Shown: piece by piece, positions 1 through 54,816 of the stretch
Layout: the number at the start of each line of letters is the position of its first letter
Numbering within the stretch: position 1 is the stretch's first letter
Translations under genes and position numbers: made by a program
Notes under the pieces: model-generated
Databases searched by the model: none
What the model saw: the letters and a program-made list of their open reading frames with translations, nothing else
Told to the model about the DNA's origin: nothing
Source: Alcanivorax sp. DG881
Lineage (GTDB): Bacteria; Pseudomonadota; Gammaproteobacteria; Pseudomonadales; Alcanivoracaceae
Direction: 5' to 3'
DNA: 54,816 bases
NCBI RefSeq assembly: GCF_000155615.1
Contig: NZ_DS989915.1
Span: 1,019,808-1,074,623 of the forward strand

Positions 1-9
1 CCTACAGGG
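1..9. repeat. Possible edge of a REP-like palindrome
   Basis: The first nine bases (CCTACAGGG) match the outer end of the REP-like palindrome at 3667-3739, which also ends CTCCTACAGGG. A second copy may therefore lie just outside the window, downstream of hisC. Only the edge is visible, so this is a weak call. Confidence 0.3.
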
Positions 10-30
10 GGAGACACCAACGGCTTGACG

Positions 31-1137
31 TTACCCATTCGCCATTTCCTTCAACACATGCTTGAGCGCATCCAGAAAGCGTTCATTTTCGCGGCTGGTG
101 CCCACGGTGACGCGCAGGTGATTGGGCATACCGTAGCCACCCAGCGGGCGCACGATCACTCCCTGCCTCAAGAGCCCTTCGTAGACTGGCATGGCGTCAC
201 GGCCACAATCGAAGGCAATGAAATTGGCTACGGAAGGGATCTGCTCAAGATTCAACGTCTGCAGGCCTTCGGCGATCTGCACCAGACCCGAGGTGTTCTC
301 ACTGCGGGAGTTCTCGATGTGATCGTCATCCTGCAGGGCCGCTTCCGCCGCCACCTGGGCCGGTGTATTCACATTGAACGGCTGGCGCACGCGATTCAGC
401 ACATCGGCGATCTGCGGGCTGGAGATGCCATACCCTACCCGCAGCCCGGCGAGACCATAGATCTTGGAGAAAGTGCGGGTCACGATCAGGTTCGGGTACT
501 TGCCCAACCGCTCAATACCATTCGGATAGTGGCTTTCTTCCACATACTCCACGTAGGCCTCATCCAGCACCACAACCACCCGCTCGGGAATCCGTGACAG
601 GAATTCATCCAGCGCATGGGCATTAAACCAGGTGCCGGTGGGGTTGTTCGGGTTGGCAACAAAAATCACCCGGGTGCGGTCGGTGACGGCCTCGGCCATG
701 GCCGCCAAATCGTGGCCGAACAAATTGGACGGCACCTGCACCGGCGTGGCGTTACAAGCCAGGGTCACAATCGGGTACACCGCAAAAGCGTATTCGGAGA
801 AAATCGCTTCGTCGCCTTCCTGCAGGTAGGCCCGGGCAACCAGATCCAGCACATCGTTGGAACCGTTACCCAGCGTCAGCTGCGTGCTCTGCACACCCAG
901 TTTTTCCGACAAGGCCGCTTTCAGGGAAAACGTGGCGCCATCCGGATACAAATGCAGCTCGTGAAGATGCTTGAGGGCATGAAGAGCCTTGTGGCTGGCG
1001 CCCAGCGGATTCTCGTTACTGGCCAGTTTGACGATATCGGTGACGCCCAGCTCACGCTCCAGCTCCTCGATGGGCTTGCCCGGCTCGTAGGGCTTGAGCT
1101 GCTGGATACCGTTGTTGGCGAGTTTGATGTAGTCCAT
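31..1137 (-). CDS. hisC: Histidinol-phosphate aminotransferase HisC
   Basis: A PLP-dependent class II aminotransferase of 368 aa, the normal length for HisC. It transfers an amino group between histidinol phosphate and imidazole-acetol phosphate, and such enzymes next to pheA often also serve aromatic aminotransfer. The fold type I signatures are visible: ANPNNPTG near 161-168, LDEAYVEY near 191-198, and the Schiff-base lysine K225 in TRTFSKIYGLAG. It is the last minus-strand gene here, after gyrA, serC and pheA, the order found in Pseudomonas, where the copy is called hisC2. A heptad-repeat hairpin (1157-1231) separates it from pheA. The substrate is inferred from family and context. Confidence 0.93.
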   Translation of the reverse strand: MDYIKLANNGIQQLKPYEPGKPIEELERELGVTDIVKLASNENPLGASHKALHALKHLHELHLYPDGATFSLKAALSEKLGVQSTQLTLGNGSNDVLDLVARAYLQEGDEAIFSEYAFAVYPIVTLACNATPVQVPSNLFGHDLAAMAEAVTDRTRVIFVANPNNPTGTWFNAHALDEFLSRIPERVVVVLDEAYVEYVEESHYPNGIERLGKYPNLIVTRTFSKIYGLAGLRVGYGISSPQIADVLNRVRQPFNVNTPAQVAAEAALQDDDHIENSRSENTSGLVQIAEGLQTLNLEQIPSVANFIAFDCGRDAMPVYEGLLRQGVIVRPLGGYGMPNHLRVTVGTSRENERFLDALKHVLKEMANG

Positions 1138-1156
1138 ATTCGCTCCGCAATTTCAG

Positions 1157-1231
1157 GCCTGATGCCGGACGCCCAACGCCTGACGAAGGATGTCTTCCAG
1201 CGTCAGGCATCCTGCATCAGGCTTCGAGCGT
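1157..1231. repeat. Heptad inverted-repeat element (hisC-pheA gap)
   Basis: The left arm holds four consecutive 7-mers, GCCTGAT GCCGGAC GCCCAAC GCCTGAC (1157-1184). The right arm (1198-1231), read on the opposite strand, repeats the pattern as GCCTGAT GCAGGAT GCCTGAC GCT. The arms can pair imperfectly around a loop of about 13 nt. The right arm ends one base before the pheA stop codon, so the element forms the pheA 3' flank. It belongs to the family described in the findings. Confidence 0.8.
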
Positions 1232-1232
1232 T

Positions 1233-2315
1233 CTAAAGCACCGCTTTCGGGTAGGAACCCAACAGCTTGATGGTGTTGCCTGCCGCTTCCAGCTTGTCCA
1301 GCACCGCTTGCAAGGTCGCGTCTTCCTTGTGGCCTTCGCAGTCCACGAAGAACACATAGCTCCAGTTGGCGGTGCGCGAGGGGCGGGATTCCAGTCGGGT
1401 CAGGTTAATGCCTTCTTCCCGGAAAGGTGACAACACTTCATACAACAGCCCCGGGCGGTTTTTGCCGCTAATCATCAGGCTGGTTTTGTCACAGCCGGAG
1501 GCCGGCGTGTCTTGGCGCCCAATAATGATGAATCGGGTGGTGTTATCCGGGCGATCTTCAATATTGCGCTGCACCGCTGTGAGGCCATACAACTCTTCCG
1601 CCATTTCTCCGGCAATCGCCAGAGCATTCCACTCATCCTTTAAGCGACGCGCAGCCTCGGCGTTAGAGCTGACCGCGATACGCTCCACGCCGGGCATGTG
1701 GGCGTCCAGCCACTGGCGACACTGGGCCAGCGTCTGCTGATGGGAATACACCCGGGTCACCTTGTCCTGGCGGGTATGCTCACCGGCCAGCAGGTGATGG
1801 TGAATGCGCAGCTCCACTTCCCCACAGATTTTCAGACTGGAGGTCATGAAGGTGTCCAGGGTGTGATTCACCACCCCTTCAGTGGAGTTTTCTACTGGCA
1901 CCACACCGTAGTTGGCGGCACCGGATTCCACTTCGCGGAACACTTCATCGATGGCACCCAGCGGCAGGCTTTCCACCGCATGGCCAAAATGCTTGAGAGC
2001 AGCCTGCTGGGTAAAGGTGCCTTCCGGCCCCAGAAACGCCACCTTCATGCGCTGCTCCAGTGCCAGGCAGGCGCTCATGACCTCACGGAAAAAGCGCGCC
2101 ATGGTCTCGCCATCCAGCGGCCCCTGGTTACGCTCTTTGACCCGACGCAGCACCTGGGCTTCACGCTCAGGCCGGTAGAAAACCGGGTTGGGGTCGGTGG
2201 CCGTTTTTACTTCGGCCACTTTATGGGCCAGGGTCGCACGTTCGTTAAGCAGATTCTGAAGTTGCTGATCCAGCTCATCGATCTGGTGACGCAAGTTGTC
2301 CAGGGAATCGGTCAT
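1233..2315 (-). CDS. pheA: Bifunctional chorismate mutase / prephenate dehydratase PheA
   Basis: The P-protein of phenylalanine synthesis: chorismate to prephenate to phenylpyruvate. The 360-aa product has an N-terminal AroQ chorismate mutase helix domain (about 1-85, LRHQIDELDQQLQNLLNERA), a prephenate dehydratase domain (about 90-270, starting KVAFLGPEGTFTQQAALKHFG and containing VPVENSTEG), and a C-terminal ACT regulatory domain (about 280-360, with GLLYEVLSPF and the ESRPS motif for phenylalanine feedback). The ATG at 2315 is preferred to one 24 bases upstream because a GAGGG ribosome site lies directly before it and it gives the usual MTDSLDNLR start. It lies between serC and hisC, as in Pseudomonas. 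Confidence 0.95.
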   Translation of the reverse strand: MTDSLDNLRHQIDELDQQLQNLLNERATLAHKVAEVKTATDPNPVFYRPEREAQVLRRVKERNQGPLDGETMARFFREVMSACLALEQRMKVAFLGPEGTFTQQAALKHFGHAVESLPLGAIDEVFREVESGAANYGVVPVENSTEGVVNHTLDTFMTSSLKICGEVELRIHHHLLAGEHTRQDKVTRVYSHQQTLAQCRQWLDAHMPGVERIAVSSNAEAARRLKDEWNALAIAGEMAEELYGLTAVQRNIEDRPDNTTRFIIIGRQDTPASGCDKTSLMISGKNRPGLLYEVLSPFREEGINLTRLESRPSRTANWSYVFFVDCEGHKEDATLQAVLDKLEAAGNTIKLLGSYPKAVL

Positions 2316-2329
2316 ATTGCCCTCGCAAG

Positions 2330-2496
2330 CACGCTGCACGCTTCACGCAACACGCGAACAAGCGTGGGAGCGTTGGTTACGATCTGGCGCCAACCGTTCA
2401 AATTCATTGTCCTACCCACCTTTTCAAACAATTCACTGCGCTTCCCGTTACTGCAACCCTGCCAAACATGGCGTGGTGCATGGTGCGTGAGGCGTC
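2330..2496. repeat. Heptad inverted-repeat element (pheA-serC gap)
   Basis: One arm reads CACGCTG CACGCTT CACGCAA CACGCGA (2330-2357). The other arm (about 2468-2496), on the opposite strand, reads GACGCCT CACGCAC CATGCAC CACGCCA. About 110 bp of unassigned sequence lies between them. The distal arm runs to the serC stop codon (2496-2498). It is more degenerate than the tandem arrays elsewhere but keeps the 7-base register. Confidence 0.7.
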
Positions 2497-3578
2497 TAGG
2501 CGTTTCTTTTCTCAAACTCTGCCATAAAGGCAATCAGCGCATCCACTGCCGCTTCCGGCACCGCGTTATAAATACTGGCGCGCATACCGCCCACGCTGCG
2601 GTGACCTTTGAGATTCAACAGGCCAGCGGCCTGAGCCTGATCCAGGAACGGCTTGTCGAGACGGTCATCAGCCAGCACAAAAGGCACATTCATGCGGCTG
2701 CGGCTGATCACCTCTACCGGGTTGCTGTACAGGCCGCTGTTATCAATAAAACCATACAGCTTTTCCGCCTTGCGCTGGTTTATTTCACCCATGTTGCCCA
2801 CGCCGCCCTGCTTTTTCAGCCAGGAGAACACCAGGCCGGACAGGTACCAGGCATAGGTGGGCGGAGTGTTGTACATGCTGCCGTTGTCAGCATGGATCTG
2901 GTAATTGAGCATGGCTGGAACGCTGCTTGAGGCTTTGCCGAGCAGGTCCTTGCGAACGATGACCAGAGTCAGGCCAGCCGGGCCGATATTCTTCTGGGCA
3001 CCGGCATAAATCAGCCCGTACTGGTTCACATCCACTGGCCGGGACAGGATGGTAGAGCTCATGTCCGCCACCAGCGGGGTGTCGCCCACCGCCGGCACAA
3101 AGCTGTATTCCAGACCACCGATGGTCTCATTGGGGCAGTAATGCACATAGGCCGGGTTATCAGACAGGTTCCAGCTGTCCTGCGGCGGCACGGTACTGAA
3201 GTTGGTGTCTTCACTGCTGGCCGCCACATTGATCTTGCCGTAACGACCCGCTTCCTTGATGGCTTTTTTGGACCACTGCCCGGTGTTGATGTAATCCGCC
3301 GTTTGCCCTTCACCCAACAGGTTCATGGGTACCATGGCGAACTGGCTGGATGCCCCCCCCTGCAGAAACAACACCGCATAATCATCGCTGATGCCCATCA
3401 GGTCACGCAGGTCTTTCTCGGCCTGCTCGGCAATCTCCACAAAGACGTTATCGCGGTGGCTCATTTCCATGATGGAAAGACCCAGCCCCCGATAATCCAG
3501 CATTTCTTGCTGGGCCTGTTCGAGTACCGCCTGCGGCAACGCCGCCGGGCCTGCGCAGAAGTTATAGGCGCGGGACAT
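2496..3578 (-). CDS. serC: Phosphoserine aminotransferase SerC
   Basis: A PLP enzyme of serine and pyridoxine synthesis (3-phosphohydroxypyruvate to 3-phosphoserine). The 360-aa length is standard. The start RAYNFCAGPAALP and the HRDNVF segment near 41-46 are SerC hallmarks. The Schiff-base lysine is K196 in YAGAQKNIGPAG. The start codon has a GGAG ribosome site. It lies between gyrA and pheA, the conserved pseudomonad order. The stop codon falls at the edge of a heptad-repeat arm. Confidence 0.95.
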   Translation of the reverse strand: MSRAYNFCAGPAALPQAVLEQAQQEMLDYRGLGLSIMEMSHRDNVFVEIAEQAEKDLRDLMGISDDYAVLFLQGGASSQFAMVPMNLLGEGQTADYINTGQWSKKAIKEAGRYGKINVAASSEDTNFSTVPPQDSWNLSDNPAYVHYCPNETIGGLEYSFVPAVGDTPLVADMSSTILSRPVDVNQYGLIYAGAQKNIGPAGLTLVIVRKDLLGKASSSVPAMLNYQIHADNGSMYNTPPTYAWYLSGLVFSWLKKQGGVGNMGEINQRKAEKLYGFIDNSGLYSNPVEVISRSRMNVPFVLADDRLDKPFLDQAQAAGLLNLKGHRSVGGMRASIYNAVPEAAVDALIAFMAEFEKRNA

Positions 3579-3666
3579 GCATTTTCTCCGTGTTTCGAAA
3601 CCGGTTAATCAAAGAAGCCCGGTAACACCGGGCTCGGGTTGTTGCTCAAAAGTTCATGCGAAGCCG

Positions 3667-3739
3667 CTGTAGGAGTGTCGCTCGCGGCGCGATCATTCTT
3701 GATCGCAAGTAAATCGCGCCGCGAGCGACGCTCCTACAG
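3667..3739. repeat. REP-like palindrome overlapping the gyrA 3' end
   Basis: Two 27-bp arms (3667-3693 and 3713-3739), beginning CTGTAGGAG and containing GCTCGCGGCGCGAT, are inverted copies with one mismatch around a 19-bp centre. This matches REP/ERIC-like palindromes of gammaproteobacteria (TGTAGGAGCGAGC type). The gyrA stop codon lies at 3693-3695 inside the element, so the right arm is translated as the last residues of GyrA. No RAYT transposase gene is in the window. Confidence 0.9.
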
Positions 3740-6500
3740 GGTATTCCTCAGCGTCGTCGCTGGCGTCGGATTCCGGTGCTTGCGGGGACGCTTCCCCTTC
3801 GATCACCTCGCCGTCTTCACCTTCCTCTTCCTCGACACCTTCCAGCTCGGGGATGGTGGCCAGGCCACACAGGGCTTCGCCATCGGCCAGGCGGATCAAG
3901 CGAACACCCTGGGTGTTACGGCCAGACGTGCTCACCTGATTTACACCGGTACGCACCAGGGTGCCCTGGTTGGAAATCAGCATGATGTCTTCTTCGCCGA
4001 ACACCTGGGTGGCTCCGACCAGCTCACCATTTCGTTCGTTGATCACCATGGCAATCACGCCCTGGCCACCACGCCCCTTGGTGGGGTAATCGGTGAGCGG
4101 AGTACGCTTGCCGTAACCGTGTTCGGAGGCGGTGAGGATCTGGCCATTCTCTTCCGGCACGATCAGGGAAATCAGATCTACGCCCTCGGCCAGCTTGATG
4201 CCACGGACACCACGGGCCAGACGGCTCATCACACGCACCTTGGACTGATGGAAACGCACAGCCTTGCCGTTGCGCGCCACCAGCATGATGTCTTCGTGGC
4301 CCTGGGTAATCGCCACATTCACCAGATGCTCGCCTTCCTGCAACTTGACTGCGATCAGACCGGAGCTGCGCGGACGGGCGAAGTTGGCCAGGGCGGTCCG
4401 CTTGACGATACCGCTGGAGGTGGCCATGAAGATAAAGGGCCCGGGGACCGTTTCGGCCACCGTTTCCACGTCGCCTTCCACTTCACTATCGGCTTCATCG
4501 TCAACCGCGTCGATCACGTCATCCGCATCAACAATCTCTTCTTCTTCGCCACCGGCTTTCTGCTGGCGCACCATTTCCGCATCCAGACGCAGAATGGCAG
4601 TAATGCGCTCCTCATTGCCCAGTGCCGGCAACAAATTGACAATCGGTTTGCCGCGCGATGCCCGGCCACCCTGGGGCAGCTCAAAGGTACGCAGCCAGAA
4701 CACCTTGCCCGCATCGGTAAACAGCAGCAGGGTGTCGTGGGTGCCAGCTACCAGCAGGTGTTCCACATAATCTTCGTCTTTCAGCTGCCCGGCCGACTTG
4801 CCGCGACCACCACGCTTCTGGGCGCGATAGGTGTCGATGGGCTGCATCTTGGCGTAACCACCGTTGGACAGGGTCACCACCACGGTTTCTTCGGCGATCA
4901 GGTCTTCCATGCTGAAGTCCTGACGGGACGCTACGATCTCGGAACGACGCTCGTCGGCGTATTCTTCACGTACCGCCTGCAGTTCTTCGCGAATCACTTC
5001 CATCAGGCGCTCGGGGTTACCGAGGATCTTCAGCAATTCAGCGATCTGCTCCAACAGTTCCTGATAGTCATTGATCAGCTTTTCGCGTTCCAGGCCGGTC
5101 AGCTTCTGCAAACGCAGGTCCAGAATCGCCTGGGCCTGTTCCGGACTCAGGTGATAAAGGCCATCCACCAGGCCATATTGTTCATCCAGGCCATCCGGGC
5201 GAGCCGCGTTTTCACCACCGGCACGCTCCAGCATCTGCAGTACATCGCCGGGCTTCCAGCCCTTGTCCAACAGCTTGGCCTTCGCTTCGGCGCCACTGGG
5301 GGAGGCTTTGATCAGCTCGATAACCGGATCGATGTTGCTCAGGGCAACCGCCAGGCCTTCCAGCAGGTGGGCTTTTTCACGGGCCTTGCGCAGTTCGAAC
5401 ACGGTGCGGCGTGTCACCACTTCCCGGCGGTGGCGGATAAAGGCATCCAGCAGCTCGCGCAGGTTGAGGATCTTCGGCTGACCGTCTACCAGTGCCACGG
5501 TATTGATACCGAACACCGATTCCATCTGGGTCTGCTGGTACAGATTATTGAGCACCACCTCGGCATTTTCGCCACGGCGCAGCTCAATCACCACGCGCAT
5601 CCCTTCTTTATCCGATTCGTCGCGCAGCTCGGTGATGCCTTCGATTTTCTTGTCTTTCACCAACTCGGCGATCTTTTCGATCAACCGCGCCTTGTTCACC
5701 TGATACGGGATCTCGGTGACGATGATGGCTTCTTTACCGCTCTTGTCGGTGGCTTCGATTTCGGCGCGGGCGCGCATGTACACACGGCCACGGCCAGTAC
5801 GGTAGGCCTGCACGATACCGGCGCGGCCATTGATGATGCCGGCGGTGGGGAAATCCGGGCCCTTGATGTATTCCATCAGGTCGTCCGGGGTCAGGCTGTC
5901 GTCGTCGATCAGCGCCAGACAGCCGTCCACGACCTCACCCAGGTTATGCGGCGGGATATTGGTGGCCATGCCCACGGCGATACCGGAAGAGCCGTTCACC
6001 AACAGGTTGGGCACCCGGGTGGGCATCACATCGGGAATCTTTTCCGTGCCGTCGTAGTTATCGACGAAATCCACGGTTTCCTTGTCCAGATCCGCCAGCA
6101 GCTCGTGGGCAATCTTGGCCATGCGCACTTCGGTGTAACGCATGGCAGCGGCGGAGTCCCCATCGATGGAACCAAAGTTACCCTGACCATCCACCAGCAT
6201 GTAGCGCAGGGAAAAAGGCTGCGCCATCCGCACGATGGTGTCATATACCGCGGAATCACCGTGGGGGTGGTATTTACCAATCACGTCACCGACCACACGG
6301 GCCGATTTCTTGTAGGCCTTGTTCCAGTCGTTGCTCAGCTCGTGCATGGCAAACAGCACACGGCGGTGCACCGGCTTGAGGCCATCGCGCACGTCGGGCA
6401 ACGCCCGCCCGACGATTACGCTCATGGCGTAATCCAGGTATGACTGCTTGAGTTCGTCTTCGATGTTGACCGGGGTAACTTCTCTGGCGAGATCCGTCAT
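3693..6500 (-). CDS. gyrA: DNA gyrase subunit A
   Basis: The 935-aa breakage-reunion subunit of gyrase. The ATG at 6500 ([18 protein letters not shown]) has an AAGGA ribosome site and matches E. coli GyrA; an upstream in-frame codon at 6521 is less likely. Numbering parallels E. coli: catalytic Tyr122 in AAMRYTEV, and Ser83 and Asp87 in GDSAVYD, the quinolone-susceptible residues. The GyrA box appears as QKRGGRGKS. Two acidic stretches, one about residues 655-700 and one at the C-terminus, are rich in E and D. The final residues ([15 protein letters not shown]) are encoded by a REP-like palindrome, so the native C-terminus was probably altered by that insertion. Confidence 0.97.
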
Positions 6501-6881
6501 AGCGATCCTTACTATCCACAAGGTGTTGGGAAAGCCCCTGCGGCTTCCCCAAGCCGGCCCATTTTCGGGGCCGATTTCACGGGATGCCCATGGCCGCCCG
6601 TGCAGTCTGTTCTTATAGGCAGTGGAATTTCAGGGGGCAGACGCCCTACCCGGCTCCACTACCGTCGCGAATTCCGGCTCATAAAGCCCGGAAAAGCCCC
6701 GGATGATAGCACAGCTGGACGGTATCGGCGCCATACTCGCGTCGATCCTCGCAAGATGGCTTTTCTTCGCCAGTGCGAGAGCACTTTCTCACCATAGAGC
6801 AAAGGCAAAACGCGCCGTGACAGGCTATACTGCGGCGCATAATTCGGGGCCACAGCCCCCTGTTCGATCAAGGAGTTATGC
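6501..6881. other. Divergent gyrA-mtaD intergenic region
   Basis: This 381-bp gap between divergent genes holds the control regions of gyrA (leftward) and mtaD (rightward). Apart from a plausible -10 for mtaD at 6826-6831 and the mtaD ribosome site at 6871-6875 (AGGAG), I see no gene, strong hairpin or repeat. Short ORFs here lack support. Confidence 0.5.
6826..6831 (+). promoter_or_regulatory. Candidate -10 box for the mtaD operon
   Basis: TATACT matches the sigma-70 -10 consensus TATAAT at five of six bases and lies 50 bp before the mtaD start. No good -35 box is visible at the right spacing, so this remains a candidate. Confidence 0.35.
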
Positions 6882-8213
6882 ATGAGCGACAATCAGGCCG
6901 ACCTGATCGTCCACGCCCGCTGGATTGCCCCCGTCGACCCGCAGGGCACGGTACTGGAAAACCATGCCCTGGTGGTCAAGGACGGCCGTATTGCCGACTT
7001 GCTGCCCAGCGCCCTGGCCAACGAAAAGTGGCAGAGCGAGGACCAACAGCATCTGGGGGATCACCTGCTGATCCCCGGCCTGGTCAATGCGCACACCCAC
7101 GCAGCCATGAACCTGCTACGCGGCATCGCCGACGATTTGCCCCTGATGACCTGGCTGGAAAAGCATATCTGGCCCGCCGAAGGGCGCTTTATCAGCGAGA
7201 GCTTTGTGTACGACGGCACCCGGTTGGCGGCGGCGGAAATGATCCGCTCCGGCACTACCTGCTTTGCCGACATGTATTTCTTTCCCGCCCAGGCAGCCCG
7301 CGCCACCGTGGAAGCCGGCCTGCGCGCCAGCCTGTTCTGCCCGCTGCTGGACTTCCCCACCCCCATGGGCTCCGGGCCGGAGGATTACCTGCGCCTGGCC
7401 ACGGACGCCATGGACGAATGGCAGCATGAGCCGCGTATCCAGATCGGATTCGGCCCCCACGCACCGTACACCGTGTCCGATGCACCGCTACAGAAAGTGA
7501 TCACCCTGGCCGAAGAGCTGGATGTGCCCGTAATGATGCATGTGCATGAAACCGCCGGCGAGATCCAGATGGCCGTGGGCAACACCGGCGAGCGCCCGCT
7601 CACCCGCTTGCACAACCTCGGCCTGCTGTCGCCACGCCTGCTGGCCGTGCACATGACCCAGCTCACCGACGACGAGATCGCGCTGGTGGCCGAGACCGGC
7701 ACCCACGTGGTGCACTGCCCGGAATCCAACCTGAAGCTGGCCAGCGGCTTTGCTCCCGTGGAAAAACTGCGCAAGGCCAACATCAACGTGGCCTTGGGCA
7801 CCGACGGCGCCGCCAGCAATAACGACCTGGACATGCTCGGCGAGGCCCGCACCGCGGCCTTCCTGACCAAGGGCGCGAGCCTGCAGGCTGATGCCCAGCC
7901 CGCCATGGAAACACTGAGAATGGCCACCCTGAATGGCGCCAAGGCACTGGGCCGCGACGACGAGATCGGCTCACTGGAAATCGGCAAACAGGCCGACATG
8001 GTGGCCGTGGATCTGAACCGACTGGAAACCCAGCCGGTCTATGACCCGGTGGCCCAGCTGATTTACGCCGCCACCCGCGACCAGATCACCCATACCTGGG
8101 TCGGCGGGCGCTGCCTGATGGACAACCGTCAGCTGACCACCCTCAATGAAGCCCTGATCCTCAACAATGCCCAGCAGTGGCAGGAAAAAATTGCCGGAGC
8201 CGACCGTGACTGA
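6882..8213 (+). CDS. mtaD: Amidohydrolase, 5-methylthioadenosine / S-adenosylhomocysteine deaminase type (MtaD/TRZ-ATZ family)
   Basis: A 443-aa metal-dependent amidohydrolase with a TIM-barrel fold, probably deaminating 5'-methylthioadenosine or related adenosines in the methionine salvage route. Metal ligands are visible: H71 and H73 in NAHTHAAMN, the histidine in [10 protein letters not shown], and the aspartate in [27 protein letters not shown] is typical of the MtaD/SsnA group. Ribosome site AGGAG at 6871-6875. The order mtaD-ubiG-mupP-yciK matches Pseudomonas aeruginosa, where the first gene is MtaD; the substrate is inferred from that. Its stop codon overlaps the ubiG start. Confidence 0.85.
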
Positions 8214-9006
8214 ACAACAAGCCCAGACTCACTCCTCCAAGCAGAACGTAGACGCGGGTGAAATCGCCAAGTTCAACGCCCTGGCCGAGCAATGGTGGGA
8301 CCCGAATTCCCAGTTCCGCCCGCTCCACGACATCAACCCCCTGCGCCTGAACTATATCGACGAACGCGTCAGCCTGCCGGGCAAGAAGGTCATCGACATC
8401 GGCTGTGGTGGCGGCCTGCTTTCCGAAGGCATGGCCCGCCGTGGCGCCGAGGTGACCGGCATCGACATGGGCGAAGCGCCACTGGCTGTGGCCCGTATTC
8501 ATGCGGAACAGGCCGGCGTGGCCGTGGAATACCTGCAAACCCCGGCAGAACAGATCGCCGAACAGCGCGCTGGTCAATATGACGTGGTGACCTGTCTGGA
8601 AATGCTGGAACACGTGCCGGACCCCTCCTCGGTCATCCGCGCCTGCGCCACCCTGGTCAAACCCGGCGGGCAGGTGTTCTTCAGCACCATCAATCGCAAC
8701 CCCAAGGCTTTCATGTTTGCCATTGTCGGGGCGGAATATGTGCTGCGCCTGCTGCCCCGTGGCACCCACGAATACGCCAAACTGATCAAACCGTCGGAAT
8801 TGGCCGGCTGGGCCCGCGATGCCGGGCTGGAAGTCAAAGACACCGCCGGCATGGTCTACAACCCGCTAACGCAGGTGTACAAGCTGAACCGGGATGTATC
8901 CGTGAACTATCTGATGCACGCAGTAAAAACGCCAAACGCCGAACGCAAGACGCCTGACGAATCCACCTCGCCTTCTGGCGTCAAGCATCAGGCGTCAAGC
9001 CAATGA
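8206..9006 (+). CDS. ubiG: Ubiquinone biosynthesis O-methyltransferase UbiG
   Basis: A SAM-dependent methyltransferase performing both O-methylations of ubiquinone synthesis. The core starts [34 protein letters not shown], a UbiG signature, with the SAM site [16 protein letters not shown]. The GTG at 8206 is preferred to the ATG at 8167 because it has GGAG at 8196-8199 and a typical 4-8 nt overlap with the mtaD stop. The product is about 266 aa. The last 20-odd residues after NYLMHAVK do not look like UbiG; they are translated from a heptad inverted-repeat element (8929-9002) that replaced the native end. mupP begins within the stop codon region. Confidence 0.93.
8929..9002. repeat. Heptad inverted-repeat element forming the ubiG 3' end
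   Basis: The left arm reads ACGCCAA ACGCCGA ACGCAAG ACGCCTG (8929-8956). The right arm (about 8976-9002), on the opposite strand, reads GACGCCT GATGCTT GACGCCA. Unlike most copies it lies inside a coding region, and the ubiG stop codon (9004-9006) comes directly after it. The ubiG frame stays open through both arms. Confidence 0.8.
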
Positions 9007-9686
9007 TGGAACGCCTTGAAGCCGTTTATTTCGATCTGGACGGTACCCTGATCGATACCGCTCCGGATTTTTATACGGTACTCAATGGCCTGCTTGAAAA
9101 GCATGGCCGCCCGACAGTGAGCTACTCTGCCGTACGCGCCAACGTCTCCAACGGCGCCCGCGCACTCACCGAGCTGGGCTTCGGCGTCGGGCCGGACGAT
9201 GCCAGCTTTGCGCCTCTGCTGGACGAACTGCTCAATGTCTACGAGCAACACCTGGCCGTGGATACCGTGTTGTTTCCCGGCCTGGCCGAAGTACTCGACT
9301 GGCTCGACGCCCAACAGCTGCCCTGGGGTATCGTCACCAACAAACCCGCCCGCTTTACCGGCCCGGTACTGGAAGGGCTCAACCTCCACCAACGGGTGGG
9401 CCCCGTCATCTGTCCGGACCACGTGAAGCAGCGCAAGCCGGATCCGGAAGGCCTGCTGATCGCGGCCCAGAATGACAACGTCAGCCCGGCCAACTGCCTG
9501 TACGTCGGCGACCACCTGCGGGACATTCAGGCCGGCCAGAACGCGGGTATGGAAACCGCCGTGGCCGCCTTCGGCTACATCGACGCGGACGACGATCCGC
9601 GCGGCTGGCAAGCCAACTATTATCTGGAACAAGGCAGCGAACTGTTGCCACTTTTGCAGAAACTCTACGAGCAAAAAGCACACTAA
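9003..9686 (+). CDS. mupP: HAD-family phosphatase, N-acetylmuramic acid 6-phosphate phosphatase MupP (phosphoglycolate-phosphatase-like)
   Basis: A 227-aa HAD hydrolase of the Gph/MupP group. HAD motif I is [12 protein letters not shown] near residue 10, motif II is IVTNKPA, the motif III lysine lies in [10 protein letters not shown], and motif IV is [12 protein letters not shown]. In Pseudomonas the gene at this position, after ubiG and before yciK, is MupP of the MurU peptidoglycan recycling route; that context favours MupP over phosphoglycolate phosphatase. The ATG at 9003 overlaps the ubiG stop; a second ATG at 9006 is possible. The two are probably translationally coupled. Confidence 0.85.
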
Positions 9687-9687
9687 C

Positions 9688-9791
9688 CGTAGGGCGGAAG
9701 TAGGCAAATTATTCGCCCCCGCCATCAGCCAACGTCACAACGGCCAGGCTTATGTGCCACACATGTGACTCGCGCGGATTTCCGCCCTACG
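9688..9791. mobile_element. MITE-like element with 12-bp terminal inverted repeats
   Basis: The mupP-yciK gap contains CGTAGGGCGGAA at 9688-9699 and its exact reverse complement at 9780-9791, bounding a 104-bp segment with no coding potential. GTAGGGCGGAA ends are typical of small non-autonomous elements scattered in proteobacterial genomes. No obvious target-site duplication and no transposase are visible. A nested ATGTGCCACACATGT partial palindrome lies near the right end. Confidence 0.6.
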
Positions 9792-9848
9792 ATTAAAGCA
9801 TTCGGCGTCAGGCATCACGCCTGCAGCACAAGAAACACAGGAATCACC

Positions 9849-10616
9849 ATGACCGACATCCAGCAAAACGCCCTCAACTATCAATGCGCTCAAGACACAT
9901 TCAAAGACCGCATTATTCTTGTCACTGGCGCCGGTGCCGGCATCGGTCGCACCGCCGCACTCACACTGGCCGCCCATGGCGCCACAGTCATCCTGCTGGG
10001 GCGTACCCAGGAAAAACTGGAAGCGGTTTACGATGAAATCAAGGCCGCTGGCGGGCCGGAACCCGCCCTGGCACCGGTCAACCTGACGGTCGCCCGCCCG
10101 GAAGATTTCCAGGAACTGGCTGGTCTGTTCGACAAGGAGTTCGGCCGCCTGGACGGCATCCTTCACAACGCTTCCATGCTCGGTGATATCACCCCCATGG
10201 ACCGCTATGGTGCCGGCACCTGGGAGTCCGTCATGCAGACCAATGTGAACAGCGCTTTCTACCTGACCCAGGCCATGCTGCCTCTGCTGCGCGCCAGCGA
10301 CGATGCCCGCTTGCTGTTCACGTCCTCCAGCGTGGGCCGCAAGGGCCGGGCATTCTGGGGGGCCTATGCGGTTTCCAAAGCGGCCACCGAAAATCTGGCC
10401 CAGGTGCTGGCCGAAGAACTGGAAAATACCAGCAATATTCGCGTCAACACTCTCAACCCCGGCGGCACCCGCACGGATATGCGTGCCCTTGCCTATCCCG
10501 GCGAAGACCCGCAGACACTGAAGACCCCGGCGGACATCATGGCTCCTTACCTGTACCTGCTGGGCCCGGCCAGCCGCGAGGTCAACGGGGAGTCCATCGA
10601 CGCGCAGCCCAAGTAA
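9849..10616 (+). CDS. yciK: Short-chain dehydrogenase YciK
   Basis: A 255-aa classical short-chain dehydrogenase/reductase. It shows the NAD(P) motif TGAGAGIG, the NAS segment in HNASML, a serine in LLFTSSSVGR and the YxxxK catalytic pair in YAVSKAA. The order ubiG-mupP-yciK and the start TDIQQNALNYQCAQDTFKDR identify it as YciK, whose substrate is not well defined. The ATG at 9849 is chosen over an upstream in-frame start because AGGA lies at 9839-9842. The upstream extension would be translated from repeat DNA. A heptad element follows four bases after the stop. Confidence 0.88.
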   Translation: MTDIQQNALNYQCAQDTFKDRIILVTGAGAGIGRTAALTLAAHGATVILLGRTQEKLEAVYDEIKAAGGPEPALAPVNLTVARPEDFQELAGLFDKEFGRLDGILHNASMLGDITPMDRYGAGTWESVMQTNVNSAFYLTQAMLPLLRASDDARLLFTSSSVGRKGRAFWGAYAVSKAATENLAQVLAEELENTSNIRVNTLNPGGTRTDMRALAYPGEDPQTLKTPADIMAPYLYLLGPASREVNGESIDAQPK

Positions 10617-10619
10617 GTC

Positions 10620-10674
10620 GCGAGAAGCGAGTGACGAGGAGCGAAGATCAAGATTTTCGAAACTCGCCACTCGC
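10620..10674. repeat. Heptad inverted-repeat element, GCGAG type (after yciK)
   Basis: The left arm is GCGAGAA GCGAGTG ACGAGGA GCGAAGA (10620-10647). The right arm (10656-10674) reads on the opposite strand GCGAGTG GCGAGTT TCGA. The loop is about 8 nt. The sequence GATTTTCGAAACTCG in the right arm recurs in the element at 14589-14732, so these two form a sequence subfamily. Confidence 0.8.
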
Positions 10675-10809
10675 TTTGCCTTTCCTTTTCCTTTCCCCCC
10701 TTCCCGTCAGTATCCCCAGCTTGCCCCCTTGACCGTTTCGCCGCTGCTTGCCGTAAAGCGGCCACCCCCTGCGCAAAAGTCCTCCCTTATCCTGCAACAG
10801 CATGCTACT

Positions 10810-10815
10810 TATAAC
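10810..10815 (+). promoter_or_regulatory. Candidate promoter -10 for the first solute-binding gene
   Basis: TATAAC at 10810-10815 is preceded 17 bp earlier by TTATCC (10787-10792), a weak -35. Similar CATGCTA-TAA or ATGCTGTAACG segments lie upstream of the next two paralogues (about 12121-12132 and 13334-13344). Each gene may therefore have its own related promoter. Inferred from pattern only. Confidence 0.35.
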
Positions 10816-10850
10816 GTTCATAAAAAAAATGCCGCGTCAGGGAGACCGCC

Positions 10851-12020
10851 ATGCGCACCGCTATCACGCTTTTCTTTCTTGTCAGCCTGCTGTGCTCTTC
10901 ACTCAGTGCCGCCACACTGACACAGGCCCAGAAAGACCAACTCAAGACCCTGCTGCCCGGCGTGACATTGAGCGACAGCACCATCGAAAAACTCGAAGAC
11001 GTCTTTTATACCCGGGACATGCCGGTGCGCAGTCGCCTCAAGGCCATCAGCCAGATGGTTGGTCTCGATCAAATGCCTGCCGGCAGCACCCTTAAACGCA
11101 CCATCTGCATTTGGGATATTGGCGGACGCAATGGGCCGGTTTTCAATGCCGCCATGGAGCAGCGGGCATTGGCCGTGGAATACGGCATCAACCTGGACAT
11201 GGTGCCCTATACCAACGAAACCGTGATGGTGGAGGAGTTCAAGGCTGGGCGCTGTGATGCGGCATTAATGAGCGGCCTGCGGGCACGTCAGTTCAACCTT
11301 TACAGCGGCAGCGTGGACGCCATTGGCGCCGTGCCTGACGACCAGCATATGCAAACCCTGTTGCAGGTGCTCTCTCATCCGAAACAAGCCGGCCATATGG
11401 TGCAAGGTGACTACGTGGTAATGGGCATTTACCCAGCCGGTGCGGCCCACATTTTTGTTAACGACCGCAGCATCAGCTCACTGGCGAAGGCCGCCGGCCA
11501 CCGTGTGGCCGTGCTCGATTATGATCAGACCCAGGCAGAAATGGTGGCCGCCATCGGTGCCACCCCGGTCACCACCGATATCGTTTCCGCTCCGAACAAA
11601 TTCAACAACGGTCAGATTGATATCCTCCCGGCCCCCCTCGTTGCCTACGAAATTCTGGAGCTTTATAAAGGCATGAGCCCCGATGGTGGCATTGTCGATT
11701 ACCCGCTAACGCAACTTTCCATGCAGCTAATCGGCAGGCTGGACAAGTTCCCCAATGAAGTGGCGCAGCTGATTCGTGAAGCCTCGTTTGAAGCCTACCC
11801 CATGGTAATGAGCCGCATTGAACAGGAAACCAAACGGGTACCTGACCGCTGGATGATTAACATCCCGGAAAAAGACAAACAGGAATACGAAGTCATGATG
11901 CAGGACGCCCGTGACGCGCTTCGCGGCCAGGGCTATTACAGTGGCGATATGCTGACATTGCAGCGAAAAATTCGCTGCAAGTTCAACGCAGCACGTTCCG
12001 AGTGCAGTATCACCCAGTAA
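10851..12020 (+). CDS. Periplasmic solute-binding protein, TRAP-like (paralogue 1; possibly DUF6091)
   Basis: A 389-aa secreted protein with a signal peptide (MRTAITLFFLVSLLCSSLSA). An N-terminal helical extension (about 20-80, starting LTQAQKDQL) precedes the family core, which starts RTICIWDIGG. The core carries four cysteines shared by all five paralogues: ICIWDI, GRCDAALM, and two in the tail IRCK...SEC. Further shared motifs are LRARQFN, SGSVDAIGA, KFNNGQIDILPAP and LELYKGM. The central GHRVAVLDYDQTQAEMV...GATPV segment resembles the second half of DctP-type TRAP receptors. Ligand unknown. Ribosome site AGGGAG at 10839-10844. I recall this family as DUF6091, unverified. Confidence 0.75.
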   Translation: MRTAITLFFLVSLLCSSLSAATLTQAQKDQLKTLLPGVTLSDSTIEKLEDVFYTRDMPVRSRLKAISQMVGLDQMPAGSTLKRTICIWDIGGRNGPVFNAAMEQRALAVEYGINLDMVPYTNETVMVEEFKAGRCDAALMSGLRARQFNLYSGSVDAIGAVPDDQHMQTLLQVLSHPKQAGHMVQGDYVVMGIYPAGAAHIFVNDRSISSLAKAAGHRVAVLDYDQTQAEMVAAIGATPVTTDIVSAPNKFNNGQIDILPAPLVAYEILELYKGMSPDGGIVDYPLTQLSMQLIGRLDKFPNEVAQLIREASFEAYPMVMSRIEQETKRVPDRWMINIPEKDKQEYEVMMQDARDALRGQGYYSGDMLTLQRKIRCKFNAARSECSITQ

Positions 12021-12058
12021 CATCTCAGGCCAACTTTACACAGAATTCCAGCCCCGCA

Positions 12059-12074
12059 GCGCCCTTCAGGGCGC
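12059..12074 (+). terminator. Weak hairpin between solute-binding paralogues 1 and 2
   Basis: GCGCCC-TTCA-GGGCGC can form a six-pair stem with a tetraloop directly after paralogue 1. No run of T follows, so it is more likely an attenuator or mRNA-stabilising hairpin than a strong terminator. Confidence 0.4.
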
Positions 12075-12158
12075 TTCGTACAATTGTCATACAGGCGGTA
12101 AAACTTCGCCGCCCGGCAACATGCTATAAGCGTTTCATCTAATGACAAAGGATCGGTC

Positions 12159-13229
12159 ATGGGGACGTTTCGATACTTATGCATGGCACTGCTTTTTGTT
12201 GCTGCGGCCAATGGTTCAGCGCTGACGCTCACCGACAAGCAGCAAACACAGCTCAAGCAGGCACGGCAATCCATGGGCCTTGCGGAAAACGAAAAGCTGA
12301 AAAGGCATATCTGCCTCTGGGATTTATCCGGTCGTTCCGGACCCGTGTATAACGGCGCCACCAATTTGCGCGTGGATTTGCTCCGTTATGATGTTGATAT
12401 CAGCCTGGAAGCATTCACCAATGAAGGCGTACTGGTTGCCTCGCTGAAAAACGGCCACTGCGATGCCGCCCTGATGAGTGGATTTCGCGCCCGTCAGTTC
12501 AATCGTTTTACCGGCAGCATTGATGCACTGGGCGCACTGCCAACACTGGAACACGTCAACCTTCTGCTACGCACGCTGGCCCACCCGCAACTGGCCGACA
12601 ACATGGTCAGCAATAAATTTCAGACACTGGCCATCACGCCTGCGGGAGCCGCGTACCTTTTCGTCAATGATCGCGCCCTGAATTCCCTCGGCAAAGTGGC
12701 GGGAAAAAAAGTGGCGGTTCTGGATTTTGATCCCGGCCAGTCAAAAATGGTGACCCGAATTGGCGCTACTCCCGTTGCCAGCACCCTGGCCACGGCTCCC
12801 AGCCAGTTCAACAATGGCAGTGTCGATGTGCTGCCTGCTCCGCTGATTGCCTATCAAGCCCTGGAGCTTTACAAGGGGATGGAGCCCGCAGGCGGGATTG
12901 TGGATTACCCCATCGTGCAACTGACCGCGCAACTGATTGCACACACGGATCGTTTCCCGCCCGCCTTTGCCGGTCTGATCCGCGAAGTCGCCGCCGACAG
13001 TTTCCAGTCCGTGCAGACGGCCCTGGAAAAAGAAGCCGGGCGCATCCCTTCACATTGGTGGATCCCTCTCCCGGATGAAGAGAAACGCGACTACAACAGC
13101 ATGATGCGGGACGCACGCATCAAACTGCGTAGCAGTGGCTATTATGACCCGGCCATGTTGAGCATTATGAAAAGGATACGCTGCACTCTTGAAGCCGACC
13201 GGCCGGAATGCAGCCAAAGCGCAGAGTAA
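12159..13229 (+). CDS. Periplasmic solute-binding protein, TRAP-like (paralogue 2)
   Basis: A 356-aa paralogue with a signal peptide (MGTFRYLCMALLFVAAANGSA) and a shorter N-terminal extension than paralogues 1 and 3. The four family cysteines are present in HICLWDL, GHCDAALM and IRCTLEADRPEC. It is the most divergent copy: the tail has RCT instead of RCK, and the pocket-region segment reads VLDFDPGQSKMVTRIGATPV where others have YD.TQA. It may bind a different ligand. AAAGGA lies 10 nt before the ATG. It is 138 bp after paralogue 1; a GCGCCCTTCAGGGCGC hairpin without a T-run (12059-12074) lies between them. Confidence 0.72.
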   Translation: MGTFRYLCMALLFVAAANGSALTLTDKQQTQLKQARQSMGLAENEKLKRHICLWDLSGRSGPVYNGATNLRVDLLRYDVDISLEAFTNEGVLVASLKNGHCDAALMSGFRARQFNRFTGSIDALGALPTLEHVNLLLRTLAHPQLADNMVSNKFQTLAITPAGAAYLFVNDRALNSLGKVAGKKVAVLDFDPGQSKMVTRIGATPVASTLATAPSQFNNGSVDVLPAPLIAYQALELYKGMEPAGGIVDYPIVQLTAQLIAHTDRFPPAFAGLIREVAADSFQSVQTALEKEAGRIPSHWWIPLPDEEKRDYNSMMRDARIKLRSSGYYDPAMLSIMKRIRCTLEADRPECSQSAE

Positions 13230-13258
13230 CCAACGCGCACCGAATTCCACGCAAGATT

Positions 13259-13300
13259 GATCAGCCCGATTGGCGGCACCGCCGGGCAGGCGGGCTGATC
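13259..13300 (+). terminator. Hairpin between solute-binding paralogues 2 and 3
   Basis: GATCAGCCCG at 13259-13268 pairs perfectly with CGGGCTGATC at 13291-13300; the loop itself contains GGCGG-CACCGCC-like self-complementarity. No T-run follows. It lies 29 bp after paralogue 2 and probably stabilises or attenuates the message. Confidence 0.45.
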
Positions 13301-13406
13301 AGCCAGCGACGCACCGCCTCTAACCTGCCCACAATGCTGTAACGCTATTACGGCTAACACCAGATCGTGATGCCAACAACAAACAATAATGGCCACGGAG
13401 GCTATC

Positions 13407-14582
13407 GTGCGATTTCTTCGTCACCTTTTTCTGCTTTCCCTGCTAATTGGCAGCCCCTTTGCTCTCAGCGATGACAGGCTTGATCTGACGCCTGCCCAGC
13501 AAGCTGAACTGGAGAGCTTTGCACCCGGCGTGGAGTTAACCCCCGCGCTGGCAGAAAAGTTACGCGCCATTGCCTTCGACCAGAACCGGAGCCTGGATGA
13601 TCGCATCAAGGCCATGCAGAAAGCGGCGGGCTTCAGCCAGGGCGAACCGCTCAAACGACGTATCTGCATCTGGGATATCGCAGGCCGTGCAGGACCAATT
13701 TTCAAGGCGGCAGAAGACCAGCGTACACGCCTGCTGCAATACGGTGTGGATCTGGATGTGCAGCCCTACACCAGCGAAAGCGTCGTTGCCGAAGACCTCA
13801 AGGCCGGCATTTGTGATGCCGCATTGATTACCGGCTTACGCGGCCGTCAGTTCAACAAATACACCGGTACCATCGATGCCATTGGTGCACTTCCCACCAA
13901 GGCCCACATGAAAATTCTTCTGCAGGTCCTGGCCAGCCCGAAAAGCGCCGACAAGATGGTAAGCGGCGAATATGTCATTCTCGGCCTGGCTCCGGCTGGC
14001 GGCGCGTATGTCTTCGTTAACGACAGAAGCATCAACACTCTTGCCAATGCAGCAGGAAAGCGTGTTGCGGTGCTCGACTATGACCCCACGCAAGCGGAGA
14101 TGGTCTCGCAGATCGGGGCAACACCGGTCGCATCCGATATTGTTTCTGCACCCAATAAATTCAACAACGGTGTAGTGGACGTTCTGGCCGCGCCACTGGT
14201 CGCCTACGAAGTACTGGAACTCTACAAAGGCATGGATCCAGACGGCGGCATCATCGATTACCCGCTGGCGCAAATCACCATGCAATTGATCGGCCGCAAG
14301 GACAAGTTTCCCAACGAGGTGGCACAGCTGGTACGCGAAGAGTTCTACAACAGTTATCACCTGATCATGGAGCGCCTGGAAATCGAAGCGGCCAAGGTCC
14401 CCGAGCGCTGGATGATCCAGATCCCCGAGGAAGACAAACAGGAATATGAAATCATGATGCAGGAGGCCCGCCTGCAACTGCGCAAGAAGGGATATTACGA
14501 CCCGAGCATGCTGACCCTGCAACGCAAGATCCGCTGCAAGCTGGACGCCAGCCGGGCGGAGTGTAGTAATCCGGTGGAATGA
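13407..14582 (+). CDS. Periplasmic solute-binding protein, TRAP-like (paralogue 3)
   Basis: A 391-aa paralogue close to paralogue 1, with the same N-terminal helical extension (LTPAQQAELESFAPGVELTPALAEKL) before the core RRICIWDIAG. All four family cysteines are present (ICIWDI, GICDAALI, IRCKLDASRAEC). The GTG at 13407 is preferred to an ATG at 13389 because GGAGG at 13397-13401 lies just before it and the protein then begins with a clean signal peptide (RFLRHLFLLSLLIGSPFA). A tandem heptad array begins six bases after the stop. Ligand unknown; it presumably serves one of the TRAP permeases downstream, by inference. Confidence 0.74.
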   Translation: MRFLRHLFLLSLLIGSPFALSDDRLDLTPAQQAELESFAPGVELTPALAEKLRAIAFDQNRSLDDRIKAMQKAAGFSQGEPLKRRICIWDIAGRAGPIFKAAEDQRTRLLQYGVDLDVQPYTSESVVAEDLKAGICDAALITGLRGRQFNKYTGTIDAIGALPTKAHMKILLQVLASPKSADKMVSGEYVILGLAPAGGAYVFVNDRSINTLANAAGKRVAVLDYDPTQAEMVSQIGATPVASDIVSAPNKFNNGVVDVLAAPLVAYEVLELYKGMDPDGGIIDYPLAQITMQLIGRKDKFPNEVAQLVREEFYNSYHLIMERLEIEAAKVPERWMIQIPEEDKQEYEIMMQEARLQLRKKGYYDPSMLTLQRKIRCKLDASRAECSNPVE

Positions 14583-14588
14583 TAGCTA

Positions 14589-14732
14589 CGAGTTTCGAGT
14601 TTCGAGTTTCGAGTTTCGAGTTTCGAGTTTCGAGTTTCGAGTTTCGAGTTTCGAGTTTCGAGTTTCGAAGAGCAGGAAGCAGTAACACCAGGCTGACAAC
14701 GCCATCTCTTGATTTTCGAAACTCGTCACTCG
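14589..14732. repeat. Heptad tandem array (11 x CGAGTTT) plus inverted arm
   Basis: Eleven perfect copies of CGAGTTT run from 14589 to 14665, followed by CGA. After about 45 bp an inverted partner at about 14714-14732 reads on the opposite strand GCGAGTG ACGAGTT TCGA. The layout matches the element at 10620-10674, with one arm expanded into a perfect tandem repeat. Reading frames cross it freely because 7 is not a multiple of 3, which creates spurious SFEFRVS-repeat ORFs. Copy number probably varies by slippage. Confidence 0.92.
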
Positions 14733-14747
14733 CATCAAGGCCCAAAC

Positions 14748-14781
14748 AAAAAAACCGTACCTTCGCAGGTACGGTTTTTTT
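14748..14781. terminator. Bidirectional rho-independent terminator
   Basis: A-run plus ACCGTACC (left), loop TTCGCA, and GGTACCGTT-type right arm GGTACGG followed by seven T. It is symmetric and serves both the plus-strand solute-binding gene and the converging kinase gene on the minus strand. Confidence 0.9.
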
Positions 14782-14809
14782 GTGGCTCATAGGTCGTAGC
14801 TTGCTGCTA

Positions 14810-16171
14810 TTAGTGCAGAAAGCCACCCGGCATTTCGTCAACGGCACCGAACATGTCCACCCGGTTATCGCTGAACATATCCATTTCCGGCGCCAGCACC
14901 TGCACGTAACGATCGAAGTAGAGGAACTGTTTCAGCAACAGGGCAAACTCTCGCGGGAAACGGATACCGTGGCTCTCACCAATTTTGACGATATCCATCA
15001 GCAGGCGATTCACCTCCTTGTCGTTACGGTCCGCCTGCACCAGTGAAGACGGGTCCACCTGGCCCAGCGAGCCTTGCAGCCCCTCAATGTCCCGGGCCAG
15101 CGCCGCAACATCCACCTCTTCACGGGTCATGCCAATCACGGCCATGGCTTCTGCCATCTGCCGCACATCACCGCGACCAATAGCATCAAAAAAGGTGGCC
15201 ATGCCATCCCAGGCTTCACGGCGTATCCGCCCGACGATACCAAAATCGATAAACCCTACCCGACCATCTTCCAGCAGCATCAGGTTTCCGGCATGCACAT
15301 CCGCATGGAAGAAGTCACACAACATAAGGCTGGAGAACCAGGTGTTAAGGGCGGAGATCAAGGTGCCTGCCGGATCGTCGGTATACTTTTTAAGTACATT
15401 CATATCCGTCAGCGGCACGCCGAAGAAGCGCTCCATGGTCAACACCTTGCCTGTGGTATGCGACATGATCGGCTCCGGCGCCACCGCCTGGGTATTCCCG
15501 GTATCGCGCAAAAACACGTTGAACGCCTTCAGGTTGTTCGCTTCCTTGATGAAATCACACTCTTCCAACATGCCGGCCTGCAATTCTTCAATAACCCCGG
15601 AAATGGCCGAACGGGACAACCCTGGCGCCAGCTGCTCAGTAATCCGTGCGGCAAAGTAGAGAAAATTGAAGTCTGTCAGCAGCACATTCTTCACACCCGG
15701 GCGCTGAACCTTGATAACCACGTCCTGGCCGTTCTTCATCTTTGCTGCATGAACCTGCGCAATTGACGCACTGGCCAATGGTTTGGGATCCACAAATTGA
15801 TAGAGCGATTCAAGGCTGGCGCCCAGCTCGGATTCAATGGTTTCGCGAATGTAATGAAAAGGTAGGGGGGGCGTACGGTCCAGGCAGCGCTGAAACTCTT
15901 CTACATACTCTTCAGGGAAAATCGATGGGGAGCTGGCAATAAACTGCCCTAACTTGATGTAAGTCGTGCCCAGGGATTCGAAGGTCGTACGCAGCAAAGC
16001 CGGCACTGGCGGGCGATCCCCCAGAGCCCAACCGAGCCCCTGGCGACCCAGGACGCCGAGCGTTTCGAGAATACGCAGTCCGCCCCGGGCGGTATTCAAT
16101 GCCAGGGAAAGGCCACTCCGTTCGCCCGCCAGCCAGGCCCGCATGTCTTTAACGCCACTGTGGTCACTCAT
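14810..16171 (-). CDS. AarF/UbiB-type atypical kinase (ABC1/ADCK family)
   Basis: A 453-aa protein-kinase-like protein of the ABC1 family. Hallmarks are the KxGQ motif in YIKLGQF (near 72), the alanine-rich nucleotide loop in SASIAQVHAA (near 130), the VAIK-type lysine in VVIKVQRPG, the catalytic loop FFHADVHAGNL, and the metal motif GFIDFGIVGR. It lacks the long C-terminal membrane helices typical of true UbiB, and ubiB normally lies with ubiE, so this is probably a second ABC1 member with a lipid- or quinone-related role. The ATG at 16171 is chosen over a GTG at 16216. It lies inside the TRAP island on the opposite strand. Confidence 0.8.
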   Translation of the reverse strand: MSDHSGVKDMRAWLAGERSGLSLALNTARGGLRILETLGVLGRQGLGWALGDRPPVPALLRTTFESLGTTYIKLGQFIASSPSIFPEEYVEEFQRCLDRTPPLPFHYIRETIESELGASLESLYQFVDPKPLASASIAQVHAAKMKNGQDVVIKVQRPGVKNVLLTDFNFLYFAARITEQLAPGLSRSAISGVIEELQAGMLEECDFIKEANNLKAFNVFLRDTGNTQAVAPEPIMSHTTGKVLTMERFFGVPLTDMNVLKKYTDDPAGTLISALNTWFSSLMLCDFFHADVHAGNLMLLEDGRVGFIDFGIVGRIRREAWDGMATFFDAIGRGDVRQMAEAMAVIGMTREEVDVAALARDIEGLQGSLGQVDPSSLVQADRNDKEVNRLLMDIVKIGESHGIRFPREFALLLKQFLYFDRYVQVLAPEMDMFSDNRVDMFGAVDEMPGGFLH

Positions 16172-16345
16172 AATAAAATCGTATTTTCCCTGTAGATTCC
16201 ATGGGTTGATCAACACAATCCATGATATAGCAAATTTATTGTTTGTAATTGCTTGCAGGCTTTTTTGTAATTGCCGCTTGTGCCAATTGGCGGACTTTCG
16301 TACCTTTGACCGCGCTATGTGAGAACAATAACAAGGAGCTAACGA

Positions 16346-17374
16346 ATGGGTTCTCTTTCCATGAAAAAAATGCTACGACATTCCGGTCTGGCCTTGGTAG
16401 GGGGCGCCATCCTGGCTCTGCAAGGCTGTGGCGTCATCTACAAAACCACCGGCGATGTCCTCATCAGCTTCGGTCGATCCGAAATGCTGCCCTACATGAT
16501 GACCTACGACGACGTACGCATGGCGTGTGTCACCGGTGAAGCCCAAACCCCGCTACTGATGTCTTTCGAGCGCGTTGGCTCTGACCCCAGCAAGCTTGGC
16601 GCCATGGTATTCACCACCGCCGCCACCTGTGCCGAACAAATCGCCCTCGACGCTGAATTGCGCTACATGCGTTCAGTGAAAGATGGACGGGTAAGTGAAG
16701 CTCAGGATGCCCGCATCGAGCAGAAACGCTGGTCCGCTGTTGCCGCTGATCGCCAGTACAAGGCTTACAACTACATGGTTGAAGCCTACGGCGATATGAA
16801 AGACGGCGAATGCCCGAAACTGAAAACCGACTTCGACGAGCTGGTATGGATGGTCGGCAACATCTCCGGCGTTCAAGCCCTGCTCAATGATGGCGCATCC
16901 GATGGTGCGGTGGGCGTTCCCCGCGATCTCGCCGCCAAGGTCGAGCGCAACATGAAGTGCCTGGAGAACGACAAGTGGTGGGGCGTGCCCCGCGGCACCC
17001 GTGCTGCAGTCTGGAACCTGCTGCCGATGCTGGCTCCGCCAAACGCCGACGCGTGGGCCGAACTGGAAGCCTCAGCCAAGGCCGGTTTCGACAACGGTAT
17101 CCGTCTGGGTAGCGCCCTCTACGCCATGAGCGCGTTCAGCAAAGGCAATGACGAGCGTCTGCGCAAGGCCATCCGCGACTACGCCGCCAACGGCCAGAAC
17201 CTGAACCCGGATTACGCCATGCTGGATGCCATTGCCGGCTTCATCGTTCAGGGCATCTCAGATCGCGAGTGGACTGAAAATACCGGTAAGCGTACCCCCA
17301 TCGGTGGCATTGGCACCTTCTGGGATGACCAGGCCCAATCCGGCCCCTCCGTTAATATTGACGATTTGCTATAA
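16346..17374 (+). CDS. Lipoprotein, putative TatT-like TRAP-associated component
   Basis: A 342-aa lipoprotein: MKK-type start, hydrophobic stretch and lipobox LALQGC, with the modified cysteine near residue 28. The mature part is mostly helical with no obvious catalytic motif. It lies directly before a solute-binding gene and a fused TRAP permease, the tatT-tatP-tatQM order of tetratricopeptide-associated TRAP (TPAT) systems. Several helix-pair segments are compatible with TPR-like repeats, and it has further cysteines (MACVTGE, ATCAEQ, DGECPK, MKCLEN). Homology to TatT is inferred from context and general look, not proven. Ribosome site AAGGAG at 16333-16338; a terminator follows. Confidence 0.6.
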   Translation: MGSLSMKKMLRHSGLALVGGAILALQGCGVIYKTTGDVLISFGRSEMLPYMMTYDDVRMACVTGEAQTPLLMSFERVGSDPSKLGAMVFTTAATCAEQIALDAELRYMRSVKDGRVSEAQDARIEQKRWSAVAADRQYKAYNYMVEAYGDMKDGECPKLKTDFDELVWMVGNISGVQALLNDGASDGAVGVPRDLAAKVERNMKCLENDKWWGVPRGTRAAVWNLLPMLAPPNADAWAELEASAKAGFDNGIRLGSALYAMSAFSKGNDERLRKAIRDYAANGQNLNPDYAMLDAIAGFIVQGISDREWTENTGKRTPIGGIGTFWDDQAQSGPSVNIDDLL

Positions 17375-17381
17375 GCCTGTT

Positions 17382-17401
17382 GCGGCCTTCGGGCCGCTTT
17401 T
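17382..17401 (+). terminator. Rho-independent terminator after the TatT-like gene
   Basis: GCGGCC-TTCG-GGCCGC followed by TTTT. It sits in the 60-bp gap before the next solute-binding gene, so partial termination may set different expression levels for the lipoprotein and receptor. Confidence 0.8.
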
Positions 17402-17434
17402 GAATAAGTTGTAAGAAGTAACCAGGAGACAATC

Positions 17435-18451
17435 ATGCGCTACGTTAAAGCGTTAACTGCAGCCGCCACTGCCGCTCTGGCATTGACGTTCACCCCTGCC
17501 GCCCAGGCCGCCGAGAAACGCACCATGTGCGTATTCGACATTATCGGTGCCAACGGCGATATCTATAACATCATGAAGGACTACAAGACCGCCGCTCTGG
17601 GTTGGGGCATCGATCTTGAGCTCAAGCCCTACACCGATGAAAAAATTGCCTCCGAAGACCTGAAGGCCGGCCAGTGTGATGCCGCCGTCCTGACAGGTAT
17701 CCGTGGTCGCCAGTTCAACAGCTACACCGGCAGCATGGACTCCATCGGCGCCATTCCCAGCTATGACGCCATGCGCACCGTTATCACCGTGCTCGCCAGC
17801 GGCAACCCGGCCATCAATGAAAAACTGATTTCCGGCCCTTATGAAGTGGGTGGCGTTGCCCCCATGGGCGCGGCCTACCTGTTCGTGAAAGATCGCACCA
17901 TCGATACCGTCGGCGAACTGTCCGGCAAATCCATCGCGGTACTGGAATACGATACCGCACAGGCGAATATGGCGTCCCGCGTGGGCATGTCCCCGGTAAT
18001 GTCAGATATCACCAACTTCTCCGGACGCTTCAACAACGGCTCCGTGGATATCTGCTTTGCACCGATTGCAGCCTACTCCGCTCTGGAACTGTATAAAGGC
18101 ATGCAGCCGGACGGCGGTATCATCGATTACGTCCTTGGCCAGCTGACCGCTCAGGTCATTCTGAAGAAAGACAAATTCCCCGCCGACTTCGCAGCGCAAT
18201 CACGTAAATACATGCTGAGCCAGTTTGACCGCGCCATGCGTGTGATTGAAAACGCCAACAGTGAAGTGAACAAGAAGTGGTGGATTCGTATCCCTGAGGC
18301 CGACAAGCTGCGTTATGACGAAATGCTGCGTGAAGCGCGCATCGCCCTCACCAAAGACGGCACTTACAGCAAAGACATGATGTCCCTGTTGCGCAAGGTA
18401 CGCTGCAAGCATGAAGCGTCCCGCGCAGAATGCGTAAACCCTGTCGAATAA
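17435..18451 (+). CDS. Periplasmic solute-binding protein, TRAP-like (paralogue 4)
   Basis: A 338-aa paralogue without the N-terminal helical extension: after the signal peptide (MRYVKALTAAATAALALTFTPAAQA) the core begins at once with EKRTMCVFDIIG. The four family cysteines are present (MCVFDI, GQCDAAVL, VRCKHEASRAEC). Other shared motifs are TGIRGRQFNSYTGSMDSIGAIP, FNNGSVDI and LELYKGMQPDGGIIDY. It lies between the TatT-like lipoprotein and the first fused TRAP permease, so it is the likely dedicated receptor. Ribosome site AGGAG in the 15 bp before the ATG. It is closest in form to paralogue 5 at 39091-40083. Confidence 0.78.
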   Translation: MRYVKALTAAATAALALTFTPAAQAAEKRTMCVFDIIGANGDIYNIMKDYKTAALGWGIDLELKPYTDEKIASEDLKAGQCDAAVLTGIRGRQFNSYTGSMDSIGAIPSYDAMRTVITVLASGNPAINEKLISGPYEVGGVAPMGAAYLFVKDRTIDTVGELSGKSIAVLEYDTAQANMASRVGMSPVMSDITNFSGRFNNGSVDICFAPIAAYSALELYKGMQPDGGIIDYVLGQLTAQVILKKDKFPADFAAQSRKYMLSQFDRAMRVIENANSEVNKKWWIRIPEADKLRYDEMLREARIALTKDGTYSKDMMSLLRKVRCKHEASRAECVNPVE

Positions 18452-18470
18452 GCAGTTCTGTATGTTCCAA

Positions 18471-18493
18471 CGGGGCCAGATGGCCCCGTTTTT
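18471..18493 (+). terminator. Rho-independent terminator between paralogue 4 and the TRAP permease
   Basis: CGGGGCC-AGAT-GGCCCCG followed by TTTTT. This strong hairpin implies that the receptor gene is expressed above the permease, as is common for TRAP receptors, and that the permease needs read-through or its own promoter. Confidence 0.88.
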
Positions 18494-18527
18494 CCCTAAC
18501 GACCAACGTTTCTGTTACCCGCTCTTC

Positions 18528-18600
18528 GGGTATCAGGTAAACAATACGTTTACGCTGCTCCAGAAAGGCGAAGGTTAAGGTGTTGAGTCCTCTGATACCC
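18528..18600. promoter_or_regulatory. Inverted repeat upstream of TRAP permease 1
   Basis: GGGTATCAG at 18528-18536 is exactly complementary in inverted orientation to CTGATACCC at 18592-18600, with 55 bp between. Flanking CTCTTCGG-type words occur at both ends. It could be a two-site operator or a leader structure ahead of the candidate -10 at 18625. Function is unknown. Confidence 0.4.
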
Positions 18601-18624
18601 TCACCTCTTCGGCTTTTTCGGCGG

Positions 18625-18630
18625 TATAAC
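18625..18630 (+). promoter_or_regulatory. Candidate -10 box close to the TRAP permease 1 start
   Basis: TATAAC lies only 16 bp before the ATG at 18647, and no purine-rich ribosome site is seen in front of that ATG. If it is used, the mRNA would have a leader of about 10 nt or less. No clear -35 box is present. Confidence 0.3.
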
Positions 18631-18646
18631 AATAACCGGGTGCACA

Positions 18647-20977
18647 ATGGATAAACCTTCTCTGACTGTTGCAAACCGTTCCGTGGCGGAATGGTTATCC
18701 TCCCTTCCCACCCTGATTCTTCTTCTGCTGACTATTTTTCTGGCTTCCGGCGAAGTCATTCACTCTCAGCTACTGAAAATCGGCGAAAACACCTGGGAAG
18801 GCTATTTCCTGCTACGTGGCGCGGGCATGGTGGAGCAACCCACCTGTAACCGTGATCCAGACCTGAATCAGGAACTGGAAAAAGCCATCAAACAGAAAAA
18901 ACAGCAAATGGCTGACGACCCCCTCGCGGGCATCTTCGGCACAGAGGTCGACGAGACAGCCCTGCGCAAGTCACTGGAATCGTCCAGGGCGAACTGTCGC
19001 GGCAAGTGGGAGCGGTACGAGCTTATTCAGGAGAAGGCCACCCCCGGTGTGATTGCCTTCCGAACCCTGGAAGGTGGCGTTGCCAAAGTGGTTACCACCC
19101 TGGGCAACTACAAACGCCTGCTGCTTTGCCTGCTGGTGATGATCTGTGCCGCGACCGCCACATTGAGTCGTCATCATATTTCGCTGCGCCCGGCACACAC
19201 ACGAAAAGATCACTTTGTTTCCAGCGTGGGGCAACTTGCCGCCAACGTGATGCTACTCATGTCTGCCTGGCTGTACCGTGGCGAAGAAATTAGCGCCATG
19301 GCCGACGGGGTTCAGGTTAATCATTTCTATCTGCATCAGTTCTGGATCGCAGGCTTTCTGCTGCTGTCTCTGGCCGCTCTCTACCAGCTGATTCGCCCAC
19401 CCAAAGACCTTGAAGAAGGCGGCACCTGGGGCAAGGCGATGTTGACCATCCCGCTGTACAGCTTCATGTGTCTTACCGCCGGTGCGCAGTTCATCAGCCA
19501 GGGCTACTACCACGGCATCAGCGTCTATCTCGGCATGATGATGGAGCTGTCTACACTGTTCCTGAGCCTGGCGCTGTATATCTGGATTGGTATGTTGCTG
19601 CGCCAGACCAAGATGGCGCATCTGGTCTTCGACGTGTTGCGTCCTTGGAAAATGTCACCAGAGCTGATGTGTTTCGTTGTTCTGGCGGTTGCCGCTGTGC
19701 CCACAGCCTACACCGGCGCCTCCGGCATCTTCGTTATCGCTGCGGGTGCCACCATTTATAACGAACTGGTTCGTGCCGGCGCCCGCAAGCAACTGGCTCT
19801 GGCTGCCACGGCCATGTCCGGCTCCATGGGTGTGGTGCTACGTCCCTGTTTGCTGGTGGTTATCATCGCGGCTCTGAACAACAGTGTAACCACCGATGAA
19901 CTCTTCACGTCCGGCCTGAAAATCTTCGGTCTGTCACTGCTCCTGTTCTTCATTTACAGCCAGTTTGCCCGTACTGCCCCGGCACGTATTGCGCCGTTCT
20001 CGGAAGCGGTTCCCCAGAGTCTGAAACGACTGATCCCGCTGCTGCCCTATGTGATCATCATGGGGACGGTTGTCGTACTCTTCCGTGACCTGCTGGATAC
20101 GGAACTGAACGAAAACTACGCACCGATCATTCTGCCGGTGATGCTGCTGTCTATCCTGGCGTACGAAAAGCTGAGCCAGAAATCCCTGCATGTGTTCACC
20201 GTGGTCCTGGTGCCATTGCTGATCTACTCCTGCTACAACCTGTGGATCATCAATGAAGCACTGAACAGCGGCGCCATTCCCACCGGCACCTCTGCAGAGC
20301 AATTGGAAGGCCTGTTCTGGGGACTGTTCTGGCGTAATGTCATCCTTGGCGCCTGCCTGGTAATCCACTACCTGGTGAAAACCCCGGATATGGATCCGCA
20401 TTATCAGCCAGAGCCTGGCGTGGGCGACAAGATGGAAAGCTCATTGCGCTTTGCGACCAACGAGACTACCGGCCATATTGGCGCCCTGCTGATGTTGATG
20501 GCCCTGTCGGTCAGTGTCGGCGGCATCATCGAGCGTTCCGGCGTCATGGAAATGCTGCCTGAAACCTTCCCGAGCATCTGGCTGGCCATGACCCTGCTGG
20601 TCGTCACCATGGTGATTATCGGCATGATCATGGACCCCTACGGGGCGGTAATTCTGGTCAACGCAACCATTGCCCAAATTGCCTTTGACAATGGTATTGC
20701 GCCATTACACTTCTGGATGATCACCCTGGTGGCCTTTGAGCTGGGTTATCTATCACCCCCTGTGGCACTGAACCACCTGCTGACAAGGCAAGTGGTCGGG
20801 GACGAGGAAGTGGAATCCGCCAAGGTACCGGGTGGCAGCTTCTACCGCCGCTACGAGAAGTTCCTGCTGCCAATCGCGGTGATGCTGACTGCGCTACTGC
20901 TGGTCTCTTACGTACCGCTGATGTCGGACTCGCTCCACGAGTTCCTGTTCCAGAAGATCCAGGTCGGCGTTCACTAA
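18647..20977 (+). CDS. Fused TRAP transporter permease (DctQ-M type), copy 1
   Basis: A 776-aa inner-membrane protein, longer than usual DctQM fusions of about 600-650 aa. The C-terminal 400 residues show DctM features: AYTGASGIFVIAAGATIYNELVRAG, SMGVVLRPCLLVVIIAALN, and near the end NGIAPLHFWM followed by AFELGYLSPPVALNHLL, the counterpart of the TRAP sequence GIDPIHFG...IGLLTPPVGLNLF. The N-terminal part starts with a helix (LILLLLTIFLASGEVIHSQL), then a periplasmic loop of about 100 residues with two conserved cysteines (EPTC-like PTCNRD and ANCRGKW), then more helices. Ligand unknown. Ribosome site is weak. It follows its likely receptor (17435-18451). Confidence 0.85.
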   Translation: MDKPSLTVANRSVAEWLSSLPTLILLLLTIFLASGEVIHSQLLKIGENTWEGYFLLRGAGMVEQPTCNRDPDLNQELEKAIKQKKQQMADDPLAGIFGTEVDETALRKSLESSRANCRGKWERYELIQEKATPGVIAFRTLEGGVAKVVTTLGNYKRLLLCLLVMICAATATLSRHHISLRPAHTRKDHFVSSVGQLAANVMLLMSAWLYRGEEISAMADGVQVNHFYLHQFWIAGFLLLSLAALYQLIRPPKDLEEGGTWGKAMLTIPLYSFMCLTAGAQFISQGYYHGISVYLGMMMELSTLFLSLALYIWIGMLLRQTKMAHLVFDVLRPWKMSPELMCFVVLAVAAVPTAYTGASGIFVIAAGATIYNELVRAGARKQLALAATAMSGSMGVVLRPCLLVVIIAALNNSVTTDELFTSGLKIFGLSLLLFFIYSQFARTAPARIAPFSEAVPQSLKRLIPLLPYVIIMGTVVVLFRDLLDTELNENYAPIILPVMLLSILAYEKLSQKSLHVFTVVLVPLLIYSCYNLWIINEALNSGAIPTGTSAEQLEGLFWGLFWRNVILGACLVIHYLVKTPDMDPHYQPEPGVGDKMESSLRFATNETTGHIGALLMLMALSVSVGGIIERSGVMEMLPETFPSIWLAMTLLVVTMVIIGMIMDPYGAVILVNATIAQIAFDNGIAPLHFWMITLVAFELGYLSPPVALNHLLTRQVVGDEEVESAKVPGGSFYRRYEKFLLPIAVMLTALLLVSYVPLMSDSLHEFLFQKIQVGVH

Positions 20978-20993
20978 CGCTAACCGACACAGC

Positions 20994-21019
20994 AAAAAGG
21001 GCCCATTCGGGCCCTTTTT
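20994..21019 (+). terminator. Rho-independent terminator between the two TRAP permeases
   Basis: AAAAAGGGCCC-ATTC-GGGCCCTTTTT. A perfect 11-pair stem ending in a T-run, 16 bp after permease 1. It separates transcription of the two permease genes. Confidence 0.92.
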
Positions 21020-21162
21020 GCGTTTTGGGGTCAGCAACGTTGTCCCCTCATCTCTTTGCGGCCCGCCCCCCTTCCTGCGCCATCGAGCACTGCCTTTCCA
21101 TACCTATGCCAGCGTGCTAATTTGCAAAATCTTTGCTCACAGGAAAATAACAAGGACAACAC

Positions 21163-23490
21163 ATGGCCACATCCCTGCGCATGGAACGGCGTACCGCCCG
21201 AGAGTGGTTTTCCTCCCTGCCGACCCTGCTGCTGCTATTGCTGACGATTTTCCTGGCTTCCGGGCAGGTTATTCATTCCCAACTTCTCTCGATCGGTGAA
21301 AACACCTGGGACAACTATTTTCAACTGCGTAGTGCCGGCGCCCTGAATGAGCCCACCTGCAACGCGGATGCTGACCTGGACAGGGAGCTGGAACGCGCCC
21401 TTGCCGAAAAGAAACAGAAAATGACCGACGACCCCCTCGCCGGTTTTTTTGGCACCGAAATCGATGAAAAGGCGTTGCGCCAGTCCCTGGAGTCCGCACA
21501 AACGCTGTGCCGTGAAAAGTGGGCAAACTACCAAATGGTCCAGGAAAAGGTCACCCCCGGCGTCATTGCCTTTCGCACCCTGGAGGGAGGTGTGGCACAG
21601 GTGGTCAGCATTCTGGGCGACTACAAACGGCTGATTCTTTGCTTGCTGCTGCTCATTTGCGCGGCGACGGCCACCCTGACCCGTCACCATATCGCTTTGC
21701 GCCCGGCACGCACCCGCAAGGATCATCTGGTCTCCACCCTCGGCCAGCTCACTGCCAATGTGCTGCTTCTGGCTTCTGCCTTGATCTATCGCAGTGAGGA
21801 AATCAAGGCGATGGCTGATGGCGTCCAGGTAAACCACTTTTATTTACATCAAGTCTGGATAGGCGGCTTCGCCATTCTCAGCGCCGCGTCTCTCTGGCAG
21901 CTTTTTTCTCCACCCAAGGATCTGGAAGAAGGCGGTAGCTGGGGCAAGGCACTGCTAACGATTCCGCTGTACGCGTATATGTGCCTCAGTGCCAGCATCC
22001 AGTTCATGTCTCAGGGCTACCTGCACGGCACCAGCGTCTACCTGGGCATGATGATGGAATTTTCCACCATGTTTCTCAGCCTGGGGCTTTATATCTGGGT
22101 AGGGATGATGCTGCGACAGACAAAGATGGTGCATCTGGTTTTCGATGTGCTGCGCCCCTGGCGCATGTCACCCGAACTGATGTGCTTTGTGATTCTTGCT
22201 GTTACCGCTATCCCCACCGCCTATACCGGCGCATCCGGTATTTTTATCATCGCTGCCGGTGCAACCGTATACCACGAGCTGGTCCGCGCCGGCGCGAGAA
22301 AGCAGTTGGCACTGGCCGGGGCGGCCATGTCCGGGTCCATGGGTGTTGTGCTGCGCCCCTGTTTGCTGGTGGTCATTATCGCCGCCTTGAATAACAGCGT
22401 GACCACAGATGAACTGTTCACTTCTGGCATCAAGGTCTTCGGTTTATCGCTATTACTGTTCTTCATTTACAGTCAGTTTGCCCGCACCGAACCGGCACGC
22501 ATCGCCCCATTCTCACAAGCGGTTCCCGCAAGCCTGAAACGGCTTGTCCCCCTGCTGCCTTACGTCATTGTCATTGGCACCGTGGTGGTGGTTTTCAGAG
22601 ACATCCTGGGGGCCCAACTTAACGAAAACTATGCGCCCATCATTCTGCCAATGATCATGCTGGCCGTGCTGATCTATGAGAAGTTCAGCCGTCATTTCCT
22701 GCACCTGTGCGCCGCGGTACTGGCTCTACTGCTGATCCATTCAAGCTATGACGCCTGGTTGGTCAGCAACGCACTGGATGCCGGCAATATTCCATCTGGC
22801 ACCTCCGCCAACCAGCTTTCCGATACGTTAACCGGGCTGTTCTGGCGAAACCTGATTCTCGGCATCAGTCTGCTTATCCATTATCTGTTCAAACCCAACG
22901 GCGAGGTATCAGAGCTGCCAGCCAAGGAAGAAGGGGTTGGAACCAACCTGGAAAGCTCTCTGCGCTTCTCCACCAATGAAACCACCGGGCATATTGGTGC
23001 GCTGCTCATGCTGATGGCACTGACCGTCAGCATGGGGGGGCTATTGGAACGCTCGGGGATCATGGAAGCCTTGCCGGAAACGTTCCCTTCGATCTGGGTC
23101 GCCATGACGCTGCTGGTGGTGACCATGGTCATCATCGGCATGATCATGGACCCCTTTGGAGCGGTCATTCTGGTGAACGCGACCATCGCCCAGGTGGCGT
23201 TCGATAACGGCATCGCCCCATTGCACTTCTGGATGATAAGCCTCGTTGCCTTCGAGCTGGGCTACCTGTCTCCACCCGTCGCCCTTAACCACCTGTTGAC
23301 GCGCCAGGTCGTCGGTGATGACGAGGTGGAAAGCGCCAAAGTCATCAATGGCTCTTTCTACCGGCGCTACGAAAAATACCTGTTGCCCATTGCCGTCATG
23401 CTCACGGCCCTGTTGCTGGTTGCCTTTGTGCCGCTGCTCTCTGACAGCCTGCATCACTGGCTATTTCAGAAAATAGACGTCACAGGGTGA
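21163..23490 (+). CDS. Fused TRAP transporter permease (DctQ-M type), copy 2
   Basis: A 775-aa tandem paralogue of the preceding permease; long stretches are identical or nearly so, such as EGGxWGKA, TAYTGASGIF, VLRPCLLVVIIAALNNSVTTDELFTSG, MIMDPxGAVILVNATIAQ and YLSPPVALNHLLTRQVVGD. The extra N-terminal periplasmic loop is kept, with its two cysteines in PTCNAD and TLCREKW. The variable parts are the charged loop before the second cysteine and the linker around residues 540-590. AAGGA lies about 8 nt before the ATG. It has its own gap and terminator but no adjacent receptor, so it probably uses one of the orphan binding proteins upstream. Confidence 0.85.
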   Translation: MATSLRMERRTAREWFSSLPTLLLLLLTIFLASGQVIHSQLLSIGENTWDNYFQLRSAGALNEPTCNADADLDRELERALAEKKQKMTDDPLAGFFGTEIDEKALRQSLESAQTLCREKWANYQMVQEKVTPGVIAFRTLEGGVAQVVSILGDYKRLILCLLLLICAATATLTRHHIALRPARTRKDHLVSTLGQLTANVLLLASALIYRSEEIKAMADGVQVNHFYLHQVWIGGFAILSAASLWQLFSPPKDLEEGGSWGKALLTIPLYAYMCLSASIQFMSQGYLHGTSVYLGMMMEFSTMFLSLGLYIWVGMMLRQTKMVHLVFDVLRPWRMSPELMCFVILAVTAIPTAYTGASGIFIIAAGATVYHELVRAGARKQLALAGAAMSGSMGVVLRPCLLVVIIAALNNSVTTDELFTSGIKVFGLSLLLFFIYSQFARTEPARIAPFSQAVPASLKRLVPLLPYVIVIGTVVVVFRDILGAQLNENYAPIILPMIMLAVLIYEKFSRHFLHLCAAVLALLLIHSSYDAWLVSNALDAGNIPSGTSANQLSDTLTGLFWRNLILGISLLIHYLFKPNGEVSELPAKEEGVGTNLESSLRFSTNETTGHIGALLMLMALTVSMGGLLERSGIMEALPETFPSIWVAMTLLVVTMVIIGMIMDPFGAVILVNATIAQVAFDNGIAPLHFWMISLVAFELGYLSPPVALNHLLTRQVVGDDEVESAKVINGSFYRRYEKYLLPIAVMLTALLLVAFVPLLSDSLHHWLFQKIDVTG

Positions 23491-23514
23491 TCAGCGTCGC
23501 AAACTGCCAAAAAC

Positions 23515-23547
23515 CCTTGCAGGGCTCAAGTTGCCAGCCCTGCAAGG
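23515..23547 (+). terminator. Hairpin after TRAP permease 2
   Basis: CCTTGCAGGGCT pairs perfectly with AGCCCTGCAAGG around a 9-nt loop. The run after it (CCCCAGTTTCC) is poor in T, so termination may be partial. Confidence 0.6.
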
Positions 23548-23615
23548 CCCCAGTTTCCTATCGTCCCGGAATAACTGATACTGTAAAGTATGCGGATATG
23601 TCAGGGAGATAACTG

Positions 23616-23768
23616 ATGAGTAAAACGCAGGAACCCCGCGCTTCACGCGAAACCGAAGCGCTTCCCAAAACGATCAAGCCCGCCCTGTTGTTCTTGCTGT
23701 TCCTGTTCGGGGTGGTTGCCACCATGGCCACCGCCGCTTACGTTGTTGACAGAATGATTTACGGGTAA
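23616..23768 (+). CDS. Small single-pass membrane protein (50 aa)
   Basis: A short ORF with AGGGAG at 23603-23608, seven bases before the ATG. The product has a charged N-terminus (about 1-22, MSKTQEPRASRETEALPK) and one hydrophobic helix (about 25-43, ALLFLLFLFGVVATMATAA), ending DRMIYG. No family recognised. Its stop is five bases before the PilZ ATG, so the two are probably co-transcribed. The good ribosome site and clean topology support it as a real gene. Confidence 0.6.
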   Translation: MSKTQEPRASRETEALPKTIKPALLFLLFLFGVVATMATAAYVVDRMIYG

Positions 23769-23773
23769 GTCAT

Positions 23774-24136
23774 ATGGCTACAGCAATGGACAACCGACGC
23801 CACCCCCGGATCAGCCGTGAAGAGAACCTGTCTCTTACCTTGCTGCCCGCCGGGTCGGATGCCGTGGCACCGGAAGATCGCCTGTATCTGACCACCCACG
23901 ATATTTCCCTCGCCGGGATCAGCGTGGAGTTGCCTGCGCCGATCAAGCCCAATACGGATGTTGAGCTCTGGGTTGCCCTGCTGGAAAAACACGGCACCTA
24001 CCACCTTTACGGCACCATTGCCTGGTGCGCAGCCCCGGAAGGCCACCTGCTGGCCGGTGTCGCCCTGGACCTGGAACGGGCGGACGGACGCCTGTGGGCG
24101 GCGCATTTTGATACCACCGGTTATTTCAGTGACTGA
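23774..24136 (+). CDS. PilZ-domain protein
   Basis: A 120-aa single-domain PilZ protein, likely a cyclic di-GMP receptor. The ligand motif is complete: RRHPR (R8xxxR12) near the N-terminus and DISLAGISVE for the (D/N)xSxxG motif near 43-48. The rest (LWVALLEKHGTYHLYGTIAWCA, GHLLAGVALDLE) fits the beta-barrel. Its ribosome site is weak; an ATG at 23786 is an alternative start. The stop overlaps the following methyltransferase start by 8 nt. Target process unknown; the small membrane protein upstream could be a partner. Confidence 0.85.
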   Translation: MATAMDNRRHPRISREENLSLTLLPAGSDAVAPEDRLYLTTHDISLAGISVELPAPIKPNTDVELWVALLEKHGTYHLYGTIAWCAAPEGHLLAGVALDLERADGRLWAAHFDTTGYFSD

Positions 24137-24863
24137 CAGCCTGTTTCAACGCGGCCAGCACTACCAGCAGTTTCGTCCCACCTACCCCGATACGCTTTTT
24201 GAATGGCTCAGCGCCCAAAGCCCTGCCAGCCATCTTGCTGTGGATGTGGGTTGTGGCAGCGGCCAGGCCAGCCGCGGCCTGGAACCCCACTTCCAGCATG
24301 TGATCGGCACCGATATCAGCCTTCGGCAACTTCAGGCTGCGCCAGCCTCAGCCACAAGCTTTCTGGCGACGCAGGCCCATCAGCTTCCCCTGCCAGATAC
24401 CTGTGTGGACCTGATCACCGTTGCCCAGGCATTTCACTGGTTCGACAAAACCGCCTTCTTTGCCGAGGCTGAGCGGGTTCTGAAACCCGGCGGGGTACTG
24501 GCCCTGGTCAGTTATGGCCTGTGCGATGTGGAGGGTCTGGAAGGGATCGTCAGGGCATTCCATGATGGCCCACTGGGCCCATGGTGGCCGGCGGAACGCG
24601 CCGATGTGGTGGCTGGCTACCCCCAGGCACAGCTGCATTGGCCAGCCCTGCACTTTGCGGATACCACCATAAAACGGGAATGGTCCGTGGAGACGTTTAT
24701 TGGTTATCTGGATACCTGGTCCGCGCTGGTACAGGCAGCCAGAGCCGGCCAGAGTCCGCTGGCCCCCTTCAGTGCAACACTGCGAACACAATGGGGGCCA
24801 CAGACACGCACCGTGCACTGGCCACTACGGGTGCGCGCCTGGCGAAAGCCGCGCCCCCATTAA
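24129..24863 (+). CDS. Class I SAM-dependent methyltransferase
   Basis: A 244-aa methyltransferase beginning at a GTG (24129) inside the PilZ gene end. The SAM site is VDVGCGSGQASRGL followed by the acidic residue in VIGTDIS, and the family segment is TVAQAFHWFD...RVLKPGGVLALVSYG. This pattern matches the methyltransferase type 11 group close to yeast trans-aconitate methyltransferase-like proteins (the AFHWFD motif). The substrate cannot be assigned. An upstream in-frame ATG would place 57 extra residues antiparallel to the PilZ gene sequence and is rejected. Confidence 0.82.
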   Translation: MTDSLFQRGQHYQQFRPTYPDTLFEWLSAQSPASHLAVDVGCGSGQASRGLEPHFQHVIGTDISLRQLQAAPASATSFLATQAHQLPLPDTCVDLITVAQAFHWFDKTAFFAEAERVLKPGGVLALVSYGLCDVEGLEGIVRAFHDGPLGPWWPAERADVVAGYPQAQLHWPALHFADTTIKREWSVETFIGYLDTWSALVQAARAGQSPLAPFSATLRTQWGPQTRTVHWPLRVRAWRKPRPH

Positions 24864-24881
24864 GCGGCACGCGAGCGAGCG

Positions 24882-25334
24882 TCAGGCGCTGTCGGGGAAG
24901 TGCTCAGACAGCAGGCCTGCCAGCCGATCCAGGCGCTTGCGTCGTTTCGCCATGCCGAAGACATTGAGTAGGCGGGTTGCCCAGGTCAGCGCCGTTACCA
25001 GCGTATCGCCGCCGCGACGGGGAATCACGTGCACGTGCACATGGGGCACATGCTGATTGGCCTCACGGCCATCGTTGACCACCACGTTGTGCGCCTTTAC
25101 GGCAAGGCCGGCCCGCTTCTGGGCGACAATGGTCCGCCGCGCCAGATCCATCAAGTGGTGTGTCACCGCAGCGTCCAGCCCTTCCAGCAGAGGCGCGTGC
25201 TCACGCGGAATGACCAGGCAATGGGCTTCACGGATCGGGAAAAGATCCAGAATCACCATGGCCTGCTCATCTTGATAAACCACGCTGGCGGGCAACGTGC
25301 CCGCCTGGATCTGGCAGAAAATACACTGGCTCAT
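24882..25334 (-). CDS. HIT-family nucleotide hydrolase/transferase
   Basis: A 150-aa histidine-triad protein. The motif HVPHVHVHVIPRR is the HxHxHxx active site, and the zinc-type cysteines are in SQCIFCQI. Members hydrolyse nucleotide phosphoramidates or dinucleoside polyphosphates. The ATG at 25334 (MSQCIFCQIQ) is chosen over an extension lying in the next gene. It overlaps the stop of the upstream membrane protein gene by an ATGA junction, indicating translational coupling. Confidence 0.9.
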   Translation of the reverse strand: MSQCIFCQIQAGTLPASVVYQDEQAMVILDLFPIREAHCLVIPREHAPLLEGLDAAVTHHLMDLARRTIVAQKRAGLAVKAHNVVVNDGREANQHVPHVHVHVIPRRGGDTLVTALTWATRLLNVFGMAKRRKRLDRLAGLLSEHFPDSA

Positions 25335-25678
25335 TGCTGAACCGACATGGCCGCTTGTTTGCGCCGCTGCCGCCACAGTTCAAATGCTGCCACCACCAAT
25401 GCCACCACCAGCATGGCCAACAGCGGCCCGCCAGCGCGCCACAGGCTCACGTCTTCCTGTGCCAGGCCATCGAACAGGCTAACCACCCAGGCCGGCGCCC
25501 ATTCGTCATGTTGCGGGGAAACAGACCAGGGGGTCAGCAACAGGGCCGTCAACACGGTACGCAGTGGCACCTTGCCCCACCGTGACAGCGGGCGTGTCAG
25601 CCACCACCAGACAAACAATACGCCGACGCTGCCGATCAGGTAGGCAAACCAGCCCCATAGATATGCTTGTGTTGTCAC
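25331..25678 (-). CDS. Small integral membrane protein, function unknown
   Basis: A 115-aa protein starting at GTG 25678, with TAGGAG just upstream. Three hydrophobic stretches are predicted: AYLWGWFAYLIGSVGVLFVWWW, VPLRTVLTALLLTPWS, and PLLAMLVVALVVAAFELW. A loop rich in W, D and E (QHDEWAPAWVVSLFDG) lies between the second and third. The C-terminus is basic. It lies between ycgN and the HIT gene with a 4-nt overlap to the latter. No family is assigned with confidence. Confidence 0.7.
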   Translation of the reverse strand: MTTQAYLWGWFAYLIGSVGVLFVWWWLTRPLSRWGKVPLRTVLTALLLTPWSVSPQHDEWAPAWVVSLFDGLAQEDVSLWRAGGPLLAMLVVALVVAAFELWRQRRKQAAMSVQQ

Positions 25679-25728
25679 AACTTCTCCTACACGTGTGATT
25701 GAATCCACTGCCAGGCACTCACCTGCAT

Positions 25729-26187
25729 TCAGTCGATCCAGTGAACAATATGCTCTTCCCAATCGTCTTCCGGCACAAGCTGCTCGGACACCACGCGCCC
25801 GGCCACACTGATGCCTGCCTGCTTCACGCTGCCCGCCTTTTCGCTGAGCAGCGGATGCCAGCCGGGTAACGGCTGGCCATGGGCGCGCAAACGATACGCA
25901 CAAGTGGACGGCAGCCAGTCCGTATCCCGGGCAATGGCTTCAGTCACTTGAATACAGTCAGGGACCCGCTGAAAACGCTCCGGATACACCCGACACTGAC
26001 ATTTTTTGCTATCCAGAAAGCGGCAGGCCAGATTGGTAAACGCCAACTCGCCGCTATCTTCATCTTCCAGTTTGACCAGGCAACAACGGCCACACCCATC
26101 GCACAGCGCCTCCCACTCGCGGGCATTGAGCTCGCCCAGTGGCAGGGTCCAGAACTGCGCACGCAGTGGCAGGGTCACCTCAGGCAT
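25729..26187 (-). CDS. ycgN: YcgN-family cysteine cluster protein (UPF0260)
   Basis: A 152-aa cytoplasmic protein with the CDGCGRCC cluster near residue 30 and further cysteines in [25 protein letters not shown] and STCAYR. The pattern CxxCxxCC...C...CxCxxYxxR fits the YkgJ/YcgN group of putative Fe-S or zinc-binding proteins with no defined role. The ATG at 26187 overlaps the end of ycgL by 8 nt. The rnd-ycgL-ycgN order is common in gammaproteobacteria. Confidence 0.88.
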
Positions 26188-26497
26188 CACGCCCGGCCGG
26201 TTTGTCCGGATGGCCATCGGCCATGAACAGGTCTTCATCCGGCGGCGGCGGCATCTGCAGATAAAAGCCCTGCTCGCGGATTTTACCCATGACCTGCTCC
26301 ACATCCGCCCGGGCCAAAGGCCGCTCCGGGTTAAGGATCATGTCGGTCACATGTTCAGCATGGCCAAATTGCCCCATCAGTATTTCTGGCACCTCTTTCA
26401 GGCCCTTCTGACGATCCACATACAAATACATACCGCTTTTGCGGCGGCTCTTGTAGATCGAACAAAACAGCTTGCCTTTCAACACTCCCTCACTCAC
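26180..26497 (-). CDS. ycgL: YcgL-domain protein
   Basis: A 105-aa conserved protein of unknown function. The core ([35 protein letters not shown] ...) is the YcgL family. It starts at a GTG (26497) that directly follows the rnd stop, with GGAG about 9 nt upstream inside rnd. It ends inside ycgN. The PPPPDEDL stretch near the C-terminus is typical. Confidence 0.9.
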
Positions 26498-27570
26498 TAC
26501 AGTAACTCCAGCAGGGGTTGGGTGACGATGTCATGGCGCCACCCGGTCAACGGCTCCGGCACCCGGTCCGGGTGACGGATAAGGGCTTCCAGCCAACGCC
26601 GGCGCATCAATACATCCGGCTTCATGTCCATCTCTTCGGCGATCACGCCTACCCGGTTGCGCAGGGTCTTGGCGAGTTTCTTCTGTGCCGCATCCGGCGG
26701 GCCCGGCAACGGGTCCGGCGGAGTCTGCCGGCGGCCCTCTTCCATCAGCGCCAGCAAGGCATCACCATCGCGACGAATTTGCTTGGGATGAAAGCCCAGA
26801 TCCGCCAGCAAGCCCCGGTCACTACGACTGGCCCGGGCCAGGTCCAGTAGCTGGGCATCTTTGAGCACGAAACTCTTTGGCAGGTTCCGCTCCCGGGCCA
26901 TCTGGTCTCGCCAGGGTGTCAGGGCCGCCAGCACCGCCAGGCTTTCCCCCTGCAGCAGGCCCGCCCCCTTCACGTTGCGCCAGGCATCCTGGGCAGGCGT
27001 GACACTGCGAGCCTGGTTCAACAAACGTTCGCACTCTTCCTGCCACCAGGCGCGACGCCCCAGCTTGTCCAGTCGCTCGGCAAGGATCGCCGCCACTTCC
27101 GGCAGGTATTTCACATCATCTTCGGCGTAGTGAAGCTGCTCGTCGCTCAATGGCCGTTTCAGCCAGTTGGTGCGCGTCGCACCTTTGGGCAAATCGACAC
27201 CCAGCAGCATCTGAACCACTTTCTGGTAGCCCCACTGCATGTCTTCCCCGCTCAGTGCCGCAGCAATCTGGGTATCTTCGATGGCTGCCGGGTATTGGCC
27301 GGTAAAGGTGGCAATGGCTTCCAGATCTTCCGAGCAGGCATGCATGACCAGGGTGTGCTGCTGAAATACCGGAGACAGCGTGGGGCCATCCACCCGGGTG
27401 GTATCAATCAGGCGGATTTGTTCACCGTCGTGTACCTGCACCAGCGCCAATTGCGGCCAGAAGGTGCGCTCGCGCATGAATTCCGTGTCCAGATACAGCG
27501 GGGTCCCCGCCGTCAGCCCACCTTGCCATTCACTGATTGCCTGATTGTCCTCGCACCAAAGATACGCCAT
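26497..27570 (-). CDS. rnd: Ribonuclease D
   Basis: A 357-aa 3'-5' exoribonuclease of the DEDDy class that trims tRNA 3' ends. Catalytic motifs: [18 protein letters not shown] near 33-50 (D and E), the aspartate in [10 protein letters not shown], and YAEDDVKYL (YxxxD). An HRDC-type domain follows (about 210-290). Slightly shorter than E. coli RNase D (375 aa). The ATG at 27570 ([10 protein letters not shown]) is preferred to an upstream start with an unrelated leader. Its final base is shared with the ycgL start. Confidence 0.92.
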
Positions 27571-27790
27571 GTTTTCGCCTTGTCCGGGAATGAAAAAGCC
27601 CTTGAAGCGGCTTTCACAGGTCATCGCTGCGCATGAAAAGGGCAAAATGGCCTGCAAAAAAACACACAGGACAGGCCTTGCCGGCAGCGGCAACAGAATT
27701 TGCAACGATTATACGGGCTGTGGCGCTCAATTTCCCGGCGCATTTCTGCTACTCTTTGCGCCGCATTGAAATCGCACAGGAATGACGCTA

Positions 27791-28537
27791 ATGAGCACGA
27801 AACTGGTACTGGTCCGCCACGGCCAGAGCGTATGGAACAAGGAAAACCGCTTCACCGGCTGGAAAGACGTGGATCTGACCGAGCAAGGCCGCGAGGAAGC
27901 CCGCACCGCAGGCGAGCTGCTGAAGGAAGCCGGCTTTGAGTTCGATGTGGCTTACACCTCGGTGCTCAAGCGTGCCGTGCGCACCCTGTGGAGCATTCTG
28001 GACAACATGGACCAGATGTGGATCCCGGTGATCCGTGACTATCGCCTGAACGAGCGCCACTACGGTGCCTTGCAGGGGCTGAACAAGGCGGAAACGGCCG
28101 CCAAGTACGGGGACGATCAGGTCCATATCTGGCGCCGCAGCTACGACACACCACCGCCGAAAATGGAGCGGGACGACGAGCGCTACGCCGGCAACTTCCG
28201 GGTGTACAAGAACCTGAGTGAAGCGCAGATTCCCCTGTCAGAGAGCCTGAAAGACACGGTCGACCGCTTCGTGCCTTACTTCGAAAGCGACATCAAGCCA
28301 CAAATCGAAGCGGGCAAACAGGTGCTGATCTGCGCCCACGGCAACAGCCTGCGCGCGCTGGTGAAATACCTGGGTGACATTTCCGACGAGGAAATCGTCA
28401 AGCTCAACATCCCCACCGGCGTACCGATGGTCTACGAGCTGGACGACAACCTGAAGCCCATCAAGAACTACTACCTGGGCGACGCAGAAGCGGCAGCGAA
28501 AGCTGCTGAAGCGGTGGCCAATCAAGGTAAGGCGTAA
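27791..28537 (+). CDS. gpmA: 2,3-bisphosphoglycerate-dependent phosphoglycerate mutase
   Basis: A 248-aa glycolytic mutase (2-phosphoglycerate to 3-phosphoglycerate). The phosphohistidine is H10 in [12 protein letters not shown]; the second histidine is in [24 protein letters not shown] and [14 protein letters not shown] are the usual active-site lid and Glu segments. The start at 27791 has AGGA about 10 nt upstream; an ATG at 27782 is too close to that site. The C-terminal tail ([16 protein letters not shown]) is alanine-rich. A terminator and heptad arms follow. Confidence 0.95.
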
Positions 28538-28540
28538 AGA

Positions 28541-28684
28541 GAGACGCAACAGGCTTCACGGGGCACGCCACAACGCGTACAACCGCCAAGTTTGCTGTTA
28601 ACGAAGAGGCCGCGCCCCTGTTTGGGGTGCGGCCTCTTGCGTTCATGGGGTTTGCTGGACGGCTGACGCCAGAAGCCTGACGCA
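28541..28684. repeat. Heptad inverted-repeat element enclosing a terminator (after gpmA)
   Basis: Starting four bases after the gpmA stop, the left arm reads GACGCAA CAGGCTT CACGGGG CACGCCA (28541-28568). A partner at about 28660-28684 holds the unit GACGCCAGAAGCCTGACGC. Between them lies the bidirectional terminator (28604-28638). Arms plus core terminator give the same architecture as the element at 40089-40230. Confidence 0.65.
28604..28638. terminator. Bidirectional rho-independent terminator between gpmA and the RND operon
   Basis: AAGAGGCCGCGCCCC pairs with GGGGTGCGGCCTCTT (one G-U pair), with loop TGTTT. It separates gpmA from the convergent RND operon. Confidence 0.85.
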
Positions 28685-28707
28685 CAAAGCCCCGCCAGAA
28701 ACCTGCA

Positions 28708-31700
28708 TCACTGCGCGCCTACCTGACCTTGCATATAATCCTGCCGGCCCGCCTCCCAGGCGGAGCCCAGCACCGCATCGTGATACGGGTTGGCCCCTCC
28801 CCATCCGGCATACAAGCGGCCGCGTTCATAGGCCATCTCCACGGTATCCTGTTCCGATGCCTGCGGCGCTCGCCAGCGGGCCAGCCAGCGCGTGACCAGC
28901 CCTTTCACATCATTGGATACCACCAACAGGCTGGGCACCAGCAACAGGCTCACCAGGGTGGCAAACAGCACCCCGAAGGCCAGCGAGACGGCCATGGGTA
29001 TCAGGAAGCGGGCTTGCACGCTGGTTTCCAGCATCAGCGGTGCAACACCGGCAAAGGTGGTGATGGACGTCAACATTACTGGTCGCAGCCGCCCGCTCAC
29101 CCCCCGAATGACCGCATCCCGTAACGATGCGCCTTTATCCCGGAGGTCGTTGATGGCATCGAGCAATACCAGGTTGTCATTCACCACCACGCCACTCACC
29201 GCGATGATTCCCACCAGCGACCACAGTGTCACGCTGTAACCCAGCAGAAAGTGCCCCATAAAGGCCCCCACCAGCCCAAACGGAATCGCCGCCATCACCA
29301 GCAGGGGCTGGCCATAACCGCCGAACAGAATGGTGAGCAGGAAGAAGATTGCGGCCAATGCAATCAGGTAGCTTATCGACAGGTGTGACAGGAAATCCTT
29401 GATCGCCGCCTGTTTGCCCGCCACCGTCCAGCCGGCTTTATCGTCAGCCGCCATCATCGGATCCAGCAGCGCCTTGCGCAGCTCTGCCATCACCAGAGCT
29501 GGAGACGTGGTGTGTTCATCCACAAAGGCACTCACCGTGGCACTGCGACGACCGTCATAGTGGCTAATCATGGCCGGCGCCTGCCGGCGCGATAGCGAGG
29601 CCACGGCCGCGAGCACGGTCATTTCACCGTCCGCCAGTTGCACCGGCATTCGCTCCAGATCGGTAATCTGGCGACTGTCGGCCTGGGCCAGCCGCAGCAT
29701 CACCGGCACCTCCCGGTCCTGTTCAAACCAGCGATCCAGTTCGATGCCGTGGAACGCATTGCGCACCTGCGCCCCCACTTGCTCGGCCCGCAAACCGGCT
29801 CGCTCCCCTTCTTCACGCAGGTTGATATCCACAATGGTTCGCTGGGCATGCAGATTATTGGCCACCTCGTGGACCCCATCCATGCGCGCCAACGCCAGCG
29901 CCGCCTGCTCGCTCATCCGCTGTAGCGTCGTCAAGTCCGGGTGGAACAGATTGATATGAATATCCGGTTTCACCTGCATCAGGCTGGCATGGAATTTCAC
30001 TGACAACGCATCGGCGATCACCCCGTGCTGATCGCGCCACCGCCGCGCGATTTCCCGAGGCGGCAGGGCGCTGGTATCACCGCTGATCGCCAGGGTCACC
30101 CGAACCCGGTATCGCGCACCGGGATCACGAGCGTTGGAGGTTTTCTGGCGCACGCCCTGTTCGGCAAACACCGCATCGATGTGGATCGGTGCCTCGGCTT
30201 GAGCAGCCTCACCGTCCCCTGCCAGCTGGCGAGCCAGAGCCTGGGCGGAATCTTCCAGCTCCCTTACTTCCCGTGCCAGACGAGGATCACCGGTGCCCTG
30301 CGGGAACACCACTTCCGCCATCACCCGGTCGCCTTCCACCCGGGAGAACAACACCATGGTCAACCAGCCGCTGTTAACCAACGCGCAGCAGAAAACAAAC
30401 AGACCCACGAATACCACCACCAACACATAACGCCAGTGCAGGCAGCGTTGCAGAATCGGCCGGGCACGCTGGTCCAGCCAGCGCTCCAGACCATCGTTAA
30501 GGCGCGTAGCCAGTTGTTCGGATTTCAGCCACAGCCCCCGCGCCGGACGATCGTGGCTCAAGTGGGCTGGCAAAATCCACAGCGACTCCACCAGCGACAG
30601 CAACAGGATGGTCATCGAGACGATGGGAATAACCCGCATCAATGCCCCTTCCGGCCCCGGCAGGAACAACAAGGGAGCAAAGGCAAAAAGCGTGGTCATG
30701 ACCGCAAACAAAATCGGTTTCGCCACCCGTTGCGCCCCACTGATAGCGGCTTGCCCCCCGGTCAGCCCCTGGCGGCGTTGGTGGTCAATGCTTTCGCCCA
30801 CGATCACCGCATCATCCACCACAATCCCCAGCACCAGAATAAAGGCGAACAGGGAGATGGTGTTGAAGGACTCGCCCAGCAACGGCAGCATGGCGCAGGC
30901 ACCGAGCATGCACACGGGAATCCCCAGTGCCACCCAGCCCGCCAGCCGCAGGGTCAGGAAGATGGCCAGCATGAGCGTCAGCAGCACCAGGCCTTGCAAG
31001 GCGTTACGCCAGAGCAGGTTGGAGCGCTCACTGAACTGGCGAGCATCGTCACTCCACACCTGTAACCCGACACCGGGAGGCAGATCCGCTTCTGCCAGGT
31101 AGTCACGCACAGCCCCGGCCACATCCAGCACGTTCTGATCGCCAACCCGGTACACATCCAGCGCCACCGCCGGTTTGCCATCCAGCCAGGCCGCCTGGGT
31201 GTCCCGGGAAAAACCGTCCTGCACCTGGGCCACATCGCCCAGGCTCAACAAGTCCCCCTGCTCCGACTGGCGGATCACCAGTTGCTCATAAGCGCGGGCA
31301 TCACCAGGTTGCTCGCCGGTCTGCAGCAGCCAGTCGCCCTTGTCGCTGCGCAGCACACCGCCGGCGATGCGCTGCACGCTCTGGCTGGCTGCAGCTGCAA
31401 TACCATCCAGCGTCAGCTCGTAGCGATACAGGTCATCACGGGAGACCAGCAGCGCCATTTCCCGTTCCGGCAGGTTTTCAATATCCACGCTGGAAATAGC
31501 ATCGCGGTTGAGCAGCTGCCGGCGAACCCGGTTGCCCAGCTGGTACAGATCCGTACGGGACAGGGAGCCGCTGAGCAGCAACCGCACCACCCGGTTACGC
31601 ACAATCAGCTCCTGCACCCGCGGGCGTGCGGCCCCCTTGGGCAGGTTATCCAGAGCATCCAGGCGCGTGCGGATCTGCTCCAGCACATCGCCCGTGTCAT

Positions 31701-31998
31701 GCCCTTCCAGCACATCCAGCTGCACGCTGCACAACCCCTCACGGGATTCGCTGATCAGCTCAGTGCCGCCCTCCACATCGTCCACCGCGGTTTCCACCGG
31801 CGTACACACCAGCGATTCCACGGTTTCCGGGGTGGCCTGGGGATACGCCACATAAATGCCAATGCGGTCCAGCGGCACATTGGGCAGGGTTTCCTGACGG
31901 GTATGGGGAATCGCCAGCAGCCCTGCCAGCAACAGGGTCATCATCAACAGGTTGGCAACCGCCCCATTTCTGGCGAACCAGGCAATGGAACGATTCAT
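28708..31998 (-). CDS. RND-family efflux pump inner-membrane protein
   Basis: A 1096-aa proton-driven transporter of the AcrB/HAE1 type. It shows two repeats of the TM layout: the N-terminal helix (AVANLLMMTLLLAGLLAIP), porter domains, and TM4 with the proton relay aspartates LVLGIVVDDAVIVGESI near residue 400. Repeat two has SVTLWSLVGIIAVSGVVVNDNLVLLDAINDL and LRPVMLTSITTFAGVAPL. Length matches the family (about 1030-1100). It is the last gene of the six-gene operon; its ATG overlaps the adaptor stop (ATGA). The substrate is unknown but presumably a product of the upstream enzymes. Ends before a bidirectional terminator. Confidence 0.92.
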   Translation of the reverse strand: MNRSIAWFARNGAVANLLMMTLLLAGLLAIPHTRQETLPNVPLDRIGIYVAYPQATPETVESLVCTPVETAVDDVEGGTELISESREGLCSVQLDVLEGHDTGDVLEQIRTRLDALDNLPKGAARPRVQELIVRNRVVRLLLSGSLSRTDLYQLGNRVRRQLLNRDAISSVDIENLPEREMALLVSRDDLYRYELTLDGIAAAASQSVQRIAGGVLRSDKGDWLLQTGEQPGDARAYEQLVIRQSEQGDLLSLGDVAQVQDGFSRDTQAAWLDGKPAVALDVYRVGDQNVLDVAGAVRDYLAEADLPPGVGLQVWSDDARQFSERSNLLWRNALQGLVLLTLMLAIFLTLRLAGWVALGIPVCMLGACAMLPLLGESFNTISLFAFILVLGIVVDDAVIVGESIDHQRRQGLTGGQAAISGAQRVAKPILFAVMTTLFAFAPLLFLPGPEGALMRVIPIVSMTILLLSLVESLWILPAHLSHDRPARGLWLKSEQLATRLNDGLERWLDQRARPILQRCLHWRYVLVVVFVGLFVFCCALVNSGWLTMVLFSRVEGDRVMAEVVFPQGTGDPRLAREVRELEDSAQALARQLAGDGEAAQAEAPIHIDAVFAEQGVRQKTSNARDPGARYRVRVTLAISGDTSALPPREIARRWRDQHGVIADALSVKFHASLMQVKPDIHINLFHPDLTTLQRMSEQAALALARMDGVHEVANNLHAQRTIVDINLREEGERAGLRAEQVGAQVRNAFHGIELDRWFEQDREVPVMLRLAQADSRQITDLERMPVQLADGEMTVLAAVASLSRRQAPAMISHYDGRRSATVSAFVDEHTTSPALVMAELRKALLDPMMAADDKAGWTVAGKQAAIKDFLSHLSISYLIALAAIFFLLTILFGGYGQPLLVMAAIPFGLVGAFMGHFLLGYSVTLWSLVGIIAVSGVVVNDNLVLLDAINDLRDKGASLRDAVIRGVSGRLRPVMLTSITTFAGVAPLMLETSVQARFLIPMAVSLAFGVLFATLVSLLLVPSLLVVSNDVKGLVTRWLARWRAPQASEQDTVEMAYERGRLYAGWGGANPYHDAVLGSAWEAGRQDYMQGQVGAQ

Positions 31999-33179
31999 GG
32001 ATGTCCCTCACCACTGTTCTCGCTGTGATGGGCCAGACCGGTCTGGGCCGGGCGTGGATCAATCCGCATGCCTTCCAGCAATTGCAGATCCCCGGCCAAC
32101 ACCACCGACGTCTCGCTGTTGACTCCATCGTGGAGGTAGAGGTTGTCACTGTCCTGATGCAGTATCGCCACCGACTGACGGCGCAGACGCTGGTCGTCGT
32201 CCAGCACCCAGACAGACTGGTCACCGGCCTGGGCAGAACGGGGCAACACCGCCACCGCCGGCGTCGCCGCACCGCGCAGTTCCGCCTGCACCAGTACACC
32301 GGGCTCCAGTGGCAATGACTGACCGTCATTGGCGACCTGCACGATCAGGTACATCATCTGGTTGCGGTTCAGCCCCCCTTCACGGCGCACCACCTTGCCT
32401 TCCCAGTGCCCCTCCCTGCCGGCGAAACGGCCGGTAAGGATCACACTGACCGCCTCCAGAGTGCTGTCATCACCAGGCACGATACCCAGCAAGCCAAGCC
32501 ACTCATCACGGACCGGCAGGCGAATTTCCACCTGGTCTTCCTGGTACAACTGGGCCAGCTTGCTGCCCGCCTGCACATGCTGCCCTGCCATCACCTGCAC
32601 GGCTTTCAGGCGCCCGCTGATCGGCGCCAGCAATTCGGTCTGTTCCTGGTTACGCTCCGCCTGACGCAGGCTGGCACGGGCAGCACTCAGCCGGCTCAGG
32701 GCTTCGTCCAGTTGCGGTTCGAACCGCCCCAGCGCCGACGAGCGCCCGGAAGCCCCGGACACCCGCGCCTTGGCCCGGGTCTGGGCCAGGTGCAGACGCG
32801 CCGCATGGACACTGTTCTGACGTGAGGTCACCTCCAGCGCAAAGGGCTCCGGGTCCAGCTTGAGCAACACATCGCCAGCAGCCACTCGCCCACCATCGGC
32901 AAACGCCGGCGCCACCTGCTGGATTCGCCCGGAGACTTCCAGACTCAAGGGCAGATCATGGCGCGCCGTGGCCTGCCCCTGGCTATAGACCGGAATCACC
33001 ACATCCTGCCAGTCCACAGTCATGGTATTGAGGGCCAGCACACTATCCTGAGCCTTGGCCGGCGGCGGCGCCGGTGGCACCAGATAAAGCGAAAAAACGG
33101 CCATCGCCATGGCCAGGGTGGCCAGCAATGCCACCAGTGTTCGCAAGCTGAGAGAACGCAAACCGGCAGGCAACTTCAT
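31995..33179 (-). CDS. Periplasmic adaptor (HlyD / membrane-fusion) subunit
   Basis: A 394-aa membrane-fusion protein that links an RND pump to an outer-membrane channel. An N-terminal anchor helix (about 12-34, LRTLVALLATLAMAMAVFSLYLVP) is followed by a lipoyl/hairpin region (GRIQQVAPAFADGGRVAAGDVLLKLD, AARLHLAQTRA..ASLRQAERNQEQTELLAPISGRLKAV) and barrel domains. The hairpin is typical. Its stop overlaps the RND start, and its start overlaps the acyltransferase stop, both ATGA. No outer-membrane channel gene is seen in the window. Confidence 0.9.
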   Translation of the reverse strand: MKLPAGLRSLSLRTLVALLATLAMAMAVFSLYLVPPAPPPAKAQDSVLALNTMTVDWQDVVIPVYSQGQATARHDLPLSLEVSGRIQQVAPAFADGGRVAAGDVLLKLDPEPFALEVTSRQNSVHAARLHLAQTRAKARVSGASGRSSALGRFEPQLDEALSRLSAARASLRQAERNQEQTELLAPISGRLKAVQVMAGQHVQAGSKLAQLYQEDQVEIRLPVRDEWLGLLGIVPGDDSTLEAVSVILTGRFAGREGHWEGKVVRREGGLNRNQMMYLIVQVANDGQSLPLEPGVLVQAELRGAATPAVAVLPRSAQAGDQSVWVLDDDQRLRRQSVAILHQDSDNLYLHDGVNSETSVVLAGDLQLLEGMRIDPRPAQTGLAHHSENSGEGHP

Positions 33180-34180
33180 TCAACCACTCCCAGCCAATTA
33201 ACCCAGCGCTGTAAGCACTGGCGCACCGTGGCTTGCGGCGCGCCCAGGGATGAGTGCACTTTCAGGGACAGGCTCATGCAGCCATTCACCACAATCACAC
33301 CGTTGGCGACCGGATGGCTCGGGCTGCCCGGGCCGCAGCAGGCAAACACGGTATCTTCCCGCATCCCTGCGGAGGCAAAGTCGATCTCCCATTCACCCAG
33401 GCTGGAAAAAGACCCGCAGTGCTGCGTCCCTTTCTGCAGGCGCCCACACAACCAGTTCACTCCCCGCTGGCCGATCAAGCGTCCAATACGCGCCAGATGC
33501 CAATACCGCCAGTGCACATTGGCCTTGAGGTAGCCACGCACGGAACGGTCCAGCCTGGCGGCCTTGTCTTCATGATCCACAGTGAGATAGAACGCGCTGG
33601 ACAGGTTCATATCCGCGCGCAGCATGGGCACCACACCGCGCATGTTCACCGGAAAGCACCAGCTACCGGCAATGCCGTGCAACATCAGGGTCTCGCAGAC
33701 CGCCCGGTGCAACGCCAGTAATAGCAAGCTGTTCACCGACACCTTGTTTTGGTGAGCCCGCTGATACAGCGCACGGGTCTGCGCCGGATTCAACCATTGC
33801 ACGCAGACCGGGCTGTCTTCGATTTCTTCAGCTTCTGCTTGCCCAGCCAAGGCCCGCCAGCGGCGCCACACCGGTTCCACCGCAGGCAGATCGTCCGGCA
33901 ACCGTTGCCAACGCTGCCACCAGCGCGGTGCCTGCTTCTGGCGGCTCAACGGCATGGGAGGCTGTGCCACCCCGCGTTGTTTCAGGGCCTGGGCAATACC
34001 GCCCACCCCATCATGGTCCCGATGACGCAGGGCGACAGTATCGCGTTCACCACTGCACGGATCGATAAAGATAAATTCGATGCGATCATCAATACCCAGC
34101 CCGGCTCGGGCGCGATACCACATGCCGATATAATCCACCGGCGGCCGGGACGACAGGGTGCGGGTCGACACGGTATTCAC
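33176..34180 (-). CDS. CoA-dependent acyltransferase, condensation-domain superfamily
   Basis: A 334-aa protein with the sequence LRHRDHDGVGGIAQ near 51-64. This fits the HHxxxDG active-site motif of condensation and wax-ester/PapA-type acyltransferases, with His53 as the likely base and Arg in place of the first His. Later features, CFPVNMRGVVP near residue 187 and NLSSAFYLTV, match the second half of that fold (NxR and S/T-rich strands). It is smaller than wax ester synthases (about 450 aa) and NRPS condensation domains. The start is GTG at 34180, overlapping the GNAT stop. Substrates are unknown; context suggests it acylates or condenses a GH3-activated compound. Confidence 0.6.
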   Translation of the reverse strand: MNTVSTRTLSSRPPVDYIGMWYRARAGLGIDDRIEFIFIDPCSGERDTVALRHRDHDGVGGIAQALKQRGVAQPPMPLSRQKQAPRWWQRWQRLPDDLPAVEPVWRRWRALAGQAEAEEIEDSPVCVQWLNPAQTRALYQRAHQNKVSVNSLLLLALHRAVCETLMLHGIAGSWCFPVNMRGVVPMLRADMNLSSAFYLTVDHEDKAARLDRSVRGYLKANVHWRYWHLARIGRLIGQRGVNWLCGRLQKGTQHCGSFSSLGEWEIDFASAGMREDTVFACCGPGSPSHPVANGVIVVNGCMSLSLKVHSSLGAPQATVRQCLQRWVNWLGVVE

Positions 34181-35268
34181 AGGCGCGCCACTTCCACATA
34201 GGGCAGGCGATCATCGAGTTGCTCGCGGGGATCGCCGTCATAACTCACCAGAAAGTGATCGCTCAACAACAGACGACGGCGGTAGCGGGCCGGTACCGTT
34301 GCCAGTGGATCCTGGGCAAAGAAGCCACACACCAGTGCATCATATCGGCCATGGAAACGGTCCACCGCGTGATCAAGCAACAGACGCAACAAATCAGGCT
34401 GGTTATCTTCCACCACCACACTGTGCAAGGTGAGATAAGACAGAATGCCGCCGGGCGCAGGCAGCTTCATGCCACCGCGCAACACGCTATGGGTATTGTA
34501 GAAGTGGCGTAGAAACCGCAGGCCCCGGGCATAACCCAACACGCGCGTCTGCTTTATACCCTGCTGATCCCAGAATCCCAGCACCCCTTTGAGCTGCCCC
34601 TTGACCCATAGCCCAAGAAAGCTTTCCGGGTTCAGTCCATAACAATAGGCATCACCGCGTACCCGGCTGACATCCCAGTAGGGGAAGAACTGCTTGCTGG
34701 CCCCTTCGCGTTGCAACAATGCCGCCATGGCGGGCAGGTCGGCTTCACCGGTTTGCCGGATTTGCACATCTTTTGGCAGCCGCTGATGGCGCGCCCGGGT
34801 ATACACCAGGCTGGTCTCGATCGTGCCGTGGGGGTAATAGGTGGGCAGCCCGGCACGGCCACTGGCCACCGAGCCCAGCGAGGCCTCGTTGTCGCGCAGC
34901 ACCGTGGTCTGCATCCACTCGCCCTCGGACAGTTGCTTGCGCAACTGGCGAAACAGGCGGTGCAGCACCAGGCCATTACGGAATTGCGGCGCGATACGTA
35001 AATCGTGAGCATAGCGAATCGGTTTCACCTCGCCATTCACCCACAGGTGCCGCCAACCCACATTGTAGACAGCGCCCAGTTCACCGGCACCGCCCTTGGG
35101 CTCAGCCACCCACACGTCCGGCTGTTCGCAGGTCACCTGGGCACCCCGGAAGTAATCCGGATGCCGCTCAAAATTCAGGGTCACCGCGCCGTGCTGGGGC
35201 GTCCCCTGCAGCAGCGCCAGGATGGCCCCGTTATCCTGGTCACAGGCAGGCCGGATGCGGTAACTCAT
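34177..35268 (-). CDS. Tandem GNAT-type N-acyltransferase
   Basis: A 363-aa protein with two GNAT-like halves. The first (about 1-150) has IRPACDQDNGAILALLQG and the acyl-CoA loop HDLRIAPQFRNGLVLHRLFRQL, near V/I-x-R-x-x-R/G-x-G/A. The second (about 160-363) starts VQIRQTGEADLPAMAALLQREG and ends with a GVLGFWD..GYARGLRFLRHFY segment. The ATG at 35268 is chosen over an upstream start because GGAG precedes it and it overlaps the GH3 stop (ATGA). Substrate unknown; an acyl transfer to an amine of the product is a natural guess. Confidence 0.6.
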   Translation of the reverse strand: MSYRIRPACDQDNGAILALLQGTPQHGAVTLNFERHPDYFRGAQVTCEQPDVWVAEPKGGAGELGAVYNVGWRHLWVNGEVKPIRYAHDLRIAPQFRNGLVLHRLFRQLRKQLSEGEWMQTTVLRDNEASLGSVASGRAGLPTYYPHGTIETSLVYTRARHQRLPKDVQIRQTGEADLPAMAALLQREGASKQFFPYWDVSRVRGDAYCYGLNPESFLGLWVKGQLKGVLGFWDQQGIKQTRVLGYARGLRFLRHFYNTHSVLRGGMKLPAPGGILSYLTLHSVVVEDNQPDLLRLLLDHAVDRFHGRYDALVCGFFAQDPLATVPARYRRRLLLSDHFLVSYDGDPREQLDDRLPYVEVARL

Positions 35269-36890
35269 ACCGTCACTCCGGGTGCCTCTGTTTGTGCCGA
35301 GCGCGCTTCCAGCCAGGTCGGCACCCTCCCTGCCCAGTACTGCAGGGACTCCATCTTGATGTTGCCTTCGATCATGCCGCGTTGACGGCAATGCTGCAGA
35401 TAACGCTCACGCATGCCCGGATGAATAACGCAGCGCAAAGGCGCCAACTGCCCCAGATTGCGCGCCAACTGATAATGAAAGTGCAACTGCAACGCCGACT
35501 CCATTTGCACCGCTATGTGCTGGGCAACGGCCGGGTTCTCCCCTTCCAGTAACAGCACATAGCCAGGCAAACCCTGCGCGGATTGATCCACCGCCACCGT
35601 GCATACGGGTAGCAATTCCTCCGGTAACGCCAGGGCGGCCATGGCACCATCCACAGCGGCCGCCGTCATTTTTTCGCCGACCAGATCAGTGGTTCCTGCT
35701 CGGCCAAGGAAACGCAAGCTGGGAATACCGCCGACAAAATCATCCACTTCCACCAGATCTTTCAGCCGGTAACGCAACAAACCGCTGCCGGTACTCAGCA
35801 GCGGCATGACCTGCTGCCCGGCCTCCAATTCCCAGGGCGCGAAGATACGGCCATCGGTAGGGTCCTGAAATTCATACACGTGACTGCGATACGCCAGCGG
35901 ATAACGCCCTGCATAGGGAATGGTGACCACGCCTTCGGTGGCCCACAGTCCTTTGCCCTGAAACGCGGCCTGGGGAAGTAAAGCATGCAGCTCTTTCGCC
36001 CACGGCGTGGAGGCCGCCGTATCCCAGGCACTCACCAACGCCAGCTTTGGCCACAACGCCATCAGGAAATCCGCGTTTAACCGGCCGTCCCACTCGCGCA
36101 ACAAGGCTGCCGCTTGCGGAGACCAGGGGCAGGAATCCACCGCACCACCAAGCATGCGGTTCCCCCAGGATCCGCTGTTAAGCACCTCTGCCAGCTCCTC
36201 TCGCCACTGCGCCATGGCACGCAGCATCCCCAACCCGAAAGTGGGACTCCAGATCGAAAGCATGGACAGGGCCGGATCGCTGACCAGATAGGCAAGGGTG
36301 GCAAACAGGGAATCATCGGAGGTTCTGGCCAGCGCCACATCCTGCGGCACACACTGGGTCGCACCGGCCAGCAAGCGCTTGCCCATGGACATCAGCTGAA
36401 TGTCGTCATTCACATCCTCGCGCATATTGTCGCGCAGCGAGGTGGGCACCCAGGACATGGACCAGTAATGCCGCCCCTGCACCAGCCGGGGGTACTGCCG
36501 GTACAAATCCACAATCCAGGGGCTGATGGCCGCATCCAGTTCACCAAGAAACTGGCGTGTATAGGGAATCCATTTAATCGCGGACGTGGAGCCACTGGTT
36601 GGCTGGCAGCGAACCAGGGGGGAATCGATCAAGCGACAATCACCGTGCTCGCGCGACAAGGTAATCGCATCCGCCCATTGCTCATAATCCGTAACCGGCT
36701 GCCGGTCCGCAAACGCCTCCCACGACCAGTCACCCCGAATGCCGTTTCGATGCCCCAGCGGGCTGGCTGCCACCCGCTTTAGCAGCGCGGCCTGTTTCTG
36801 TCGCTGTACCGATTCCAGCCGCTCACGGCCAGCCGCAAAACGACGCTCACCTGGCCAGGCGGCCAGTTTCAGAAGACGATGTCCAAACAT
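35265..36890 (-). CDS. GH3-family acyl-acid adenylating / amido-synthetase enzyme
   Basis: A 541-aa member of the GH3 (auxin-responsive promoter) family of adenylate-forming enzymes, which activate carboxylic acids with ATP and transfer them to amines, typically amino acids. The three ANL-type motifs are in order: P-loop CQPTSGSTSAIKWIPYT (97-111), LWATEGVV (315-322), and YRLKDLVEVDDF (374-385) followed by FLGRAGTTDLVGEKMT. Length fits GH3 proteins (about 550-600 aa). GH3 proteins are uncommon in bacteria. The ribosome site is weak. It is the second gene of the operon and lies 13 nt after the first. Confidence 0.88.
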   Translation of the reverse strand: MFGHRLLKLAAWPGERRFAAGRERLESVQRQKQAALLKRVAASPLGHRNGIRGDWSWEAFADRQPVTDYEQWADAITLSREHGDCRLIDSPLVRCQPTSGSTSAIKWIPYTRQFLGELDAAISPWIVDLYRQYPRLVQGRHYWSMSWVPTSLRDNMREDVNDDIQLMSMGKRLLAGATQCVPQDVALARTSDDSLFATLAYLVSDPALSMLSIWSPTFGLGMLRAMAQWREELAEVLNSGSWGNRMLGGAVDSCPWSPQAAALLREWDGRLNADFLMALWPKLALVSAWDTAASTPWAKELHALLPQAAFQGKGLWATEGVVTIPYAGRYPLAYRSHVYEFQDPTDGRIFAPWELEAGQQVMPLLSTGSGLLRYRLKDLVEVDDFVGGIPSLRFLGRAGTTDLVGEKMTAAAVDGAMAALALPEELLPVCTVAVDQSAQGLPGYVLLLEGENPAVAQHIAVQMESALQLHFHYQLARNLGQLAPLRCVIHPGMRERYLQHCRQRGMIEGNIKMESLQYWAGRVPTWLEARSAQTEAPGVTV

Positions 36891-36903
36891 GATATTTCCC
36901 GGC

Positions 36904-37677
36904 TTATTCGCAGGCCACAGCGGTCACTGCAGGCTTGGTTTTACGGCGCTTTTTTTGCCAAAGCTGAAACGGATAGCTAACCAGGAGCTTCAGGTTAACC
37001 TGTCCGATACAGGGCAATTCCGTACCGCGCTGCCAGGATGGATTTTGTTTTTCAAAAAACTGGATTTTTTCGTTCGCCAAACGCATTTCGTCAGAAATAC
37101 CCGCCACATCGGATTTCAGATGTGTGTACCCCTCACCAAAATCAAGAAGACGGCGCTGATTGCAGTAATAATCAGAAAAGAGAGATTGGCAGTACGCATC
37201 AACCAGCGGCGCTAACCGCTGATCCTTTCCCTCTGGGTTGGGGTAATAATTATGGAAATTATTCGCCAGCAAAAGATAGGTTTTATATCCCTTGGAAATC
37301 AGCAACCAAAACATGGGGCGAAACGGATGGCGTATTTTTTCGCGAATCATCCGGAAGAAAAACTTCACTTGAAGCGCTTTGCTACCCCAGTATTTTTCTT
37401 CAATGATGGTGTCACCACTAAACACGCCCTTTACCCGGCGACCCTCCACGTTCATGTCGATAACTTTCAAGGTAGAAAAACCAACCACACGCTTGGTTGC
37501 TTTCTCCTCCACTAAAAATATACCGCTCTTTTCCACCATATCCTGGCAAAAAATATCCAGGCTTATATTTTCGTAGTACCCGGAGTAGATCTCATACATT
37601 CTTCGCATTATGGGTACCGACACCTTGGAAAGGGGCAGATATCGGGCTTTCAGGTTAGATGCATTTTCCCGTTGCAT
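36904..37677 (-). CDS. GNAT-like acyltransferase, first gene of the GH3 operon
   Basis: A 257-aa protein with a probable GNAT fold: IFLVEEKATKRVVGFSTLKVID, then VKGVFSGDTIIEEKYWGSKALQVKFF in the place of the acetyl-CoA loop. It has many aromatic residues (NNFHNYYPNPEGKD) and a basic C-terminus (WQKKRRKTK), and no signal peptide. Exact family unknown; LuxI-like autoinducer synthases share the fold but I see no convincing motif. The start has GGAG about 8 nt upstream. Being first after the control region, it leads the operon. Confidence 0.5.
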   Translation of the reverse strand: MQRENASNLKARYLPLSKVSVPIMRRMYEIYSGYYENISLDIFCQDMVEKSGIFLVEEKATKRVVGFSTLKVIDMNVEGRRVKGVFSGDTIIEEKYWGSKALQVKFFFRMIREKIRHPFRPMFWLLISKGYKTYLLLANNFHNYYPNPEGKDQRLAPLVDAYCQSLFSDYYCNQRRLLDFGEGYTHLKSDVAGISDEMRLANEKIQFFEKQNPSWQRGTELPCIGQVNLKLLVSYPFQLWQKKRRKTKPAVTAVACE

Positions 37678-37880
37678 TTTCCCGCTCCATGATTATTTTT
37701 ATGCGTTGAAAAGCGGTGCTCATGATCTACACGGACCGTGATTTACTTAATAGTCAAAGCGGCCATTTTTTTGTTAAAAATGGCAACACTGGTTTAAACC
37801 AGTAACAATAACGCGTCCAATGAGACGCGTATCACACCTAAAATAACAACAATGTCAGGCCATATGGCCGAGGCAGAAAA
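37678..37880. promoter_or_regulatory. Palindrome-rich divergent control region (GH3 operon / AraC regulator)
   Basis: The 203-bp gap between the divergent operon and regulator holds four inverted repeats: CCATTTTT...AAAAATGG at 37763-37783, the perfect palindrome ACTGGTTTAAACCAGT at 37788-37803, ACGCGTC-N6-GACGCGT at 37811-37830, and GGCCATATGGCC at 37858-37869. It is also far more AT-rich than its surroundings. The last palindrome abuts the regulator ribosome site (GAGG at 37870-37873). These are good candidate operators; which protein binds is inferred. Confidence 0.7.
37788..37803. promoter_or_regulatory. Perfect 16-bp palindrome, candidate operator
   Basis: ACTGGTTTAAACCAGT is identical to its reverse complement. 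It lies 111 bp before the operon start and 78 bp before the regulator start, suitable for controlling both directions. Confidence 0.65.
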
Positions 37881-38972
37881 ATGAAAAATAATGGAATGGC
37901 TTTGGACGTTCCGCTAATTTCTATTCGCTATGCCCGCCGTTTTTTACGGTTCACACAAAAACACGGGATAAGTGGAACCATCGTACTCAAAGAAGCCCGC
38001 ATCGACCCCGCCTTACTGGATAACCCGGATGCCTTTCTGACCATGAGGCAGCTTCTCACCATGCTCCGTCATGCCGACGCCCTTCTCAAAGACGACACCG
38101 CATCATTTCGCTTTGGTCAGGAACTGGATTTACAGGGTCATGGCCTGCTGGGTTTTGCCCTGCTTCGCCAACAGGATTACCGCAAACTGGTTAATATGGT
38201 GGTGCAATATCTGCGCGTTTCATTACCTATCATGGATATGGAAATCCACTGCACAGGCGAAGACATCTCCATTCGCCTGCATGACAGCTGGGAGCTAGGC
38301 GAACTAAGACCTTTTGTTACCAACATCTACATGGGCAGCATTCATGCACTGGCATCGCTTGTCTGTCGCCGTTTCACGTTTGAATACGATTATCCGTGCC
38401 CAGCCAAAGCTTCCAGTTTCCAGCATCTTGGCGAAGGCATCGAAATGAAATTCAACTGTGAGCACAACCGCGTACTGCTGCCACTATCCGGCCGCCAGGC
38501 TCGTGATGATGACGCCACCGTGGCCAACTATCTGGCCACGGCCCGGTCCCAGGAGCAGGCCCAGGGCGATGAAAGTCTCAAGGTCGTCATTCAGGTACGC
38601 CATGAAATCCGCAACGCTCCCGGCCGTGACAGCACCCTGGAACGGGTAGCCGCCAAGCTGGGCATGAGCCCTCGTTCTGTACGCCGCCATTTGAGCCTGT
38701 CCGGGTTTGCCTTCAGCGGCCTTCGCAACGAAATTCGTGAAATGTTTGCCACCCGCTACCTGGTGGACACCGATATGGCACTGGAAAAAATTGCTGAGTA
38801 TCTGGGCTACAGCGACCAGGCCAGTTTCAGCAAGGCCTACCGGGGCTGGACAGGGCACACCCCCGGAGAAGTCCGCCGCAACGCCAAAGTACCGCCCCCT
38901 TCCTGGGACAGCGCAGAAGAAGAGCACCAGAATGTACCCGACGGCGAAACACCCTCTCGGCCGGGCCATTGA
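37881..38972 (+). CDS. AraC-family transcriptional regulator
   Basis: A 363-aa regulator. The N-terminal part (about 15-210) resembles the arabinose-binding-type domain used by OruR/PhbR-like members (PF12625), e.g. DALLKDDTASFRFGQELDLQGHGLLGFALLRQQDYRKL. The C-terminal double HTH (about 255-345) is clear: TLERVAAKLGMSPRSVRRHLSLSGFAFSGL for helix one and ALEKIAEYLGYSDQASFSKAYRGWTGHTPGEVR for helix two. It is divergent from the GH3 operon and upstream of a fifth solute-binding gene, so either or both may be targets. Ribosome site GAGG at 37870-37873. Confidence 0.9.
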   Translation: MKNNGMALDVPLISIRYARRFLRFTQKHGISGTIVLKEARIDPALLDNPDAFLTMRQLLTMLRHADALLKDDTASFRFGQELDLQGHGLLGFALLRQQDYRKLVNMVVQYLRVSLPIMDMEIHCTGEDISIRLHDSWELGELRPFVTNIYMGSIHALASLVCRRFTFEYDYPCPAKASSFQHLGEGIEMKFNCEHNRVLLPLSGRQARDDDATVANYLATARSQEQAQGDESLKVVIQVRHEIRNAPGRDSTLERVAAKLGMSPRSVRRHLSLSGFAFSGLRNEIREMFATRYLVDTDMALEKIAEYLGYSDQASFSKAYRGWTGHTPGEVRRNAKVPPPSWDSAEEEHQNVPDGETPSRPGH

Positions 38973-39007
38973 CTTAATATCCCGCATTCCTGACGCTTGG
39001 TGTTTTT

Positions 39008-39043
39008 GCGTTCCCCGATCCTGGCACTAGTATCGGGAAACGC
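39008..39043. promoter_or_regulatory. Inverted repeat in the regulator / paralogue 5 gap
   Basis: GCGTTCCCCGAT at 39008-39019 pairs with ATCGGGAAACGC at 39032-39043 (one G-U pair). It lies between the AraC gene stop and the binding-protein start (118-bp gap). It may be a terminator without T-run for the regulator, or an operator for the binding protein. A T-run (TGTTTTT) lies before, not after, the plus-strand hairpin. Confidence 0.45.
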
Positions 39044-39090
39044 TCCCGGCGTCAGCCAAAATACTAGCAATAACAATCAGGAAGAGACTG

Positions 39091-40083
39091 ATGAAGAAGC
39101 TGTTCACCGCCGTTGTCACGGCCTGTGCGCTCACTGCCTCCCTCTCCGTGCAGGCAGAGACCATTAAACGCAAAATCTGTGTATTCGATATTGTCGGTAA
39201 TGTGGGCCCGGTAATGGGTGCCATGAAAGACTGGAAAGCCGCCGCACTGGACTGGGGCCTGGAAACCGAGCTGGTGCCCTACACCAACGAAGCCATTGCG
39301 GCGGAAGACCTGAAAGCCGGTGTCTGTGATGCCTCCTTGATTACCGGTATCCGCGGCCGGGCGTTCAACAAATACGCCGGCACGGTTGATTCCATTGGTG
39401 CCATCCCTTCCATGGACCACATGAAAGTGGTGTTGCAGGTTCTCTCTCACCCCCAGAGCGCAGACAAACTGTCACAGGGCTCCTACCAGATCATGGGGAT
39501 TGCGCCTGCAGGTGCTGCGTATGTATTCGTTAACGATCGCCAGGTGAACTCCCTGGCCAAAGCGGCCGGCAAGAAAGTGGCCGTGCTGGAATATGATGAA
39601 ACCCAGGCCAAGCTGGTTTCCCAGGTCGGCGCCACACCGGTTGCCTCGGACATCACCAACTTCTCCACCAAGTTCAACAATGGGGTGGTAGACGTGATCG
39701 CTGCGCCACTGGTTGCCTACAACGCGCTGGAACTCTACAAGGGCCTGAGCCCGGACGGTGGCATCATCAATTATCCGCTGGCCCAGCTGACCATTCAGCT
39801 GATCGCCAAGAAAGACAAATTCCCGGCAGACATGGCGCAAAAATCCCGGGAGTATTTCTACAACAACCTGCACCGCATCACCGATCAACTGGACAAAGAA
39901 GCCCAGCACGTGGACAAGCGTTGGTGGGTGGAAATCCCCGATGCAGACAAGGCCGAGTACGAAGTAATGATGCAGGAAGCCCGCAACCAGCTTCGTGACG
40001 AAGGCTACTACGACCCGGACATGCTGACCCTGCTGCGCAAGGTTCGCTGCAAGATGGAACCGGCGCGGGCGGAGTGTACTTAA
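39091..40083 (+). CDS. Periplasmic solute-binding protein, TRAP-like (paralogue 5)
   Basis: A 330-aa paralogue, the shortest, with a clear signal peptide (MKKLFTAVVTACALTASLSVQA) and the core starting directly with KRKICVFDIVG. All four family cysteines are present (ICVFDI, GVCDASLI, VRCKMEPARAEC, which ends the protein). Shared motifs: TGIRGRAFNKYAGTVDSIGAIP, KFNNGVVDVIAAP and LELYKGLSPDGG. It is most like paralogue 4 in organisation but lies about 20 kb away, beside the AraC regulator and GH3 operon, with no permease nearby. Ribosome site AGGAAGAG ahead of the ATG. Confidence 0.77.
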   Translation: MKKLFTAVVTACALTASLSVQAETIKRKICVFDIVGNVGPVMGAMKDWKAAALDWGLETELVPYTNEAIAAEDLKAGVCDASLITGIRGRAFNKYAGTVDSIGAIPSMDHMKVVLQVLSHPQSADKLSQGSYQIMGIAPAGAAYVFVNDRQVNSLAKAAGKKVAVLEYDETQAKLVSQVGATPVASDITNFSTKFNNGVVDVIAAPLVAYNALELYKGLSPDGGIINYPLAQLTIQLIAKKDKFPADMAQKSREYFYNNLHRITDQLDKEAQHVDKRWWVEIPDADKAEYEVMMQEARNQLRDEGYYDPDMLTLLRKVRCKMEPARAECT

Positions 40084-40088
40084 AGGGA

Positions 40089-40230
40089 GACGCACCACGC
40101 TGCATGCATCACGCAAGGCACGCTTAAAAAAAAAGAGGCCGCGTCCACACTCATGGACGCGGCCTCTTTCGTTTCAGATTGCGACACTCTCGACCCGCGC
40201 TGTTGCGCACAGCATGAAGCGTGTCGCGTC
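40089..40230. repeat. Heptad inverted-repeat element enclosing a terminator
   Basis: The left arm is GACGCAC CACGCTG CATGCAT CACGCAA (40089-40116). The right arm (40203-40230), on the opposite strand, reads GACGCGA CACGCTT CATGCTG TGCGCAA. The two arms match unit for unit and flank a perfect 16-bp terminator stem (40132-40169). They start five bases after one stop codon and end two bases before the convergent one. Confidence 0.85.
40132..40169. terminator. Bidirectional rho-independent terminator
   Basis: A perfect 16-bp stem (AAAGAGGCCGCGTCCA with TGGACGCGGCCTCTTT) around a 6-nt loop, with nine A before it on the plus strand, which read as a T-run for the minus-strand dehydrogenase gene. 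The stem start AAGAGGCCGCG matches the terminator at 28604-28638. Confidence 0.92.
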
Positions 40231-40232
40231 TC

Positions 40233-41375
40233 TTAAAGCCCCAACTGCTTGGCGATCACTTCGTTCATGATTTCGTGGGTGCCGCCGCCAATGGACAGAA
40301 TCCGGTTGTCGCGGAACAAACGCTCCACCACCGTGCCACGCATGTAACCACTGCCGCCGAAGAGTTGTACGGCGTCGTAGGTCACCCTGTCAGCACAGCG
40401 TGTTGCCACATTCTTTGCCATGGACACATCCAGCACGCAGTTTTCGCCGGCTGCGATTTGGGCTGCCACCCGGTAGGTAAACTCGGTACTGGCTTTCACA
40501 TCCGTCGCCATTTCCGCCAGCTTGTGGCGAGTCACCTGGAAGCCGGCAAGAGGGCGGCCAAAGGCCTCCCGCTCCTTCACATACTTCATGGCTTCATCCA
40601 GCGCCAACTGGGCCGTGCTGTTTGCCGTCACGGCCAGAATCAAACGCTCCATCTGGAAATTGCTCATGATGCAATAGAAGCCACCATTTTCCGGGCCGAT
40701 CAGGTTTTCCACCGGAACCCGGCAATCCTCGAAAAACAGCTCGGCCGTGTCAGAAGCCCACCAGCCCATTTTTTTCAGCTTCCGCCCCACCGTAAAGCCC
40801 GGCGTCCCTTTCTCGATCAACAACAGGCTGATGCCGCCGTATCCCTTGTCACCGGTACGGACCGCCACGGTGTAATAATCTGCTCGCACACCACTGGTGA
40901 TAAAAGTCTTGGCGCCGTTCACCACATAGTGGTCGCCATCGCGCACGGCACGGGTTTGCAGGTTCGCCACGTCAGAACCGCCATTGGGCTCAGTGATGGC
41001 CAAGGCGGAAATTTTGTCGCCATTGATCACCTCGGGAATAACCCGTTGCTTCATGGCATCACTGCCCCATTTCCAGACCGGTGGCAGCCCGATATCCAGC
41101 GACCCCAGGCTTGCGCAAAGTCCGCCCGATGAGCAACGCACCAACTCTTCGCAGGCGGCGATTTTCATGAAGACGTCTTCGCCCGTCCCACCAAACTCCT
41201 CCGGAGCATTGATGCCGAGGATGCCCGCATCCGCTGCCGTCTTGTACAACTCCCGGGGGAATTCCCCTGCTTCTTCCCAGTCATCCACCTCCGGGAGGAT
41301 TTCCCGCTCAACGAATTTGCGGACGGTATCTCGCACCATCTGGTGGGTTTCATTGAAATAATTCAGGGCGCTCAC
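40233..41375 (-). CDS. Acyl-CoA dehydrogenase
   Basis: A 380-aa FAD enzyme introducing a trans-2 double bond into acyl-CoA, the first step of beta-oxidation. The flavin motifs SALAITEPNGGSDVANLQT and YVVNGAKTFITSG are present, as is GTHEIMNEVIAKQL with the catalytic glutamate near 368. The FGGSGYMRGTVVERLFRDNRI segment is typical. Start is GTG with an excellent AAGGAGG site. Chain-length preference cannot be read here. It is a single gene, with an upstream gap of about 160 bp before recR. Confidence 0.9.
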   Translation of the reverse strand: MSALNYFNETHQMVRDTVRKFVEREILPEVDDWEEAGEFPRELYKTAADAGILGINAPEEFGGTGEDVFMKIAACEELVRCSSGGLCASLGSLDIGLPPVWKWGSDAMKQRVIPEVINGDKISALAITEPNGGSDVANLQTRAVRDGDHYVVNGAKTFITSGVRADYYTVAVRTGDKGYGGISLLLIEKGTPGFTVGRKLKKMGWWASDTAELFFEDCRVPVENLIGPENGGFYCIMSNFQMERLILAVTANSTAQLALDEAMKYVKEREAFGRPLAGFQVTRHKLAEMATDVKASTEFTYRVAAQIAAGENCVLDVSMAKNVATRCADRVTYDAVQLFGGSGYMRGTVVERLFRDNRILSIGGGTHEIMNEVIAKQLGL

Positions 41376-41535
41376 TGGACCTCCTTGGATTCATTGGATT
41401 GCGCACAACCTAGCGCTTGCTTGGTTTAACCATAACAGAAAGCCGCCAAGGGAAACCAGACGAAACCGCGGCTTGTGTTTACGGGTAGAAAAGGAGATTT
41501 ACACTTTCGATAGACACCCTGGAAGGTGCCCTTTA

Positions 41536-42138
41536 TCAGGCGTCAAAGGGCCTGCGGCCTCTCAGCGCCTGTGCCAGGGTAGCGCCATCAACGAATTCAA
41601 GTTCACCGCCCATGGGCACCCCCTGGGCGATGCGGCTGACACCCACTCCCGCGTCCTGGGCCAGGTCCAGTACATAATGGGCTGTGGCTTCGCCTTCCAC
41701 AGTCGTGCCAGTAGCCAGAATCAACTCGCTGATCTGCCCTTCATTCAGACGTTGCTCAAGCACATCCAGCCCCAGCTCACGGGGCCCCACGCCATCCAGT
41801 GGCGAGAGTTCCCCCATCAGCACGAAGTACTGGCCCCGGTATTCGCCGGACTGTTCAAACGCCAGCACATCCCCGGGGGTGGCAACAATGCAGACCAGCG
41901 AGGCATCGCGACGCGGATCATCGCAGACAGGGCAAAGTTCTGCTTCAGCATAGTTCCGGCAACGCTGGCAATGCTGCACGCCGTCCATGGCAGCATGGAG
42001 CGCATCGCCCAACCGGCGCCCGGATTCGCGGCCGCGGTCCAGCAACGCATAGGCCATGCGCTGGGCAGAACGGGGGCCCACTCCGGGCAAACAGGTAAAG
42101 GCATTGATCAGCTGGTCGACCAGCGGCGCGTGTTTCAC
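41536..42138 (-). CDS. recR: Recombination mediator RecR
   Basis: A 200-aa protein that helps load RecA at gaps with RecO and RecF. It has the N-terminal HhH motif ([17 protein letters not shown]), four zinc cysteines in HCQRC and LCPVCDD, and a Toprim domain ([29 protein letters not shown]). The start is GTG (42138), the only in-frame choice giving a normal RecR. It follows ybaB by 24 nt in the conserved dnaX-ybaB-recR order. Confidence 0.95.
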
Positions 42139-42162
42139 AATCTCGGCGTCTCGTAGCAGTGC

Positions 42163-42480
42163 TTAGGGTTTGAAGCCCGGCGGGAAGGGAAAGCCACCCG
42201 CCATGTTCTGCATGTTGTCCTGCTGCTGTTTTTCCACCCGGCGCACCGCATCATTCACTGCGGCGGCAAGCAGGTCTTCCAGCAATTCCTTGTCTTCGCT
42301 CATCAGGCTGGCATCAATATCCACGCCTTTCACATCGTGCCGACCGTTCATGGTGACTTTCACCAGGCCCGCACCGGACTCGCCCACCACTTCACTGTTG
42401 GCGGCCTCGTCCTGCATTTTCTTCATCTTCTCCTGCATGGCCTGAGCCTGCTGCATGAGATTGTTAATATCGAAATCCAT
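42163..42480 (-). CDS. ybaB: Nucleoid-associated protein YbaB/EbfC
   Basis: A 105-aa DNA-binding protein of the YbaB/EbfC family. It has an N-terminal coiled region ([47 protein letters not shown]) and a proline-rich tail (PFPPGFKP). The ATG at 42480 ([11 protein letters not shown]) with GGAG upstream is correct. A longer frame starting at 42558 reads through the heptad array and encodes repeats of MRHASCV, so it should not be used as the start. Confidence 0.95.
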
Positions 42481-42496
42481 GGTTTGCTCCAAATTA

Positions 42497-42670
42497 ACGC
42501 ATGACGCATGACGCATGACGCATGACGCATGACGCATGACGCATGACGCATGACGCATGACGCATGACGCATGATCAGTCTAAAAGCATCGCTGCCGCGT
42601 CAAGTCTCTTGCGTTCTTTGCTTGTGATTTTGATTATAGCGTCCGGGGTCATGCGTCTCGCTTCCGGCGT
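42497..42670. repeat. Heptad tandem array (11 x ACGCATG) with inverted arm
   Basis: Eleven copies of ACGCATG plus one A run from 42497 to 42574. After about 20 bp an inverted arm (42596-42670), read on the opposite strand, holds degenerate 7-mers such as ACGCCGG AAGCGAG ACGCATG ACCCCGG ACGC. The arm ends two bases before the dnaX stop codon, in the ybaB-dnaX gap. Slippage-prone. The downstream part resembles that after the array at 46064, for example ATCAGT and CGCGTCAAG. Confidence 0.92.
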
Positions 42671-42672
42671 AC

Positions 42673-44580
42673 TTATTCCACTGTCTCTTTCGGGGTGACG
42701 CTTTCTTCGTCCAATCGCCCCGCAAAGGTGGTGACCAACTGCTGCACCACCGGGTCGGCGTGCAGGGTATCCTTGGCCTGGGCCAGCAATTCCTGCCGAC
42801 GCGCTTCGGCCATTCGCTCCGGGGTCTCGCCCGGCTGCTGCTCAAATTCCACCTGAACCTGAATGCGTCGCTGGAAGTAATTGCCCAGCGCACCGCTCAA
42901 TTCTTCCAGCCGCTCCTTGTTGACCAGCACCTGATGCCCGGGGCTGATGCGCAGCGTCCAGACGCTTTCCTCACGGCTGATCAACACCGCATTACGAGCG
43001 ATATTGCGCACCGTGCCATCCACGTCCAGGCGCAACAACAAGGCGGCCCACCAGGTGGCCACTTCCGCCTCATTGGTCGGCTCCGCCAATGGCGCCAGGT
43101 TTTCGGATTCCGGGGCAGGCTCAGCGTTTGGCTCAGGGTCACTCTGCGGTTGGGCTGCCACCGCCGCTGCAGCCTCGGCAGCAGGCTCTGGCTGATTCGC
43201 TTCTACCTGGGCCAGGGCCGCCGACGCTGACGGAGAAGAAGAAGCCGGGCCCTCATCCCAGGGCGGGGCGTCATCCGCAGACGCAGGTGCCGCCGCCTCT
43301 ACAGGAGCCGTTTGCTGAGCGGGCGCAGATGTCACCGTGGCAGGGGCCGGCTCGGGGGGCTGAGCAGCAGGGCGCGCAGCAGGTTCTGAGTGAGACGCAG
43401 CGGCAGGCGGACTGTTCAGCAGGGCACGCAAATCCGGCTTACCGCCGGGCTCTGCCGACGGCACTGCCGCTTCAGGCTTTTTTGCGGCGGGGCTGTCCCC
43501 CTGCACCAGCACACCCTTGGGCGTAAACAGCACCATGCGCAACAACAACATCTCCAGTGCGGCACGGCTATCCGGTGCATCCTGCAAGTCGCGGCGCCCT
43601 CTCAGGGCCACGTCGTAATACAGTTGAATCTGTTCCGCAGTGAGTGCGGCCGCCAGCTGTTGCTGGGTCTCGTCATAACTGCCGGGCACCGCCTGGCACA
43701 CCGCCAGCTGGTGAAGCTGGCTGATCAGTTCATCCAGCAAGGCCAGCTCGCCGGGACAATGCTCGCTGACCGTCGCCAGCGCCTGCAACACACCACCGGG
43801 CTCCTGCTCCGCCAGCGCCACCAGCAGCGTCAGGACGTGGTTGCGGTCCACCGTACCCAGCATGGCGTTCACCGCCTCGCTGCTGAGTTGCTCACTGCCG
43901 AAGGCGATCGCCTGATCCGTCAGGCTCAATGCATCCCGCATGGAACCCTGAGCCGCTTTACCCAGTGACAGCAGCGCCGGCTCTTCGTAGCGAATCATTT
44001 CCTTGTCGAGCAAGGTCTTCAGGTGCCCGGCAATCTGCTCGGCGGGCAACGCCTTGAGGCTGAACTGCAAACAGCGGGACAGCACGGTCACCGGCAATTT
44101 CTGCGGGTCGGTGGTGGCCAGCAGGAATTTCACATGGGGAGGCGGTTCTTCCAGGGTTTTCAGCAACGCATTGAACGAATGCGCCGAGAGCATGTGCACC
44201 TCATCGATCAGGTACACCTTGTAGCGGCCCCGGGTCGGTGCGTACTGCACGTTGTCGAGCAGCTCGCGGGTGTCTTCCACCTTGGTACGGCTGGCCGCAT
44301 CCACTTCGATCAGGTCCACGAAGCGGCCGTCGGTAATCTCCTGACAGGTAGGGCATACGCCGCAAGGACGGGCACTGACACCCTGCTCGCAGTTCAGGCA
44401 GCGGGAGAGAATACGGGCAATGGTGGTTTTCCCCACCCCGCGTGTGCCGGTGAACAGGTAGGCATGGTGCAGCCGATCCTGATCCAGGGCATGCATCAGG
44501 GCCCGTGAAACGTGCTCCTGCCCCACCAGTTCATCAAAGGTACGGGGGCGGTATTTACGGGCAAGGACCTGATAACTCAT
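42673..44580 (-). CDS. dnaX: DNA polymerase III subunits tau/gamma
   Basis: The 635-aa clamp-loader ATPase. Walker A is GTRGVGKTT (45-53), the zinc cysteines are C64, C73, C76 and C79 in the segment CLNCEQ...PCGVCPTC, and the DEVH box is LIDEVHMLS. An alanine/proline/glutamate-rich linker (about 370-490) joins a C-terminal tau-specific domain (WALLLRLDVDGTVRNIARNAVLI...). A slippery heptamer at codons 366-368 can yield a gamma form (see separate entry). The linker is low-complexity and likely unstructured. Confidence 0.97.
   Translation of the reverse strand: MSYQVLARKYRPRTFDELVGQEHVSRALMHALDQDRLHHAYLFTGTRGVGKTTIARILSRCLNCEQGVSARPCGVCPTCQEITDGRFVDLIEVDAASRTKVEDTRELLDNVQYAPTRGRYKVYLIDEVHMLSAHSFNALLKTLEEPPPHVKFLLATTDPQKLPVTVLSRCLQFSLKALPAEQIAGHLKTLLDKEMIRYEEPALLSLGKAAQGSMRDALSLTDQAIAFGSEQLSSEAVNAMLGTVDRNHVLTLLVALAEQEPGGVLQALATVSEHCPGELALLDELISQLHQLAVCQAVPGSYDETQQQLAAALTAEQIQLYYDVALRGRRDLQDAPDSRAALEMLLLRMVLFTPKGVLVQGDSPAAKKPEAAVPSAEPGGKPDLRALLNSPPAAASHSEPAARPAAQPPEPAPATVTSAPAQQTAPVEAAAPASADDAPPWDEGPASSSPSASAALAQVEANQPEPAAEAAAAVAAQPQSDPEPNAEPAPESENLAPLAEPTNEAEVATWWAALLLRLDVDGTVRNIARNAVLISREESVWTLRISPGHQVLVNKERLEELSGALGNYFQRRIQVQVEFEQQPGETPERMAEARRQELLAQAKDTLHADPVVQQLVTTFAGRLDEESVTPKETVE
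43477..43483 (-). other. Programmed -1 frameshift site in dnaX (A AAA AAG)
   Basis: On the coding strand, codons GCA AAA AAG (366-368) form A AAA AAG, the E. coli dnaX slippery site. A -1 slip reads GCC then TGA, giving a 369-aa gamma-like product that ends close to the usual domain III boundary. A purine-rich AGGGGGA lies about 12 nt upstream, as in the E. coli stimulatory ribosome site, and GC-rich, hairpin-capable sequence (CGGCA..TGCCG) follows. Confidence 0.75.
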
Positions 44581-44725
44581 AGCACTCCAGCGGCAATCAT
44601 GGCCACCAATACAAAGGGATTGGAATCAGAGCGCTTATGCTATCGAAGTTCCCGGGGGGAGGACAGTGGGAGAAACGTGTTACGTGAAAGCGAGCGGCGT
44701 GTAGCGGGGAAATTAGAGCGGTCTT

Positions 44726-44823
<98 letters not shown>

Positions 44824-45047
44824 TCGACCATAACGCGCTTCGGGCATGGCAGCCGCGAAACGAGCGCGCATTGTGGCGAATGCCCACGGCTATTGCAAGA
44901 GAACAGCGGGGCCTGGGCGTTCATCTGACTAAAGCTTGAGCAGGCTGGCCCTGCCCTGGCCGCAGGACTACACTCGAAGTAGCAAGAGCAGGGCCGCCAG
45001 CAAGGCGCAAGCACCCTGCCCGGCCTATCCGCGGACAGGGAGGCACC

Positions 45048-46079
45048 ATGGACAACCATCCCACCATTCGCATTGCCATCAATGGTTTCGGCCGCATCGG
45101 CCGCTGCCTGGTTCGGGCCCTCAGTGAACACCCGGCACGGGAGCGTTTTGAACTGGTCGCCATCAATGACCTGGCCGATTTCAATGTGCTTGCCCACCTG
45201 CTTGCCTTCGATACCACCCATGGCCGTTGGCCCTATTCCGTGCATTATGACGGCGATGCCATGGAGATTGATGGCCGCCGGGTCCCCTGCTTCGCCACCG
45301 CTGATCTGGATCAATTGCCCTGGGGCGAGCACGCGGTGGATCTGGTGCTGGAGTGCAGTGGTCGCTACAAGCAGCACGCACAGCTCCAGGGCCACCTGGA
45401 CGCTGGCGCCCGCCGCGTCTTGGTGAGCTACCCGGTGGACGATGCCGACGCCATGGTGGTTTACGGCGTTAACCACGGCCTGCTTGATGATAGCCAGCAA
45501 ATCGTTTCCAACGCCTCCTGCACCACCAACTGCCTGGCGCCACTGGTGGATGTGCTCGACCGGGCTTTCACCGTCAAGCAGGGGTTGATGACCACGATCC
45601 ACAGCTACACCAATGACCAGAACCTGGTGGACAAGGCCCATGGCGATTTGCTGCGCGCGCGTGCAGCGGCAGTGAACATGATCCCCACCGGCACCGGCGC
45701 CGCCAGGGCGGTGGGGAAAGTGCTCCCGCATCTGGCCGGGCGACTGGACGGCATGGCCGTGCGCGTGCCCACGCTGAATGTGTCGCTGGTGGATATGACG
45801 CTACTGCTGGAACAGCCCGTCACGGTGGAAGGTGTCCATGAGAGCCTCAGCAATGCCGCCCATGGGGATTTACAGGGGGTATTGGCGATGAACCATCTGG
45901 CGCTGGTTTCCAGCGACTTCAATCACCTGCCCTATTCCTGTGTGGTGGACACCAACCACACACGGGTACTGGGCCCGCAGCTGAAACTGCTGGCCTGGTA
46001 CGACAACGAATGGGGGTTCAGCCACCGCATGCTGGACGTGGCGGCTTATTGGATGGAAAAGTTGACGCCTGACGCCTGA
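45048..46079 (+). CDS. Glyceraldehyde-3-phosphate / erythrose-4-phosphate dehydrogenase family protein
   Basis: A 343-aa NAD(P)-linked dehydrogenase. GFGRIGR (13-19) binds the cofactor, C158 in SNASCTTNC is the catalytic thiol, and H185 in TIHSYT its partner. PTGTGAARAVGKVLPHL is the GapA phosphate-site form, while AINDLADFNVLAHLLAFDTTHGR resembles Epd, so the exact activity is uncertain. AGGGAGG lies about 5 nt before the ATG. The last residues (KLTPDA) and the stop codon are encoded by the start of a GACGCCT array, so the native end has been lost or extended. Confidence 0.85.
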   Translation: MDNHPTIRIAINGFGRIGRCLVRALSEHPARERFELVAINDLADFNVLAHLLAFDTTHGRWPYSVHYDGDAMEIDGRRVPCFATADLDQLPWGEHAVDLVLECSGRYKQHAQLQGHLDAGARRVLVSYPVDDADAMVVYGVNHGLLDDSQQIVSNASCTTNCLAPLVDVLDRAFTVKQGLMTTIHSYTNDQNLVDKAHGDLLRARAAAVNMIPTGTGAARAVGKVLPHLAGRLDGMAVRVPTLNVSLVDMTLLLEQPVTVEGVHESLSNAAHGDLQGVLAMNHLALVSSDFNHLPYSCVVDTNHTRVLGPQLKLLAWYDNEWGFSHRMLDVAAYWMEKLTPDA

Positions 46080-46190
46080 CGCCTGACGCCTGACGCCTGA
46101 CGCCAATCAGTGTAAGGACCACTTGTCGCGTCAAGCGTCTTGGCGGTGATTTCTTTATCCGGCGTCCTGCATCTGGCCTCCGGCGTTCAC
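46064..46190. repeat. Heptad tandem array (about 6 x GACGCCT) with inverted arm
   Basis: GACGCCT is repeated five times from 46064 with a sixth copy lacking its last base (to 46104). Inverted degenerate heptads lie at about 46126-46145 (CGCGTCAAGCGTCTTGGCGG) and 46160-46187. The first copies lie inside the coding region of the dehydrogenase and supply its stop. The right arm ends 3 bases before the convergent gene's stop codon (46191). Confidence 0.88.
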
Positions 46191-46709
46191 TCAATCAAAC
46201 GGGCTGAAATGCTCTTCCCGGCCTGCCTCTTCCGCCTCATGGCGATGGCCATGCATGACCTTTTCCACCTTGGTGGCCTGCAGATCGTCATCGGCATCCA
46301 CCATCATCAGGTAATCACCCTGCTCGACCCGATCGATATAGGGAGACAAGTGATGATTAGTGGACGAGACACCGCGCAAACCGCCCAGCCAGGCACCAAA
46401 ACAGGTACCAAACAGGGTCGCGCCGATAATGGCGCCACTCTCCAGATTGGTTCCCCAGGGATCAAGCCCTGCCAGCAAGAAGCCGCCGAACAAGCCAGCC
46501 GCCATACCGATAATCGCACCGAGAAACCCCGAATGCATGATGTCGGTTTCTTCCCACGGGGTGGTGCCGTGTACATGAGCTTGGGCGATGGCCATGGTGT
46601 CGGTGCCCATGACATGCAGGCGGTTTTCACCGATCCCTGCCTGACGCAGTTCACCGGTGATGCCCTGAACGGACGCGAGTGATTTGGTGAAATAGTAGAG
46701 TCGTTTCAT
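46191..46709 (-). CDS. Glycine-zipper membrane protein, function unknown
   Basis: A 172-aa protein starting at ATG 46709 with GGGAGAGG close upstream. An N-terminal ferredoxin-like segment (KRLYYFTKSLASVQGITGELRQAGIGENRLHVMG) precedes two glycine-rich membrane stretches (LGAIIGMAAGLFGGFLLAG and GAIIGATLFGTCFGAWLGGLRG). The acidic C-terminus has VEQGDYLMMVDADDDLQATKVEKVMHGH. The architecture resembles general stress protein 17M / DUF1269-like proteins. No function assigned. Convergent with the upstream dehydrogenase. Confidence 0.75.
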   Translation of the reverse strand: MKRLYYFTKSLASVQGITGELRQAGIGENRLHVMGTDTMAIAQAHVHGTTPWEETDIMHSGFLGAIIGMAAGLFGGFLLAGLDPWGTNLESGAIIGATLFGTCFGAWLGGLRGVSSTNHHLSPYIDRVEQGDYLMMVDADDDLQATKVEKVMHGHRHEAEEAGREEHFSPFD

Positions 46710-46982
46710 TGCTGCCTCTCCCTGTGGCAAACAAATGGCGAACAATCGACCGCTTTGTGCGTGTAGTACGCGGACCGTACTGTGCGCCAGTCTTCCTGAC
46801 CGGCAGTGCTTCTGAAGACCGCTCACTGCCGTGATCAGATCCTTTAGCGATGACTGCTCCAACCGGTTATGCCATTGCGCTATTGGGGCAGCCGTTGCCT
46901 TTACTACTCCTGAAACTAACAAAAAGGGGCCGTAATGGCCCCTTTACTGTGTCACAAAAACCGCGTCACAGAATGTGAGCGA
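46710..46982. other. Intergenic region before the Hsp20 gene end
   Basis: 273 bp containing the control region of the glycine-zipper gene (46710 onwards on the minus strand) and the Hsp20 terminator at 46923-46945. No convincing ORF, other repeat or hairpin is seen. Confidence 0.4.
46923..46945 (-). terminator. Rho-independent terminator of the Hsp20 gene
   Basis: AAAGGGGCC-GTAAT-GGCCCCTTT with A-run on the plus strand, so the minus-strand transcript ends in a T-run. It lies about 38 bp after the Hsp20 stop. Confidence 0.88.
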
Positions 46983-47432
46983 TTAATTACTTTTTGTAGG
47001 TGCCGGCGCACCGTCAACCGGGATCACACGGGGCTTTTTCTCTTCCGGCACCACGCGGGTCAAAGTCACCGTCAGCAGGCCATCTTCCAGCCCGGCGGCC
47101 TCCACTTCCACATGGTCAGCCAGCTTGAACGTGCGCTCGAAAGCCCTGCGGGCAATACCGCGGTGTAGCCAGGTTCGCTCACTGTCCTGTTCCGTCTTCA
47201 GGTTACCGCGAATGCGCAGTTCATTTTCCTGCACGGTGATATCCAGGTCGCTGCGCGCAAAGCCGGCCATGGCCATGACAATACGGTAGCGGCCATCACT
47301 TTCGCGGATGATGTCGTAAGGGGGGTAGCCATTGGACTGGTCAGCACGCAGCGCCGCGTCCAGCAGCTCATCAAAACGGTCAAAACCCACAGAATGGCGA
47401 AACAACGGGGCAAGGGAAAATCCGGTATTCAT
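46983..47432 (-). CDS. Small heat-shock protein Hsp20 (IbpA-like)
   Basis: A 149-aa holdase chaperone. It begins NTGFSLAPLFRHSVGFDRFDELLDAAL, a class A IbpA-type start, and has the alpha-crystallin domain (about 35-125) with YRIVMAMAGFARSDLDITVQENELRIRG and GLEDGLLTVTLTRVVPEEKKP. The start is ATG 47432, preferred to a GTG at 47435, with GAGGAT upstream. A heat-shock promoter was looked for but not clearly seen in the 169-bp upstream gap. Confidence 0.94.
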   Translation of the reverse strand: MNTGFSLAPLFRHSVGFDRFDELLDAALRADQSNGYPPYDIIRESDGRYRIVMAMAGFARSDLDITVQENELRIRGNLKTEQDSERTWLHRGIARRAFERTFKLADHVEVEAAGLEDGLLTVTLTRVVPEEKKPRVIPVDGAPAPTKSN

Positions 47433-47601
47433 CACACTATCCTCATTCCAATCTCACCAGCAGACCCCGCAGGCGTCCGCTGGAAAACGGTTTAAAAATG
47501 GTTGATGTGACACGGAGCCGCCGGCAGTCATCAAGACTGTCTGCATTGCTCCAACCGGCCAGTTGTCACTGGATAAGAAAATGGGGGCCTGCAAATTACT
47601 T

Positions 47602-49686
47602 TCAAGGGGCAGGAAGAATTTTTACCGTGACAGTCTGGGGAGGCAGCGAGAACCCGTCAGGAGCACCGGCAGCGACAGTGGTTGCGGTCACGGAAATGGC
47701 CGTGCCTTTTCCCTGAAACAGAATCGGTACACGCACACAGACCCGCTCACCCGCCGTAACCGTCCAGGCAGGGCTTTTACCGCTCTGCCATTGTTCACTG
47801 TTGCCAGAACAGTGGCGGTCCATCAGCAAACTGCGCACCGCCGGGTGGGCGCTGGCGAACTGCACCTGCCCGCTAAGGCTGGCACGGTATTCAAACCGCA
47901 GCACCGAGGTGCTGCCCGTTTCCAGATGCTGATTGTCAGGCCCCCGCCAAAGCGGCTCGGACACCAGCCCCAATAACAACGGCCCGGAATGTTGATCCGG
48001 CAACGCACGCAACCCCCAACGCAGCGTCTCGCCGACATGCTCGCCCGCCTGACCGTTAAGGCCCGGCAATTGCGGGACGTGCCAATGTTCTGGCAGAGCC
48101 AGGGTCAGGGCCAGTGGTTGCCCCTGGCTGCGAGCTTCAGAAAGCCGGAACTGGAAATGCCCACCTTCCACTGTGCTGATCCTGCCGGGTTCGTTGCCCG
48201 CACCGGCCAGGCTCACAGCCCACCCCGCCAAACGACGCTCCCCCGGATCCGGCTGGCCGTTAAACGCCAGGGCCGGCTCCCCGGCGCCGTTGTCGTCGAA
48301 CAGCTGCCCGGTAATCCAGTGGCCCGCCGGCCGACAACGATAGCCCGCCACTACACCCGAAACCGGTAACGGGCGCAGAGCCGGCATGATGCCATCCCGG
48401 GCCGCCAGCGGCTGGCCTGCCCCGCCAGCGCCCCCGGCACCGCCACCCGCGCCACCGGTTTGCTCAATGCTTGCCGATACCGTCGTTGCCGTAGGCGCAT
48501 CCAGCCAGAGCGTCCCACCGGCACCGCCACCGCCGCCAATGGCCTCCGTCCGGCCTGTACCTATGATCACGCGCCCCGGCAAACCACTCAGATCCAGCAG
48601 GCCCTCGCCCACAAGCCGCGCAGTCCGAATCACCAGCAGGCCGCCACCCGATCCCCCGTTTCCTCCCTCGCCGTTGCGCTTGGCAGCCGCTCCGCCGCCG
48701 CCGCCCAGTATCCAGCCTGCCACCGCCGGGTGGCCTCCCTCACCGCCACCCTGCTCCGGCGCACCCTGTTCACCGGCGCCACCATTACCGCCGCCACCGC
48801 CGTTACCCAACTGCTGGTGCGCCAGATCCAGCCCATTGCCCCCACCACCGGCATTGGCGGGCGCGCCCCTGGCCATATCGCCCTGGGGGTAGCCCAGCGT
48901 CGCAGCGGGCAATAGCAGTAAAGGGGTGCCAGCAAGGCCCTCCCCCTTGCTGCCATGGTGGCCATAGCCCGCCGCCTGATCGTCCACACTGGGCGTGCTG
49001 TAGCGCCAGTCATCCGGCCGCCCCAACGCCCCCTGCAACGACACCGCCGGCGCCCCGCGGAAACCCGTGCCGCGCACCGACAGGGTGTGGCCATTGAGGT
49101 CCAGCTGGCGGCGCACATCCACTGCCAATACCCCACCGGTGGTGCCATTCCAGGGCAACGCCGCCACATCCTGCTCCAGGCTCAGGCTGTCGAATTGTGG
49201 CACCCGCACCAGCTGCCAGCGCCGACGGCCCTGTTCCTCGTTAGCCGGGGCATTGTCATAATGATGGAGCAGCCCACCCCCCGGGCCCGCGCCGAGGATG
49301 CGCACCTGATCGGCATCCACCCGCTCGATGCGCACCCACTCTTGCGCCCAGTTTGCAGGCGTATCGCCACGCACCTGACCGTAGGCCGGGGAATTCGATG
49401 TGTTGATGGGGGCGCCCTGAACCTGCATTAACAGGGCGAGATCGCCGGGCTGCAGCACAGCCCGGCCACGGGAATGGGACAACGTCAGAGTACGCGTGCC
49501 CGGGGGCAACGCCTGGTTGTCCGGACCGGAAAAATAACCATTGATGGTGCTGCCAGACAACATGGCACCGTCACGCCCCGGTTCGGCACATAGCGCCGCG
49601 CCTACCGGATGCGGCAGCAGCAGGCAGCCCAGTATCAGCGCGGCGGATCGAGCCAGTCGGCGGTAGTGTTGTTGCAACGGAACCAT
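47602..49686 (-). CDS. Secreted glycine-rich protein, function unknown
   Basis: A 694-aa protein with a signal peptide (LARSAALILGCLLLPHPVGAA). The N-terminal half (about 35-260) is beta-rich. Residues about 270-430 are very glycine-rich, with runs of GGGGGNGG and AGGAGGAGG. The C-terminal part (about 440-694) has Ig-like or SdrD-type features (ITGQLFDDNGAGEPALAFNGQPDPGERRLAGWAVSLAG). It resembles large surface proteins found by others as repeat adhesins, but I cannot name the family. No membrane anchor or sortase motif. Its start overlaps the hydroxylase end by 52 nt in another frame. Confidence 0.65.
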   Translation of the reverse strand: MVPLQQHYRRLARSAALILGCLLLPHPVGAALCAEPGRDGAMLSGSTINGYFSGPDNQALPPGTRTLTLSHSRGRAVLQPGDLALLMQVQGAPINTSNSPAYGQVRGDTPANWAQEWVRIERVDADQVRILGAGPGGGLLHHYDNAPANEEQGRRRWQLVRVPQFDSLSLEQDVAALPWNGTTGGVLAVDVRRQLDLNGHTLSVRGTGFRGAPAVSLQGALGRPDDWRYSTPSVDDQAAGYGHHGSKGEGLAGTPLLLLPAATLGYPQGDMARGAPANAGGGGNGLDLAHQQLGNGGGGGNGGAGEQGAPEQGGGEGGHPAVAGWILGGGGGAAAKRNGEGGNGGSGGGLLVIRTARLVGEGLLDLSGLPGRVIIGTGRTEAIGGGGGAGGTLWLDAPTATTVSASIEQTGGAGGGAGGAGGAGQPLAARDGIMPALRPLPVSGVVAGYRCRPAGHWITGQLFDDNGAGEPALAFNGQPDPGERRLAGWAVSLAGAGNEPGRISTVEGGHFQFRLSEARSQGQPLALTLALPEHWHVPQLPGLNGQAGEHVGETLRWGLRALPDQHSGPLLLGLVSEPLWRGPDNQHLETGSTSVLRFEYRASLSGQVQFASAHPAVRSLLMDRHCSGNSEQWQSGKSPAWTVTAGERVCVRVPILFQGKGTAISVTATTVAAGAPDGFSLPPQTVTVKILPAP

Positions 49687-50300
49687 CCGGCAATACTGTA
49701 GCGTTCCCGGGTAGCTGCCAAGACTTCGTGGGGAATTTTCTCGCTGAGGAACGCCACCAGCGTCCCCGCACGGGGCTCCACCTCAGTGGCCACACGGGTT
49801 GCATCCGCCTCCGGCCAGATACGCAGGCGCCCACCCCATTCGCTTTGCCAGTTATCGTTGAGATAAAGCACCACAGACAGCAAACGGCCATTGTTGCCGT
49901 TAAAGGCATCCACGTGGCGCTGGTAGAAATCCCCCGGCCCGTAAATGGCAAAATGGGATTCCAGCTCGAACAGGCCCATGAAGAGCTCGCGATTGACCGC
50001 CAGCCGCAGGCTTTCCAGCCCTTCAAACAACTGGCACTGGGCCAGCGAATCGCCTTTGAGCCAGCAGGTGCGGTCGCTGCGAACGCGGGTATCCTTCTGG
50101 TGTTCCTGGCGACGGCCAATGCCGGCAAGGCGAAACTCGCCGTGCTGGTCCTTGTAACACGCCTCCTCGCGCAAGGCCCGCACCAGCGCCGCCGGGAAAT
50201 AGCCGGGCGCCACCGCGAAACCCTGCCGGGCCAGCCCATCAATCAGGCCATCGAGTGGGCTGCCGCCCACCCCGCCCAACAGATCCGCATTATCATGCAC
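49635..50300 (-). CDS. PHD/EglN-type 2-oxoglutarate- and Fe(II)-dependent prolyl hydroxylase
   Basis: A 221-aa oxygenase. The iron ligands are His and Asp in FYQRHVDAFNGNN and His in EKIPHEVL; the 2OG arginine is in RYSIAGWFR. The segment LLSVVLYLNDNW..WGGRLRIWPEAD closely resembles human PHD2 ([22 protein letters not shown]). In Pseudomonas the similar protein PPHD hydroxylates EF-Tu, which suggests the same target here. The start is a GTG at 50300 with GAGAGGG upstream. It overlaps the downstream glycine-rich gene by 52 nt. Confidence 0.85.
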   Translation of the reverse strand: MHDNADLLGGVGGSPLDGLIDGLARQGFAVAPGYFPAALVRALREEACYKDQHGEFRLAGIGRRQEHQKDTRVRSDRTCWLKGDSLAQCQLFEGLESLRLAVNRELFMGLFELESHFAIYGPGDFYQRHVDAFNGNNGRLLSVVLYLNDNWQSEWGGRLRIWPEADATRVATEVEPRAGTLVAFLSEKIPHEVLAATRERYSIAGWFRCNNTTADWLDPPR

Positions 50301-50319
50301 TGGCTGTGCCCTCTCGCTG

Positions 50320-50787
50320 TTAGTGCAACGCCCCACCGGCGTCAGGATCAAAGTCGTCTGGCCATAGCAGCCAACCTTCCTCCTGGCATTCATCCAGCAA
50401 TTGCGAGGTGGCATCCACCGTCGCCTGCACAAAATAGATGAACTGCTCGAAGGTCACCCCATTACGCCCCAGTAGCAGATCGCACACCACCAGGCGGGGC
50501 AGGGAATCATCGTTCACGTCCAGAAACAGCTTCACCGACGGATACGCCATGTTGAGCCGGCTCAATTCCGCCTGTACTGCAAACAAAGCGGCCGGGCGCA
50601 CTTCCAGTTCACTGGTCAGCAAGATGCCATCGTCCTCCACGAACAGCCGCGCATCCACCACCCCTTCACGGCCCTGCAACTCAGACAGGTGCAGCGCATG
50701 GCAGTGCTCACAGATATAGTGCTGGATATTGGCCTGCTGCAACCAGCGTTTTACCTGGTCCGCATCCGCGTTCACGACGCCTAACAT
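50320..50787 (-). CDS. YbjN-domain protein
   Basis: A 155-aa soluble protein of the YbjN type: VKRWLQQANIQHYICEHCHALHLSELQG, then VVDARLFVEDDGILLTSELEVRP and GVTFEQFIYFVQATVDATSQLLDEC. These proteins have a two-layer chaperone-like fold with no firm function. The ATG at 50787 with GAGGAG upstream is correct; the longer frame reads through a non-coding leader. It lies 19 nt before the prolyl hydroxylase gene. Confidence 0.72.
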   Translation of the reverse strand: MLGVVNADADQVKRWLQQANIQHYICEHCHALHLSELQGREGVVDARLFVEDDGILLTSELEVRPAALFAVQAELSRLNMAYPSVKLFLDVNDDSLPRLVVCDLLLGRNGVTFEQFIYFVQATVDATSQLLDECQEEGWLLWPDDFDPDAGGALH

Positions 50788-50957
50788 GACATTCTCCTCA
50801 GGCCCGCCATCACGCGGGTTTCTTGCCGGTCGCGAATCATCTGCCATTCGCCGGGAAAAAGAAATAGCCACCCGGCCACCACTTTGGGTCATTCATCCCT
50901 GAATACCCGCTGGGTAAGATGGGGTTTCGTGCCTGATTGCCTGAAAGGAATAAAAGA

Positions 50958-51647
50958 ATGACAACTCCCCATGTGGCCTTCCGCTCCAGTGACAGCCTTC
51001 ATCAGCGTACTGATGCCTTTATCCAGCGCATGAACGGTGGCGCCAAACGCCCGGAACCCAAGGAAATTGAGGCCATCATGGCCCAGTTTATCGAGGAAGC
51101 CCTGGCCGCCTTCATCACCCGCGCAGCGCAGGCTGCGGATCTGAGCCCCGGCATGTTCAAAGTGGTCAACATGACCTGCAGCACCATCAGCAAAACCACT
51201 CACCTGGTGATCGGCCGCAGTGCGAAAAAAATGGACCTGACGCAGAACCAGGCCGCCGCCGACTATATGGATCAGGTACGTCACCCTGCCACCGACGGCG
51301 ACCACTGGTATGTGGCCTTCCCCGTCAGCGAAGCGCACTGCGCCCAGTGCAAGGACGTCATCCGCTTATGCCAGGAGGGAGAAGAAGACAAGGCCCGCCG
51401 CGAACTGGCTGCCTACCTGCTCACGCTCACCGATGAAGCGATCGACTGGTACTTCCAGCGCCCCATGGCCCTGCTAGGTTTCGGTCCGGTGCTGCGCAAA
51501 GTCGCCAACGTGGGCGTGGAAACCACCCGCAAGGCCAGCCGTAGCCTGATCAGCAACCTGATCCCCAAGCTGGGGCCGGAGCAGCTGCTCGCCTCGGCGC
51601 AGTATCAGGAGAGCATGCTGCTCTCCTTTCCCCCTCGCACCCGCTAA
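50958..51647 (+). CDS. Conserved hypothetical protein
   Basis: A 229-aa soluble, mostly helical protein that I do not recognise. The ATG at 50958 has AAAGGA 8 nt upstream, preferred to a TTG-type start at 50937. Notable segments: RPEPKEIEAIMAQFIEEALAAFITRAAQAADLSPGMFKVVNMTCSTISKTTHLVIG; a cysteine pair in EAHCAQCKDVIRLCQEG; and a weakly amphipathic region near 175-215. No signal peptide. A terminator follows (51663-51692). Confidence 0.6.
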   Translation: MTTPHVAFRSSDSLHQRTDAFIQRMNGGAKRPEPKEIEAIMAQFIEEALAAFITRAAQAADLSPGMFKVVNMTCSTISKTTHLVIGRSAKKMDLTQNQAAADYMDQVRHPATDGDHWYVAFPVSEAHCAQCKDVIRLCQEGEEDKARRELAAYLLTLTDEAIDWYFQRPMALLGFGPVLRKVANVGVETTRKASRSLISNLIPKLGPEQLLASAQYQESMLLSFPPRTR

Positions 51648-51662
51648 GACAACCCCCCGGCT

Positions 51663-51697
51663 GACGTTGCACTGACATGGAAGTGCAACGTCGTTTT
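51663..51697 (+). terminator. Rho-independent terminator
   Basis: GACGTTGCACT pairs perfectly with AGTGCAACGTC around an 8-nt loop, followed by GTTTT. Ends the preceding hypothetical gene. Confidence 0.85.
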
Positions 51698-51783
51698 CCT
51701 TTATCCGCTACACGGCCTACACAGTGCATCTCTTTTGATAACAAATACTTACACTTGCCGGGTCTTGTAGGCTAACTTCACCA

Positions 51784-51798
51784 AGTTTTTACAAAACT
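51784..51798. promoter_or_regulatory. Inverted repeat upstream of the PadR gene
   Basis: AGTTTT-TAC-AAAACT lies in an AT-rich stretch about 90 bp before the PadR start. It could be an autoregulatory operator, since PadR proteins usually repress their own gene, but it does not match the typical ATGT-N8-ACAT form. A weak call. Confidence 0.3.
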
Positions 51799-51881
51799 AC
51801 TTATTCAACGGATTGCGCAGCAACTACACAGCTCTCTACTATCAAATTGGTATTACATCACAAAAAAACGAGGAGTGAGCC

Positions 51882-52442
51882 GTGTCTTTGCGCCATGCCA
51901 TACTTGTCCTGCTACAAGACCAGGAAGCCAGCGGTTACGACCTCGCTCGCGAATTTGCCAACAGTATTGGGCTGGTATGGAACGCCACCCACCAGCAGAT
52001 TTATCTGGAGCTGGGGAAGCTCAACGACCAGAGCATGGTGAAATATCGCCATATCCCCCAGGACGGCAAACCGGACAAAAAACTGTACCGGATCACGGAT
52101 GAAGGACGCGACGAGTTAATTCGCTGGCTTCGCAAGCCAGCCGCACCACCACGCATCCGCGATGCGTTCATGGTCAAGATTGCCGGCGGCGATCTGTCCG
52201 ACAGTGCGTCCATACTCCGAGAGCTGGACGACCAGGCCGATCTGCGCCGTGAACGGCTAAACACCTTCGAGTCACTGGCCAGCAAACTGGATGACACCAG
52301 CCGCGACCGTGACCTGTTTACCTACCTGACCCTGCGCCGGGGCATCCTTGATCAACAAGCCTGGCTGCACTGGGCTGACGAGGTTCGCAGTGCCCTGAAA
52401 AAACGTGAAGAACGACCCGTATCGGTGCCTACATCGGTGTAA
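51882..52442 (+). CDS. PadR-family transcriptional regulator
   Basis: A 186-aa regulator. The winged HTH (HAILVLLQDQEASGYDLAREFANSIGLVWNATHQQIYLELGKL...ITDEGRDELIRWL) is followed by a C-terminal helical dimerisation domain (about 100-186), the PadR subfamily 1 layout. The start is GTG with GAGGAG upstream. The stop overlaps the DUF1853 start by one base, so it heads an operon of four genes. Ligand unknown. Confidence 0.92.
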   Translation: MSLRHAILVLLQDQEASGYDLAREFANSIGLVWNATHQQIYLELGKLNDQSMVKYRHIPQDGKPDKKLYRITDEGRDELIRWLRKPAAPPRIRDAFMVKIAGGDLSDSASILRELDDQADLRRERLNTFESLASKLDDTSRDRDLFTYLTLRRGILDQQAWLHWADEVRSALKKREERPVSVPTSV

Positions 52443-53254
52443 TGACCCACAACGCAACAGACACCCTGCTCCGCCAGCTCGGCTGGCTGGTTCAGGCTCC
52501 CGCCCTGTTGCCCTGCACCCCCTTTCTGGATGCCGGACACCTGCTGCAGCGAGAGCTGCAAGCAGATCCGGCATTACTTCATCGTGCCGCTGCTCAATTA
52601 CAGAGCCACTCCGCCCCACGGCGCCTGGGGCTGATCTTCGAGCAGTGGGTCGCCGCCCTGGTGGATGCCAGCCCGGGGCTGGAGCGCATTGCCAGCAACC
52701 TGCCCATTCGCGAGCAAGGACGCACCCTGGGCGAGCTGGACATGCTGATCCGTGACCGACTGAGCGGCGAACTGTGGCACTGGGAGTTGGCGCTCAAGTT
52801 CTACCTGGCCACCGCCGAGCAATGGTATGGCCCCAATCGCCACGACACCCTGGCCCGCAAGGCGCATCACCTCTACCAACAGCAACTGCCTCGCTCGCAA
52901 TCGGACATTGCCCGCACCCAGCTGGCCGAACAAGGCTGGGAGGTGCACGGGCAGGCTCTACTGACCCGCGGCAGGCTCTTCTACCATCGCGCTATCCCTC
53001 CCACCGGTGTGAAACCAAACCCCGGGCACGAGCGAGGCTGGTGGCGCACCACCGACGAGCTGGAGGACGGCCCCTGGTCAATCATTGAACGCCCGTGCTG
53101 GCCCACCCCTTTTATGTCAGACAAAGGTACCAATTTCGTTGATCGCGCCACCGTGATTGACTATGTTGAAGGCCATTCACGCGCGCTCATGGTCACGGGC
53201 CCTCACCATGACCAACCGGGCTTCATTGTTCCTGTCAGCTGGCCAACCCCATGA
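52442..53254 (+). CDS. DUF1853-family protein, PD-(D/E)XK nuclease-like
   Basis: A 270-aa protein of the DUF1853 family (RLGLIFEQWVAALVDA, NLPIREQGRTLGELDMLIRD). The sequence GELDMLIRD...WELALKFYL fits the PD-(D/E)XK nuclease core (aspartate, then ExK). The C-terminal half (WEVHGQALLTRGRLFYHR ... GWWRTTDEL) fits the family. It has no established activity. It overlaps DUF2804 by 4 nt (ATGA). Confidence 0.8.
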   Translation: MTHNATDTLLRQLGWLVQAPALLPCTPFLDAGHLLQRELQADPALLHRAAAQLQSHSAPRRLGLIFEQWVAALVDASPGLERIASNLPIREQGRTLGELDMLIRDRLSGELWHWELALKFYLATAEQWYGPNRHDTLARKAHHLYQQQLPRSQSDIARTQLAEQGWEVHGQALLTRGRLFYHRAIPPTGVKPNPGHERGWWRTTDELEDGPWSIIERPCWPTPFMSDKGTNFVDRATVIDYVEGHSRALMVTGPHHDQPGFIVPVSWPTP

Positions 53255-54288
53255 CATTTCAACAACAACCGCCGGCACTGGTGGACAACCAGGGTCGAGT
53301 TGCTTTCGGTGTGTTCCCGGAAACCGTGGCAAACATTAACGGCCGTGCGGCGGATTACCGCACGCCCATGGGCAAACCGGCCTCTTCCTTTGCCCGGCAT
53401 TTTCATTACAAGCAGTTCCAGTATTTCGGCATCATCAGTGATGAGCTGCTGGCCGGCTGCGCTTTTGCCCATACCGGCTACCTGGGCATGGCCTTTTTCT
53501 ACCTGTTTGAACCACAAACCGGCGCCCTGCACGAATACACCTGGCGCTCCCCCCTGGGCAGGGACCTGCGCATGTCGGCATCGCCGCAACAGGGCGAAAG
53601 CGTATTCCGGCAAAAAAACGTGGATATCCGACTGGGCTACCAGCAGGACGACCAGGGAGCATTGAGCAAAAGCCTGTCAATCAAACTGGATGGTCTGACA
53701 CTGGATGCTCATATGAACGAGGGCCCGGCATACCAGCCCATGTCCCTGTGCACCCGCACCGGTATTAACGGCTGGGTTTATGCCAACAAGGTAGCCGGCA
53801 AAGCCGTCACCGGCTCATTACAACGTCAGGGCAAACACACTGACCTGAGCGCCATCGACGCCAACGGCCACCATGATTTTTCCGCCGGTTATATGCGCCG
53901 TGAAACGTTCTGGAACTGGGCCTGCCTGTCTACCCGGGTTGGTGATACCCGGGTCGGGCTTAACCTGTCCTGTGGTGTCAATGAGACAACCTTTTCCGAA
54001 AACTGCCTGTGGATCGATGATGTCATGGTCCCCACCGGCGGAGTGATATTTGATTACAACCGTGACGAGCTGATGCAACCCTGGACAATCCGCAGCCTGT
54101 GCGGCCGGGTACACCTTCAGTTCACCCCCAACGGAAACCACAAAGAGCGCCTCAACCTGGGCCTGTTTGCCAGCAACTTCAACCAGCTGTTTGGTCACTT
54201 CGATGGCGAGCTTCGCCTGGATGACGGGCGCCGCCTGCCAATCGAACGCCACTACGGTTTTGTCGAGGAGCAGTACGCAAAATGGTAG
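53251..54288 (+). CDS. DUF2804-family protein
   Basis: A 345-aa protein of the DUF2804 family, starting NQGRVAFGVFPETVANINGRAADYRTPMGK. Sequence hallmarks include FHYKQFQYFGIISDELLAGCAFAHTGYLGMAFFYLF and the C-terminal HFDGELRLDDGRRLPIERHYGFVEEQYAKW. The family is thought to have a beta-rich lipocalin-like fold, with unknown role. It overlaps both neighbours (ATGA with DUF1853; 7 nt with DUF4282). Confidence 0.85.
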   Translation: MTFQQQPPALVDNQGRVAFGVFPETVANINGRAADYRTPMGKPASSFARHFHYKQFQYFGIISDELLAGCAFAHTGYLGMAFFYLFEPQTGALHEYTWRSPLGRDLRMSASPQQGESVFRQKNVDIRLGYQQDDQGALSKSLSIKLDGLTLDAHMNEGPAYQPMSLCTRTGINGWVYANKVAGKAVTGSLQRQGKHTDLSAIDANGHHDFSAGYMRRETFWNWACLSTRVGDTRVGLNLSCGVNETTFSENCLWIDDVMVPTGGVIFDYNRDELMQPWTIRSLCGRVHLQFTPNGNHKERLNLGLFASNFNQLFGHFDGELRLDDGRRLPIERHYGFVEEQYAKW

Positions 54289-54812
54289 ATCAACAACGCG
54301 ATGCCAGCGAGGAGACCCTCCAGCCGCCCGCACCGGAAAAATTCAACGAAAAAGTCCGCCGGGGATGCTTCTGGGTAGTGCAATACTGGCGCGAACTGTT
54401 CAACTTCAAGTTCGATAAATACATGATCATCCAGGTCATGCCGGGGGTCTACGGCATTGCCCTTGCCGCCATCGCCATGGGCCTGCTGTACCTGTGCGTG
54501 GAAGCCTTTATGGCATCCACCTGGCGCGGTATTTTTTACTTCTTCTTCGCCGCACCACTCACCTTCCTGGTCGCGGCATCGGTACTGCGAGCCCTGCTCG
54601 AGTTCTACATGGTGGTGTTCAAGATTTCCGAACATGTGGATGAGCTGGTGGGCTTGCGTGACACGGTGGATCGCCTGTCCGGCATCAGCGACAGTGTCGA
54701 TGAAATGGTTGCCGTAACCCGTCGCATTCCTTTCTGGCGTGCCCTTTCCGGGGGCCGCCCGCGCCCGGAGAAAAAAGCGCCTGCAGACAGCCATAAAGAC
54801 GACAAGAAATAA
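54282..54812 (+). CDS. DUF4282-family membrane protein
   Basis: A 176-aa membrane protein with two transmembrane helices (MPGVYGIALAAIAMGLLYLCVEAF and GIFYFFFAAPLTFLVAASVLRALLEFYMVVFKI). The cytosolic N-terminus carries FWVVQYWRELFNFKFDKYMI, typical of DUF4282. The basic and lysine-rich C-terminus (RRPEKKAPADSHKDDKK) is probably cytosolic. Function unknown. It is the last gene of the PadR operon in this window. Confidence 0.75.
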   Translation: MVDQQRDASEETLQPPAPEKFNEKVRRGCFWVVQYWRELFNFKFDKYMIIQVMPGVYGIALAAIAMGLLYLCVEAFMASTWRGIFYFFFAAPLTFLVAASVLRALLEFYMVVFKISEHVDELVGLRDTVDRLSGISDSVDEMVAVTRRIPFWRALSGGRPRPEKKAPADSHKDDKK

Positions 54813-54816
54813 CGGC

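Follow-up and report, generated by a model that had tools for sequence, protein, structure and literature searches.

A conserved gnat1-GH3-tGNAT gene triad in Alcanivorax and other bacteria, with exchangeable exporters and a predicted fatty N-acyl amide product

On the minus strand of the window, as the whole analysed stretch of 54,816 nucleotides from Alcanivorax sp. DG881 is called here (contig C2, 1019808-1074623, of a 3.8-Mb genome), six genes run in one direction. The first, gnat1 (36904..37677), encodes a protein of 257 aa with a single GNAT fold and is followed after 13 nt by the gene of a GH3-type acyl-adenylating ligase (35265..36890; 541 aa; Pfam GH3 at 1.2e-28, with GH3_M and GH3_C). 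Next come tGNAT (34177..35268), a tandem GNAT of 363 aa with the conserved flush C-terminus ...VEVARL, and COND (33176..34180), a condensation-superfamily-like acyltransferase of 334 aa with HxxxDG at 53-58. The last two encode an adaptor and pump pair (RND_mfp, ACR_tran): a periplasmic adaptor (31995..33179; HlyD_3 at 4.3e-12, RND_mfp TIGR01730 above cut-off) and an RND inner-membrane pump of 1096 aa (28708..31998; ACR_tran at 3.7e-138). At the RND gene the operon ends, no outer-membrane factor being found in it, and the next gene, of the histidine phosphatase family (27782-28537), is on the opposite strand. Divergent from gnat1 on the plus strand is the gene of an AraC-type regulator (37881..38972; HTH_18 at 6.5e-18, Arabinose_bd at 7.9e-17), and in the intergenic region is an operator-like element (37747..37786, minus strand) of TTGCC/TGGCC direct repeats, recognised in an 11-species alignment. 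The six minus-strand genes and the divergent AraC gene had been proposed in an earlier note from the sequence alone, and all exist as ORFs just where it placed them, as do four 4-nt overlaps (ATGA at 35268-35265, GTGA at 34180-34177, ATGA at 33179-33176 and ATGA at 31998-31995). For tGNAT an alternative TTG start upstream is possible, giving 34177-35391; the start is taken at 35268 since this agrees with the aligned starts of relatives. Pfam bears out the families proposed for the ligase, adaptor, pump and regulator (GH3, HlyD_3, ACR_tran, AraC). The two GNAT assignments find no match in Pfam and stand on predicted models, which have GNAT folds for both proteins, and of the proposed xHxxxDG acyltransferase the motif is present, with Pfam giving only sub-threshold PapA_C (E 8.6e-5). 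None of the six is a PKS or NRPS gene, and for this reason common genome-mining rules may pass the operon by.

Is the arrangement peculiar to one genome? In a set of 57 genomes of relatives, GH3 is present in 30, comprising 29 of 36 from the same family (the window's own included) and one of 21 others. Thirty loci were inspected and 28 are orthologous loci of the Alcanivorax family, all 28 with the order gnat1-GH3-tGNAT, tGNAT being cut by the contig end in L035. COND is present in 25 (L035 reaches its contig end and no match was found in L041 and L047). The orthologous adaptor and pump also follow in 25 of the 28; the exporter exceptions are the contig end in L035 and a cut pump in L038, and in L048 and L051 a pump 32-33% identical and an adaptor about 27% identical stand on the other strand in place of the orthologues. 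Conservation of gene order in relatives had been set beforehand as a test, and what was found, the core order in 28 of 28, extends to genera whose flanking genes differ from those of the window. The GH3 and tGNAT genes overlap or touch in 45 of 76 loci, and gnat1 and GH3 lie no more than 30 nt apart in 67 of the 77 loci measured, the window being included in both counts. With order kept where flanks differ and junctions tight in relatives, the organisation of the locus is far beyond chance. Four genomes (G015, G032, G033 and G034) had no GH3 found in them, and in 20 kb of each no operon gene lies between the flanks, remnants in G015 (L173) excepted. There, between the phosphatase and AdeT genes, one remnant resembles GH3 over its residues 435-509 (52% identity, E 3e-18), the other the C-terminal portion of the AraC protein (E 6e-7), and the locus is read, from these matches, as a presumed operon deletion with scars. 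G015 is presumed to be A. borkumensis SK2, a known glycine-glucolipid producer according to two reports (PMC10684412, PMC10710537), and the operon's absence from it led to rejection of glycine-glucolipid as the product.

Further afield, a search of a genome collection with the gnat1 profile (A1) gave 340 relatives, the best 80 of which were kept as named loci, so tallies made on them lean toward near relatives; two of the 80 (L156 and L162) come from one isolate, and with the length filter A5 used 76 of 79 relatives and A6 73 of 75. Holders of gnat1 among these best 80 of 340 are Alcanivorax, Alloalcanivorax, Marinobacter, Thalassolituus, Oleibacter, Bacterioplanes and Moraxellaceae, and further Pleionea, Pseudomonas benzenivorans, many Aquabacterium and other Burkholderiales. 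Hydrocarbon degradation is known for several genera that hold the triad of gnat1, GH3 and tGNAT. In 77 of the best 80 of 340 loci GH3 and tGNAT occur in the same locus and on the same strand as gnat1; the exceptions are L105, with GH3 only and at a contig end, L141, which ends at gnat1, and L162, where gnat1 is alone with room left and the isolate's triad is L156. A draw of 369 class genomes, in which only the best first-pass candidates were scored and weak relatives may be missed, has strong gnat1 matches (E <=5e-45) in nine (G000, G057, G091, G210, G222, G252, G265, G312 and G356), and in G149 only a weak one (2.8e-4). Strong GH3 matches (3.5e-60 or better) fall in the same nine, weaker ones in eleven more genomes where gnat1 has no match, and tGNAT (E up to 0.001) is, within the 369, confined to these nine, all of which but G057 have it. 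In G356 gnat1 is on a different contig from GH3 and tGNAT. At phylum level gnat1 is in 6 of 299 genomes drawn, two of them (G000 and G018) in the family itself. Distance matrices of the three core genes correlate with each other at 0.90-0.96, and those of the RND pump with the core more loosely, at 0.81-0.88; the genomes' shared ancestry is included in all these values, which makes them supporting evidence only. In distant clusters, genes for a Rieske oxygenase, AurF-like, radical-SAM/B12, desaturase or P450 proteins lie beside triad genes or gnat1, as a selection and not a count, ten genes per scan being picked by hand, and these neighbours suggest that fatty chains may be tailored there.

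In the ligase the N-terminal, central and C-terminal GH3 domains are all above Pfam cut-offs, and its profile matched plant GH3 entries among solved structures (best 6.1e-21). The nucleotide motifs found are TSGST (98-102), WATE (316-319) and GLLRYRLKD (370-378), the second being divergent, with only its Glu shared with the OlsH and plant motifs. The invariant Ser of the TSG motif is the counterpart of Ser115 of OlsH, which is essential there according to the OlsH report (PMC12493201). Domains and ATP motifs are common to the operon protein and the plant GH3 acyl-acid amido synthetases, whereas it is distant from these in sequence and sits in a lipid-type operon with an exporter. By its domains and motifs it is a predicted ATP-dependent acyl-amide former.

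What of the two GNAT-type proteins that accompany it? The predicted model of gnat1 has a GNAT fold. The usual acyl-CoA loop motif of GNATs is Q/RxxGxG/A, and gnat1 is without it and may therefore not depend on CoA. The tGNAT model is a double GNAT, with an NMT-like fold along its whole length. NMT as sole fold neighbour was nevertheless dropped, as Foldseek ties it with bacterial tandem GNATs, Eis-like and glucosamine-acetylating ones being comparable and one having a higher TM-score; with these matches an acetyl donor is possible. Acetyltransferases are among the Foldseek matches of gnat1 also. NMT employs its C-terminal carboxylate as catalytic base. In tGNAT a flush Arg-Leu end is present in 80 of 83 distinct proteins, pooled from two retrieval routes with identical proteins counted once (72 of 75 on named loci alone, from the best 80 of 340), and eight of eight distant tGNATs, two of them nearly identical, end flush in L, I or M. 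The flush Arg-Leu end suggests a catalytic terminal carboxylate, a putative base by analogy with NMT. Sequence likeness is another matter: identity to eukaryotic NMT is 10-13%, and the Pfam NMT families gave no match for the window's tGNAT and NMT_C in just 1 of 74 members (E 0.17), while the full-length resemblance of the model is one that bacterial tandem GNATs equal. Profiles of gnat1 and tGNAT against the sequences of solved structures produced nothing convincing.

The HxxxDG of COND (H53, D57 and G58 invariant in 16 of 16; the motif present in 32 of 32 proteins read) is common to the PapA5/NRPS condensation superfamily, and the likeness extends to weak profile matches with PapA5, PvdL and condensation-type proteins of Burkholderiales loci. 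In contrast to PapA5 and NRPS condensation domains, COND is stand-alone, in an operon free of PKS/NRPS genes, and only 311-375 aa long in 32 relatives. PapA_C scores 22.5 bits, under its curated cut-off of 30, and in the search of solved structures the COND profile matched PapA5 (1q9j) at 0.0027 and PvdL at 0.23. Top-ranked in that search was an antifreeze-protein repeat (1.5e-7), with no single stretch passing individually; this match was taken for spurious. Among the best 80 of 340 loci COND is present in 35, in 28 before any exporter (one, L083, ends ahead of an exporter) and in seven, of Moraxellaceae type, after it; it is absent from 45, some of which are cut by contig ends. A longer condensation-type protein is encoded in 21 of these 45, on the opposite strand and within about 5.3 kb, and has HxxxDG in all 21; of six scanned with Pfam, five match Condensation (one above cut-off), the sixth having a weak PapA_C match. 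The idea of two unrelated condensation enzymes was abandoned, as there are matches, though weak ones (best 20.4 and 18.4 bits), between the two profiles in both directions, making COND and the longer type distant members of one superfamily and lending support to COND's own assignment to it. With either type counted, 56 of the best 80 of 340 loci have a condensation-type enzyme near the triad.

Exporters were typed by BLAST against one Pfam-named example of each kind, that for Alcanivorax RND being the window's own, a procedure that would overlook any exporter of a different kind. Among the best 80 of 340 loci the first exporter past tGNAT is a same-strand RND in 43, an unrelated opposite-strand RND in three, an ABC ATPase in 11 and an MFS protein in one; none was recognised in 14, and eight reach the contig edge first. 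The MFP-RND junction is overlapping or touching in 25 of 38 relatives' loci, window included, and in 19 of the 38 it is a 4-nt overlap. With no exporter recognised in 14 of the 80, and COND absent from 45, pump and condensation enzyme are an accessory, swappable shell around a core. The six genes as one unit, as proposed in the earlier note, have thus to be narrowed to gnat1-GH3-tGNAT. Its wider contention, of genes that cooperate and a product that leaves the cell, is well supported by the co-occurrence of the triad, by the exchange of RND, ABC and MFS exporters and by there being two distantly related condensation types beside the triad, and the evidence points to the gene set being one functional unit.

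Upstream of gnat1 a palindrome-rich region had been remarked on. An 8-bp inverted repeat is indeed there (37811-37830); it is not conserved in the 11-species alignment, and upstream inverted repeats were given up as a regulatory element on that account. The single conserved intergenic block in the 11 species, TTGCC-n-TTTTTAACAAAAAA-n-TGGCC-nn-TTT, is the element at 37747-37786, its TTGCC and TGGCC being tandem direct repeats 21 bp apart. Tandem half-sites of AraC-family proteins are often 21 bp apart. Even when up to three mismatches are allowed, the genome has no second copy of the element, and in 15 of 15 loci (L083-L097) it is about 106-112 bp before the gnat1 start and matches at least 24 of 27 positions. 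Other named gnat1 genes with a readable 400 bp upstream have it at under 18 of 27 positions, including L098-L100, which are without a divergent AraC gene; other genera that have such a gene (e.g., the Moraxellaceae-type loci) are also without the element consensus. Over the best 80 of 340 relatives a divergent AraC gene is present in 30, lacking in 44 and not judged in six. The divergent AraC protein would, on the spacing and conservation of these repeats, regulate the operon via a tandem candidate operator.

What computation shows is the order and co-occurrence of the genes, their families and folds, the exchange of exporters and the conservation of the operator-like element; from this we infer which reactions take place and in what sequence, what serves as donor and acceptor, which way transport runs, and that this AraC protein is the regulator. 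The enzyme families are in keeping with a product that is an acyl amide or acyl ester. The reading preferred, with a probability of roughly 0.6, is that under AraC control the operon makes a fatty N-acyl amide, which probably receives a further acyl group and is then exported. The GH3 enzyme would use ATP to convert a fatty acid to acyl-AMP and couple the acyl group to an amino acid or small amine; gnat1 and tGNAT would carry out further, obligatory acyl transfers on the backbone so made, with tGNAT's own C-terminal carboxylate probably being the base, NMT-style. The condensation-type enzyme would then attach an acyl group through an ester or amide bond, the product would leave by way of the adaptor and pump, and the divergent AraC protein would turn the operon on through the tandem operator. 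A bolder form of this proposal, possible but less likely than not, is that a bacterial counterpart of NMT (working by its C-terminal carboxylate), GH3 and a second GNAT are the obligatory core for new multiply acylated exported lipid amides of hydrocarbon degraders in the Gammaproteobacteria and Burkholderiales, tailored elsewhere by radical-SAM, Rieske, desaturase and AurF-like enzymes.

Could the product be no lipid at all? Hormones and benzoates are substrates of plant GH3s (going by the names of structure entries), compounds of many kinds leave cells through RND pumps, and acetyltransferases are, as mentioned, among the Foldseek matches of both GNATs. One can thus picture a small non-lipid metabolite, made by adenylation of an aromatic or other acid by GH3 and acetylation by the GNATs, with the pump there for its export or detoxification. 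This is rather unlikely, as against it are the desaturases beside the core or gnat1 in distant clusters, the several named holders from hydrocarbon-degrading genera and the PapA-type similarity of COND. Among the known pathways found, none matches the operon; the nearest is that of OlsH, with one enzyme family in common only. OlsH is a GH3-like N-acyl-ornithine synthase, encoded in the ornithine-lipid operon OlsH-OlsG-OlsI of Singulisphaera acidiphila, where OlsI is an alpha/beta-hydrolase O-acyltransferase and OlsG a methyltransferase, and its authors expect other N-acyl amino acids from other bacterial GH3s (PMC12493201). The likeness consists of a GH3-like ligase of similar size with recognisable nucleotide motifs, a second acyltransferase and a lipid operon. 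The set described here differs in having a condensation-type acyltransferase and two proteins of GNAT type, together with a pump and a regulator of AraC type, in having no alpha/beta-hydrolase, and in that its genome carries separate OlsBA-like genes. What OlsH makes would favour a second ornithine-lipid (aminolipid) pathway, of OlsH/OlsI type, with the product staying in the membrane, yet several features make this quite improbable. The genome has elsewhere an OlsB-like gene (PF13444, 3.5e-32, a family not specific alone, since a control search matched E. coli too) and then an OlsA candidate (PF01553, 6.4e-23), and this separate pair weakens the ornithine-lipid reading; among the operon's six genes Pfam finds neither an alpha/beta-hydrolase OlsI nor a methyltransferase OlsG, and the two GNATs, COND and pump are without counterpart in the OlsH-OlsG-OlsI operon as there described. 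That enzymes and pump are mere neighbours, the RND pair serving drug efflux beside a lipid operon, is very unlikely, for though RND distances track the core less than core genes track each other and some loci have no recognised exporter, 4-nt overlaps are kept in relatives (MFP-RND in the 19 of 38) and ABC or MFS exporters occupy the RND's place. Anti-phage defence was also considered and rejected, PADLOC giving no match for four proteins.

The top-ranked results of a literature search held no publication on this gene set, which is kept by most of an oil-degrader family and by less related bacteria and is apparently undescribed. If the preferred reading, an exported lipid amide, is true, the compound could be a surfactant, a signal or a means of modifying membranes, connected with life on oil. 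The operon is also a second, testable context for bacterial GH3 enzymes, and tGNAT a bacterial protein with which the terminal-carboxylate mechanism of NMT type may be probed. Among the best 80 of 340, the closest named relatives of the window's gnat1 are from Alcanivorax, with 94% identity to that of Alcanivorax sp. NORP25 (L084); one match is closer still, L083, from a metagenome contig labelled Pelagibacterium. In L103 gnat1 and GH3 are in one reading frame, perhaps through a contig error.

The genes on either side of the operon in the window include further transporter genes: two successive ones, each of about 775 aa (18647-20977 and 21163-23490), match DctM-type transporters, and past the divergent AraC gene an AdeT-type solute-binding protein is encoded at 39091-40083. 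One related genome, G015, has lost the operon, and there remnants of GH3 and AraC are found between the phosphatase and AdeT genes (L173:11123-11580).

The core triad consists of gnat1, the acyl-adenylating ligase GH3 and the tandem GNAT, tGNAT. At L078 and on contig G356:C7, the cluster around gnat1 comprises two radical-SAM/B12 genes along with genes for a desaturase and an AurF-like protein, and GH3 and tGNAT are together on a different contig. At a locus from another family (L055, G046), gnat1 (31%) adjoins GH3 (27%), and the overlapping third gene is without a match to the tGNAT profile.

As genome G024 has (at L046) an additional, distant GH3, 23-31% identical, and the RND pump and adaptor close to it are different ones, the pairing of GH3 with an exporter may have more than one origin. 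Two loci are probably on misbinned metagenome contigs: L083, labelled Pelagibacterium sp., has an Alcanivorax-like operon (gnat1 96%), and L147, labelled Pedobacter sp., a Moraxellaceae-like one.
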